Positions 1 to 38,678 of a stretch of 38,678 nucleotides of DNA are shown here, in pieces (within the stretch, counting starts at the first letter, position 1; each line of letters starts with the position of its first letter). Position numbers and translations under genes: made by a program. The notes under the pieces were generated by a model. That model did not search any database, was not told the origin of the DNA, and saw only the letters and a list, made by a program, of their open reading frames with translations. The DNA comes from Thermoplasmata archaeon (GTDB taxonomy: Archaea; Thermoplasmatota; Thermoplasmata; Lutacidiplasmatales; UBA184). The stretch is from assembly GCA_021798195.1 (NCBI GenBank), contig JAJZYH010000018.1, forward strand, positions 1 through 38,678, written 5' to 3'.

Positions 1-386
1 CCCATCTTCTGCCCGAGGTCACCGACGTCTGCGACCGGGTGATCTTCATCGACCATGGTCGGATCCGGAGGGAGGGTTCGATCCCGGAGCTCGTCGGGAA
101 GCTTGAGGCCTCGCAGCTCGAGGTGGAATTCGCCACCCTTCCCTCGCCGGAGCTATTGGCTGCTGTGGACCGCCTGTCCCTGCGCCGGACGACGATGAGT
201 CCCACGCGCTACCGTCTCGCCTACGACGGAACCGAAGAGAGGAGGTCGCAACTCCTTGCTACCTGCCAGGCCGGGGGCTCTCTGCGCTCCTTCTCCAACG
301 TGGCTCCTTCCCTGGAGGACGCCTACCTTCAGCTATTCCGCCCGGGGGATTCCACGACGCCGGGAGGCAGCAAGCCCGGATCGTAG
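1..386 (+). CDS. ABC transporter ATP-binding protein, C-terminal fragment (cut by window edge)
   Basis: The reading frame is open from base 3 and the start lies left of the window. The first visible residues, HLLPEVTDVCDRVIFIDHG, are the H-loop (switch histidine) region and the strand after it in an ABC-2 type ATPase. The rest is the family's C-terminal regulatory tail, ending in a SLEDAYLQLF motif. The protein encoded at 24017-24931 has the same arrangement: SHLMSEVTEICDQVIFLNRG, then a tail ending ALEDAYLQLIQ. The two are therefore paralogous exporters. Walker A, signature and Walker B lie outside the window, so intactness cannot be judged. A permease gene may lie to the left by analogy with 23172-24008, where the permease precedes the ATPase. 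Confidence 0.85.
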   Translation, partial: HLLPEVTDVCDRVIFIDHGRIRREGSIPELVGKLEASQLEVEFATLPSPELLAAVDRLSLRRTTMSPTRYRLAYDGTEERRSQLLATCQAGGSLRSFSNVAPSLEDAYLQLFRPGDSTTPGGSKPGS

Positions 387-583
387 CCCCTCGAAGCTGA
401 CTTGCGGATTTGTTTGTTGATGATCCACCGTCTTCCAAAGTATCGGGACCAAACGTCCGCCGTCCCGTGACCGGGGCACACCAAGGGTTCCCACCCCCTC
501 ACAACGCAAATTGACACCCTTCCGACGCTGAGGGAAAGGGTGGAAATCTTGACACGACATCTCACGCGAGCTCGTGCCCTTTC
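387..583. other. Convergent intergenic region with a stem-loop
   Basis: This 197-bp stretch separates the ends of two convergent genes. It holds an inverted repeat, CACCCTT at 515-521 and AAGGGTG at 536-542. A shared transcription-termination or processing role is possible, but there is no clear T-tract. I see no gene here. Confidence 0.3.
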
Positions 584-3500
584 CTACTTGCCCTTCCGGC
601 GAAGACGCGCCGCCACCGCGACCACGACCGCCACCAGTATCACGATTCCCCCCAAGACGTAGTAGCCGGTATCTCCAGAAAGCCCCAGGAACCCGGACGA
701 CGAACCGCCACCGGATGCCGAGAACGTCAGGGCCACGTGGACCGGTTCCCCCGAGACATTGATGCTTCCGGTAGCCAAGGCTACCGTGTAGCCTGGGACC
801 GGCCCCACGGAGAACGCATACGTCCCATTGGGCACCTGGAAGGTGATCTGCGCCGACGTCGAGGTCTTCGGGACTCCTCCCACGGTCACGGTCCAACTCG
901 TTCCCGTCGGAAGCCCCGCCTCCGTGATGTTCACGGCATAGGTAACCCGCGCGAACGTGATCGCCTCGGTGACCGCCGCGCCGCTCACGGTCACCGCCCC
1001 TGAAGCGGATCTCGCCTTGTAACCCGCGATGCTCCCCACCGAGAACGGATACGTTCCGTTCGCCTCGTGAAACGTGATCGCACCGGTCGTCGATGACAAC
1101 TGGTAGCCGGCTAGTGCTATCGACCATTGAGTTCCTGTGGGAAGCCCAGCTTCGTCGAATGTTACCGGGTAGGTGACCTGAGAGAACACCACTGATACGG
1201 GTGTTGGGCCGCCGCTTACCGTCACGCTCCCACTGGCCGGGGCAGCTTGCCACCCGGGCGAGCTCACCCCGTAGGCGTACGTGCCGTTGGGCACTTGCAA
1301 TTCGATCATGCTCGATGTGGAGGAGTTGTGGAGGAAATAGCCGGTCTGTGTATTGGTGGCGTTCACGAACCAGGTCGTACCGCTGGGGAGTCCAGTCTCG
1401 GAGAACGTGACGGGGTAGACCTCCCGGGTCATGTTCACAAGGACCGTCTGGTCCGCGAAATCGAGCGTGAGAGACCCCCGTACGGGGTCCGCTGTGTATC
1501 CTGCGGGGGGAGTGATGACGTACTGGTACGTCGTCCCGTTGACTACGTCAAACGTGAGCGTGCTCCCGGATCCTGTTTCGGTGACGCCCCCAAGGTCAAC
1601 GGACCATGGGGAATCGCCGACCGCCCACCCGTTCCAAACGAAGTTCACCGTCAGGACCGGTGCGTTGGAAAGGTTGAGATAGTTGACACCCGCTCCCACT
1701 GTGGCGGCATATATCCCACTGTTCGCAGCCGCGAAATCGGTCGCGTACCTGGGAACTATGTTGCCCTGAATGGAGTGCCACGGTCCCGTGGGGGAGGTGG
1801 TCAGATATAGCCCGTTTGTGGTGGCGGCCACCGCGACGGTCCGATTAACTGGAACGGGAGGGATGGAGACGAATCCCACGTCCCACCCGCCGTATTGACC
1901 GGCGGTGTTTGGAAGCATGGTGGAGGATGTCGCCTGGAGACCTGTGGGGTAGAAGTTTGCGCCCCCGTCGACACTCACATAGATGCCACCACCGTTGAAC
2001 GGGCTGTTCGTGATCGCCAGGAGGATAATGGACGAATTGACCGGATCGAAGGCAATCGCGGAGGGATAGTAGCAGGCGGTGGCATTGTGGAGCGTGGCCT
2101 GATTCCAGGTCGAGCCATTGTCGTGGGTGTAGTACAGTTCGCACGGTTGACTCAGTGTATAGAAGTTGGGCGCGTGTAGATCCGTGCCCTCTCCCACAAA
2201 GATGGTGTTCGCATCAGAAGGGTCCACCGAGACTAGGCTCGTGTTCGTGAACGCCCAGGATGGGGGGGCCTGAGACCACGACTGCCCCCCATCCTCCGTC
2301 TCGAAGATCCCCGTACGGCCCGCGTAATACACCCAGGATGGGTGACCTGGGCTAAAGGAGACAATTTGGGGTTCGGGATTGTTCGCTTCGGTCCCTCCGA
2401 GAGAGGGGATCGCCTGGTATGTGTGGCCCCCATCGGCTGATACCTGCATCCCGCAACAGTCACCAATCGCATAGACCAGCAGGGGATCAGCCGGATCGAT
2501 GTACATGGACGCATCCTCCCCGACCGCGGCTCCATTCCACTGATCGCTCCAGTTACCGCCGCCATTGAACGAGGAGAAGGGAGACCAATCTTGTGCTCCC
2601 ACGAGAATCGTGCGAGCTGACACAGAAACGCTGGACGCGATTACCGTGCTCAGATTTCCATTCAGACTGGTGACGGTGCTGCCTCCCCCAGTGACCTTGA
2701 ACAATCCTTGATCGGTCCCGGCGATAAATGTCCCAGCCTGCCCGGGCCACGATTGGAGGTGCCAAGTATCCAGGTTCCAGGTAACTGACGAAAACGTGGC
2801 TCCTCCATCATGGGAGATTTGCAGTTCCTGGCCCCCCCCCACATAGATGGTCTGGTTGTTCTCGGGATCGATGGCGAGAGATTCCGGCATAGAATTGGTA
2901 TAGGTTCCGAGGAGGGTCCAAGAGCTTCCGAAGTTATGGGTAACGGCCCCTCCGAGCCAACAGCAATACATGACATAGGCCGTGGCTGAGGAGTTGGGAT
3001 CGATCACCAACCAGGCGGGTCCCCGATTCGAGGGTCCGGCCACCGAATCCCAGCCTCCATTCCAGCCCTTTCTGACCCAGATCGAGCCGTCAAAACTTCC
3101 CGCGTAGACCACCCCGTTTGGGCCAGCGGCTAGGGCAGTGATGGAGTTTCCCTGCGACACGTTGAAGATGGCGTGCCAGCTCTGCCCGGAATCGTTGGAT
3201 AGCAGGATGCCGCTGCTGGTCCCGGCGTAGACCGTGGAACCCGAACTGTTAAGAACGCCGGTGGGAGAACCGGAAACGAGCGACCAGAGCCCACCTCCGT
3301 CGGAGGTCCGGTAAATCCCCGAGGGCGTCGCGGCCAACACGATGTCCGGATTCGAAGGGTCCAGCCAGAGAGAACCAACGGCCGGATCTCCGAGCCCCGT
3401 GCTCGCTTGGACCCATGTCGCCCCTCCGTCCGATGTCCTGAACACCCCCGATTGGGAGTAGGGTCCCCACCAAGGTTCCTCCGCCGCGCCTACGTACATA

Positions 3501-3997
3501 ATGGATGGGTCGGAGAAGTCCACCGCGAAAGCCTCGGTCTTTCCGGCACCGGGAAGGCCGAACGAGGGACTGCCACTGGGGCTCAAATTCACTGCCATCG
3601 CCCGTGGGCCCAGGTTCTGCCAAAGTAGTGGTTCATTGGGGACGGGAGCACCCTGCGGATACGCCGCGGGGACCTGCCATGGAGATGGAGGCAACGCAGG
3701 GCTTCCGCCGGCGCTCCGTTTTACCTCCCGCGTCACAGGGTGTGGCAAAGGAGTGGCTCCCAGAGGTGACAATGAAGAAACAACAGGAATGATCCCTCGG
3801 GGGATTCTCGCCGATACGCCGTTCGGTGAGATGCTAAGTGCCACAATCCTGGGTTGAGCCCCGGTGTCTCGGACGGGGTGGGTCCAAAAAGCACTGAGCA
3901 GGATCGACGTGAGCAGGAGGAAACTGATCGCTACGACGACGGCAACGCGTCTCAGACCCTCATGCCTTCTGGCCATGGAAGGATACGCGTGGAGCAT
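584..3997 (-). CDS. Large secreted, membrane-anchored protein with Asp-box (BNR) propeller and GLPxGTxW repeats
   Basis: 1137 residues. A basic N-terminus (MARRHEGLRR) is followed by a hydrophobic signal or anchor helix at about residues 17-38. Residues of about 170-760 carry at least eight Asp-box motifs of the form S.DGG..W or close variants, such as TSDGGATW, TSDGGGLW, EDGGQSW and SVDGGANF. These indicate a sortilin/sialidase-like beta-propeller. Then come four domains of about 75-85 residues, three opening with a [YV]xVxFxExGLPxGTxW motif; such repeats are common in secreted proteins of Thermoplasmata. A GGGSSS linker, one transmembrane helix and a basic LRRKGK tail finish the protein, so the bulk is extracellular. 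Many NxS/NxT sequons are visible. Two starts are possible: ATG at 3997 after GGAGGGG, or ATG at 3976 (MARRHEG), which suits the TATA box better. Substrate and role are unknown; adhesion, a surface-layer role or glycan/protein binding are options. Confidence 0.85.
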   Translation of the reverse strand: MLHAYPSMARRHEGLRRVAVVVAISFLLLTSILLSAFWTHPVRDTGAQPRIVALSISPNGVSARIPRGIIPVVSSLSPLGATPLPHPVTREVKRSAGGSPALPPSPWQVPAAYPQGAPVPNEPLLWQNLGPRAMAVNLSPSGSPSFGLPGAGKTEAFAVDFSDPSIMYVGAAEEPWWGPYSQSGVFRTSDGGATWVQASTGLGDPAVGSLWLDPSNPDIVLAATPSGIYRTSDGGGLWSLVSGSPTGVLNSSGSTVYAGTSSGILLSNDSGQSWHAIFNVSQGNSITALAAGPNGVVYAGSFDGSIWVRKGWNGGWDSVAGPSNRGPAWLVIDPNSSATAYVMYCCWLGGAVTHNFGSSWTLLGTYTNSMPESLAIDPENNQTIYVGGGQELQISHDGGATFSSVTWNLDTWHLQSWPGQAGTFIAGTDQGLFKVTGGGSTVTSLNGNLSTVIASSVSVSARTILVGAQDWSPFSSFNGGGNWSDQWNGAAVGEDASMYIDPADPLLVYAIGDCCGMQVSADGGHTYQAIPSLGGTEANNPEPQIVSFSPGHPSWVYYAGRTGIFETEDGGQSWSQAPPSWAFTNTSLVSVDPSDANTIFVGEGTDLHAPNFYTLSQPCELYYTHDNGSTWNQATLHNATACYYPSAIAFDPVNSSIILLAITNSPFNGGGIYVSVDGGANFYPTGLQATSSTMLPNTAGQYGGWDVGFVSIPPVPVNRTVAVAATTNGLYLTTSPTGPWHSIQGNIVPRYATDFAAANSGIYAATVGAGVNYLNLSNAPVLTVNFVWNGWAVGDSPWSVDLGGVTETGSGSTLTFDVVNGTTYQYVITPPAGYTADPVRGSLTLDFADQTVLVNMTREVYPVTFSETGLPSGTTWFVNATNTQTGYFLHNSSTSSMIELQVPNGTYAYGVSSPGWQAAPASGSVTVSGGPTPVSVVFSQVTYPVTFDEAGLPTGTQWSIALAGYQLSSTTGAITFHEANGTYPFSVGSIAGYKARSASGAVTVSGAAVTEAITFARVTYAVNITEAGLPTGTSWTVTVGGVPKTSTSAQITFQVPNGTYAFSVGPVPGYTVALATGSINVSGEPVHVALTFSASGGGSSSGFLGLSGDTGYYVLGGIVILVAVVVAVAARLRRKGK

Positions 3998-4009
3998 TCC
4001 CCTCCGTGA

Positions 4010-4021
4010 TTATATAATCGC
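4010..4021. promoter_or_regulatory. Palindromic TATA box, possibly bidirectional
   Basis: GATTATATAATC is a perfect 12-bp palindrome. On the minus strand its centre is about 39 bp before ATG 3976, predicting a start of transcription near 3988-3990. That is downstream of the ATG at 3997 and 12-14 nt before the ATG at 3976, so it favours the internal start. Because it is symmetrical it could also drive plus-strand transcription starting near 4041. Confidence 0.55.
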
Positions 4022-4329
4022 ATGTCGGCGTCTTAGCGTGTGAAGCGAACTCCACGCGTGAGGGTGCCACTCCCCCGACAGAGATGGGCAACCCGGCCGA
4101 AGGAAGTCCGGACGATGTCCGCCCGCGGGGGGAACCTTACCCATACCACAGTGGCCGTCCCCGCTACAACGGATCCCTTGCCTTCCGGGGGGGAGATCCT
4201 CCTCGACCTGCACCCCTTCCGCTCCCCGGATCAGGAACGGGCCCCCACGGACCGGAGCAAACGAGACGGGGGGGATTGCTTCCCGAACTCGTTCGTCGGT
4301 AGGCCGGTCAACTGGTTGCATCTCGCCGA
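4022..4329. other. Gene-free stretch with inverted repeats; possible RNA
   Basis: No open frame here has recognisable protein features. Bases 4125-4130 (GCGGGG) can pair with 4159-4164 (CCCCGC) around an inner CCAC-A-GTGG hairpin, and further short G+C-rich stems are possible. Some strings (ACAGAGA near 4079-4085, GAAGGAAGTCC near 4099-4109) recall RNase P RNA boxes, but they are in the wrong order for that RNA. A transcript from the palindromic TATA box is conceivable. Nothing firmer can be said. Confidence 0.2.
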
Positions 4330-4749
4330 CTACCGGGGCCTCGAGGGGTTCATCCGCAAGATGGGGCGCTTGGGCCGGATTCTCGCCTCCGCCACCGGTA
4401 CGACCCTCTGGCAACGGACCAACGCGGTGGATCCGCGAGCGGAGGAGGCACGGATAGGTGGACCTGGAAGTGGCCTCGGTCTGCACAGGTCTGAAGGTGT
4501 CCAGCGCCAGGGAGCGTCGGATCTTCGGCCACGGGGACCCGGACGTGAAGCAGGGGAAAGAACGGCCAGCATGCGGTAGTCTCCGATCCGCAGCCTGAGC
4601 TCATCGGATCCGACCAACCGTTCGAAGTAGTGCGCAGGGTCCCGGGCTGCCCGCTCCAGCCGTTCGACCACACACTGTGCTACCGGCCGGTCCCGCTTCT
4701 GCAAGTCTCGGAGAGCCGTTTCGGTCCAGCCGATGGACCAGACCTTCAC
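4330..4749 (-). pseudogene. RelE-like toxin with lost C-terminus (probable pseudogene)
   Basis: Translation from GTG 4749 begins VKVWSIGWTETALRDLQKRD and continues through ARDPAHYFERLVGSDELRLR to IGDYRMLAVL. This is the RelE/ParE ribosome-dependent RNase or gyrase-toxin fold up to its third strand. After about residue 64 the expected C-terminal strand, usually ending in a GHR..VY-like motif, is absent from this frame, which runs on as arginine/proline-rich sequence to residue 139. A degraded trace (SLALDTF) appears in another frame, suggesting a frameshift near 4550-4560 plus decay. The GTG overlaps the antitoxin stop (GTGA), typical of a translationally coupled pair. The toxin is probably inactive. 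Confidence 0.55.
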
Positions 4750-4982
4750 AGGCCCAACGGCCGCTTGACCTGACCGTGCGAGACGGCCCGGCCTGCGCGA
4801 AGGTCGAGACGGGCGTTCAGCAGACCGATCCGGAACGCATCGGCGTAGACCCCTTCTTCGTCCCCCTCCGGGATTAACATCAAGAGTTTCCTCAGGAGCT
4901 CGTCGCACGTTTCCCTTCGGGAACTCTTCAGTGCGGCAAGTTCTTCCCGAGTGGACGGGTTCACCTGGATCGGGGCTATCAT
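4746..4982 (-). CDS. Small RelB/VapB-like antitoxin
   Basis: 78 residues starting MIAPIQVNPSTREELAALKS. The N-terminus has the beta-strand then helix pattern of ribbon-helix-helix or archaeal DUF7557-type antitoxins (I.V...TREELAALKSSRRETCDELLRKLL). The C-terminus is charged and would be the toxin-binding part. It lies directly upstream of and overlaps the RelE-like toxin remnant by four bases, supporting the antitoxin assignment. AATAAC at about 5018-5023 on the minus strand may be its TATA element, giving a short leader. If the toxin is dead, the antitoxin may be an orphan. The exact antitoxin family is uncertain. Confidence 0.6.
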   Translation of the reverse strand: MIAPIQVNPSTREELAALKSSRRETCDELLRKLLMLIPEGDEEGVYADAFRIGLLNARLDLRAGRAVSHGQVKRPLGL

Positions 4983-5148
4983 CTGCTCATAGATGGCACA
5001 CAGTAAGCCTATGGCTTGTTATTGTCGCAACCGGATCAAATCTGGACGGTCGGGCAGGGGCCTGAACGGGCACGCCAACCAGAGTCCAACGACGAGGAGT
5101 CCGTCGACCGCAGGCCACTTTCAAGGGGGGGGTCGCAACGGTGTCGAG

Positions 5149-5221
5149 AGCCGAGGGAGGGAATCGAACCCCCAAGAAACGGATCTGCAGTCCGTCGCAT
5201 TAACCATTCTGCCACCTCGGC
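5149..5221 (-). tRNA. tRNA-Cys (GCA)
   Basis: 73 nt. The 5' GCCGAGG at 5221-5215 pairs with the 3' CCTCGGC at 5156-5150, followed by discriminator T. The anticodon arm ACGGA-CTGCAGA-TCCGT gives anticodon GCA. The T arm is GGGGG-TTCGATT-CCCTC with one G-U pair. CCA is not encoded and no intron is visible. AACAATTATG, about 26 bp upstream of the 5' end (5250-5258), is a plausible TATA element. Confidence 0.95.
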
Positions 5222-5281
5222 CTGGCTAGGGGCGGGAGAATCTGGAACGCATAATTGTTGGGGATGCGCCGAAAGCGTGGA

Positions 5282-5992
5282 TCATACTCCCCGGAACCCC
5301 CGACGGACCCTGCGGCCCGCATTGACCAGGCTCAACCAGACTCTCTCGGCGCTGGAACGACTCCGTCCCCCGGCCTGGATCCGACCGCGTCGCAGGTGCT
5401 CTAGGAAATCCTCCACGGAGGCGACATCCTCCGAAGCCTCGCTGTAGCAGCGTCCGATGCTACCGACCTCATGGGCGTCACTTCCCCCGGTGGCCGAGAG
5501 GTGGCGCGATGCCGCCACGAGACCTGCCCGCGCGTTGGGGAGCTCCGCGTTCCTCCCGTTCATCGCTTCGATGCCCGCCACCGGAAGCCGTTCCGCGGCA
5601 CGACGGCCCACCCCGTGGGCCCACCGGAACGGATGCGCCAGGACCGAGACCCCTCCCGCCTCCCGGACCGCATCCAGAGTCTCCTCCATGGGGCGGTGGG
5701 GAGGGGGCGCACGGTCCATGCCATACACGAGGAGGTGTCCGGAGGTGGTGCTCACCTCCACACCCGGGACGAGGAGGAACGTCCGATTCCCCTCGAGGAA
5801 TGCGCGAGCCGGCGCCAGCGCCCGGATGGAGTTGTGGTCCGTGATGGCGATCCCCGAGAGGCCCTCGGTCATCGCCCGCTGGAGCGCGTCCTCCACGGTC
5901 AGCCGGGAATCCCGGGAGTGAATCGTGTGGACATGCAGATCGAGCCGGAGATTCGCCACGGTGGAAGTCCCTCCTCCTTCGCCGGACCTCAC
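5282..5992 (-). CDS. PHP-domain metal-dependent phosphoesterase
   Basis: 236 residues from GTG 5992, which overlaps the MetRS stop (GTGA). PHP motifs occur in order: DLHVHTIHSRDS (HxH metal ligands, near residue 20), AITDHNS, VPGVEVST, LAHPFRW and GGSDAH. PHP enzymes hydrolyse phosphate esters with a multi-metal centre. Members of this size include RNase AM/YciV-like nucleotide phosphatases and histidinol-phosphatase relatives. The substrate cannot be told from sequence. The C-terminal 40 residues are arginine-rich. An alternative GTG start lies at 5959, just before the LRLDLHVHT strand. Translational coupling to MetRS is likely, but a functional link is not implied. Confidence 0.85.
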   Translation of the reverse strand: MRSGEGGGTSTVANLRLDLHVHTIHSRDSRLTVEDALQRAMTEGLSGIAITDHNSIRALAPARAFLEGNRTFLLVPGVEVSTTSGHLLVYGMDRAPPPHRPMEETLDAVREAGGVSVLAHPFRWAHGVGRRAAERLPVAGIEAMNGRNAELPNARAGLVAASRHLSATGGSDAHEVGSIGRCYSEASEDVASVEDFLEHLRRGRIQAGGRSRSSAERVWLSLVNAGRRVRRGFRGV

Positions 5993-8307
5993 CGGACCCG
6001 GGCCCCGGGAGGGAGCGGCCGGGAGGGGGAGAGGTACCCGCCTCCTTCTAGCCGCAATGGTTCGGGGCTCTCCTCTCCCTGACGGTCGAGACGGACGATC
6101 ACCGCGCTGGGAGCGGGCAGGAGGACGGGTGCCGGGACCGGCCCCTTTCCCGCGTCCACCCGGACGGTGGCATCGGTGGCCGGGGGGAGGACGGATGCTA
6201 CCACCAACCGGGCGCGGGCGAACTCGTCGGCGGTGATGGAGGCCATGCCCTTCGCTGCGCCCGCAAGCCGGGTCCCCGGCAAGGTCCCCTCGGGAGGTAC
6301 AAGGAGGGCCAGTTCCTGCCCGTGCTCCGCGGCCAGGACCATCCCCTGCGAGGTGACGCCTCGCAAGGGTCGGGGAGCCATGTTGGCGAGGACGGCGATG
6401 GTCTTCCCCCGGATCTCGTCCGGAGGGAGGAACGGCTTGATCCCCGCCACCACGGTCCTCGGGGATGCTTCTCCGAGGTCGATGGAGAGGACGTAGAGCT
6501 TGTCCGCCTTGGGATGGTCCTGGACATCCACGACCCGGCCCACCACCACATCGAGGGCGGGCGGGGCCTTCCCTTCGGGGGGATGGGGTCCGGCGACCCT
6601 CCCACCTTCCTTTGCCTTGGGGGAGGACCCTCCCTGGGACGCGGAGGCGGTGGCGGAAGGGTGATCTTCCGTGAGGAGCTTCGCGAAGAGCGGAGGCCCC
6701 TCCCCCAGAGGTCGCCCCGGCTCCGGAGGCTCCAGGGCCTTCCGCCAGTTCCCGGGGGCAAGAAGGTCCGGTTCCCCGAGGAGGTCCGCCACGCGTTGGG
6801 AGGAGAAGGGGAGGAAAGGCCCCAGGAGGATGGCGAGGGACCGGACGGCATAGAGCCCTTCAAACACCATCCGGGAACGGTCCGGTTCGGGGCTCGCCCA
6901 GGGCTTCCCCTCGTGGAAGGCGCGGTTCGCCTCGCGCACCAGGGCCAGGGCGAGGTCCAGGGGTTCCTTGAACCGCGCCTCTTCGAGGTGGAGGGACATC
7001 TCCTGGTGCGTCCGTGCGATCCACGCCCCCAGGGGGCTCTCCTCCGCCTTCCACCCGCGGGGCGGTTCCGGTATCTTCCCACCGTAGCGGCTCCGGGCGA
7101 AGCTCACCACGCGCTGGACCAGGTTCCCCCACTGGTCCGCGAGGATCTGGTCGTTCTCCTGCCGGAACTCGTCGAAATCGAATTCGGTGTCGTGGTTCTG
7201 CGGCATGTGGTAGGCCGCGTAGAAGCGGATGAGGTCCGGGTCGAACCGTTCCAGGAGGTCCGGAAGGTAGACGGGGACCTCCTCCCCCGTGCGGGACTTG
7301 GAGATCTTCCCGCCCCGGATGTTGAGGAACTCGTTGGCGGGGACGTCGTACGGGAGCGCGAGGTTCCCCACGCCCAGGAGGATGGCGGGCCAGAAGATGG
7401 TGTGGAACGTGATGTTGTCCTTCCCCTGGAAATTGTACATCCGCACCGGCGCCGAAGGGTCCCAGAACCGCTTCCATCGTTCGGGGTCCCCCGTGCGGGT
7501 CGCCCATTCCTTGGATGCGGAGAGGTAGCCGATCACGGCTTCGAACCATACGTAGAGGCGCTTTCCCGCGTACCCTTCGAGGGGGAGCGGGATCCCCCAG
7601 TCGATGTCCCGGGTGATGGGACGCGGCTCGAGGCCCTGCGCCACGAAGTTCTCCGTGAACTTGCGCACGGAGGGACGCCAGTGCTCGGCGACCCTCCGGT
7701 GGTACTCCCGGAGGGGCTCCTCGAGCTTGGGGAGCAGGAAATAGAAATGTTCCGTGGTCCGGAACTCTGCGGGAGTCCCGCAGAGACGGCACCGGGGTTC
7801 CTTGAGCTCCCGGGGCTCCAGGAGCCGGGAGCAGACGTCACACTGGTCCCCCCGGGCCTCGGGGTTCCCGCAATGGGGGCAGGTCCCTACGGTGTAGCGG
7901 TCCGGCAGGAACCGTGCGTGGTGGGGGCAGTAGGTGGCCTCGGTGGTCCGTTTCTCCAGATAGCCCTCCTGGAGGAGGGTGAGGAAGATCCCCTGTGCCG
8001 TCCGGAAGTGCATCTCGGTGTGCGTGTGGGTGTAGAGATCGAAGGAGATCCCCAGGCGGCGGAAGGACTCGGCATCGACCGCATGGAACCGGAACGCGAT
8101 CTCCTCGGGCGGGACCTTCTCCTCCTCGGCGCGGACCGCGGTGGGGGTCCCGTGCATGTCGGAGCCCGACACCATGAGGACCTCCCGGCCCGCGAGGCGC
8201 TGGTACCGGGCGAAGATGTCCGCGGGGAGGATGTTCCCGGCGAGATGGCCCACGTGCTGGGGCCCGTTGACGTATGGCCAGGCCACGCCCACAAAGATCC
8301 GTTCCAT
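5989..8307 (-). CDS. metG: Methionyl-tRNA synthetase with C-terminal tRNA-binding domain
   Basis: 772 residues from ATG 8307 (MERIFVGVAWPYVNGPQHVG). It charges tRNA-Met with methionine. Visible: the HIGH-type motif HVGH near residue 18; a zinc-binding insert with paired Cys motifs at about 127-175 (CPHH, CPHCG, CDVC, CRLCG); the KMSKS-type loop KISKS near 330; the anticodon-binding helical domain; a low-complexity linker near 545-580; then an EMAP-II/Arc1p-like OB domain at about 584-680 (VVGRVVDVQDHPKADKLYVL, SQGMVLAA). Beyond that a further 85 residues start ITADEFARARLVVASVL, which resembles the opening of a second OB domain. A start 20 codons further upstream is open but adds only non-conserved sequence. 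Confidence 0.95.
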   Translation of the reverse strand: MERIFVGVAWPYVNGPQHVGHLAGNILPADIFARYQRLAGREVLMVSGSDMHGTPTAVRAEEEKVPPEEIAFRFHAVDAESFRRLGISFDLYTHTHTEMHFRTAQGIFLTLLQEGYLEKRTTEATYCPHHARFLPDRYTVGTCPHCGNPEARGDQCDVCSRLLEPRELKEPRCRLCGTPAEFRTTEHFYFLLPKLEEPLREYHRRVAEHWRPSVRKFTENFVAQGLEPRPITRDIDWGIPLPLEGYAGKRLYVWFEAVIGYLSASKEWATRTGDPERWKRFWDPSAPVRMYNFQGKDNITFHTIFWPAILLGVGNLALPYDVPANEFLNIRGGKISKSRTGEEVPVYLPDLLERFDPDLIRFYAAYHMPQNHDTEFDFDEFRQENDQILADQWGNLVQRVVSFARSRYGGKIPEPPRGWKAEESPLGAWIARTHQEMSLHLEEARFKEPLDLALALVREANRAFHEGKPWASPEPDRSRMVFEGLYAVRSLAILLGPFLPFSSQRVADLLGEPDLLAPGNWRKALEPPEPGRPLGEGPPLFAKLLTEDHPSATASASQGGSSPKAKEGGRVAGPHPPEGKAPPALDVVVGRVVDVQDHPKADKLYVLSIDLGEASPRTVVAGIKPFLPPDEIRGKTIAVLANMAPRPLRGVTSQGMVLAAEHGQELALLVPPEGTLPGTRLAGAAKGMASITADEFARARLVVASVLPPATDATVRVDAGKGPVPAPVLLPAPSAVIVRLDRQGEESPEPLRLEGGGYLSPSRPLPPGARVR

Positions 8308-8425
8308 GCGGCCGTCCCGAGAAGGACCCCTCACAAAAAGCCTCCTTACGGGGAATCCGGGCGACAAATGGGTTTGGGGGACGTTCCTGCGTCCCCCGCC
8401 GAGAAGTTCGGTGGGGGTCTCCCCC

Positions 8426-8470
8426 TCACTTCTTCTTTTTGGAACTCTTCTTCTTCGCCTTCTTGGCCAT
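8426..8470 (-). CDS. Possible 14-residue lysine-rich peptide
   Basis: The minus strand encodes MAKKAKKKSSKKKK followed by TGA. An in-frame ATG at 8529 would extend it to about 34 residues with a non-conserved N-terminus. The string is strikingly basic compared with surrounding arginine-rich shadow frames. It lies in the gap between metG and the aldehyde dehydrogenase gene. No convincing ribosome-binding site or TATA box fixes the start. It may be a real nucleic-acid-binding micropeptide, the tail of a longer protein, or chance. Confidence 0.25.
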   Translation of the reverse strand: MAKKAKKKSSKKKK

Positions 8471-8635
8471 CTTTCGCCCGTTCGTCCGACCCGAGGCCGG
8501 AGTACAGAGAGGGATAGGCGCCCTACGCATTAAGGGTTTTGACCCGATTTCGGCACATGCGCGAATTGGCGCCGAGCGGGACCGAGTGCTTCCACCGCAG
8601 CGAGATAAGCATCGGTCCCCTTGCCATCCCCCGCC

Positions 8636-10138
8636 ATGACCGCGAAGATCCCGAGGGGGCTCGCCGAGAAGGGACATTACATCCGGGGAAAGTGGACGGG
8701 GATCCGCGGCGAGACGTACACGCTCACCGATCCGGCGAGCGGGTCGCCTCTTGCCCGCGTGATCCAGGGGACCAAGGACGATGCGGAGGCGGCGGTGGAG
8801 GCTGCGGAGCGGGCATTCCCCGGATGGGACGCCCTCGGAGGCAAGCGGCGGGCCGATCTCCTGAGGAAGGTGGCGGAGCGTCTTGAGCGGGCGCGGGAGG
8901 AGATCGCTCTCCTCATGACACGCGAGATGGGGAAGGTGCGGCACGAGGCCCTCTCGGAGATGGATGGCGCCATCGACAACTTCGACTTCTATTGCGGCTA
9001 CGCCCGGGCGCTCACGGGGGAGGAGGTCGCCCTCCTCCCCCGGGGGGAGACACTGCGCCTCCACCTGGAACCCCGGGGAGTCACCGTGGCGCTCACCCCG
9101 TGGAACTTCCCGGCCTCCACCGTCACCCGGAAGCTGGTCCCCATCCTCCTCACCGGGAACACCGTGGTCCTCAAGCCGTCGAGCGCCACTCCCCTCACCG
9201 CGACCCGGATCGTCCAGTGCTTCCACGAGGTGGGGATCCCTCCCGGTGTGGTGAACCTCGTGGTGGGACCGGGGGGCGAGATCGGAGAGACGCTGGTGCG
9301 CCATCCCTCCACGAGGACCGTGACCCTCACAGGCTCCACCGAGTCCGGAAAGCGCGTGATGCAGTACGCCTCCCACGGGATCGTGAAGGTGCTCCTGGAG
9401 CTGGGGGGGAAGGCCCCGGTCATCGTGGCCTCCGATGCGGACCTCTCCCACGCGGCCCGGGCCACGGTGTACGCCCGGTTCTGGAACGCGGGGCAGAGCT
9501 GCATCGCGGGGGAACGGGTGTACGTCGCAGAGAAGGTGGCGGACCGCTTCCAGGAGAAGCTCCGGACGCTCTCCCGCTCCCTCCGTGTGGGGCCGGGCTG
9601 GACCCCGGGTATGGACATGGGTCCCCTCATGAGCACGGGGGCCCGGGACCGCGTGGAAAAGATGGTGGAGGAGGCCCGGGCCCATGGGGCCCGCGTGATC
9701 GCGGGAGGAAAGGCTCCCTCGGGACGCGTCCCTCCCAAGGGCGCCTTCTACGAACCCACCGTGGTCACCGGCCTCGCCGACGATTCCCCGCTCATCCAGG
9801 AGGAGATCTTCGGTCCGGTTCTCCCGGTCCTCCGGGTCGAGGACGTCGACGAGGCCGTGGACCGGGCGAACCGGGGCCAGTACGGGCTCTCCTCGTACGT
9901 CTTCACCCGGGACGCCACCGTGGCGGAACGGGCCGCGAAGGGGCTCCGGTTCGGGGAGGTCTACATCAACCGGGTGGGGCCGGAGTCCCCCCAGGGCTAC
10001 CACGCGGGATACCGGCAGAGCGGGCTCGGGGGGGAGGGGAGCCGGTTCGGCCTCCTGGACTACATGAACGTGAAGAGCATCTACCACGACTGGGGAGTGC
10101 CGTTCAACACCGAGGGCTGGATGCCGTACCATCCCTGA
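8636..10138 (+). CDS. NAD(P)-dependent aldehyde dehydrogenase (possible glyceraldehyde dehydrogenase)
   Basis: 500 residues from ATG 8636 (MTAKIPRGLAEKGHY). Family landmarks: TPWNFPAS (coenzyme-pocket Asn), KPSSATPLTA, TGSTESGK, the general base Glu255 in LLELGGKAP, the nucleophile Cys289 in NAGQSCIAGERVYV, and EEIFGPVLPV. It oxidises an aldehyde to the acid with NAD(P)+. A glycerate 2-kinase is encoded 0.8 kb downstream. In Thermoplasma a glyceraldehyde dehydrogenase of this superfamily feeds glycerate to that kinase in the non-phosphorylative Entner-Doudoroff pathway, so D-glyceraldehyde is a reasonable inferred substrate. Lactaldehyde or succinate semialdehyde cannot be excluded. GAGATAAGC near 8601 may be a weak TATA element for a nearly leaderless mRNA. 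Confidence 0.9.
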   Translation: MTAKIPRGLAEKGHYIRGKWTGIRGETYTLTDPASGSPLARVIQGTKDDAEAAVEAAERAFPGWDALGGKRRADLLRKVAERLERAREEIALLMTREMGKVRHEALSEMDGAIDNFDFYCGYARALTGEEVALLPRGETLRLHLEPRGVTVALTPWNFPASTVTRKLVPILLTGNTVVLKPSSATPLTATRIVQCFHEVGIPPGVVNLVVGPGGEIGETLVRHPSTRTVTLTGSTESGKRVMQYASHGIVKVLLELGGKAPVIVASDADLSHAARATVYARFWNAGQSCIAGERVYVAEKVADRFQEKLRTLSRSLRVGPGWTPGMDMGPLMSTGARDRVEKMVEEARAHGARVIAGGKAPSGRVPPKGAFYEPTVVTGLADDSPLIQEEIFGPVLPVLRVEDVDEAVDRANRGQYGLSSYVFTRDATVAERAAKGLRFGEVYINRVGPESPQGYHAGYRQSGLGGEGSRFGLLDYMNVKSIYHDWGVPFNTEGWMPYHP

Positions 10139-10343
10139 CCGGGAGGCCCTCCCCGGGGGGGCGCACCGCCCCGTGACCGGACCCCGGGCCAACCGGTCAA
10201 CATCTCCCCAGGAGCCTCTCGTCCTCCGATGCCCACGATCCCGCGCCCTCCGGAGCCCACCGTCCCGATCCCGTGGCCCACCCCAGCCTTCAATACTTCC
10301 AATTAGAAAGTATTTAGACCTCTCGCCGCATCCCCTCTCCCGT
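10139..10343 (+). promoter_or_regulatory. Intergenic promoter region with TATA box and palindromic operator candidate
   Basis: Most of this 205-bp gap is G+C-rich and featureless. AAAGTATTTAGA (10307-10318) acts as the TATA box, about 26 bp before the expected transcription start at the ATG at 10344. It overlaps an inverted repeat, AATACTT (10292-10298) and AAGTATT (10308-10314) with a 9-bp spacer; 9 of 11 symmetric positions pair. This would place a dimeric repressor directly over TBP. Confidence 0.6.
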
Positions 10344-10967
10344 ATGACGGATCTCCAGAGCCCGGGGACGGAGCCCGCGGACGGCTCCCGGTTGGACGAC
10401 CGCGTGGTCCGCGCGCTCACGCAGTTCCCCGGCCGGGTTGCGTTCAATGGCCTCCGGCGCACCCTGGGGGTCCACCCCGAGTCCTTGGCCCGCGCCCTGC
10501 GCCGCCTGGAGCGGTACGGGGTGGTGGAGCGGACCTCCGAGGGATATCGACTGGTGGCGGAGGACGCGAAACCCTCCCGATCCGGGCGGAAGGTCCCTGA
10601 GGGACCCCGGCCCGTGGCCGAGGTGCAGCTCGCCCCGGGGACCCGCCCCGGCGAGGTCCTCCGCCAGATGGCAGGCCGCTGGTTCGGCTCGCTCCGATGG
10701 GTGGGCCTCGATGACCGCTCCCAGGAACCGCGCCTCGTCTGGTCCCTCCGGAACGGACCCGGACGCATTTCCCTCGAGGTCCGGGAGGACGTCCTCCGGG
10801 TCGCGGTGGAGGAACCGCAGGACCGGCGGGATCCCCGCTCCGAGGAGGCGGCCTACGAGCTCCTGGCGCATGCGCTGGAGCGGCTCCGGTCCCCCGACCA
10901 CCGGGAGGGTCCGGGCCAGGTGGCCTACCTCGCCCCGCTCCCCCCCCCTTCCACGGGAGAGAACTGA
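10344..10967 (+). CDS. Winged-helix/HTH DNA-binding protein
   Basis: 207 residues (MTDLQSPGTEPADGS). Residues of about 20-75 form a winged helix: VVRALTQFPGRVAFNGLRRT, LGVHPESLARALRRLERYGV, VERTSEGYRLV. This is MarR/ArsR-like in style. A C-terminal domain of about 120 residues (GTRPGEVLRQMAGRWFGSLR, then W..RN.PGRISLEVREDVLRV) is not recognised and may bind a ligand or dimerise. ATG 10344 is preferred because a TATA box lies about 30 bp upstream, predicting an almost leaderless mRNA. The palindrome over that TATA box suggests autoregulation. Its 3' end overlaps the convergent glycerate kinase gene by 43 bp. The target regulon is unknown; flanking glycerate-metabolism genes are candidates. Confidence 0.75.
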   Translation: MTDLQSPGTEPADGSRLDDRVVRALTQFPGRVAFNGLRRTLGVHPESLARALRRLERYGVVERTSEGYRLVAEDAKPSRSGRKVPEGPRPVAEVQLAPGTRPGEVLRQMAGRWFGSLRWVGLDDRSQEPRLVWSLRNGPGRISLEVREDVLRVAVEEPQDRRDPRSEEAAYELLAHALERLRSPDHREGPGQVAYLAPLPPPSTGEN

Positions 10968-12307
10968 ACGGACCTCCTCGCGCGCGTCCCCGCGAGGAGG
11001 ATGTGGAGGTCCATCACATTGGTCCCCGTGGGGCCCAGGCGAATGAGGCCGCCCAGCTTTTCCAGGAATCCGTAGCTCGCATTGTTCCGGAGCGCGTCCG
11101 TCACCGAGAGCCTCTTCCGCCGAGCCCCCTCCGCGCTCTCTCCGTTGACCCACCCGCCCGCCGCATCGGTAGGCCCGTCGATCCCGTCGGTGCCCACCGA
11201 CATGAGGAGAGCCTCCGGGAGCCCTTCGATGGCCGGGATGGCCGCCAGGGCGAACTCCTGGTTCCTGCCCCCCTTCCCGCGCCCATGGAGGGTCACCGTG
11301 GTCTCCCCTCCCGAAAGGAGGCATGCGGGCGGGGAGAGGGGTCGGCCGAACATCACCATCTCCCGGAGGATGGAACCGTGGACCCCCGCCACCTCCCGCG
11401 TCTCTCCCGTGACGGTGGATGAAAGGATGCGAGTACGGTAGCCCCGCCGCAGCGCTTCCCGCTGGGCTCCTTCCAGCGCGTGGCGGTTGCTCGCGATGAC
11501 GAGAAAGCGGCTCCCCTGGAGACGCGGGTCCCGGGGCTTCGGGGTCTCCGGTCTCAGTCCCCGCATCCCGGAGCGTAGGTGCTCCCGGACGCTCCCCGGG
11601 ACGCCCCCCAATTCCCCCGCCTCCTCGAGGGCTTCGTACGCATCCCGGTAGGTGGTGGGGTCGGGGACCGTGGGCCCCGATGAGATGGTGGCGGGGTCGT
11701 CCCCCACCACGTCGGAGATGGCGAGGGAGACCTGGACCCGAGCCCTGGCCTCGGCGGCCAACCGGCCTCCCTTCACCGCCGAGACGTGCTTCCGGACGGC
11801 ATTGATGGCCTGGATGGGAAGGCGCGAGCCCACCAGGTGTTCATGGAGGACCCTCAGGTCCCGGAAGGGGATCCCCGGGGCGGGAGCCTCCAGGATCGCA
11901 GAGCCTCCTCCGGAGACGAGATAGAGGATGGCGTCCGTCGGCGCAGGCTCCCGGACCCGCTGGAGCATCCGCTCCGCGGCCCGGCGGGAATCGTCTCCCG
12001 GGATCGGATGGGAGCCTGGGAGCGCCTCCAGGCGGCCGCCCCGGTAGGGAGGAGAGCCCTTCCGATACGCCACGAGACCCCCTGCCACGCGGTCCCCCAG
12101 GATCTCCTCCGCCGCACGGGCCATCCCCACCGCCGCCTTCCCCCAGGCGAAGATCCAGACGTGCCCCGTCCGTCCCAGGGGGAACCTTTCCTTCCCCACC
12201 CGGAGCGTGGACCCCTGGACCGAGAGCGTCGCCCGGAGCGCCCGGACCGGATCCACCGCGCGGATCCCCGCACGGGCGATGGCGAGAGCATCCCCCTCAA
12301 GCGTCAT
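10925..12307 (-). CDS. Glycerate 2-kinase (MOFRL family)
   Basis: 460 residues from ATG 12307 (MTLEGDALAIARAGIRAVDP), which overlaps the upstream oxidoreductase stop by ATGA. Features: GKAAVGMARAAEEIL, LVSGGGSAILEAPAPG (glycine-rich nucleotide site), SDVVGDDPATISSGPTVPD, LLSGGETTVTLHGRGKGGRN, and the MOFRL tail TDGIDGPTDAAGG and GTNVMDLHILLAGTR. These are standard for the GckA/TtuD/MOFRL family. It phosphorylates D-glycerate at carbon 2 using ATP, giving 2-phosphoglycerate for lower glycolysis. With the nearby aldehyde dehydrogenase this fits the non-phosphorylative Entner-Doudoroff branch of Thermoplasmatales; serine or glycine breakdown via glycerate is an alternative. Confidence 0.93.
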   Translation of the reverse strand: MTLEGDALAIARAGIRAVDPVRALRATLSVQGSTLRVGKERFPLGRTGHVWIFAWGKAAVGMARAAEEILGDRVAGGLVAYRKGSPPYRGGRLEALPGSHPIPGDDSRRAAERMLQRVREPAPTDAILYLVSGGGSAILEAPAPGIPFRDLRVLHEHLVGSRLPIQAINAVRKHVSAVKGGRLAAEARARVQVSLAISDVVGDDPATISSGPTVPDPTTYRDAYEALEEAGELGGVPGSVREHLRSGMRGLRPETPKPRDPRLQGSRFLVIASNRHALEGAQREALRRGYRTRILSSTVTGETREVAGVHGSILREMVMFGRPLSPPACLLSGGETTVTLHGRGKGGRNQEFALAAIPAIEGLPEALLMSVGTDGIDGPTDAAGGWVNGESAEGARRKRLSVTDALRNNASYGFLEKLGGLIRLGPTGTNVMDLHILLAGTRARRSVQFSPVEGGGSGAR

Positions 12308-13485
12308 TCGTTGGCCTCCAGGGTGAACCCGGGACGCGGCAAAAACGGCTTTGCCGGCGAACGAAACCGGGCGGGGAGGCACGGGGAGAGCCGCCCCCAG
12401 TCGCCGTCCTGCAGGGACTCAGCCATCCTACGGGCGAGCCCCCCGGCCCGCATCACCCCGAAGCCGTTGAACCCCGCCGCCACGAAGAGGCCATCGGCCC
12501 CCGGAACGGGGCCCACCAGGGGATGCCGGTCCGGCGTGGCCACGCACACCCCCGCCCAGGACCTCCGGACACGGGATTCCCTCCACCGCGGGAATCGCAC
12601 ATGGAAGGCCCGGGCGATGTCCTCGAGGAAGGACCAATCCGATCCCGTGCTCACCCGGTCCGGATCCACTTCCCGGAGCTGGGTCCCGTCCCCGGCGAGG
12701 AGGCGGCCGCCCGGATAGGGGCGGACGTAGACGTCCAGGTCGGTGTCGTGGACGGAGGGGAAGCTCCCCTGGGCCACGGGGGGCTCGAGGAGCGCCGCCT
12801 GGGTCCGGTACGGCGCGAGGGGGAGAGCGTGACCCAGAGTTCCCAGCACCCCCTTGGTCCAGGCGCCGCAGGCGATCACCACCCGCGGGGACCGGGCGAC
12901 ACCGGTCCGGGTGGTAAGGAGCCAGGCGTCGCGCTCCCGACGGAGGGATCCCGTCCCCCGGTCCCACTCCACCTCGACCCCCTTCGAAAGGGCGAGTTCG
13001 GCGTAGCGGAAGGTGGTCCCCGGCGCGCTCACCACGGCGTCATGGGGGGTGTAGAGGGCGGCGCGCAGACCGTCCACCGAGATGCCGGGGAGCCTCTCGG
13101 AGATCCCGTCCGGAGTGAGCCAGCTCGATTCCACCCCGGCGTCCGTGAGTTGCCTCTGCCGCTCCCGGAGCAGCTCCTCCTGCCCCGCCGTCCGGATCAT
13201 GCGGATGCTCCCGTTCTCCTCGAACTCCACGGTGGGCTCCCCCTTCGCGAGGCCCCGGTACTCTTCCCTCGTCTCCTCCACCACGCGGATGTCCCAGGGG
13301 TCCCAGCACTGGGAGCACAGGATCCCCGCTCCCTTTCCGGACGCACCGTACGTGGGATGCACTGCGTCGTAAAGGAGCACCGAGCGGAGTCCCTGGCGCG
13401 CGAGGTGAAAGGCGAGAGCGCTCCCGAAGATCCCCGCCCCGAGGACCATGACGGAATATTCCTGCGGGGCGGGGCGGGGGGTCAC
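12304..13485 (-). CDS. FAD-dependent oxidoreductase (DAO family)
   Basis: 393 residues from GTG 13485. The N-terminal Rossmann motif is VLGAGIFGSALAFHLARQG, followed by an acidic strand end (LLYDAVHP) and a YGASGKGAGIL loop. A second nucleotide-contact region, RVVIACGAWTKG, and a C-terminal GLFVAAGFNGFGVMRAGG segment follow. These mark the D-amino-acid oxidase/sarcosine oxidase/glycerol-3-phosphate dehydrogenase superfamily. The substrate is not evident: glycine, sarcosine, proline or a hydroxy acid are possible. It is cotranscribed with and overlaps the glycerate kinase gene, so the product may feed glycerate metabolism. No ATG is available near the Rossmann strand except one too far inside, hence the GTG start. 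Confidence 0.85.
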   Translation of the reverse strand: MTPRPAPQEYSVMVLGAGIFGSALAFHLARQGLRSVLLYDAVHPTYGASGKGAGILCSQCWDPWDIRVVEETREEYRGLAKGEPTVEFEENGSIRMIRTAGQEELLRERQRQLTDAGVESSWLTPDGISERLPGISVDGLRAALYTPHDAVVSAPGTTFRYAELALSKGVEVEWDRGTGSLRRERDAWLLTTRTGVARSPRVVIACGAWTKGVLGTLGHALPLAPYRTQAALLEPPVAQGSFPSVHDTDLDVYVRPYPGGRLLAGDGTQLREVDPDRVSTGSDWSFLEDIARAFHVRFPRWRESRVRRSWAGVCVATPDRHPLVGPVPGADGLFVAAGFNGFGVMRAGGLARRMAESLQDGDWGRLSPCLPARFRSPAKPFLPRPGFTLEANE

Positions 13486-13571
13486 AGGGCGCGGGGAGGC
13501 GTTCGCCGTACAAAGGAGTGAGCCGTGGTCCCCCCCGGGCTCCGGAGAGAAAACGCTCTTGAGGTCCCGGG

Positions 13572-13829
13572 ATGCTCCTCACGCGCATGGCGTCCGAGTG
13601 GGTGACCTGTCCCCTCTGCGGCAAGCCCGTGGCCGTGACCTCTGTCCCCTGGCCGGGCCAGCCCGTGGAACTGGAACTCCACATGAAGGAGCACGGGGCG
13701 CCGTCGGATCCGGCCTCCGGTGGTCCCGGGGAGACGACCTCTGCGCCTCCGGCGCCGGACCCGCCGGGGGATGGGTCCGGACGTGCCCGACGAAGGCGTG
13801 CCCTCCCGCGGGCGGCGGACCATCAGTAG
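13572..13829 (+). CDS. Small protein with one zinc-finger-like motif
   Basis: 85 residues from ATG 13572, or 80 from ATG 13587 (MASEWVTCPLCGKP). CPLCGKPV is followed about 20 residues later by ELHMKEHG. The C-P-x-C plus H-x4-H spacing resembles a C2H2 zinc finger and suggests nucleic-acid or protein binding. The rest is a proline/glycine/arginine-rich disordered tail. It is transcribed divergently from the FAD oxidoreductase gene and overlaps the recombinase gene tail-to-tail by 7 bp. Function is unknown. Confidence 0.55.
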   Translation: MLLTRMASEWVTCPLCGKPVAVTSVPWPGQPVELELHMKEHGAPSDPASGGPGETTSAPPAPDPPGDGSGRARRRRALPRAADHQ

Positions 13830-14740
13830 GTGGGCCGGGCGGCGCGGTAGGCGTCCTTCAGGGCTTCCGTGTCCACGTGGGTGTAGACCTGCGTTGTGGC
13901 CACGCTGGCGTGCCCCAGCTGCTTCTGGATGAACCGGATGTCGAGCCCCCGTTTCAAGAGGGTCGTGGCGAGCGTGTGCCGGAGCGTGTGGGGGGTGACC
14001 TTCCGGGTGATCCCCGCCTCCTCCGCCGCCTTCCGGACCACCCTCTCCACCGTCTCCGTGCTGACGGGGAAGAGGCGCGTGTCCCCGCTGGCCATTTCCG
14101 CGCGGACCGGGAGCCACTCCCGGAGCGCCTGGACCGTGCGCTCCTCGATGACCACCATCCGGTCCTTGTCCCCCTTCCCGGCCCGGACCCGGAGGACCTG
14201 GTTCTCGAGGTCCACGTCGTCCAGGTCCAGGTGACAGGCTTCGCTGACACGTAGCCCCCCGTAGCCCAGGACGTAGAGGAGCGCCCGGTTCCGCGGATGG
14301 CCCGCCTGTGTCTCCAGGAGGCGGTGCGCCTCCTCCTCGGTGAGGAAGTTGGGGAGCCTCGCCGGGCGCCGGGGCACCTCCAGCGCTTCCGCCGTGGAGA
14401 GACCGAAGCTCCGGAAGAGGCAGGAGAGTCCCCGCAGGGTCCCATACACCGAATTCTTCGAGTAGTGACGGGTGAGGACCAGGTGCTCCCGGTAGGCCTC
14501 CAGGTCCCGGGGCGTCACCTCGTCGAGCGGCTTCCCCACGTGCTCCAGGAAATGTTCGGCGAAGAACGAGTACTGCTTCACCGTCCAACGGCTCTTCTCC
14601 TCCCCCTGGAGGATCTCCCGGAACCGTGCCACGAGCTCCCCGGGGTCCCGGGGAATGTCCCTCGCCGGCGAGGGAGCGAGCGTATTCCCCCCGTTCCGAA
14701 GGATCGGGCTCGTGGGACGAGCGCGTACCGTGTATGCCAT
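13823..14740 (-). CDS. XerA/XerC-like tyrosine recombinase
   Basis: 305 residues from ATG 14740 (MAYTVRARPTSPILRNG). The SAM-like core-binding domain covers about residues 30-125 (WTVKQYSFFAEHFLEHV). The catalytic domain shows Arg in GYGGLRVSEACHL, Lys in RAGKGDKDRMVVI, HTLRHTLATTLL (HxxR), LGHASVATTQVYTHV (His and the nucleophilic Tyr). All active-site residues are present. Size and simple architecture match archaeal XerA, which resolves chromosome dimers, better than an element integrase; no other mobile-element genes adjoin. A 23-bp imperfect palindrome spans its start codon. An alternative start lies upstream at 14806. Confidence 0.88.
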   Translation of the reverse strand: MAYTVRARPTSPILRNGGNTLAPSPARDIPRDPGELVARFREILQGEEKSRWTVKQYSFFAEHFLEHVGKPLDEVTPRDLEAYREHLVLTRHYSKNSVYGTLRGLSCLFRSFGLSTAEALEVPRRPARLPNFLTEEEAHRLLETQAGHPRNRALLYVLGYGGLRVSEACHLDLDDVDLENQVLRVRAGKGDKDRMVVIEERTVQALREWLPVRAEMASGDTRLFPVSTETVERVVRKAAEEAGITRKVTPHTLRHTLATTLLKRGLDIRFIQKQLGHASVATTQVYTHVDTEALKDAYRAARPTY

Positions 14741-14757
14741 TTGTCCGACATTTGGCA
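14735..14757. promoter_or_regulatory. Palindrome over the recombinase start codon
   Basis: TGCCAnnTGTC-C-GACAnnTGGCA is symmetrical except for two TT pairs in each arm. It covers the recombinase start codon. About 20 bp further upstream CGCCCTTAAGGGCG (14764-14777) is a perfect palindrome whose CTTAAG core sits where a TATA box is expected. Together they look like a controlled leaderless promoter. The 1-bp centre differs from the 6-bp spacer of archaeal dif sites. Confidence 0.4.
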
Positions 14758-14784
14758 GACGAACGCCCTTAAGGGCGCGGCTCC

Positions 14785-14807
14785 AGTGGAAAGAGGGGGG
14801 TTCCACT
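14785..14807. repeat. Inverted repeat AGTGGAA-N9-TTCCACT
   Basis: A perfect 7-bp inverted repeat with a 9-bp spacer lies between the divergent recombinase and thiolase genes. The arm and spacer lengths equal those of the operator candidate at 10292-10314, though the bases differ. A second short G/C hairpin follows at about 14814-14832. An operator or mRNA hairpin role is possible. Confidence 0.35.
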
Positions 14808-14873
14808 CGAAGCAGGGGGGTCTCTGCCCCCTACCCACGGTAGATATCCCACCGGGGGCTAAGGTCTCCCACA

Positions 14874-15836
14874 ATGGATTGCAGCCGGCCCGGGTGCGCA
14901 GGGACCGCCATCATCGACCGCCCCTACGCGGGGGATCACCTCTGTACGCTCCATTTCCGCGAGTCGATCCGGGACCGGGTCCGGCGGGAACTGCACCACC
15001 AGGCTCCGGGCCTCCGGGGAGGTCTTCTCGCCGTGGGCCTCTCGGGAGGGAAGGATTCGGCGGTCACCCTCGCCCTGACCCACCGCATCCTGGGTTCCCG
15101 ACGGGGGCTCCGCATGGTGGCCATCACCATCGACGAGGGGATCTCGGACTACCGTCCCCGGACCGTGGAGTCCGCACGGGAGCTCACCCGACGCCTCGGG
15201 ATCCCGCACGTGGTACGGAGCTTCTCCCAGGAACTGGGGACCCGGACAGAGGAGGCCGCCCGCCTCCTCCACGAGGGAGCCCCCTGCTCCTGGTGCGGCG
15301 TCTGGCGCCGGAGGCTCCTCAATCAGGCCGCCCGGGAGCTGGGAGCGGTGCGCCTGGCCATGGGCTTCAACCTCGACGACCTGGCCCAGACGGTCCTCAT
15401 GAACCTGGTCCGGGGGGAACCCCACCGCCTGGTGCAGATGGCACCCCACGCCCGACGGCAACCCGCCCTCGTCCCTCGCATCGCCCCCCTCGCCAGCATC
15501 CCGGAACGGGAGGTGTACCTGTACGCTCGCCTGGAGGGGATCCCGTTCGACCACGCCCAGTGCCCCTTCGCCCCGCACGGGGGAAGGAACCTCTTCCGGG
15601 ATGTGCTCTGGCAGCTGGAGGAGAAGATACCGGGGAGCCGGCATGCGCTCCTCAAGACCCGAGAGAAGCTCCTGCCCCTCCTTCTCGCGGGAGAACCATT
15701 CGAGGGGCCGGGGACCTGCCCCCACTGCGGAGAGCCCTCTTCGGGGAGCACCTGTCGGTCCTGCGCCTACCTCGAGGCGCTCCAGGGGGCCCGGGAGAAC
15801 GGGTTTATCGTTCCCAGTGGCTCGGGAGACCGATGA
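14874..15836 (+). CDS. tRNA 2-thiouridine synthetase, NcsA/TtuA (TIGR00269) family
   Basis: 320 residues from ATG 14874. The N-terminal zinc finger is CSRPGC...HLCTLHF. The PP-loop ATPase motif SGGKDS is at residues 57-62. Catalytic cysteines are in CSWC (138, 141) and AQCPF (230). The C-terminal zinc finger is CPHCGEPSSGSTCRSC. The enzyme adenylates a tRNA uridine and transfers sulfur, giving 2-thiouridine at position 34 (NcsA/Ncs6) or 54 (TtuA). The extra Cys pair suits the iron-sulfur-dependent branch. GTAGATATCC near 14835-14844 may be its TATA element, predicting a nearly leaderless mRNA. It overlaps the next gene by ATGA. Confidence 0.9.
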   Translation: MDCSRPGCAGTAIIDRPYAGDHLCTLHFRESIRDRVRRELHHQAPGLRGGLLAVGLSGGKDSAVTLALTHRILGSRRGLRMVAITIDEGISDYRPRTVESARELTRRLGIPHVVRSFSQELGTRTEEAARLLHEGAPCSWCGVWRRRLLNQAARELGAVRLAMGFNLDDLAQTVLMNLVRGEPHRLVQMAPHARRQPALVPRIAPLASIPEREVYLYARLEGIPFDHAQCPFAPHGGRNLFRDVLWQLEEKIPGSRHALLKTREKLLPLLLAGEPFEGPGTCPHCGEPSSGSTCRSCAYLEALQGARENGFIVPSGSGDR

Positions 15837-16756
15837 ACTCTCTCCCGGACCCCGCCGCCTCCCCCTCCGGCGTGCGGAAGATCCTGGTCGTGGGCGCCGG
15901 GATCATGGGAAGCGGAGTGGCCGCCGTGGCCGCCCAACGGGGCCTTGACGTCCATCTCTATGACGTCCGCCAGGAGTTCCTGGACCGGGGGCTCTCCTCC
16001 ATCCGCGCGGCCCTCGAGGGCGCGGTGGCGAAGGGCCGCATCCCCCCGAAGGGGAAGGATGCGGCTCTGGAGCGCATCCGGCCCACGCTGGAGCTCTCGT
16101 CCGCCCCTCCCGTGGACCTCGTGCTCGAGGCGGCGCCGGAGAAGCTGGAGCTCAAGAGGGAGATCTTCCGGAGGCTGGACCCCCTCCACCCCGCCCCTGC
16201 GATCCTCGCCACCAACACCTCGTCCCTCTCGGTCACCTCCATCGCCTCCGTGGTGGCCGATCCCGGCCGCGTGGTGGGGATCCATTTCTTCAATCCGGTA
16301 CCCTCGATGCCCCTCGTGGAGATCATCGGGGGATTCCACACGTCCCCCGAGACCCGGGCCCGGAGCGAGGCATTCGCGCGCGAGCTGGGGAAGACGGTGA
16401 CGCACAGCCGGGACTCCCCGGGGTTCGTCACCACCCGGTCCATGGCCGTCCTGGTGAACGAGGCGGCGTGGATGCTCTACGAGGGCGTGGCGAACCGGGA
16501 GGACATCGACACGGCGCACAAGCTGGGATTCCACCACCCCATGGGCCCCCTGGAACTCGCGGACCTGGTGGGCCTCGACACCTGCCTCGCCGTGTTGGAG
16601 CGGCTCTACACGGGCTTCCAGGACCCCAAGTACCGGGTCTGCCCTCTCCTGGTGAACATGGTGGAGGCCGGCCGCCTGGGGCGGAAGTCCGGCGAGGGGT
16701 TTTACCCCTACCCCCGTTCCCCCTCCAGCGGTAACGGAGGAGGTTCCCACGGATGA
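15833..16756 (+). CDS. 3-hydroxyacyl-CoA (3-hydroxybutyryl-CoA) dehydrogenase
   Basis: 307 residues from ATG 15833. NAD-binding motif VVGAGIMGSGVAAVAAQRG, followed by LYD. Catalytic-region signatures: EAAPEKLELKREIF, ATNTSSLS, GIHFFNPVPSMPLVEII (catalytic His), DSPGFVTTR, and the C-terminal helical domain with GFHHPMGPLELADLVGLDT and GRKSGEGFY. It interconverts (S)-3-hydroxyacyl-CoA and 3-oxoacyl-CoA with NAD+, in beta-oxidation or related CoA pathways. Length fits single-function enzymes of about 285-310 residues. It is translationally coupled to the genes on both sides. No other beta-oxidation genes are in the window. Confidence 0.92.
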   Translation: MNSLPDPAASPSGVRKILVVGAGIMGSGVAAVAAQRGLDVHLYDVRQEFLDRGLSSIRAALEGAVAKGRIPPKGKDAALERIRPTLELSSAPPVDLVLEAAPEKLELKREIFRRLDPLHPAPAILATNTSSLSVTSIASVVADPGRVVGIHFFNPVPSMPLVEIIGGFHTSPETRARSEAFARELGKTVTHSRDSPGFVTTRSMAVLVNEAAWMLYEGVANREDIDTAHKLGFHHPMGPLELADLVGLDTCLAVLERLYTGFQDPKYRVCPLLVNMVEAGRLGRKSGEGFYPYPRSPSSGNGGGSHG

Positions 16757-17664
16757 CGAGCATCGAGAGCGACCTTGTGATCTTCCTCGTCCTCCTCCTC
16801 TTCTCCCTGCTCCCGGCGCTGGTGTACCTCGCCTGGATCCGGAAGACGGAACGCTACCACGAGGAGGCCTGGGGGCCCCTCCTGCGCTCCTTCGCCTACG
16901 GCGCCTTCATCGGGACCTTCATCTCCCTCATCCTGGAGCTGGCGCTCACCTCCGCCTACTCCCGCCTGCTCCAGCCCGACCTGGGGATCCTCCCCAAGAG
17001 CCCCACCGTCACTCTGCTCGTGGCGGCACTGGTGATCGCCCCCTTCGTGGAGGAGGGGGTCAAGGGGCTGGGGGTCCTGGGGCAGCAGAAGGCGCTCCGG
17101 TTCATCGCCGACGGACTGGTCTTCGGCGCCGCCGTGGGATTCGGCTTCGGCTTCGTGGAGAACCTTCTCTACGGCCTCTCCGGGTTCCTCGTGGGCGGCA
17201 TCACCACGGCGCTGGTCATCCTGGCCATCCGGGCCATCTCCACCGTGGTGATGCACGGGAGCGCCACGGCCATGACCGGTTTCGGAGTGGCCCTGGACCG
17301 GGCCCGGGGGGGCAAGGGACACAGCATGGCGGCCTACTACCTCCTCGCCGTCCTCATGCACTCCGCCTTCAACCTCCTGGTCTCCCTGAGCATCATCCTT
17401 CCCCTCGTCGGAGTTCCCGTCCCCTATCCGGACTACTTCGCCCTGGTCACCCTGGCGGTGGCCATCGCCTACGCGCTGGGGGCGTTCGGCCACGTCCGGC
17501 GCCGCGTGGCGGAGCTCCAGTTCCAATCCATCTCGCCCCGGTACGCCCCCCAGCGCCTGAGCTACCGACCCGCCCAGGCCCCCACGCGGGGACCGGCGGC
17601 CACCACCCGCACGGCTCGGGTGGCCACGGCCCCCTCCTACTCCACCACCCGTCCCCCCCGGTGA
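16753..17664 (+). CDS. PrsW-family intramembrane metalloprotease
   Basis: 303 residues from ATG 16753, overlapping the previous stop. About eight hydrophobic segments are visible. PrsW/CAAX-protease-like motifs occur in order: APFVEEGVKGLG (Glu-Glu and Lys), FGAAVGFGFGFVENLLYG, VMHGSATAMTGFGVALDRA and AVLMHSAFNLLVSL. These provide the Glu and His metal ligands within the membrane. Bacterial PrsW cleaves an anti-sigma factor; the archaeal substrate is unknown. The last 60 residues are a soluble arginine/threonine/proline-rich cytoplasmic tail, which is not part of the family core. The stop lies 6 bp from the convergent DUF6015 gene. Confidence 0.85.
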   Translation: MTSIESDLVIFLVLLLFSLLPALVYLAWIRKTERYHEEAWGPLLRSFAYGAFIGTFISLILELALTSAYSRLLQPDLGILPKSPTVTLLVAALVIAPFVEEGVKGLGVLGQQKALRFIADGLVFGAAVGFGFGFVENLLYGLSGFLVGGITTALVILAIRAISTVVMHGSATAMTGFGVALDRARGGKGHSMAAYYLLAVLMHSAFNLLVSLSIILPLVGVPVPYPDYFALVTLAVAIAYALGAFGHVRRRVAELQFQSISPRYAPQRLSYRPAQAPTRGPAATTRTARVATAPSYSTTRPPR

Positions 17665-17670
17665 GAAAGA

Positions 17671-18081
17671 TCAGGGAGCGGGCGGCGGGGCCGACCGGGC
17701 ATCCTTCTCGTGCCGGGCCCATTCATCGGGAGGGACCGCCCGGTAGACCGCGGCCGCGTCCTCGGGACGGGGAGGCGGCGCCGGCCGGGACGCCGCCTCG
17801 ATGGTGGCCTTCTTGAGCAGCCAGTAATGGATGCGCCAGGTCTTTCCCTTGGCCACCAGCGCGTCCTCCTCCTCGCTGCTGAGGAGCCCCTCCTCCTCCA
17901 TGACGTAGAAGGTGTCCCGGTCCTCCGCGGAGACCACATTGTCCAGCACCATCTCCTCGGTGCCGAAGTAGCTCAGGACGAGGCGTGCCACGGGTTCGGC
18001 ACGGTCCGGCGGGAGCTTGCCGTGGGCCACCAGGGTGTGGCGGATGGCCTCCGTCAGGATCTCTACCGTGACGACGCCCAC
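17671..18081 (-). CDS. DUF6015 family protein
   Basis: 136 residues from GTG 18081 (translated MGVVTVEILTEAIRHTLV). A helical core of about 95 residues (LVLSYFGTEEMVLDNVVSAE, DTFYVMEEEGLLSSEEEDAL, TWRIHYWLLKK) matches my memory of the archaeal DUF6015 family, whose function is unknown. The pattern suggests a small winged-helix-like or helical regulator. A proline/acidic C-terminal tail follows. The GTG start is chosen because TTTTTATC (18104-18111) is a good TATA box whose predicted transcription start falls on the GTG itself. A much longer frame upstream has arginine-rich shadow composition. Confidence 0.7.
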   Translation of the reverse strand: MGVVTVEILTEAIRHTLVAHGKLPPDRAEPVARLVLSYFGTEEMVLDNVVSAEDRDTFYVMEEEGLLSSEEEDALVAKGKTWRIHYWLLKKATIEAASRPAPPPRPEDAAAVYRAVPPDEWARHEKDARSAPPPAP

Positions 18082-18103
18082 GGGGGCCGGGAACGGCGGG
18101 CAC

Positions 18104-18111
18104 GATAAAAA
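18104..18111 (-). promoter_or_regulatory. TATA box of the DUF6015 gene
   Basis: TTTTTATC on the minus strand, centred 26 bp before GTG 18081, predicts a leaderless transcript. It stands out in G+C-rich surroundings. Confidence 0.6.
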
Positions 18112-18622
18112 GAATGGCCCAACGGAGGGAGGGACCCCGCTCGACGGCCGGAAACGCCCGATCCGCCGCTCCACCCGCCCTCTTTCCGGTTGACGGTCCA
18201 TGAGAAGGAAAAACGGGGGAAGAGACATCTGGCCCGTCCCCCGAGAAGGGCCAGATAGGGCATTCCCCCGCCCATCCACTCCTATGCGCGGTGCGTGCCA
18301 TTGGGGCTCCCTTCCGGACCTCCCGCGAAGTCCGGGCCACTGGGTGAGGGTGCCCCGCAGGGGGGATGCCAGCTCCGAGGTGGCAAGGCATCTTGGACCC
18401 TTCATTCATGGAGAAGAACCCCTCACGAAGGGGTCATCCCGACGAGATCTGGAGCGGCGCGTTGGATAGGGAGGCCCCGTGTTCTCCGGCCGGATGAGAG
18501 CAAGGCCCCGAGAGCCGCCCCAAGGCGGGGTCACGCACACGGCAGATATCCGGCCAGAATCGTTCCTGCCACCTCGGGCATCTGGATAGGCTTCAAGTGA
18601 CGGGCCGGATGCTCGAGACTCC
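18112..18622. other. Gene-free region between divergent genes
   Basis: No credible protein gene is seen. A hairpin-forming repeat lies at 18227-18256 (ATCTGGCCC, 12-nt loop, GGGCCAGAT). The strand further on, from about 18280, contains several stems described separately as a candidate RNA. GATAGG near 18585-18590 could be a weak TATA for pus10. Confidence 0.5.
18365..18582. ncRNA. Candidate structured RNA with a long closing helix (strand not settled)
   Basis: Bases 18375-18385 (CCGAGGTGGCA) pair perfectly with 18567-18577 (TGCCACCTCGG). The helix extends outward through GATGC (18365-18369) with GCATC (18578-18582) across a 5-nt bulge, and inward by GG/CC past a bulged A: 18 pairs in all. 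Inside lie ACCCCT-CACGA-AGGGGT, CCGTGT pairing with ACACGG about 60 nt later, and CCGCC-CCAA-GGCGG. This is more long-range pairing than expected by chance. It does not fit SRP RNA or RNase P RNA in either direction as far as I can judge. The helix arm equals bases 2-12 of the tRNA-Cys gene in this window. Confidence 0.4.
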
Positions 18623-19876
18623 ATGGCGGCCTCTTCGGACTCCCACCCAGCCCCCTTCCCGGACATCCCTCCGGAGCAGCGGGAGATCGCCCTCCGGATC
18701 CTCCACCACCCCGAACCACTCTGCGAAGAGTGCCGGGGACGTGCCTTCGGCCGGCTGGGACACGGGTACTCGAACCCCGAACGCTTGAGGGAAGTGGCCC
18801 GAACGGTCCATGCGGGACTACCCCCGGAAGCGGGCGATTGCTCCGTCTGCCGGGGCGCCTTCTCCCGGATCCCGCGGTGGGTGGAACGGGCGATGGAGGC
18901 GGGGTCCTCCTGGGAGTGGAACACCTTCCGGTGCGGATCGCGCTGGGACCCGGAGGCGCTGGTCCGGGAGGAGACCTTCTGGCTCACCACCGGGAGTCCC
19001 TGGGGGGAATCCATCCGGACCGCCTTCAACCGGGAGTTCGGGAAGGCTCTCGCCACCGCCTCGGGAAAGCTCGCGGCCCCGGAGCCGGTCGACGTGGTCT
19101 TCCTGGCGGATGTGGGCACCGGGCTCGTGGAGGTCACGGTCTCCCCCATCTACCTTCGGGGGAGGTACCGGAAGCTGGACCGGACCCTCCCCCAGACCAA
19201 GTGGCCCTGCCGGGTCTGCCACGGGAAGGGATGTCCCCGATGTGGAGGGAAGGGGAAGCTCTACGAGACCAGCGTGGAGGAACTCGTGGGGGCGCCGCTT
19301 CTGGAACTCTCCGGCGGGTCGGGCCACAGCTTCCACGGCATGGGGCGCGAGGACATCGACGCCCGGATGCTGGGCCGGGGCCGCCCCTTCGTCCTGGAGA
19401 TCTCCCGCCCGCACCGGAGGACCTTCGATCTGCGCCTCGCGGCCGAGAGGATCGCCGCCCACGCCCAGGGGCGGGTGGAGGTGTCAGACCTTGCCTTCTG
19501 CCCCGGATCCGAGGTGGAACGGGTGAAGTCGGCCCGGCCCGAGAAGACCTACCGCGTGGTGATCCGGGGGGACGTCCCGGAGGCAAAGGTTAAAGAGACC
19601 TTGCCTTTGCTCGTGGGCCGCGAGCTCGCCCAGGAGACCCCCACGCGGGTGGTCCATCGGCGGGCCGATACGGTGCGGCATCGCACGATACGGGAGGTGA
19701 ACTGGGTGGGATCCGACGGGCCGAAGTTCACCCTCGACGTCCGCGCCGACGCGGGGACCTACATCAAGGAGTTCGTCCAGGGGGACGGCGGAAGGACCCG
19801 CCCCAGCCTCGCCGAGCTCCTGGGGATCCCCCTCACCGTGGAGGCCCTCGACGTCCTCGAGGTCCACGATTCCTGA
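18623..19876 (+). CDS. pus10: tRNA pseudouridine synthase Pus10
   Basis: 417 residues from ATG 18623. It makes pseudouridine at positions 54 and 55 of archaeal tRNA. Zinc motifs: CEECRGRAFG and CSVCRG in the N-terminal region, and CRVCHGKGCPRCGGKGK near residue 195. A THUMP-like N-terminal domain is followed by the catalytic domain with SGHSFHGMGREDIDARMLG (catalytic Asp) and GTYIKEFVQGDGGRTRPSLA near the C-terminus. Length is typical. It heads a cluster with rpl21e, rpoF, DUF655 and rsmA, an arrangement common in archaea, all on the same strand with small gaps. Confidence 0.95.
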   Translation: MAASSDSHPAPFPDIPPEQREIALRILHHPEPLCEECRGRAFGRLGHGYSNPERLREVARTVHAGLPPEAGDCSVCRGAFSRIPRWVERAMEAGSSWEWNTFRCGSRWDPEALVREETFWLTTGSPWGESIRTAFNREFGKALATASGKLAAPEPVDVVFLADVGTGLVEVTVSPIYLRGRYRKLDRTLPQTKWPCRVCHGKGCPRCGGKGKLYETSVEELVGAPLLELSGGSGHSFHGMGREDIDARMLGRGRPFVLEISRPHRRTFDLRLAAERIAAHAQGRVEVSDLAFCPGSEVERVKSARPEKTYRVVIRGDVPEAKVKETLPLLVGRELAQETPTRVVHRRADTVRHRTIREVNWVGSDGPKFTLDVRADAGTYIKEFVQGDGGRTRPSLAELLGIPLTVEALDVLEVHDS

Positions 19877-19899
19877 TCGGGAGGAGGGAGGCGTTTCCA

Positions 19900-20220
19900 A
19901 TGGTCAAGAGTTCCAAGGGGTTCCGCACCCGCGCCCGCGGGACCTTCACCAAGGAGGTCCGGGAGCGCGGCTTGCCCGCGCCCAGCCGCTACCTGCGATC
20001 CTTCCCCGAAGGCTCCCAGGTCATGGTCCGGATCGAGCCCTCGGACCCCCACGGGATGCCCCATCCCCGCTACCAGGGGAGGGTCTGCACCGTCCTGGCC
20101 CGGCGGGGACGTTGCTACGAGATCACGTTCCTCGACGGGGGAAAGCGCAAGACCCTCATCGCGAACCCCGTCCACCTGGTGCCCATGGCCACCACCCCCC
20201 CTGCCGTGGAAGGGAACTGA
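19900..20220 (+). CDS. rpl21e: Ribosomal protein L21e (eL21)
   Basis: 106 residues from ATG 19900 (MVKSSKGFRTRARGTFTKEV), preceded by a strong purine-rich site GGGAGGAGGGAGG. Typical eL21 features: the SKGFR.R.R N-terminus, GSQVMVRIEPSDPHGMPHPR, YQGRVCTVLARRGRCYEI and a basic GGKRKTLIANPVHL C-terminus. Archaeal members are about 95-100 residues, so the short TTPPAVEGN tail is slightly long. It is a component of the large ribosomal subunit. The stop overlaps the next start (TGATG). Confidence 0.97.
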   Translation: MVKSSKGFRTRARGTFTKEVRERGLPAPSRYLRSFPEGSQVMVRIEPSDPHGMPHPRYQGRVCTVLARRGRCYEITFLDGGKRKTLIANPVHLVPMATTPPAVEGN

Positions 20221-20531
20221 TGGAGCCCGTCGCCCTCGCCAAGGTGAAGGACCTCCTCACCGAGGAGGCCGCCAAGCGCCCCCTGCCCCGGGAGGCCCAG
20301 CTCGCCCTGCAGCACGCCGAGAACACCATCAAGCTCGATGCCACGCAGACCGAGAAGCTCCTCGCCGATCTCCGGACGCTGCCGTACGTGGATCCGGCCC
20401 TCGCGGTGAAGATCGCGGACATCGTACCCCAGTGGCCGGAGGAGGTGCGCCTCCTGGCCCCCCGGGACCGGGCCCCCCTCGACGAGGGACAGGTCCAGGC
20501 CATCCTCGACATCGTGGCCAAGCACCGATGA
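20220..20531 (+). CDS. rpoF: RNA polymerase subunit F (Rpb4-like)
   Basis: 103 residues from ATG 20220, coupled to rpl21e through a TGATG overlap. The helical sequence (VKDLLTEEAAKRPLPREAQL, LQHAENTIKLDATQTEKLLA, PALAVKIADIVPQWPEEVRL, QAILDIV) matches the archaeal RpoF/Rpb4 family, which forms the polymerase stalk with RpoE. It is somewhat shorter than many family members. Gene order rpl21e-rpoF-DUF655-rsmA is a well-known archaeal arrangement and supports the call. Confidence 0.93.
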   Translation: MEPVALAKVKDLLTEEAAKRPLPREAQLALQHAENTIKLDATQTEKLLADLRTLPYVDPALAVKIADIVPQWPEEVRLLAPRDRAPLDEGQVQAILDIVAKHR

Positions 20532-20547
20532 TCCGCGGGAGCTCGGC

Positions 20548-21090
20548 ATGGAGCGGTTCGGGATCGTACTGGATGTCCTACCCTCGGGTCGGCCGGGGGA
20601 TCGCCCGCCCCACAAGGACCCCATCGCCCTGGTGGTGGGCGAGGACGAACTGAAGCTCCTCGAGGTGGTCCTGCGCCCCGGGGCCACGCCCCCCCCGGTG
20701 GCCTCACGCATCCCGCTGGTCCCGGATCCAGGTTCGGCCACCGAGCACGTCCGGCGCCGGATCGGCTTCCCCGAACTCACCGCGGCGGCGCGTGCGGAGC
20801 TTCCCGGCGCACTCGAAGCCATCGTCACGGGGGCGCCGGAGCGGTTCCTGCGCTTCTTCAACGAGGCGCCGGCCGTCTCCCGGCGCTTCCACCTGCTGGA
20901 GCTCCTTCCGGGGATCGGCAAGAAGACCATGTGGAACATCGTGGACGAACGGAAGAAGAGGCCGTTCACCTCGTTCGCCGACATCGAGGAGCGGGGGAAG
21001 CTCAAGCATCCGCAGAAGGTCGTGGTGGCCCGGATCGAGAAGGAGCTGTCCGGTGAAGAGGAGAAGTATCGCCTCTTCGTCCCCCGCTGA
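20548..21090 (+). CDS. DUF655 protein (OB/HhH nucleic-acid-binding)
   Basis: 180 residues from ATG 20548 (MERFGIVLDVLPSGRPGDRP). The N-terminus is an S1/OB-like barrel (GIVLDVLPSG, HKDPIALVVGEDELKLLEVV, GATPPP). The C-terminal half contains a helix-hairpin-helix motif, HLLELLPGIGKKTMWNIVDE, typical of DUF655. Such proteins are conserved in archaea next to rpoF and rsmA and probably bind RNA or DNA; a specific role is not known to me. The 3' end overlaps the proposed rsmA start by 38 bp. Confidence 0.93.
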   Translation: MERFGIVLDVLPSGRPGDRPPHKDPIALVVGEDELKLLEVVLRPGATPPPVASRIPLVPDPGSATEHVRRRIGFPELTAAARAELPGALEAIVTGAPERFLRFFNEAPAVSRRFHLLELLPGIGKKTMWNIVDERKKRPFTSFADIEERGKLKHPQKVVVARIEKELSGEEEKYRLFVPR

Positions 21091-22021
21091 TCCGGGGCGC
21101 CGGGAAAGGCCTCCGGGGCGGAGCGCGTCCTCGTCCATCCGGGTCCCCGAGACCCCCTCCCAGGTGGAGGAGATCCTCGACGCCCTGGGGGTGGAGCCCA
21201 CCCGGGGATGGGGCCAGAACTTCCTCGTGGACCGGGAGGTGGCCCGGTTGGAGGCGGCGCTGGTGGACCTCCCCCCGGGACGGCCCGTGGTGGAGATCGG
21301 GGGCGGGTTGGGTCTCCTCACCGCGGCGCTCCTGGAACGCGGATTCCACCCCCTCACCGTGCTGGAACGGGAGCCCCGGTTCGCGGCCTTCCTCGCCACG
21401 AACTTCGGCTCCCGCATCCACGTCCGGGAGGCCGATGCCCTGGTGGACCCCCTCCCCCGCGCCGACGCCTACGTGGGGAACCTTCCGTTCTCCACGGCCA
21501 CCCCGATCCTGGAGCGGCTCCTCGAGGAGGGAATCCCCCATGGCGTCTTCCTGGTGCAACGGGAGGTGGGGGAACGCCTCGCGGCCACCGCGGGCTCGCG
21601 GCAGTACGGGAAGCTCTCCGTGGTGTCCGCGATCCACGGGAGCTTCCGGCTCGCGGACCGGGTCCCCGCCCGGATGTTCCACCCGGTCCCCCGCGTCGAC
21701 GGAGTCCTCACCGTCTTCCGACGGCATCCCATGGAGCCGCCTCCCGAGGACCGGGGAATGCTGGAGAGGCTCCTCGCGGGACTTTTCGCCCAGCGCCGGA
21801 AGATGCTGGGGAATACCCTTCCGCCTCTCCTGGAGGAGCTCCTGCCCCACGTCCCCGCGGCCGAGGTCGTCTCGGAGGCCGGCTGGCCGGAGGATTGGGC
21901 GCGGCGGCGGGCGGAAGAGATCTCCCCCGAGGACCTGGTCCGGCTGAGCAATCTCCTGGTCCGTCCGGAGGATTCCCGGGCCGATCCCTCGCCGGTCCCC
22001 GGCTCCTCACGCCAAGGATAA
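21053..22021 (+). CDS. rsmA: 16S rRNA dimethyladenosine transferase RsmA (KsgA/Dim1)
   Basis: 322 residues from GTG 21053. It dimethylates two adjacent adenines near the 3' end of 16S rRNA using S-adenosylmethionine. Motifs: GWGQNFLVDREV, VVEIGGGLGLLTAALLERG (motif I), VLEREPRFAAFL, the catalytic NLPFSTATPILERLL (NLPY variant), and the C-terminal QRRKMLGNTLPPLLEEL. The first in-frame start candidate before GQNFLVD is this GTG inside DUF655; no nearer ATG, GTG or TTG is visible. The first 45 residues are therefore a serine/arginine-rich extension not usual in the family. Confidence 0.93.
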   Translation: MKRRSIASSSPADPGRRERPPGRSASSSIRVPETPSQVEEILDALGVEPTRGWGQNFLVDREVARLEAALVDLPPGRPVVEIGGGLGLLTAALLERGFHPLTVLEREPRFAAFLATNFGSRIHVREADALVDPLPRADAYVGNLPFSTATPILERLLEEGIPHGVFLVQREVGERLAATAGSRQYGKLSVVSAIHGSFRLADRVPARMFHPVPRVDGVLTVFRRHPMEPPPEDRGMLERLLAGLFAQRRKMLGNTLPPLLEELLPHVPAAEVVSEAGWPEDWARRRAEEISPEDLVRLSNLLVRPEDSRADPSPVPGSSRQG

Positions 22022-22025
22022 TATG
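22017..22025 (+). promoter_or_regulatory. TATA box of the aminotransferase gene
   Basis: GATAATATG, overlapping the rsmA stop codon, is centred about 41 bp before ATG 22062. It predicts a transcript starting near 22047 with a leader of about 15 nt, so the gene can be transcribed independently of the cluster upstream. Confidence 0.45.
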
Positions 22026-22061
22026 CCATCCGGCGTTGGGACGCCGGGAAGGTGTGGAACG

Positions 22062-22982
22062 ATGGCGGAAGGCATCGTGTACGTGGACGGAGAGTACTTC
22101 CCCGCCGACCAGGCCAAGATCTCCGTCTTCGATCACGGCCTCCTCTACGGGGATGGCGTCTTCGAGGGGATCCGGTTCTACAACGGCCGGATCTTCAAGC
22201 TGGACCGCCACATCGACCGCATGTACCAGAGCGCCCAGTTGATCGGCCTCACTCCCCCCGTTCCCCGGGCGAAGTTCCGCGAGATCATCCTGGAGACCAC
22301 GGCCCGCAGCGGGCTCGTGGACGGCTACCTCCGTCCGCTCTTCACCCGGGGGATGGGGGACCTGGGCCTGGACCCCCGCAAGGCCCGAGCTCCCAGCGTC
22401 GTGGTGATCTGCTCCACCATCAGCCTCTACGGGAAGAAGCACGAGACCGGACTCTCGGCCATCGTCGCTACCCTGCGCCGGACTCCCCCCGAGTCCCTGA
22501 ACCCCAACGTGAAGTCGCTCAACTATCTCAACAACATCCTGGCGAAGAGCGAGGCGAACGCCCGGGGCGCCGACGAGGCCATCCTCCTCGACCTCCACGG
22601 GAACGTCGCCGAGGCGAGCGCCGACAACATCTTCGCCGTGCGGGGAGGCACGGTCTACGCGGCCCCCACCACCAATTCCCTCGTGGGGATCACCCGGGAG
22701 ACCATCCTGGAGCTCTGCGACGGGCGTTACCCGGTGAAGGTGGAGCCGTTCCCGGTGGACTTTCTCTACGGATCCGAGGAGGTGTTCATCACCGGGACGG
22801 GTGGCGAGGTGGCCCCCGTGGTGGAGATCGAGGGACGGCGGATCGGGGACGGCCGTCCGGGCCCGGTCACCCGGGACCTCCAGAAGCGGTACTTCGAGCT
22901 CGTCCGTTCCACCGGTACCCCCATTCCTTCCCGGGGCAGCGGGAACGCCCCCCAAGCGGTGGGAGCACCCACGGCCACCTAG
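22062..22982 (+). CDS. ilvE: Branched-chain amino-acid aminotransferase
   Basis: 306 residues from ATG 22062 (MAEGIVYVDGEYFPADQAKI). It is a fold-type IV pyridoxal-phosphate enzyme. SVFDHGLLYGDGVFEGIRFY is the substrate-pocket signature; the PLP lysine lies in NVKSLNYLNNILAK near residue 155; EASADNIFAV and TTNSLVGITRETILEL bind PLP phosphate. It transfers the amino group between valine, leucine or isoleucine and 2-oxoglutarate. D-amino-acid transaminase and 4-amino-4-deoxychorismate lyase share the fold, but length and motifs suit IlvE. No other branched-chain biosynthesis genes adjoin. Confidence 0.92.
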   Translation: MAEGIVYVDGEYFPADQAKISVFDHGLLYGDGVFEGIRFYNGRIFKLDRHIDRMYQSAQLIGLTPPVPRAKFREIILETTARSGLVDGYLRPLFTRGMGDLGLDPRKARAPSVVVICSTISLYGKKHETGLSAIVATLRRTPPESLNPNVKSLNYLNNILAKSEANARGADEAILLDLHGNVAEASADNIFAVRGGTVYAAPTTNSLVGITRETILELCDGRYPVKVEPFPVDFLYGSEEVFITGTGGEVAPVVEIEGRRIGDGRPGPVTRDLQKRYFELVRSTGTPIPSRGSGNAPQAVGAPTAT

Positions 22983-23142
22983 GGAGATTCTCGGGGCCGC
23001 GACGACCCCTTCCCCCGGGTCCGCTCCTCACTGAATAGGGTGGGAGCGAAGCCTTGCAACCCCGCGCCCACACGACTCCGACACACCTTAGATGGCCGAT
23101 GCGACAACCTCTCGTTCGCTCCGGGGCCTTCCCGGCCCAACC

Positions 23143-23149
23143 TTATATG
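23143..23149 (+). promoter_or_regulatory. TATA box of the ABC exporter operon
   Basis: TTATATG is centred 26 bp before ATG 23172, so the transcript should start at or next to the initiation codon. Confidence 0.65.
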
Positions 23150-23171
23150 TCCGCTTCCGACTGGACCGCGC

Positions 23172-24008
23172 ATGGCCCGGAAGGCGGTTTCCGACTTCGA
23201 GCAACTCCTGACGGCCATCCGATACCAGCTCGCGTTCTACCTCCGCACGTACCGATTCCTGGGCCTCCTCATTCTCGTCCTGGCGATCTCCGGGGTCGTC
23301 CTCGGGATCGACCTCTATTCGGGGAGCGCATTCATCGTGGCTCAGGATTCCACGGCGAGCGGCTTCCTGTCCGGCTACCTGGGAAACATCGGCTTCGCCA
23401 TCATCCTGACGGCGGCCTTCCTGGGAGGGGACGCGATCTCCATCGACTTTGGTACCGGCTCCGGCTATCTCCTGCTGGTCCAGCCCGTCCGCCGGCGGAT
23501 CCTCCTCTTTGGCCGATACATCGCCGCGTTCCTCGCCACGGTGGCGGTAGGCCTTGCCTACTACCTCTTCGCCGTGGTGGGAACCCTCACGTTCTACGGG
23601 GCCTCGGGCTTCCCGGGTCCCGCCTTCGCCGCCTCCATAGGCCTTGCCGCTCTGTTTGCCGCGGCTGCGCTCGCGGTGGCGTTCCTCTTCAGTTCGTTCT
23701 TCCGGACCCCGGCGGTGGGGATGATCGTGACGGTGCTCGCCCTCTATCTCGGATTCTCCGTGGTCACCGGGGTGGTGCAGATCGCCGGCATCGAGCCCTG
23801 GTTCTCTCTCACCTACGCCGGTCAGGCCATCAGCGGGGTCCTGGATCCCAACTTCGCCCATGAGACCGTCACCCATCTGGGGCGCCGGTTCACCCTCACC
23901 AGTTTCAGTCCCTACCCGTGGGAGGCGATCGCCATCCTGGTGGGGTACTGGATCGTGGCGTTCCCCCTCACCTGGGCGATCTACGAGCGCAAGGAGACGA
24001 GGGGGTGA
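23172..24008 (+). CDS. ABC-2 type transporter permease
   Basis: 278 residues from ATG 23172 (MARKAVSDFEQLLTAIRYQL). An amphipathic N-terminal segment is followed by about six membrane helices (GLLILVLAISGVVLGIDLYS, then hydrophobic stretches near 75, 120, 150, 185 and 250). This is the ABC-2 permease layout with a large loop before the last helix. It precedes its ATPase with an 8-bp gap or a 4-bp overlap. The exported substrate is unknown. The start is fixed by the TATA box 26 bp upstream. Confidence 0.85.
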   Translation: MARKAVSDFEQLLTAIRYQLAFYLRTYRFLGLLILVLAISGVVLGIDLYSGSAFIVAQDSTASGFLSGYLGNIGFAIILTAAFLGGDAISIDFGTGSGYLLLVQPVRRRILLFGRYIAAFLATVAVGLAYYLFAVVGTLTFYGASGFPGPAFAASIGLAALFAAAALAVAFLFSSFFRTPAVGMIVTVLALYLGFSVVTGVVQIAGIEPWFSLTYAGQAISGVLDPNFAHETVTHLGRRFTLTSFSPYPWEAIAILVGYWIVAFPLTWAIYERKETRG

Positions 24009-24016
24009 TCCGGGCC

Positions 24017-24931
24017 ATGACGGTTTCTCTGGAGGTTCAGGGCCTACGCAAGCAGTACGGGGGCGGACCCCTTGTCCTCGACGGCATCTCGTTCCGCTAT
24101 GATGGCGCGGGGGCCATTGGCTATCTGGGGCCCAACGGAGCGGGCAAGACCACCACCCTCAAGATCCTCACCGGTCTCCTTGCCCCCACTTCCGGAGACG
24201 CCCGGTTGAATGGTTTCGATGTCCGGACGGACCGGAAGCGAGCTCTGTGGGACGTGGGGGCCGTCATCGAGACACCGGAGCCGTACCCATCTCAGACCGT
24301 CCGGGAATGCATGGAGATGGTGGGCGCCTTCCGGGGGGTCCCCCCGGGCGAACTCGCCACGGAGATCCCACGGCTCGCGCAGGAACTGAACCTCCCCCCC
24401 TTGGAGACCCGGACCGGCCGCATCTCAAAGGGGCAACGGCAGAGGGTCGTCATCGCGGCGACCCTCTTGGGGGACCCTAACCTGCTCATCCTCGACGAAC
24501 CCACGAGCGGGCTGGACCCGGCCGAGCGGATCCTCATCCGGGAACTCCTGGTCCGGCTGAAGGCGGACCACCTGATCCTGATGAGTTCCCACCTCATGAG
24601 CGAGGTGACGGAGATCTGCGACCAGGTGATCTTCCTCAACCGGGGGAAGGTGGCCCTTGCCGACCGGGTCGACGCCGTGGCGGAGCGGTTCCGCTCCCGG
24701 CTCGTGGAAGTGGAGTTCCTCCAGCCGATCCAGCCCCAGCAGATCGCCGCGCTGGGTCCTCCGTTGCGATCCGTGGTGGCCCTCACCCCCCAGCGGTTCC
24801 GGATCGCGTTCGACGGGGGCGATCCCGAACGCGCGGCCCTCCTTGTGCGGCTCCAAACCCTCGCCCCCGTCGTGAGCTACGCCCCGTCCGGACTCGCGCT
24901 CGAAGATGCCTATCTCCAGCTCATCCAGTGA
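24017..24931 (+). CDS. ABC-2 type transporter ATP-binding protein
   Basis: 304 residues from ATG 24017 (MTVSLEVQGLRKQYGGG); a GTG at 24005 overlapping the permease stop would add four residues. Motifs: Walker A GPNGAGKTTT, signature ISKGQRQRV (LSGGQ variant), Walker B LLILDEPTSGLD and H-loop SSHLMSEVTEIC. A C-terminal domain of about 90 residues ends in ALEDAYLQLIQ, as in DrrA/NatA/CcmA-type exporter ATPases. It energises the permease encoded just upstream. It is closely similar to the partial ATPase at the left window edge, indicating paralogous systems. Confidence 0.93.
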   Translation: MTVSLEVQGLRKQYGGGPLVLDGISFRYDGAGAIGYLGPNGAGKTTTLKILTGLLAPTSGDARLNGFDVRTDRKRALWDVGAVIETPEPYPSQTVRECMEMVGAFRGVPPGELATEIPRLAQELNLPPLETRTGRISKGQRQRVVIAATLLGDPNLLILDEPTSGLDPAERILIRELLVRLKADHLILMSSHLMSEVTEICDQVIFLNRGKVALADRVDAVAERFRSRLVEVEFLQPIQPQQIAALGPPLRSVVALTPQRFRIAFDGGDPERAALLVRLQTLAPVVSYAPSGLALEDAYLQLIQ

Positions 24932-25327
24932 ACTCCTTGGAGAACGGGGACCGGCTCGCCACCGCCGAACGCGTGCGTTCTGGTCTTTACCCAGACCCAC
25001 GGCACGCCTCGGCCCGGGTACGGTGGAGGACCCTGAGGCGAAAGTCTCCCGGAAACCGATGCGAGAACCACTCGTGGGTCCCAGCAGGAGCTTTCGGGAA
25101 TGCGCCAGAGGTAGGTGGAGAAGGACCTTCGGCTTGACGGAAGGACCACACCTCTCCCACCCTCCCTTCCCTTCCGGAAACCTAGATCGGATCCCCGCCG
25201 GCTCCCTGTGCCACGGGCCCTGGGCTGAAACGGGATCCGGGGCGAAATCACACAGCCTGGGGGAAACCGCCCTCCGGTGGTGGGGAGGCAACTGGCCCAA
25301 ATCCCATTGCCTCCGTTGTAAATAGCA
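24932..25327. other. Gene-free region upstream of the thermosome gene
   Basis: About 400 bp without a credible gene. Short stems are possible, for example GGACCC (25031-25036) with GGGTCC (25076-25081) enclosing CGAG-AACCA-CTCG. I do not recognise a known RNA. The length is unusual for this compact region, so a regulatory or RNA role is possible. Confidence 0.4.
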
Positions 25328-25335
25328 TTATATAG
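25328..25335 (+). promoter_or_regulatory. Strong TATA box of the thermosome gene
   Basis: TTATATAG, about 35 bp before ATG 25367, lies in a markedly AT-rich island and predicts a start of transcription near 25357. GAGG at 25357-25360 is a short ribosome-binding match close to that start. Confidence 0.7.
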
Positions 25336-25366
25336 AAGCACTTACTCACTCGAGATTGAGGTTACC

Positions 25367-26995
25367 ATGTTGCAGGGAACACCGATCCTTGTGCTTCGCG
25401 AAGGGGCCGAACGTGAGAAGGGCCGTGGGGCCACGGCCAACAACATCGCCGCCGCCCGGGCCATCGCCGATGCGGTCCGGAGCACCCTGGGCCCCCGGGG
25501 GATGGACAAGATGCTCGTGGACTCCATGGGCGACATCACCATCACCAACGATGGGGTCACCATCCTCAAGGAGATCGACGTGGAACATCCGGCCGCGAAG
25601 ATGCTGGTGGAGGTCGCGAAGACCCAGGACCAGCAGTGCGGGGACGGCACCACGAGCGCCGTGGTGCTCGCAGGCGAACTCCTGAAGCGCTCCGAGACCC
25701 TCATCGAGCAGAATGTGCACCCCACCGTCATCACCCGGGGATTCTCCCTGGCCCTGGAGGAGGCGGAGCGACTGCTCCGCGACGAGATCGGGACCAAGGT
25801 GAGCCCCGATGATGTGGCCACCCTCGAGTCCGTCGCCAAGACCGCCATGGGTTCCAAGGGGGTCTACGGCTCCCGGGACGAACTCGCCAAGCTCGCGGTG
25901 AAGGCGGTGAAGACCATCACCGAGAAGCGGGGCGACCGCCTGGTGGCCGACGTGAGCCTCATCCAGGTGGAGAAGAAGCACGGGGGCACCATCGCCGACA
26001 CCGAGCTCATCGAGGGCATCATCCTGGACAAGGAGCGGGGACACCCCCGGATGCCCCGGGAGGTCAAGGACGCCCGCATCGCGCTCCTCAACAGCGCCCT
26101 CGAGATCAAGAAGACCGAGTTCGAGAGCAAGATCAACATCAAGTCCCCCAACCAGATCCAGAACTTCCTCGACCAGGAGGACAAGACCTTCCGGGACATG
26201 GTGGACGCCATCAAAGGCGTCGGCGCCAACGTGGTGATCTGCCAGAAGAACGTGGACGACGTGGTCTTCCACTATCTCGCCAAGTCCGGCATCTACGCCG
26301 TGAAGCAGGTCAAGGAATCCGACATGCAGAAGCTGGCCCGGGCCACGGGTGGGAAGATCGTCACCGGTATCAAGGAGCTCTCGGCCAAGGACCTGGGCAA
26401 GGCCGCCCATGTGGAGCAGCGGAAGGTGGGGGAGTCCAACATGACCTTCCTCACCGGCTGCACCGCGGCGAAGAGCGTCTCCATCCTCATCCGGGGCGGC
26501 ACGGAGCACGTCACCCAGGAAGTGGAGCGGTCGCTCCAGGACGCCCTCAAGGTGGTCGCCTCGACGCTCGAGGACGGGATCATCTGCCCGGGCGGCGGTG
26601 CCACGGAGATGGAGCTCGCCGTCAAGCTCCGGAAGTTCGCTCCCACCGTGGGAGGAAGGGAGCAGCTCGCCGTGGAGACCTTCGCCCAGGCACTCGAGGT
26701 CATCCCCTGGTCCCTGGCGGAGAACGGCGGATACGACGCCATCAACACCCTCATCGAGCTCCGGCAGAACCACGAGGGAACCAAGGGGAACAAGAACTCG
26801 GGCCTGAGCTTCGAGGACGGACGGGCCAATGACATGATGGCGAAGCATGTGGTGGAGCCTCTCCGGGTCAAGACCCAGGCGCTGAGCTCCGCGGCGGAGG
26901 TGGCCAACCTGGTCCTCCGGATCGACGACATCATCGCGTCCAAGAAGAGCCCGCCCCCCTCCCCGGGCGGCGGACCGGGTGGCCACGGCCACTGA
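25367..26995 (+). CDS. Thermosome subunit (group II chaperonin)
   Basis: 542 residues from ATG 25367. It forms the double-ring ATP-driven protein-folding chamber of archaea. Family signatures: RSTLGPRGMDKMLVDSMGDI, ITNDGVTILKEIDVEHPAAK, QDQQCGDGTTSAVVLAGELL (ATP-binding GDGTT), the apical-domain helical protrusion region near 240-280, GGTEHVTQEVERSLQDAL, and GGGATEMEL. The C-terminus is the usual glycine/histidine-rich GGPGGHGH tail that projects into the cavity. Only one subunit gene is in the window; Thermoplasma has two. Two hairpins follow the stop. Confidence 0.98.
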   Translation: MLQGTPILVLREGAEREKGRGATANNIAAARAIADAVRSTLGPRGMDKMLVDSMGDITITNDGVTILKEIDVEHPAAKMLVEVAKTQDQQCGDGTTSAVVLAGELLKRSETLIEQNVHPTVITRGFSLALEEAERLLRDEIGTKVSPDDVATLESVAKTAMGSKGVYGSRDELAKLAVKAVKTITEKRGDRLVADVSLIQVEKKHGGTIADTELIEGIILDKERGHPRMPREVKDARIALLNSALEIKKTEFESKINIKSPNQIQNFLDQEDKTFRDMVDAIKGVGANVVICQKNVDDVVFHYLAKSGIYAVKQVKESDMQKLARATGGKIVTGIKELSAKDLGKAAHVEQRKVGESNMTFLTGCTAAKSVSILIRGGTEHVTQEVERSLQDALKVVASTLEDGIICPGGGATEMELAVKLRKFAPTVGGREQLAVETFAQALEVIPWSLAENGGYDAINTLIELRQNHEGTKGNKNSGLSFEDGRANDMMAKHVVEPLRVKTQALSSAAEVANLVLRIDDIIASKKSPPPSPGGGPGGHGH

Positions 26996-27000
26996 ACCAA

Positions 27001-27067
27001 CGGGGGGTCCGGAACCCCCCGCCATTCCCGGGAGGTGCGCCGAGGGCGCGCCTCCCGAAGCCTTTTT
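27001..27067 (+). terminator. Double hairpin and T-tract after the thermosome gene
   Basis: Hairpin one: CGGGGGGT (27001-27008) pairs with ACCCCCCG (27014-27021). Hairpin two: an 11-bp stem at 27029-27057 built on CGGGAGG and CCTCCCG. A TTTTT tract follows at 27063-27067. This layout suits termination or mRNA 3'-end protection. The same CTTTTTACC also serves as a plausible TATA box for the next gene, centred about 41 bp before ATG 27107. Confidence 0.6.
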
Positions 27068-27106
27068 ACCTGCCTTCGGACCTCGCCCTCCCCCCCGGTC
27101 GTCACC

Positions 27107-27496
27107 ATGAGAACCAAGAAAGCGGAAGGCGTGCAACGCTTCGAGATCATCGCCCAGGACCCGCGACCGTCCCTCTACCTCTGCTACGACGGCCTCCTGG
27201 GGCTCTCGAGCCGACCCCTCCTGCGGGACATCCTGGAGGAACTCCAGCGGCGGGGGAACGACACGATCCGGAGCTTCCTCGGCTCGCTGCGCACCCGTCG
27301 GTCGGCCCTGGTCCACGTCTACTTCAACGACTTCGTGAGCTACGGGGGCGCGGGAGACGCGGTGGCCGAGTTCTTCTTCGGGACCTACCTCCTCCTGCAC
27401 GACCCGCCGCCGCCCGACGGGAGCGGACGCGAGGCACTCATCCTGGTCCATCCCGCCAGCGGCTCGGAGCGCATCGAGCTGGAGCCCGCGAACTGA
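27107..27496 (+). CDS. Hypothetical protein
   Basis: 129 residues from ATG 27107 (MRTKKAEGVQRFEIIAQDPR). The pattern is mixed alpha/beta: a beta-strand (SLYLCYDGLLGL), a helix (LLRDILEELQRRG), RSALVHVYFNDFVSY, a helix with AEFFFGTYLLLHDP, and a C-terminal ALILVHPASG strand. I do not recognise the family. Codon composition and composition of the protein look genuine, and it sits between a promoter-like TTTTTA and the lysS TATA box. It ends 73 bp before lysS. Confidence 0.65.
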   Translation: MRTKKAEGVQRFEIIAQDPRPSLYLCYDGLLGLSSRPLLRDILEELQRRGNDTIRSFLGSLRTRRSALVHVYFNDFVSYGGAGDAVAEFFFGTYLLLHDPPPPDGSGREALILVHPASGSERIELEPAN

Positions 27497-27537
27497 CGCC
27501 CCGCGAAGGGATTCCCCTCGGTGGCCCGGGCGCAACA

Positions 27538-27545
27538 GCCTTAAC
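27538..27545 (+). promoter_or_regulatory. TATA box of lysS
   Basis: CCTTAACA, centred about 28 bp before ATG 27570, implies a leaderless or nearly leaderless mRNA. Confidence 0.45.
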
Positions 27546-27569
27546 ACCGAGGGCGGATGCGCCCCCGGC

Positions 27570-29093
27570 ATGACCTCCGGTGACGACCTCTCCGCGGAAC
27601 GCCTCCGGAAGAGGGACCTCTGGGTTTCCCGGGGGCACCCGGCGTATCCCCATCATTTCCCGGACCGGGTCCCTTCCGCCCAGATCCGGGAGGATCTCAA
27701 GGACACCCCCCCCGGGGGGAGCCGGGAGGACTTGCGCCGTCGCGTGGCGGGTCGCCTGCGGGCCATCCGACAGCATGGGAAGACGGCATTCATCCCCCTC
27801 GAGGATCAGTCCGGAGAGATCCAGCTGTTCCTGCGGGTGGATGACCTGGGGGAAGCCGAGTACGCCCGGGTTCTCGACGTGCTGGACCCCGGGGACATCG
27901 TGGGAGCCGAGGGAGTCCCCACCCGGACCCGCCGCGGGGAACCTTCCCTCCGGGTCCTCTCGCTCCAGCTCCTCGCGAAGGCGATCCGCCCGCCTCCGGA
28001 GAAATGGCACGGCCTCAAGGACCCGGAGCTGCGGCTCCGACAGAGGTACGTGGATCTCCTCTCCTCCCCGGAGGTCCGCCGGCGGTTCGAGGCCCGCTCC
28101 GCGGTGATCCGGGAACTCCGAACCCACCTCGACGGGCTGGGGTTCCTCGAGGTGGAGACCCCCATCCTCAACCGCACCGCCAGCGGGGGGCTCGCCCGCC
28201 CGTTCCGGACACATTACAACTACCTCGAGGAGGACTTCTCCCTCCGGATCGCGCTGGAACTCCACCTGAAGCGCCTCCTGGTGGGGGGGTTCGAGAAGGT
28301 CTACGAGATCGGGAAGGTCTTCCGCAACGAAGACATGGATTCCCTGCACAGCCCGGAGTTCACCATGCTGGAACTCTACTGGGCCTACTCGGACTACCGG
28401 GACATGATGGGCCTCGTGGAGGGCCTCTTCCCTCGCCTCGCCGGGGCCGCGGCCCCCTATCTTTCCCCCGAGAAGGCGAGGGAGCTGGAGGAGGCCTTCC
28501 GCCCGCCCTGGGCCCGTCTGGACTTCCTGGAGGCCCTCGAGAAGGAGAGCGGGACCAGCGGGATCATGGATCGCCCCCGGGAGGAGCTTGTCCGCTGGGC
28601 CCGGGACCTGGGGCTCGCGGTGCGCGAGGACTCCACGGTGGGCACCTCTCTGGACAAGCTCTTCGGGCACTACGTGGAGCCCAAGCTCCGCCGACCCACG
28701 TTCGTGATGGACCACCCCCTGGAGACCACTCCCCTCGCGAAGCGGCACCGGGAGAAGCCGGGCCGCGTGGAACGGTTCGAGCTCTTCTACCGTGGATTCG
28801 AGCTCTGCAACGCCTACACCGAGCTCAACGACCCCGACGACCAGGAGGCACGCTTCCGGGACCAGCTCCGGGACCGCCCGAAGGACGCGCTGGAGGGGGA
28901 CGAGGAGACCTACGGGTACGATGCCGACTTCGTGGAGGCCCTCCGCTTTGGCATGCCGCCCGCGAGCGGGATCGGCATCGGCATCGACCGTCTCTGCATG
29001 GTGCTCCTGGGCGCCGAATCCGTGAAGGACGTGATCCTTTTCCCACCCACCCGGAAGCCGGGGAGCCGGGGCGACGTATCCGCCCCTCCTTGA
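27570..29093 (+). CDS. lysS: Lysyl-tRNA synthetase, class II
   Basis: 507 residues from ATG 27570. An N-terminal OB anticodon-binding domain (VAGRLRAIRQHGKTAFIPLE, then VDDLGEAEYARVLDVLDPGD) precedes the class II core: motif 1 near ELRTHLDGLGFLEVETPILN, motif 2 VFRNEDMDSLHSPEFTMLEL, motif 3 ASGIGIGIDRLCMVLLGAES. FMDHP-type FVMDHPLETTPLAKRH and FELFYRGFELCNAYTELNDP are LysRS-specific. It charges tRNA-Lys. Many archaea use the unrelated class I enzyme, so the class II form is informative. The call over AspRS/AsnRS rests on the TELNDP and PLAK motifs. Confidence 0.96.
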   Translation: MTSGDDLSAERLRKRDLWVSRGHPAYPHHFPDRVPSAQIREDLKDTPPGGSREDLRRRVAGRLRAIRQHGKTAFIPLEDQSGEIQLFLRVDDLGEAEYARVLDVLDPGDIVGAEGVPTRTRRGEPSLRVLSLQLLAKAIRPPPEKWHGLKDPELRLRQRYVDLLSSPEVRRRFEARSAVIRELRTHLDGLGFLEVETPILNRTASGGLARPFRTHYNYLEEDFSLRIALELHLKRLLVGGFEKVYEIGKVFRNEDMDSLHSPEFTMLELYWAYSDYRDMMGLVEGLFPRLAGAAAPYLSPEKARELEEAFRPPWARLDFLEALEKESGTSGIMDRPREELVRWARDLGLAVREDSTVGTSLDKLFGHYVEPKLRRPTFVMDHPLETTPLAKRHREKPGRVERFELFYRGFELCNAYTELNDPDDQEARFRDQLRDRPKDALEGDEETYGYDADFVEALRFGMPPASGIGIGIDRLCMVLLGAESVKDVILFPPTRKPGSRGDVSAPP

Positions 29094-29139
29094 CCCACCT
29101 ACCGGTCGCGGAGGGACCCTTTCGCGTGGAGACCAAGGG

Positions 29140-29147
29140 AATATAAC
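29140..29147 (+). promoter_or_regulatory. TATA box of the 72-residue protein gene
   Basis: AATATAAC lies about 52 bp before ATG 29196, so the expected leader is about 25-29 nt. GAGGG at 29186-29190 is an appropriately spaced ribosome-binding site. Confidence 0.55.
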
Positions 29148-29195
29148 GGCCCCACCGTCCCTCACGACGGGCGCAAGGCCCGAACGAGGGAAACC

Positions 29196-29414
29196 ATGTC
29201 CATGGAGAAGATCTCCCTGCTGGAAGCGCGGAAGATCGCCGACAAGAAGGGATTGAAGCCCGGGATGGTCCGGGGGACCAATGGGGTCCAGTTCACCCGG
29301 GGAAAGAACGAACGCATCCAACCCGTCACGTGGGAGGAGTTCGAAGGCGTCCTCCGGAAGCGCCGGCTCGCGGTGTACGAATCCGGCGGCTACATGAAGG
29401 TCATGCGGGCCTGA
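29196..29414 (+). CDS. Small conserved-looking hypothetical protein
   Basis: 72 residues (MSMEKISLLEARKIADKKGL); a second in-frame ATG lies two codons in. The sequence is basic with a helix followed by strands: KPGMVRGTNGVQFTRGKNER, then IQPVTWEEFEGVLRKRRLAV and YESGGYMKVMRA. It has its own TATA box and ribosome-binding site, which supports a real gene. The family is not recognised; a small RNA- or DNA-binding role is only a guess from its charge. Confidence 0.7.
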   Translation: MSMEKISLLEARKIADKKGLKPGMVRGTNGVQFTRGKNERIQPVTWEEFEGVLRKRRLAVYESGGYMKVMRA

Positions 29415-29507
29415 ACGCCGCCGCCGTCCGGCGCCGGGTCATTCCGGGGGGCCTGCCGGGAAGGGGCCGGGCCTCCCCACTCTTCATGTGTCCTCATGCC
29501 CCTTCTC

Positions 29508-29524
29508 CGGGAAGGTACTTCCCG
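29508..29524. promoter_or_regulatory. Palindrome upstream of the second ABC operon
   Basis: CGGGAAG-GTA-CTTCCCG is a perfect inverted repeat with 7-bp arms, ending 12 bp before ATG 29536. It is well placed for a repressor site or a 5' mRNA hairpin. No clear TATA box is seen with it. Confidence 0.4.
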
Positions 29525-29535
29525 ACCTTCCATCC

Positions 29536-30324
29536 ATGCAAGGAGCCACGGCGCTGGAACTCAAGGACCTCACGGTCACCTACGGGAGCCTGCGGGCCGT
29601 GGACCACCTCTCCTTCGACGTCCGGCGGGGAGAGATCTACGGCCTCCTGGGATCCAACGGGGCCGGGAAATCCTCCACCATCAAAGCCATCGTGGGGCTC
29701 GTGAAGCCCAGCGGGGGATCCATCCGGGTGCTGGGACGGGATCCCCGGGTGGATGAGCTGGCCACGAAGGCGCTCATCGGCTACGTCCCGGAGACCCAGC
29801 TCCTCTATGACGCCCTCACCCCCCGGGAATTCCTCGAGTTCGTAGCCTCCATCCGCCGGCTCGACCCGGGGGAGTACAATCCCCGCCTGCGGGAGTTCCT
29901 CCGGGCCTTCCAGATCGAGATGGAATTCGATCGGCCCATCGCCACCCTGTCCAACGGGACCCGGCAGAAGACCCTCCTCATCGCCGCCCTGCTCCACACT
30001 CCCCCGGTGCTGGTCCTCGACGAACCGTTCAACAACCTCGACCCGCGCTCGGTGCGCATCATGAAGGACCTCCTCACCGCCTACGTCCGCGAGGGCCGCC
30101 GGGCGGTGCTCTTCTCCACCCACACCATGGAAGTGGCGGAGCGCCTCTGCCACCGCTTCGGCATCCTGGATCACGGGAAGCTCAAGGCCGAGGGAACGCT
30201 GACCCAGCTCCAGGGAGGCTCCGGACGATCCGCCGCGACCCTGGAGGAGGTCTACCTCCATGTCACCTCCGAGGAGGACGAGATCGCCCGGGCGGTGCGG
30301 GCGCTCGACGAAGGCGGCCCATGA
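29536..30324 (+). CDS. ABC transporter ATP-binding protein with variant signature
   Basis: 262 residues from ATG 29536 (MQGATALELKDLTVTYGSLR). Walker A GSNGAGKSST, Q-loop VPETQLL, Walker B VLVLDEPFNNLD and H-loop STHTMEVAERL are intact. The signature is LSNGTRQ instead of LSGGQ, a variant seen in some ABC-2 ATPases. The C-terminal extension ends TLEEVYLHVTSEEDEI, the equivalent of the EDAYLQL motif in the other ATPases here. It overlaps the permease gene by ATGA, so the two form an exporter. An upstream ATG at 29488 would add 16 residues, but the sequence there lacks the family pattern. Confidence 0.92.
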   Translation: MQGATALELKDLTVTYGSLRAVDHLSFDVRRGEIYGLLGSNGAGKSSTIKAIVGLVKPSGGSIRVLGRDPRVDELATKALIGYVPETQLLYDALTPREFLEFVASIRRLDPGEYNPRLREFLRAFQIEMEFDRPIATLSNGTRQKTLLIAALLHTPPVLVLDEPFNNLDPRSVRIMKDLLTAYVREGRRAVLFSTHTMEVAERLCHRFGILDHGKLKAEGTLTQLQGGSGRSAATLEEVYLHVTSEEDEIARAVRALDEGGP

Positions 30325-32030
30325 ACGGAGCCCCTTCGGAGACCCGGCCGGGGCCCCCCGGTCCGCGTTCGTGGGCGGAGGTCTCCCGTCTCGCCCGCAC
30401 GGTCTACGACGAGTTCGCGTTCCAGTCCATCTATGCCCTGAAGCAGGGGAACCTCCTCGCCGACCCCGACGGCACCGGGAAGGGGGATGGGGTCGCCAAG
30501 GCGCGGCGCCGGGTGACCCAGTCCAAGATGATGATCTCCTTCCTGCTCCTCCTGGTGATCTCCTCGTCCCTGTTCACCCTCGCGCGGGGAGAGGCCTACC
30601 TGGGCGTCTCGTTGGCGCCGTCCCTGTACGCCACCATCCTCCTGGGCGGCACCCTCCTCCTGGGTCTCTCCCTGCTCTGGATGACGGGTCTCCAGGTGAC
30701 CCCGACGCTCCTGGGCTCCCGGGTCTTCCCCATCCTTGCCACGCTCCCCCTCTCCCGCCGGGACCTGGAACGGATGGCGATCCTCCTCTTCCTCCGGATC
30801 TTCGACCTTCCCGCGGGGGTCCTCCTGGTCTTGTTCCCCGTGGGGGTGGGGCTCGCCACCGGTTCCTGGCTCGCGGGGCTCTGGGCGATCCCGGGAGCTC
30901 TCCTCGCCATCATCGCCGCCGCCTACCTCTCCCTCCTCACCGGGAGGTTCTTCCTGGTGCGGGTGAGCGGGTCCCGCGGGGGGACCACGCGGCAACTGGT
31001 GGCCCGGTGGGTGTACCTCCTCCTCTGGACCATCCCCGCTCTCGCCATCACCGTGTTCATCAGCTTCTCCGTCCCACTCCTGCGGGGGCTCACGGATTGG
31101 ATCCCGGGCCACCCGGAGGGGCTCCTCGCGCTCTTCATGGCATTCCCCTTCGCGCTCGCCTTTCTCCCCTCGGCGGCGGCCTACGGGTTCCCGTCGGTCC
31201 TCCATCCGGAGGTCCTGGTCCTCCTTGCCGCGACGCTCTACGGGGTCCTGGGGGTCTTCGCCATCCGTTGGCTCTGGGGAAGCCCCCTCGCCATCGCCCT
31301 GGAGACCCCCCGGGTCGACTCCCCGGAAGACATCCCCCCGGGGAGGCTCCGACGGAGCGGTCCGGTGAGCGCCGTGATGCGGAAGGATCTCCGCATCGCG
31401 TCCCGGAGCCCGGGCTACGCGTTCCTCATCCTCCTCCCCCTCCTGGATGCCTTCGTCATCGGGCTCTCCACCCTGGTGGAGAACCCGGATCCCGCCTCGG
31501 TGGAGCGCTACGCCCTCGCCGCGGTGACGGTGGCCGCGCTCCTCGCCACGTTCTTCGGGCCGGCCTTCTTCGCCACCGAGGTGCTGGGGCTTTCGTTCAC
31601 CCGGACCCTTCCCATCACCCGTGGGGAGGTCCTCCTGGGGAAGTCCGCGCTGATCATGGTGATCTACATCCTCTCCTGCATCCTCGTCATGGCCCTCGTG
31701 GTCACCCGGCTGGGGGACCCTCTTCCCTTCCTGGGGTTCGCGGCGGGGGAACTCCCCGCCGTGGTGGCGGCCGCGCTCCTCGAGATCGGGATCATCCTCC
31801 ACCGGGCGGCCAAGACCGGGATCCCCCTCACGAACCTCTTCTCCGGGGCCTGGATCACCACCCTCGTGGTGATCCCCGGCCTTTTGGTCGCCGGTCTCCC
31901 GCTGGTCATCTACGAGGCGGGCCGATATTATGATGAGGCCCTGGCCCTCCCGTCCCTCGCGGCGAGCGGCCTCGTCCTCCTGGCGGTCATCGCCACGTGG
32001 ACGCTCTGGGGACGGGCCCGGCCCCTGTGA
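30321..32030 (+). CDS. ABC-2 type permease, long form
   Basis: 569 residues from ATG 30321, coupled to its ATPase. A cytoplasmic N-terminus of about 70 residues leads into two sets of about six hydrophobic helices each: residues of about 72-300, and about 360-560 after a central cytoplasmic segment (PEDIPPGRLRRSGPVSAVMR). The halves share short motifs such as LPLSRRDLERM and LPITRGEVLLG, so the protein looks like two fused or duplicated ABC-2 permease units. That would make one polypeptide sufficient for the pore. Substrate unknown. Confidence 0.85.
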   Translation: MNGAPSETRPGPPGPRSWAEVSRLARTVYDEFAFQSIYALKQGNLLADPDGTGKGDGVAKARRRVTQSKMMISFLLLLVISSSLFTLARGEAYLGVSLAPSLYATILLGGTLLLGLSLLWMTGLQVTPTLLGSRVFPILATLPLSRRDLERMAILLFLRIFDLPAGVLLVLFPVGVGLATGSWLAGLWAIPGALLAIIAAAYLSLLTGRFFLVRVSGSRGGTTRQLVARWVYLLLWTIPALAITVFISFSVPLLRGLTDWIPGHPEGLLALFMAFPFALAFLPSAAAYGFPSVLHPEVLVLLAATLYGVLGVFAIRWLWGSPLAIALETPRVDSPEDIPPGRLRRSGPVSAVMRKDLRIASRSPGYAFLILLPLLDAFVIGLSTLVENPDPASVERYALAAVTVAALLATFFGPAFFATEVLGLSFTRTLPITRGEVLLGKSALIMVIYILSCILVMALVVTRLGDPLPFLGFAAGELPAVVAAALLEIGIILHRAAKTGIPLTNLFSGAWITTLVVIPGLLVAGLPLVIYEAGRYYDEALALPSLAASGLVLLAVIATWTLWGRARPL

Positions 32031-32034
32031 CCTC

Positions 32035-34767
32035 ATGCCTCGAGAACTCCCCCCCCGCTTCGATCCAGCGTCGCTGGAGCCCCGGTGGCAGCGCCACTGG
32101 GAGGAGAAGGGGGTCTTCCGCGCTCCCCCTGTTCCCCCGGGATCTCCCCACCGGACCCTGGTGCTTCCCCCCCCCAACGTGACGGGGATCCTCCACATCG
32201 GGCACAGCCTCGGAGGCACCTGCCAGGACATCCTGGCCCGCTTCTGGCGCATGCAGGGATTCCCCACCCTGTGGGTCCCCGGGGTGGATCATGCGGGCCT
32301 GGCGACGCAACTGGCCGTGCGCCAGGCCCTCCAGAACCGGGGCGTGGATGCTTCCTCGCTCTCTCCGGAGGAACTCCGAAGGGAGATCGACGGATGGCGG
32401 CGCGAGAAGGAGGAGTACATCCGGACGCAGCTCACCCGCCATGGCTTCTCCCTGGACTGGTCCCGGTACGTGTACACCATGAGCCCGGGCTACAGCCGGG
32501 CCGTGACCACGGCCTTCCTGGACCTCTACCATCGGGGTCTCGTCTACCGGGCGGAGAGGATGGTCCACTGGGACCCCAAGGCCCTCACGGCGCTCTCCGA
32601 CCTCGAGGTGATCCCCACCGAGACCCAGGGGAAGCTGTGGTACATCCTCTACCCGTCGCCCTCTCCCGACGCGCCCTCCCGTGGGATCGTGGTGGCCACG
32701 ACCCGACCGGAAACGTTGTTCGGCGACGTGGCGGTGGCCGTCCATCCCTCCGACGAGAGGTACCGGGGCCTCTCGGGGTCCCGGGTCCGCCTCCCCCTCA
32801 CCGATCGGGAGATCCCGGTGATCGCCGATGACGCGGTGGACCCCGCCTTCGGGAACGGGGCGTTGAAGGTCACCCCCTCCCACGACCCGGTGGACCACGC
32901 CATCGCCCGGCGGCATCCCGAGCTCCCTTCCCGAAGGGATGTGCTCGACGAGCGGGCCCACCTCTCCGGTGAGTGGGTCCCGGCCCCCTTCCAGGGGCTG
33001 GAACGGTTTGCCGCCCGACGGGCCGTGGTCGCCGCCCTCCGGGAGAGCGGGCTCCTCGTCAAGGAGGAGCCCCACACCCACAACGTGGGCTATTCGGACC
33101 GGAGCGAGGTGCCCGTGGAGCCCCGCCTCTCCCTCCAGTGGTGGGTGGACACCCGGGAGATGGGACGACAGGCGCTCCAGGCGGTCCGCTCCGGAGAGGT
33201 GGAGATCCGCCCGGACCGCTGGCTCAACACCTACTACCACTTCTTCGAGGATCTCCAGGACTGGTGCATCTCCCGGCAGGTGGTCTGGGGGCACCCCATC
33301 CCGGTCTGGTACTGCGACGCCTGCGGCCGCTCCGATGCGGCGGACCCCATTCCGGACCGCTGCCCCGGCTGCGGAGCGGCCCCCCTGCGCCGGGAAACGG
33401 ACGTCCTCGACACCTGGTTCTCCTCCTGGCTCTGGCCGTTCGCCGTCCTGGGTTGGCCCCAGAAGACCCCGGACCTCGAGGGATACTTCCCGGTGGACAC
33501 CCTCGTCACCGGGAGCGACATCCTGTTCTTCTGGGTGGGCCGGATGATCATGGCGAGCGAGCACTTCCTGGGAAAGGCACCCTTCCGCCGGGTCTACCTC
33601 ACTGGGATCCTGAGGGATGCCCAGAACCGGAAGTTCTCGAAGCACCTGGGGAACTCTCCGGACCCCCTCCAGCTCATCCAGCTCCACGGCGCCGATGCGT
33701 TCCGCTTCGGGCTCGTCTTCCCGAACCCCACCGACGAAGGAGGAGCCTGGGATCCCAAGGGGGTCATGGAATCCAGCCGGAACTTCCTCACGAAGGTCTG
33801 GAACCTGACCCGGCTCATCCTCTCCGCGCTCCCGGACGCCATGGATCCCCCGCGGAAGGCTCCGCCCCTGGGGCCGGAGAGCCCCGTGCCGGACCGCTGG
33901 CTCCTCTCCCGCTGGACGCGTCTCGTGGGGGAGGTCACGGGTGCCCTCGACGGGGCGGAATTCACTGCGGCGGCCGGGAGGCTCCACCAGTTCCTCTGGC
34001 ACGACATGGCCGACTGGTACGCCGAGGCCATGAAGGAGGCCTGGGCCGGGAAGGAGGGCGAACCGGTCCGCCGGGAATCCCTCGCCACCGCCCTCTTCGT
34101 GCTGGAGAGGAGCCTTCGCCTCCTGCATCCCTTTGTCCCCCACGTCACCGAGGAACTGTGGCACTCGCTCCCCCACGACGGGGAGAGCCTCGCCGCCGCG
34201 GCGTGGCCTCGCCCCGAAGAGGGCCGGGAAGACCCGGTCGCCGAGGGGCAGATGGCCGCGCTGCAGGACATGGTGAGGGGTCTGCGCACGCTCCGCGCCG
34301 ACGCCGCCATCCCGCCCACCCACCGGCCCCCGGCGTACGTCCGGGCCCGGACCCCGGAGACGGCCCAGGTCCTGGACCAGGAGGCGCTGCGACGCATCAT
34401 GGAACGGCTGAGCCGGTCCCTCTCCATCCGGCCCATCCGGGAGGGGGATCTCGTCCCTTCCCAGACGCTCCGCCTGGTCACGCCCGGGTCCGAGATCTTC
34501 GTGGAGGCGCTCCCCGAGACGGATGCGGAGGAGCTCCGCGCCCTGGACCGGGAATACGACCGGGTGGCGGCGCTCCTTTCCAAGGCCCGGGAACGCCTCG
34601 CCCAGGGCTCGTTCCGGGCCCGGGCGCCTCCCCAGGTGATCCGGGAATACGAGGAGAAGGAGAAGGAACTCCAGGAGAGGCTGGACCTCCTCGAGAGGCA
34701 TCGGAAGCTGGGTAAGGAAGTGGCCGGAGACCCTCCGGGATCGCCACCCTCGGGAGGGAGCCCATGA
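32035..34767 (+). CDS. valS: Valyl-tRNA synthetase
   Basis: 910 residues from ATG 32035 (MPRELPPRFDPASLEPRWQR). HIGH motif in PPPNVTGILHIGHSLG; connective editing domain with TTRPETLFGDVAVAVHPSD; zinc pairs CDACG and CPGCG; GSDILFFWVGRM; and the KMSKS-type loop RKFSKHLGNSPDPLQLI. The C-terminal 75 residues (LDREYDRVAALLSKARERLA, YEEKEKELQERLDLLERH) form the coiled-coil arm of bacterial-type ValRS. The loop variant and the arm suggest a bacterial-type enzyme, possibly gained by transfer. It charges tRNA-Val and edits threonine. It overlaps the next gene by ATGA. Confidence 0.96.
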   Translation: MPRELPPRFDPASLEPRWQRHWEEKGVFRAPPVPPGSPHRTLVLPPPNVTGILHIGHSLGGTCQDILARFWRMQGFPTLWVPGVDHAGLATQLAVRQALQNRGVDASSLSPEELRREIDGWRREKEEYIRTQLTRHGFSLDWSRYVYTMSPGYSRAVTTAFLDLYHRGLVYRAERMVHWDPKALTALSDLEVIPTETQGKLWYILYPSPSPDAPSRGIVVATTRPETLFGDVAVAVHPSDERYRGLSGSRVRLPLTDREIPVIADDAVDPAFGNGALKVTPSHDPVDHAIARRHPELPSRRDVLDERAHLSGEWVPAPFQGLERFAARRAVVAALRESGLLVKEEPHTHNVGYSDRSEVPVEPRLSLQWWVDTREMGRQALQAVRSGEVEIRPDRWLNTYYHFFEDLQDWCISRQVVWGHPIPVWYCDACGRSDAADPIPDRCPGCGAAPLRRETDVLDTWFSSWLWPFAVLGWPQKTPDLEGYFPVDTLVTGSDILFFWVGRMIMASEHFLGKAPFRRVYLTGILRDAQNRKFSKHLGNSPDPLQLIQLHGADAFRFGLVFPNPTDEGGAWDPKGVMESSRNFLTKVWNLTRLILSALPDAMDPPRKAPPLGPESPVPDRWLLSRWTRLVGEVTGALDGAEFTAAAGRLHQFLWHDMADWYAEAMKEAWAGKEGEPVRRESLATALFVLERSLRLLHPFVPHVTEELWHSLPHDGESLAAAAWPRPEEGREDPVAEGQMAALQDMVRGLRTLRADAAIPPTHRPPAYVRARTPETAQVLDQEALRRIMERLSRSLSIRPIREGDLVPSQTLRLVTPGSEIFVEALPETDAEELRALDREYDRVAALLSKARERLAQGSFRARAPPQVIREYEEKEKELQERLDLLERHRKLGKEVAGDPPGSPPSGGSP

Positions 34768-35495
34768 CAACGACCCCGCGGGATCAGCCCACCCCGGACC
34801 CGCCCGGAACCCTCAAGCTGGTGGCGTTCGACATGGACGGGACGCTCGTCGACGTGCGGAGCTCCTGGGCCGCCGTCCACGACCACTTCCACGAGTCCAA
34901 CGAGGAAGCCCTCGAGGCGTTCATGCAGGACCGCATCGACGACGAGGAGTTCGTGCGCCGGGACCTGGCACTCTGGCACCGGCACAAGCCCGACATCTGC
35001 CAGCGGGACCTCGAGGAGATCCTGGCCCGGGTCCCGCTCATGCCCGGGGCGAAGGAGCTCTTCCAGGCCCTCCGGGACCGCAACATCCGTACCGCCATCG
35101 TGAGCGGGGGCCTCGACGCGCTCGCCCTGCGACTGGGCCGGGAACTGGGCGTCGACGTGTGCCTCGCCAACGGCTTCCACCAGGGGGAAGGGGGAACGCT
35201 CCTCAAGGGGCGCATCGACGTGCCGGTGAAGCGGAAGGAGGAGGTCCTCCGCGCCCTCCAGCGCCGCCTCTCCATCACGCCGGAAGAGACCGCGAGCGTG
35301 GGGAACTCGGAGATCGACGTGGGGCTCTTCCGCGCCTCCCGGGTGGGCATCGCGTTCCTGCCGGAGGACGACATCGTCCGCCAGGCGGCGAGCCACGTGG
35401 TGGAGGTGAAGGACCTCACGGAGATCCTGCGATATCTCCCCCTGGACGGACCCCGGGCGGGTCGCCCCCTGCGCCGGGGCCGGGGGAGACCTTAA
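34764..35495 (+). CDS. HAD-superfamily phosphatase, SerB-like
   Basis: 243 residues from ATG 34764, overlapping valS. HAD motif I is VAFDMDGTLVDVRSSW (nucleophile and acid/base Asp), motif II is IVSGGLDAL, the motif III Lys is in VKRKEEVL, and motif IV is SVGNSEIDVGLF, which has Asn/Glu in place of the common GDGxND. The helical cap (EEALEAFMQDRIDDEEFVRR, PDICQRDLEEILARVPLMPG) fits the phosphoserine phosphatase group. Phosphoserine is a likely but unproven substrate. The C-terminal tail is arginine/glycine-rich. The 3' end carries the TATA box of the next gene. Confidence 0.85.
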   Translation: MTTTPRDQPTPDPPGTLKLVAFDMDGTLVDVRSSWAAVHDHFHESNEEALEAFMQDRIDDEEFVRRDLALWHRHKPDICQRDLEEILARVPLMPGAKELFQALRDRNIRTAIVSGGLDALALRLGRELGVDVCLANGFHQGEGGTLLKGRIDVPVKRKEEVLRALQRRLSITPEETASVGNSEIDVGLFRASRVGIAFLPEDDIVRQAASHVVEVKDLTEILRYLPLDGPRAGRPLRRGRGRP

Positions 35496-35498
35496 ATC
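35491..35498 (+). promoter_or_regulatory. TATA box of the aIF2-beta gene
   Basis: CTTAAATC overlaps the stop of the phosphatase gene. Its predicted start of transcription is near 35520, which lies after ATG 35501 and just before ATG 35525, deciding between the two. Confidence 0.55.
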
Positions 35499-35524
35499 GG
35501 ATGGCCCGCCTCGTCACGGCTGTC

Positions 35525-36142
35525 ATGCAGGATTACGACGCCCTCCTGGACCGGGCCCGTTCGCTGCTTCCCGAGGCCGCCCCCTCCATGGAGCGGTTCA
35601 CCGTCCCCACGGCGGAGGTCATGTACGACGGGAAGAACACGGTCTTGAGGAACCTCAAGGAGGTGGCGGACCAGCTGCGCCGGGAACCGGACCAGATCCT
35701 GAATTACCTCGCCAAGGAACTGGGTTGCCCGGGGGTCATGGACGGGCCCCGGGGGGTCCTCAAGAGCAAGCTCAATGCCGATCAGATCAACCTCCGCCTC
35801 CGGGAGTACACCAACAAGTTCGTCATCTGCTCGGAGTGCAAGAGGCCCGACACGCACCTGGACAAGTCCGGCCGCGTGGTGATGCTCATCTGCGAGGCGT
35901 GCGGGGCCCAGCGACCGGTGCACGTCCGGCGCGCCATGGAGGTGGAGAAGCCCAAGACACCGGTGGTGGCGGGAGAGACCTACCGGCTCACCATCGAGGA
36001 CCTGGGGAAGCGGGGAGACGGCCTGGCCCGCAAGGAAGGCTTCGTGATCTTCATCACCGGAGCGAACCAGAAGGGGACCACGGTGAATGCCAAGGTCACC
36101 AAGGTCCTGGGGAACACGGCGTACGCCATCCTGGTCCCCTAA
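35525..36142 (+). CDS. Translation initiation factor aIF2 subunit beta with C-terminal TRAM domain
   Basis: 205 residues from ATG 35525 (MQDYDALLDRARSLLPEAAP); ATG 35501 would add eight residues but precedes the predicted transcript. The eIF2-beta/eIF5 core (MERFTVPTAEVMYDGKNTVL, DQLRREPDQILNYLAKELG) is followed by the zinc ribbon CSECKRPDTHL...CEACGAQRPV. Residues of about 145-205 form a TRAM RNA-binding domain (YRLTIEDLGKRGDGLARKEG, VNAKVTKVLGNTAYAILV). The beta-TRAM fusion is known from haloarchaea and methanogens. The protein belongs to the ternary complex that brings initiator tRNA to the small ribosomal subunit. Confidence 0.95.
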   Translation: MQDYDALLDRARSLLPEAAPSMERFTVPTAEVMYDGKNTVLRNLKEVADQLRREPDQILNYLAKELGCPGVMDGPRGVLKSKLNADQINLRLREYTNKFVICSECKRPDTHLDKSGRVVMLICEACGAQRPVHVRRAMEVEKPKTPVVAGETYRLTIEDLGKRGDGLARKEGFVIFITGANQKGTTVNAKVTKVLGNTAYAILVP

Positions 36143-36154
36143 GGGTTTCCGCCC

Positions 36155-37129
36155 ATGCGGTTCCCGCGGAGCCTGGGGCTCTTGGGACTGTACGTGGGCG
36201 CCCAGCTGGTGGCCCTGGGCCTCGCCTTCCCCTTCATCCACCTGGGATACCAGACCACCGCGAACCCCGGTGCGGTCTCCAACGTGATCCCGTACCTGGT
36301 GATCATCGTAGTGGCTCCCCTGGGGATCCTGTTCCTTGCCGGACGGGCCCCCAGTAGCCTCTCGGTGCTGCGCTACCTCCTCCTGGGCGCCATCTGGTTC
36401 GCCCTCCTCTACACCCTCTACGGGGCGTTCAGCCTCTTCCTCCCGGCCCCCCTGGGGCTCACCACGGGATACACCCTGGACCCGGGTCTTTTGGCCGCGT
36501 TCCTCGTGGCGGACACCGCCACCCTCGCCCTGCTCATGGAGCCGCAATGGTACGTGGTGGATGGGGTGGGCTTCCTGGCCGCGGGGAGCCTCATCGCGCT
36601 CCTGGGGATCTCCCTGGGGATCCTGCCGGCGCTCATCCTGCTCGCCGCCCTCATGGTCTATGACGCCGTCGCCGTCTACGGGACCAAGCACATGCTGAGC
36701 CTCGCCGACGTGGTCACCGACATGAAGCTCCCCATCCTCATGGTGATGCCCGCCCGGGCCGGGTTCGACTATTCCTCGGTGAAATCGCTCAAGGAGCACC
36801 GGGAGTCGGTCCATGAGGCGCCGGGTTCCCGGGAGGCGACGTTCATGGGGCTGGGCGACGTGATCATTCCCGGCATCCTCGTGGTGAGCGCCTTCGTCTT
36901 CCTCCCGGCCCACCCGCTGGCCGCGGGGATCACCTCGAACCTGGGGGTCGCCCTCCTGAGCCTCGTGGGATCCCTCCTGGGATACGGGATCCTCATGGGG
37001 CTCGTGAGCCGGGGGAACCCCCAGGCGGGGCTTCCGTTCCTCAACGGAGGGGCCATCGTGGGATACGTCCTGTCCTACGTGGCCATCTACCACTCGTGGG
37101 GACTGGGCATCCCCTGGCCCCCTCTGTAG
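36155..37129 (+). CDS. Presenilin/signal-peptide-peptidase-like aspartyl protease
   Basis: 324 residues from ATG 36155. About nine membrane helices. The presenilin catalytic motifs are present: YD in MVYDAVAVYGTKHM near residue 170, GxGD in FMGLGDVIIPGIL near residue 230, and a PAL-equivalent GLPFLNGGAI near the last helix. The family cuts membrane proteins within the bilayer; archaeal members (PSH, for example MCMJR1) have this architecture. Natural substrates are unknown. It begins 12 bp after aIF2-beta, so cotranscription is likely. Confidence 0.9.
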   Translation: MRFPRSLGLLGLYVGAQLVALGLAFPFIHLGYQTTANPGAVSNVIPYLVIIVVAPLGILFLAGRAPSSLSVLRYLLLGAIWFALLYTLYGAFSLFLPAPLGLTTGYTLDPGLLAAFLVADTATLALLMEPQWYVVDGVGFLAAGSLIALLGISLGILPALILLAALMVYDAVAVYGTKHMLSLADVVTDMKLPILMVMPARAGFDYSSVKSLKEHRESVHEAPGSREATFMGLGDVIIPGILVVSAFVFLPAHPLAAGITSNLGVALLSLVGSLLGYGILMGLVSRGNPQAGLPFLNGGAIVGYVLSYVAIYHSWGLGIPWPPL

Positions 37130-37175
37130 AAGGGTCCACTTGTGCCGTCCTTCCCATTGCGCCTCAACAAGCAAT

Positions 37176-37721
37176 TCATCCGGGACCTCTGGAACTGCCT
37201 GGAGACTCAAGGATTTCCAAATGCTTCCCTCCCGAATTCAAATAACTTCGTAAACTTGAATTCGAGAGAAGCTCCCGGTCGGACGTGTACAGGGTCCTGC
37301 ATCCCCTACAGGCGAGCGCACCAGCAACGATGAGTGAATCTGCAGGTCCTACGTTCGCCCTTTCGCGAATACCCTTGGCCAGCTCGAGGAGATTTGCTCT
37401 ACGGTCTTGATTGCGCGCCCAGCAAACGACTGCCTTGCCCTGGGAAACCAGATCCCTGAGCCTCTGGAGGGGGTTCAGTGAGGATTCGCCTCTTGACCGG
37501 TGGCTTTCCGGCTCCGAGACGATTTCCATAAATGCCTCTCCTATCGAGATCATGGAGATTCCAACGGGTCGACTCTCCTCATTACTCAGGATCCGCTTCG
37601 CGCCCTTCACCAAGTCCTCATCTCTATCCCCGCCTAGAATCAGGGGAATGAGGTAGGACGTATCTATGTGGCAGCGGTGAGCCCGGGGTGGGTCTTGAGG
37701 AATGATCTGACCTCCGCCCAA
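37176..37721 (-). CDS. PIN-domain protein, probable toxin
   Basis: 181 residues from a TTG start at 37721, preceded at 5 bp by GGAG. PIN nuclease features: N-terminal HIDTSYLIPLILGG (first acidic ligand near residue 20), SMISIGEAFMEIVSE (Glu), ANVGPADSLIVAGALA (Asp), TLYTSDRELLSN (Asp) and a final LEILES strand. All four metal ligands are visible, so it may be an active RNase. It overlaps the upstream antitoxin-like gene by 58 bp, and no ATG or GTG lies between the PIN strand and that TTG. Composition is more AT-rich than that of the preceding genes, consistent with acquisition. VapC-type toxins cut tRNA or rRNA. Confidence 0.75.
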   Translation of the reverse strand: MGGGQIIPQDPPRAHRCHIDTSYLIPLILGGDRDEDLVKGAKRILSNEESRPVGISMISIGEAFMEIVSEPESHRSRGESSLNPLQRLRDLVSQGKAVVCWARNQDRRANLLELAKGIRERANVGPADSLIVAGALACRGCRTLYTSDRELLSNSSLRSYLNSGGKHLEILESPGSSRGPG

Positions 37722-38158
37722 GTGGGCTCCGAAAGGTGAGGCTTGATGGCTCGGGCCTGGCGGAGGGCAATTGGCATGCTGTGGGATTCCTTCCAAATGT
37801 CGAGAAGCGTAGTGAGCCCCTCAAGCAAAGGATCCTCATGATCAAGCGCATCCGCGATCACATCCAGAACGGTGCCCGGGACATCGGTAGCAACCCCCGC
37901 TGCTCGGATGCCGTGATCCTCCAGTTGGTAGTATGCCCGTGCCAACTCGGGTGAATAGGGTCCCATGTGGTAGATGTTGAAGGAGTAGCCCAGTGCGGGG
38001 GGATATCCGAGATGCTTCAGGAGATAGGCAGCCTTCTGGATGCGAAAGCGCCCCGGCTGCGTCCGCATCGTGAAAGGGTGACCGCAAACCTGGGCGACAC
38101 GATTGAGGGCCTTGGCCAACGGGATGAACTGTGCGGCGGCTCTATTATCGTCTGGCAT
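37664..38158 (-). CDS. Panacea/SocA (DUF4065)-like protein, probable antitoxin
   Basis: 164 residues from ATG 38158 (MPDDNRAAAQFIPLAKALNR). The central segment RFRIQKAAYLLKHLGYPPAL, followed by SFNIYHMGPYSPELARAYYQ, has the K/R-IQK..YL....G and W/Y-x-GPY-x-PEL pattern of the Panacea/SocA-like fold. Panacea domains neutralise many unrelated toxins. The gene lies upstream of and overlaps a PIN gene, the order expected for a type II toxin-antitoxin operon. The C-terminal 60 residues are helical and may contact the toxin. GTTATAC boxes 24 and 35 bp upstream act as candidate TATA elements. The assignment is from pattern only. Confidence 0.6.
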   Translation of the reverse strand: MPDDNRAAAQFIPLAKALNRVAQVCGHPFTMRTQPGRFRIQKAAYLLKHLGYPPALGYSFNIYHMGPYSPELARAYYQLEDHGIRAAGVATDVPGTVLDVIADALDHEDPLLEGLTTLLDIWKESHSMPIALRQARAIKPHLSEPTWAEVRSFLKTHPGLTAAT

Positions 38159-38174
38159 GAGGATTCTCGGATTT

Positions 38175-38261
38175 CAATGTATAACGAGCGTATAACCTGA
38201 ATCTATCTGACTTCATCCCCGTAAGATGGAATCTTACTTTGAGACCTCTCCTAATGGCGGG
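38175..38261. repeat. Tandem repeat, copy 1 (87 bp)
   Basis: Starts CAATGTATAACGAG and ends CTAATGGCGGG. It contains iterons GTATAAC at 38179-38185 and 38190-38196, spaced by 11 bp, and a perfect inverted repeat GTAAGAT-GGA-ATCTTAC at 38221-38237. On the minus strand the iterons read GTTATAC and serve as TATA-like boxes for the toxin-antitoxin operon. On the plus strand they could drive a short RNA that begins near the hairpin. Confidence 0.85.
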
Positions 38262-38347
38262 CAATGTATAACGAGTGTATAACTTGAATCTATCTAACCA
38301 TATCCCGTGGGATGCCATCTCATTCTGAGACCTTTTCTGATGGTGGG
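38262..38347. repeat. Tandem repeat, copy 2 (86 bp)
   Basis: Directly abuts copy 1. The left third is nearly identical, with iterons at 38266-38272 and 38277-38283. The right part diverges but keeps the layout and the GAGACC segment. The hairpin is GTGGGAT-GCC-ATCTCAT at 38307-38323. Compared with copy 1, one A-T pair becomes G-C by two changes and two other pairs become G-U, so pairing survives in plus-sense RNA only. Confidence 0.85.
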
Positions 38348-38434
38348 ACACCGTAGATGCGCGCTTCCGGTGGTTACCTCTCTGCGGTTTCCCCGGCTTC
38401 CATGGTCGTAACGACCACGCAACCCGACCGAAGG

Positions 38435-38442
38435 CTTTTATC
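38435..38442 (+). promoter_or_regulatory. TATA box of the deoxyhypusine synthase gene
   Basis: CTTTTATC is centred about 36 bp before ATG 38474. A CCGGGG-AA-CCCCGG palindrome (38447-38460) lies between it and the predicted start, and TGAGGAG (38463-38469) is a ribosome-binding match. Confidence 0.55.
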
Positions 38443-38473
38443 CATTCCGGGGAACCCCGGTGTGAGGAGCCCA

Positions 38474-38678
38474 ATGGCGAAGCGGCCGGTCCGGGACATC
38501 CGCGCACGGGACCTCACCACCCCCGATGGGATCCTGCGGGCGTACGACGCAGCCCAGGGCTTCTCGGCGAAGGAGGTGAGCCGGGCCGCCGACATCCTGG
38601 AGACGATGTTCCGCGACCGGGAGGGAACCGTCTTCCTGTCGTTCCCGGCCGACCTCGTCTCCACCGGCACGCGGGGGA
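38474..38678 (+). CDS. Deoxyhypusine synthase, N-terminal part (cut by window edge)
   Basis: The first 68 residues are visible, from ATG 38474 (MAKRPVRDIRARDLTTPDGI). LRAYDAAQGFSAKEVSRAAD followed by EGTVFLSFPADLVSTGTRG is the typical N-terminal signature of deoxyhypusine synthase, including the FLSFPA.LV.TG.RG strand of the NAD site. The enzyme transfers a butylamine group from spermidine (or a related polyamine) to a lysine of aIF5A, the first step of hypusine formation. The catalytic lysine lies beyond the window. Translation-related location (aIF2-beta is 2.5 kb upstream) fits. Confidence 0.9.
   Translation, partial: MAKRPVRDIRARDLTTPDGILRAYDAAQGFSAKEVSRAADILETMFRDREGTVFLSFPADLVSTGTRG

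Follow-up and report, generated by a model that had tools for sequence, protein, structure and literature searches.

A tandem repeat upstream of an archaeal panA-PIN toxin-antitoxin operon as a likely duplicated promoter/operator

The window analysed here, a stretch of 38,678 nucleotides, is the whole of contig C4 of a 73-contig assembly of a Thermoplasmata archaeon. From left to right, its terminal part carries an SPP/presenilin-like gene on the plus strand (36155-37129), a PIN-domain toxin gene and a panA-like antitoxin gene on the minus strand (37176-37703 and 37664-38158, respectively), a block of tandem repeats, and a plus-strand deoxyhypusine synthase gene whose ATG lies at 38474 and which is cut by the contig end. 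A TATA-like box, CTTTTATC, on the plus strand at 38435-38442 suggests that the latter gene is served by a separate promoter. The repeat block thus sits within a 1.3-kb insertion, containing the panA-like and PIN genes, between the SPP and deoxyhypusine synthase genes. In 24 of the 29 family relatives, the SPP gene is followed by the deoxyhypusine synthase gene within the examined flank, mostly within about 50 bp, and panA, PIN and the repeat are absent from between them. Closer relatives carry different, unrelated small genes in this gap, which identifies it as a variable slot (37130-38474; compare L028-L056), nearly closed in most relatives and occupied by unrelated small genes in others.

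The panA-like gene encodes a protein of 164 residues that is probably a relative of DarG's C-terminal domain (PADLOC DarG, 2.5e-7; NCBIfam DarG, 1.8e-6, which is below the cut-off); the Pfam library yielded no match. Its AlphaFold model has a pLDDT of 94.9, and the best fold match was to DarG (7yk3), with a probability of 0.85-0.87, a TM-score of about 0.5 and an E-value of 0.4. No recognisable DNA-binding domain was found in the antitoxin by Pfam search, in the AlphaFold model or among the structure matches, and no helix-turn-helix was seen. The PIN gene, which lies in the -1 frame relative to panA, scored just below the Pfam PIN cut-off (1.7e-4; 22.6 versus 23.6). The two genes are co-directional and overlapping, and this arrangement is kept in homologs. 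By gene arrangement, the pair qualifies as a type II toxin-antitoxin operon with the PIN (VapC-like) protein as the putative toxin, and the first-pass annotation had described these neighbours correctly in kind. Homologs of panA occur in 38 of the 400 class genomes sampled (about 10%); viral contigs contained no relatives, and a protein scan of genome contigs returned nothing. One genome, G195, holds four panA-like copies, three of which adjoin each other (G195:C32:21297-22707; L110, L113 and L115) while the fourth lies on G195:C8 (L103). Every copy is read with an internal TAG, which could be pyrrolysine, another stop read-through or decay.

Inside panA, an ATT in the PIN frame at 37701-37703 on the minus strand follows GGAGGT (37710-37715) at a distance of six bases. 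In 11 of 17 homologs from several archaeal families (beside our own, L060-L065, L069, L070, L078 and L086), an ATT stands at exactly this distance from GGAGGY or from a purine-rich stretch resembling it; in L071 the equivalent position, after GGAGGC, is an ATG. The exceptions are L009 (GTT), L068 (TTT), L072 and L073 (both ATC, where alternative starts are possible) and L067, which has a different arrangement. Thirteen or so codons beyond the ATT site, the panA stop codon TAG (region 37662-37670, minus strand) overlaps the PIN codon that precedes the first catalytic Asp, again in 11 of the 17 homologs, our own included. Most homologs with this overlap have no ATG, GTG or TTG within 13 codons upstream. 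The overlap is kept even though genes so rich in G+C are expected to use few NTA codons. Conserved panA residues (E-V, F) account for part of the motif, so that only the third-position A constitutes evidence at the nucleotide level: the ATT requires this A in panA codons that specify different amino acids, where A3 is only 5-32%, and the chance that nine or more of eleven homologs carry it is 5e-7 if the homologs are taken as independent, which they are not fully. A weak AUU inside panA is therefore the probable start of the PIN gene, and its weakness suggests that toxin synthesis may be kept below antitoxin synthesis. A phylum sample added no further homologs of the AUU group, and the papers searched offered nothing relevant on AUU initiation, whether in archaea or in toxin-antitoxin systems.

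Pairwise alignment of the block upstream of panA bore out the two tandem repeats of about 87 bp previously proposed for positions 38175-38347. Copy 1, proximal to panA, spans 38175-38261 (87 bp) and copy 2, distal to it, spans 38262-38347 (86 bp), giving a start-to-start distance of 87 bp. The copies differ by 17 substitutions in 86 aligned columns and by one 1-bp indel, or by about 20%; 14 of the 17 substitutions are transitions. The block is A+T-rich, with a G+C content of 42-44% against 67% for the window.

No further copy of the repeat was found in its own genome outside the block, so that it is not a dispersed element. Among 400 genomes of the class we found no relative; 16 other genomes gave short matches only (E-values of 0.003-0.09 per genome), which we discounted because such values are expected by chance when 400 genomes are searched. 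Searches for exact repeat patterns in GTDB and viral contigs, and blastn searches of plasmids and phages, returned none. These absences hold at the sensitivities used in each collection. These searches yielded no homologous sequence with which the covariation argument of the first-pass annotation could have been extended. Upstream regions of 15 other homologs were read; L069 contains a run of N and was left out of the repeat test, and none of the remaining 14 operons has upstream direct repeats above the shuffled level. Such systems therefore do not need the arrangement, and repeats conserved upstream of homologous operons, as would mark an autoregulatory operator, were not found. On these comparisons, the duplication arose locally in this lineage, and the system does not carry the repeat as a conserved element. 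The main rival to a functional reading is that the tandem duplication is neutral, one copy serving as the promoter and the other being a functionless relic. Its restriction to this genome within the collections searched, the 20% divergence of the copies and the lack of the repeat in all other homologous operons read speak for this, but the heptamers described below and their spacings have stayed unchanged while the rest diverged, a contrast for which the statistics are weak. We consider a relic less likely than not.

All four GTATAAC heptamers of the window fall inside the repeat block, starting at 38179 and 38190 in copy 1 and at 38266 and 38277 in copy 2. The two iterons per repeat, one helical turn apart, that had been noted earlier are thus real, with an identical spacing of 11 bp in both copies. 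A search with the heptamer-pair pattern allowing up to three mismatches matched only the repeat block within the window (0.07 chance matches expected), and elsewhere in the genome no site had fewer than two mismatches. One pair 11 bp apart (GTTTAAC), with two mismatches, lies beside a TATA-like stretch at G000:C44:36113-36130 (L059). It was not accepted as a relative because the genes on either side of it look, by eye, like a ribbon-helix-helix gene and an eIF5A gene.

On the operon strand the heptamers read GTTATAC, and the pairs occupy 38179-38196 (copy 1) and 38266-38283 (copy 2) on the minus strand. Relative to the panA ATG, the proximal boxes span -38 to -32 and -27 to -21. For other gene starts (25367, 38474 and 27570), the best TATA-like match is at -30 to -40, a comparison drawn only from gene starts of the window. 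In archaeal promoters, a TATA box at such a distance from the ATG gives a leaderless or short-leader transcript. The earlier designation of GTTATAC as TATA-like boxes of the minus-strand operon is accordingly plausible by position, but the sequence is not a strong archaeal TATA box. Between the copies, the four heptamers and their 11-bp spacings are identical and the remainder has diverged. The half of the repeat that contains the heptamers is the most conserved, with 2 substitutions in the first 34 columns versus 15 in the other 52 (Fisher p 0.012, for a split chosen post hoc); a split at 38 columns of the same alignment, its boundary likewise post hoc, gave p 0.063.

The less conserved part of each copy contains an inverted repeat, GTAAGAT-GGA-ATCTTAC at 38221-38237 in copy 1 and GTGGGAT-GCC-ATCTCAT at 38307-38323 in copy 2 (plus strand). 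These had been taken as hairpins of a plus-sense RNA under selection, and the stem changes are as then described: with G-U counted, all seven plus-strand pairs form in both copies, against five of seven on the minus strand of copy 2, and the four stem substitutions all preserve plus-strand pairing, one pair being altered on both sides. Twin small RNAs from the plus strand, or an RNA that takes part in controlling the toxin-antitoxin operon, could account for this pattern. All four stem differences are transitions, however, and half of the transitions in an A-U or G-C pair leave G-U, so that a compensatory-looking pattern arises easily. We simulated four transitions placed randomly among the 14 stem bases and scored cases in which seven pairs were kept with at least one double change. 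For the named strand, the observed pattern arose by chance in 12.6% of cases when copy 1 was the starting point and in 14.0% when copy 2 was; for either strand the figure was 16-23%. The hairpin was chosen after inspection, which makes the covariation argument weaker than these figures (0.13-0.23).

The hairpin by itself is unremarkable, since 4.9% of composition-matched shuffles of the 173-bp region also contain a perfect 7-bp stem (loop of 3-8) and 56 such stems are present in the whole window. Nor did folding energies of the full copies show any excess stability over shuffles: z was +0.33 and -0.40, and the full set over both copies and both strands (+0.33, -0.40, +0.72 and +1.56) stayed within the shuffled range. 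The predicted minimum-energy fold of the full plus-strand copies uses not the proposed stem but a small stem of the form UCUYA-nnn-UGAGA (UCUUA-CUU-UGAGA at 38232-38244 in copy 1; UCUCA-UUC-UGAGA at 38318-38330 in copy 2), which competes with the proposed hairpin for the same 3' arm. A 41-base excerpt of copy 1, folded by itself, does adopt the proposed stem, yet with a stability no better than that of shuffles. Rfam returned nothing above threshold for the repeat, the best match being snoR66 at 17.2 bits against a cut-off of 43. Selection for an RNA hairpin thus found no support, and covariation as a ground for a plus-strand RNA was rejected on the simulation and the comparison of folding with shuffles. 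With two copies to compare and no homologs found, we regard small RNAs of either kind as unlikely, and the more elaborate proposal of a plus-strand small RNA per repeat acting with panA-PIN, in a lineage-confined toxin-antitoxin system controlled by protein and RNA, as very improbable.

The inverted repeats could also be read as DNA, namely as operator palindromes for a dimeric regulator with the half-site GTRRGAT, the heptamers then being only TATA boxes. The half-sites GTAAGAT, GTAAGAT, GTGGGAT and ATGAGAT do have a common purine/pyrimidine pattern, but the inverted-repeat region is more diverged than the heptamer region, and we hold this arrangement to be quite unlikely.

Considering these readings together, we favour the block as a once-duplicated promoter/operator of the horizontally variable panA-PIN operon, an interpretation that we judge probable on the sequence evidence. 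It is preferred because the heptamers lie at the TATA position and the heptamer half is less diverged; the uniqueness of the heptamers and the travelling of the block with the insertion also count in its favour. Against it stand the lack of a recognisable DNA-binding domain in the antitoxin, the published argument against autoregulation by Panacea (PMC10440598), the 14 homologous operons without repeats and the modest quality of GTTATAC as a TATA box. Among the three options originally offered, the duplicated operator is therefore favoured over twin small RNAs or an RNA control component, for which the covariation is at chance level, and a link of the repeat to the toxin-antitoxin operon is plausible from its position. 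Under the promoter/operator interpretation, the proximal heptamer pair would define where the panA core promoter lies, and TBP would face competition from a protein bound across that pair. The distal copy would provide either another promoter or an additional platform for binding, and the small inverted repeats would be part of the same binding region, or functionless.

Duplicated or iterated operators occur before type II toxin-antitoxin operons. The present block, a candidate operator, resembles them in that its direct repeats lie at the presumed promoter and are separated by one helical turn; it differs in that the duplication is found in one genome only. To our knowledge, no described system of the PanAT/DarTG kind includes a repeat of this sort. 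As in Panacea-type (PanAT) and DarTG systems (PMC10440598; 7yk3), a small putative antitoxin, whose predicted fold may be that of the DarG C-terminal domain, is encoded in one operon with an adjacent putative toxin gene; unlike in those systems, the domain here stands alone, is paired with a PIN nuclease and shows no helix-turn-helix domain. The authors of the Panacea study argue that Panacea is itself unlikely to regulate transcription of its own operon (PMC10440598).

The comparison of the two copies illustrates how readily a convincing-looking compensatory change can emerge where transitions make up almost all of the differences. Locally, the finding is a modest one: an acquired toxin-antitoxin operon whose promoter region has probably been doubled. 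Greater use may come from the operon, as its apparent AUU toxin start is kept across several archaeal families and is directly testable.
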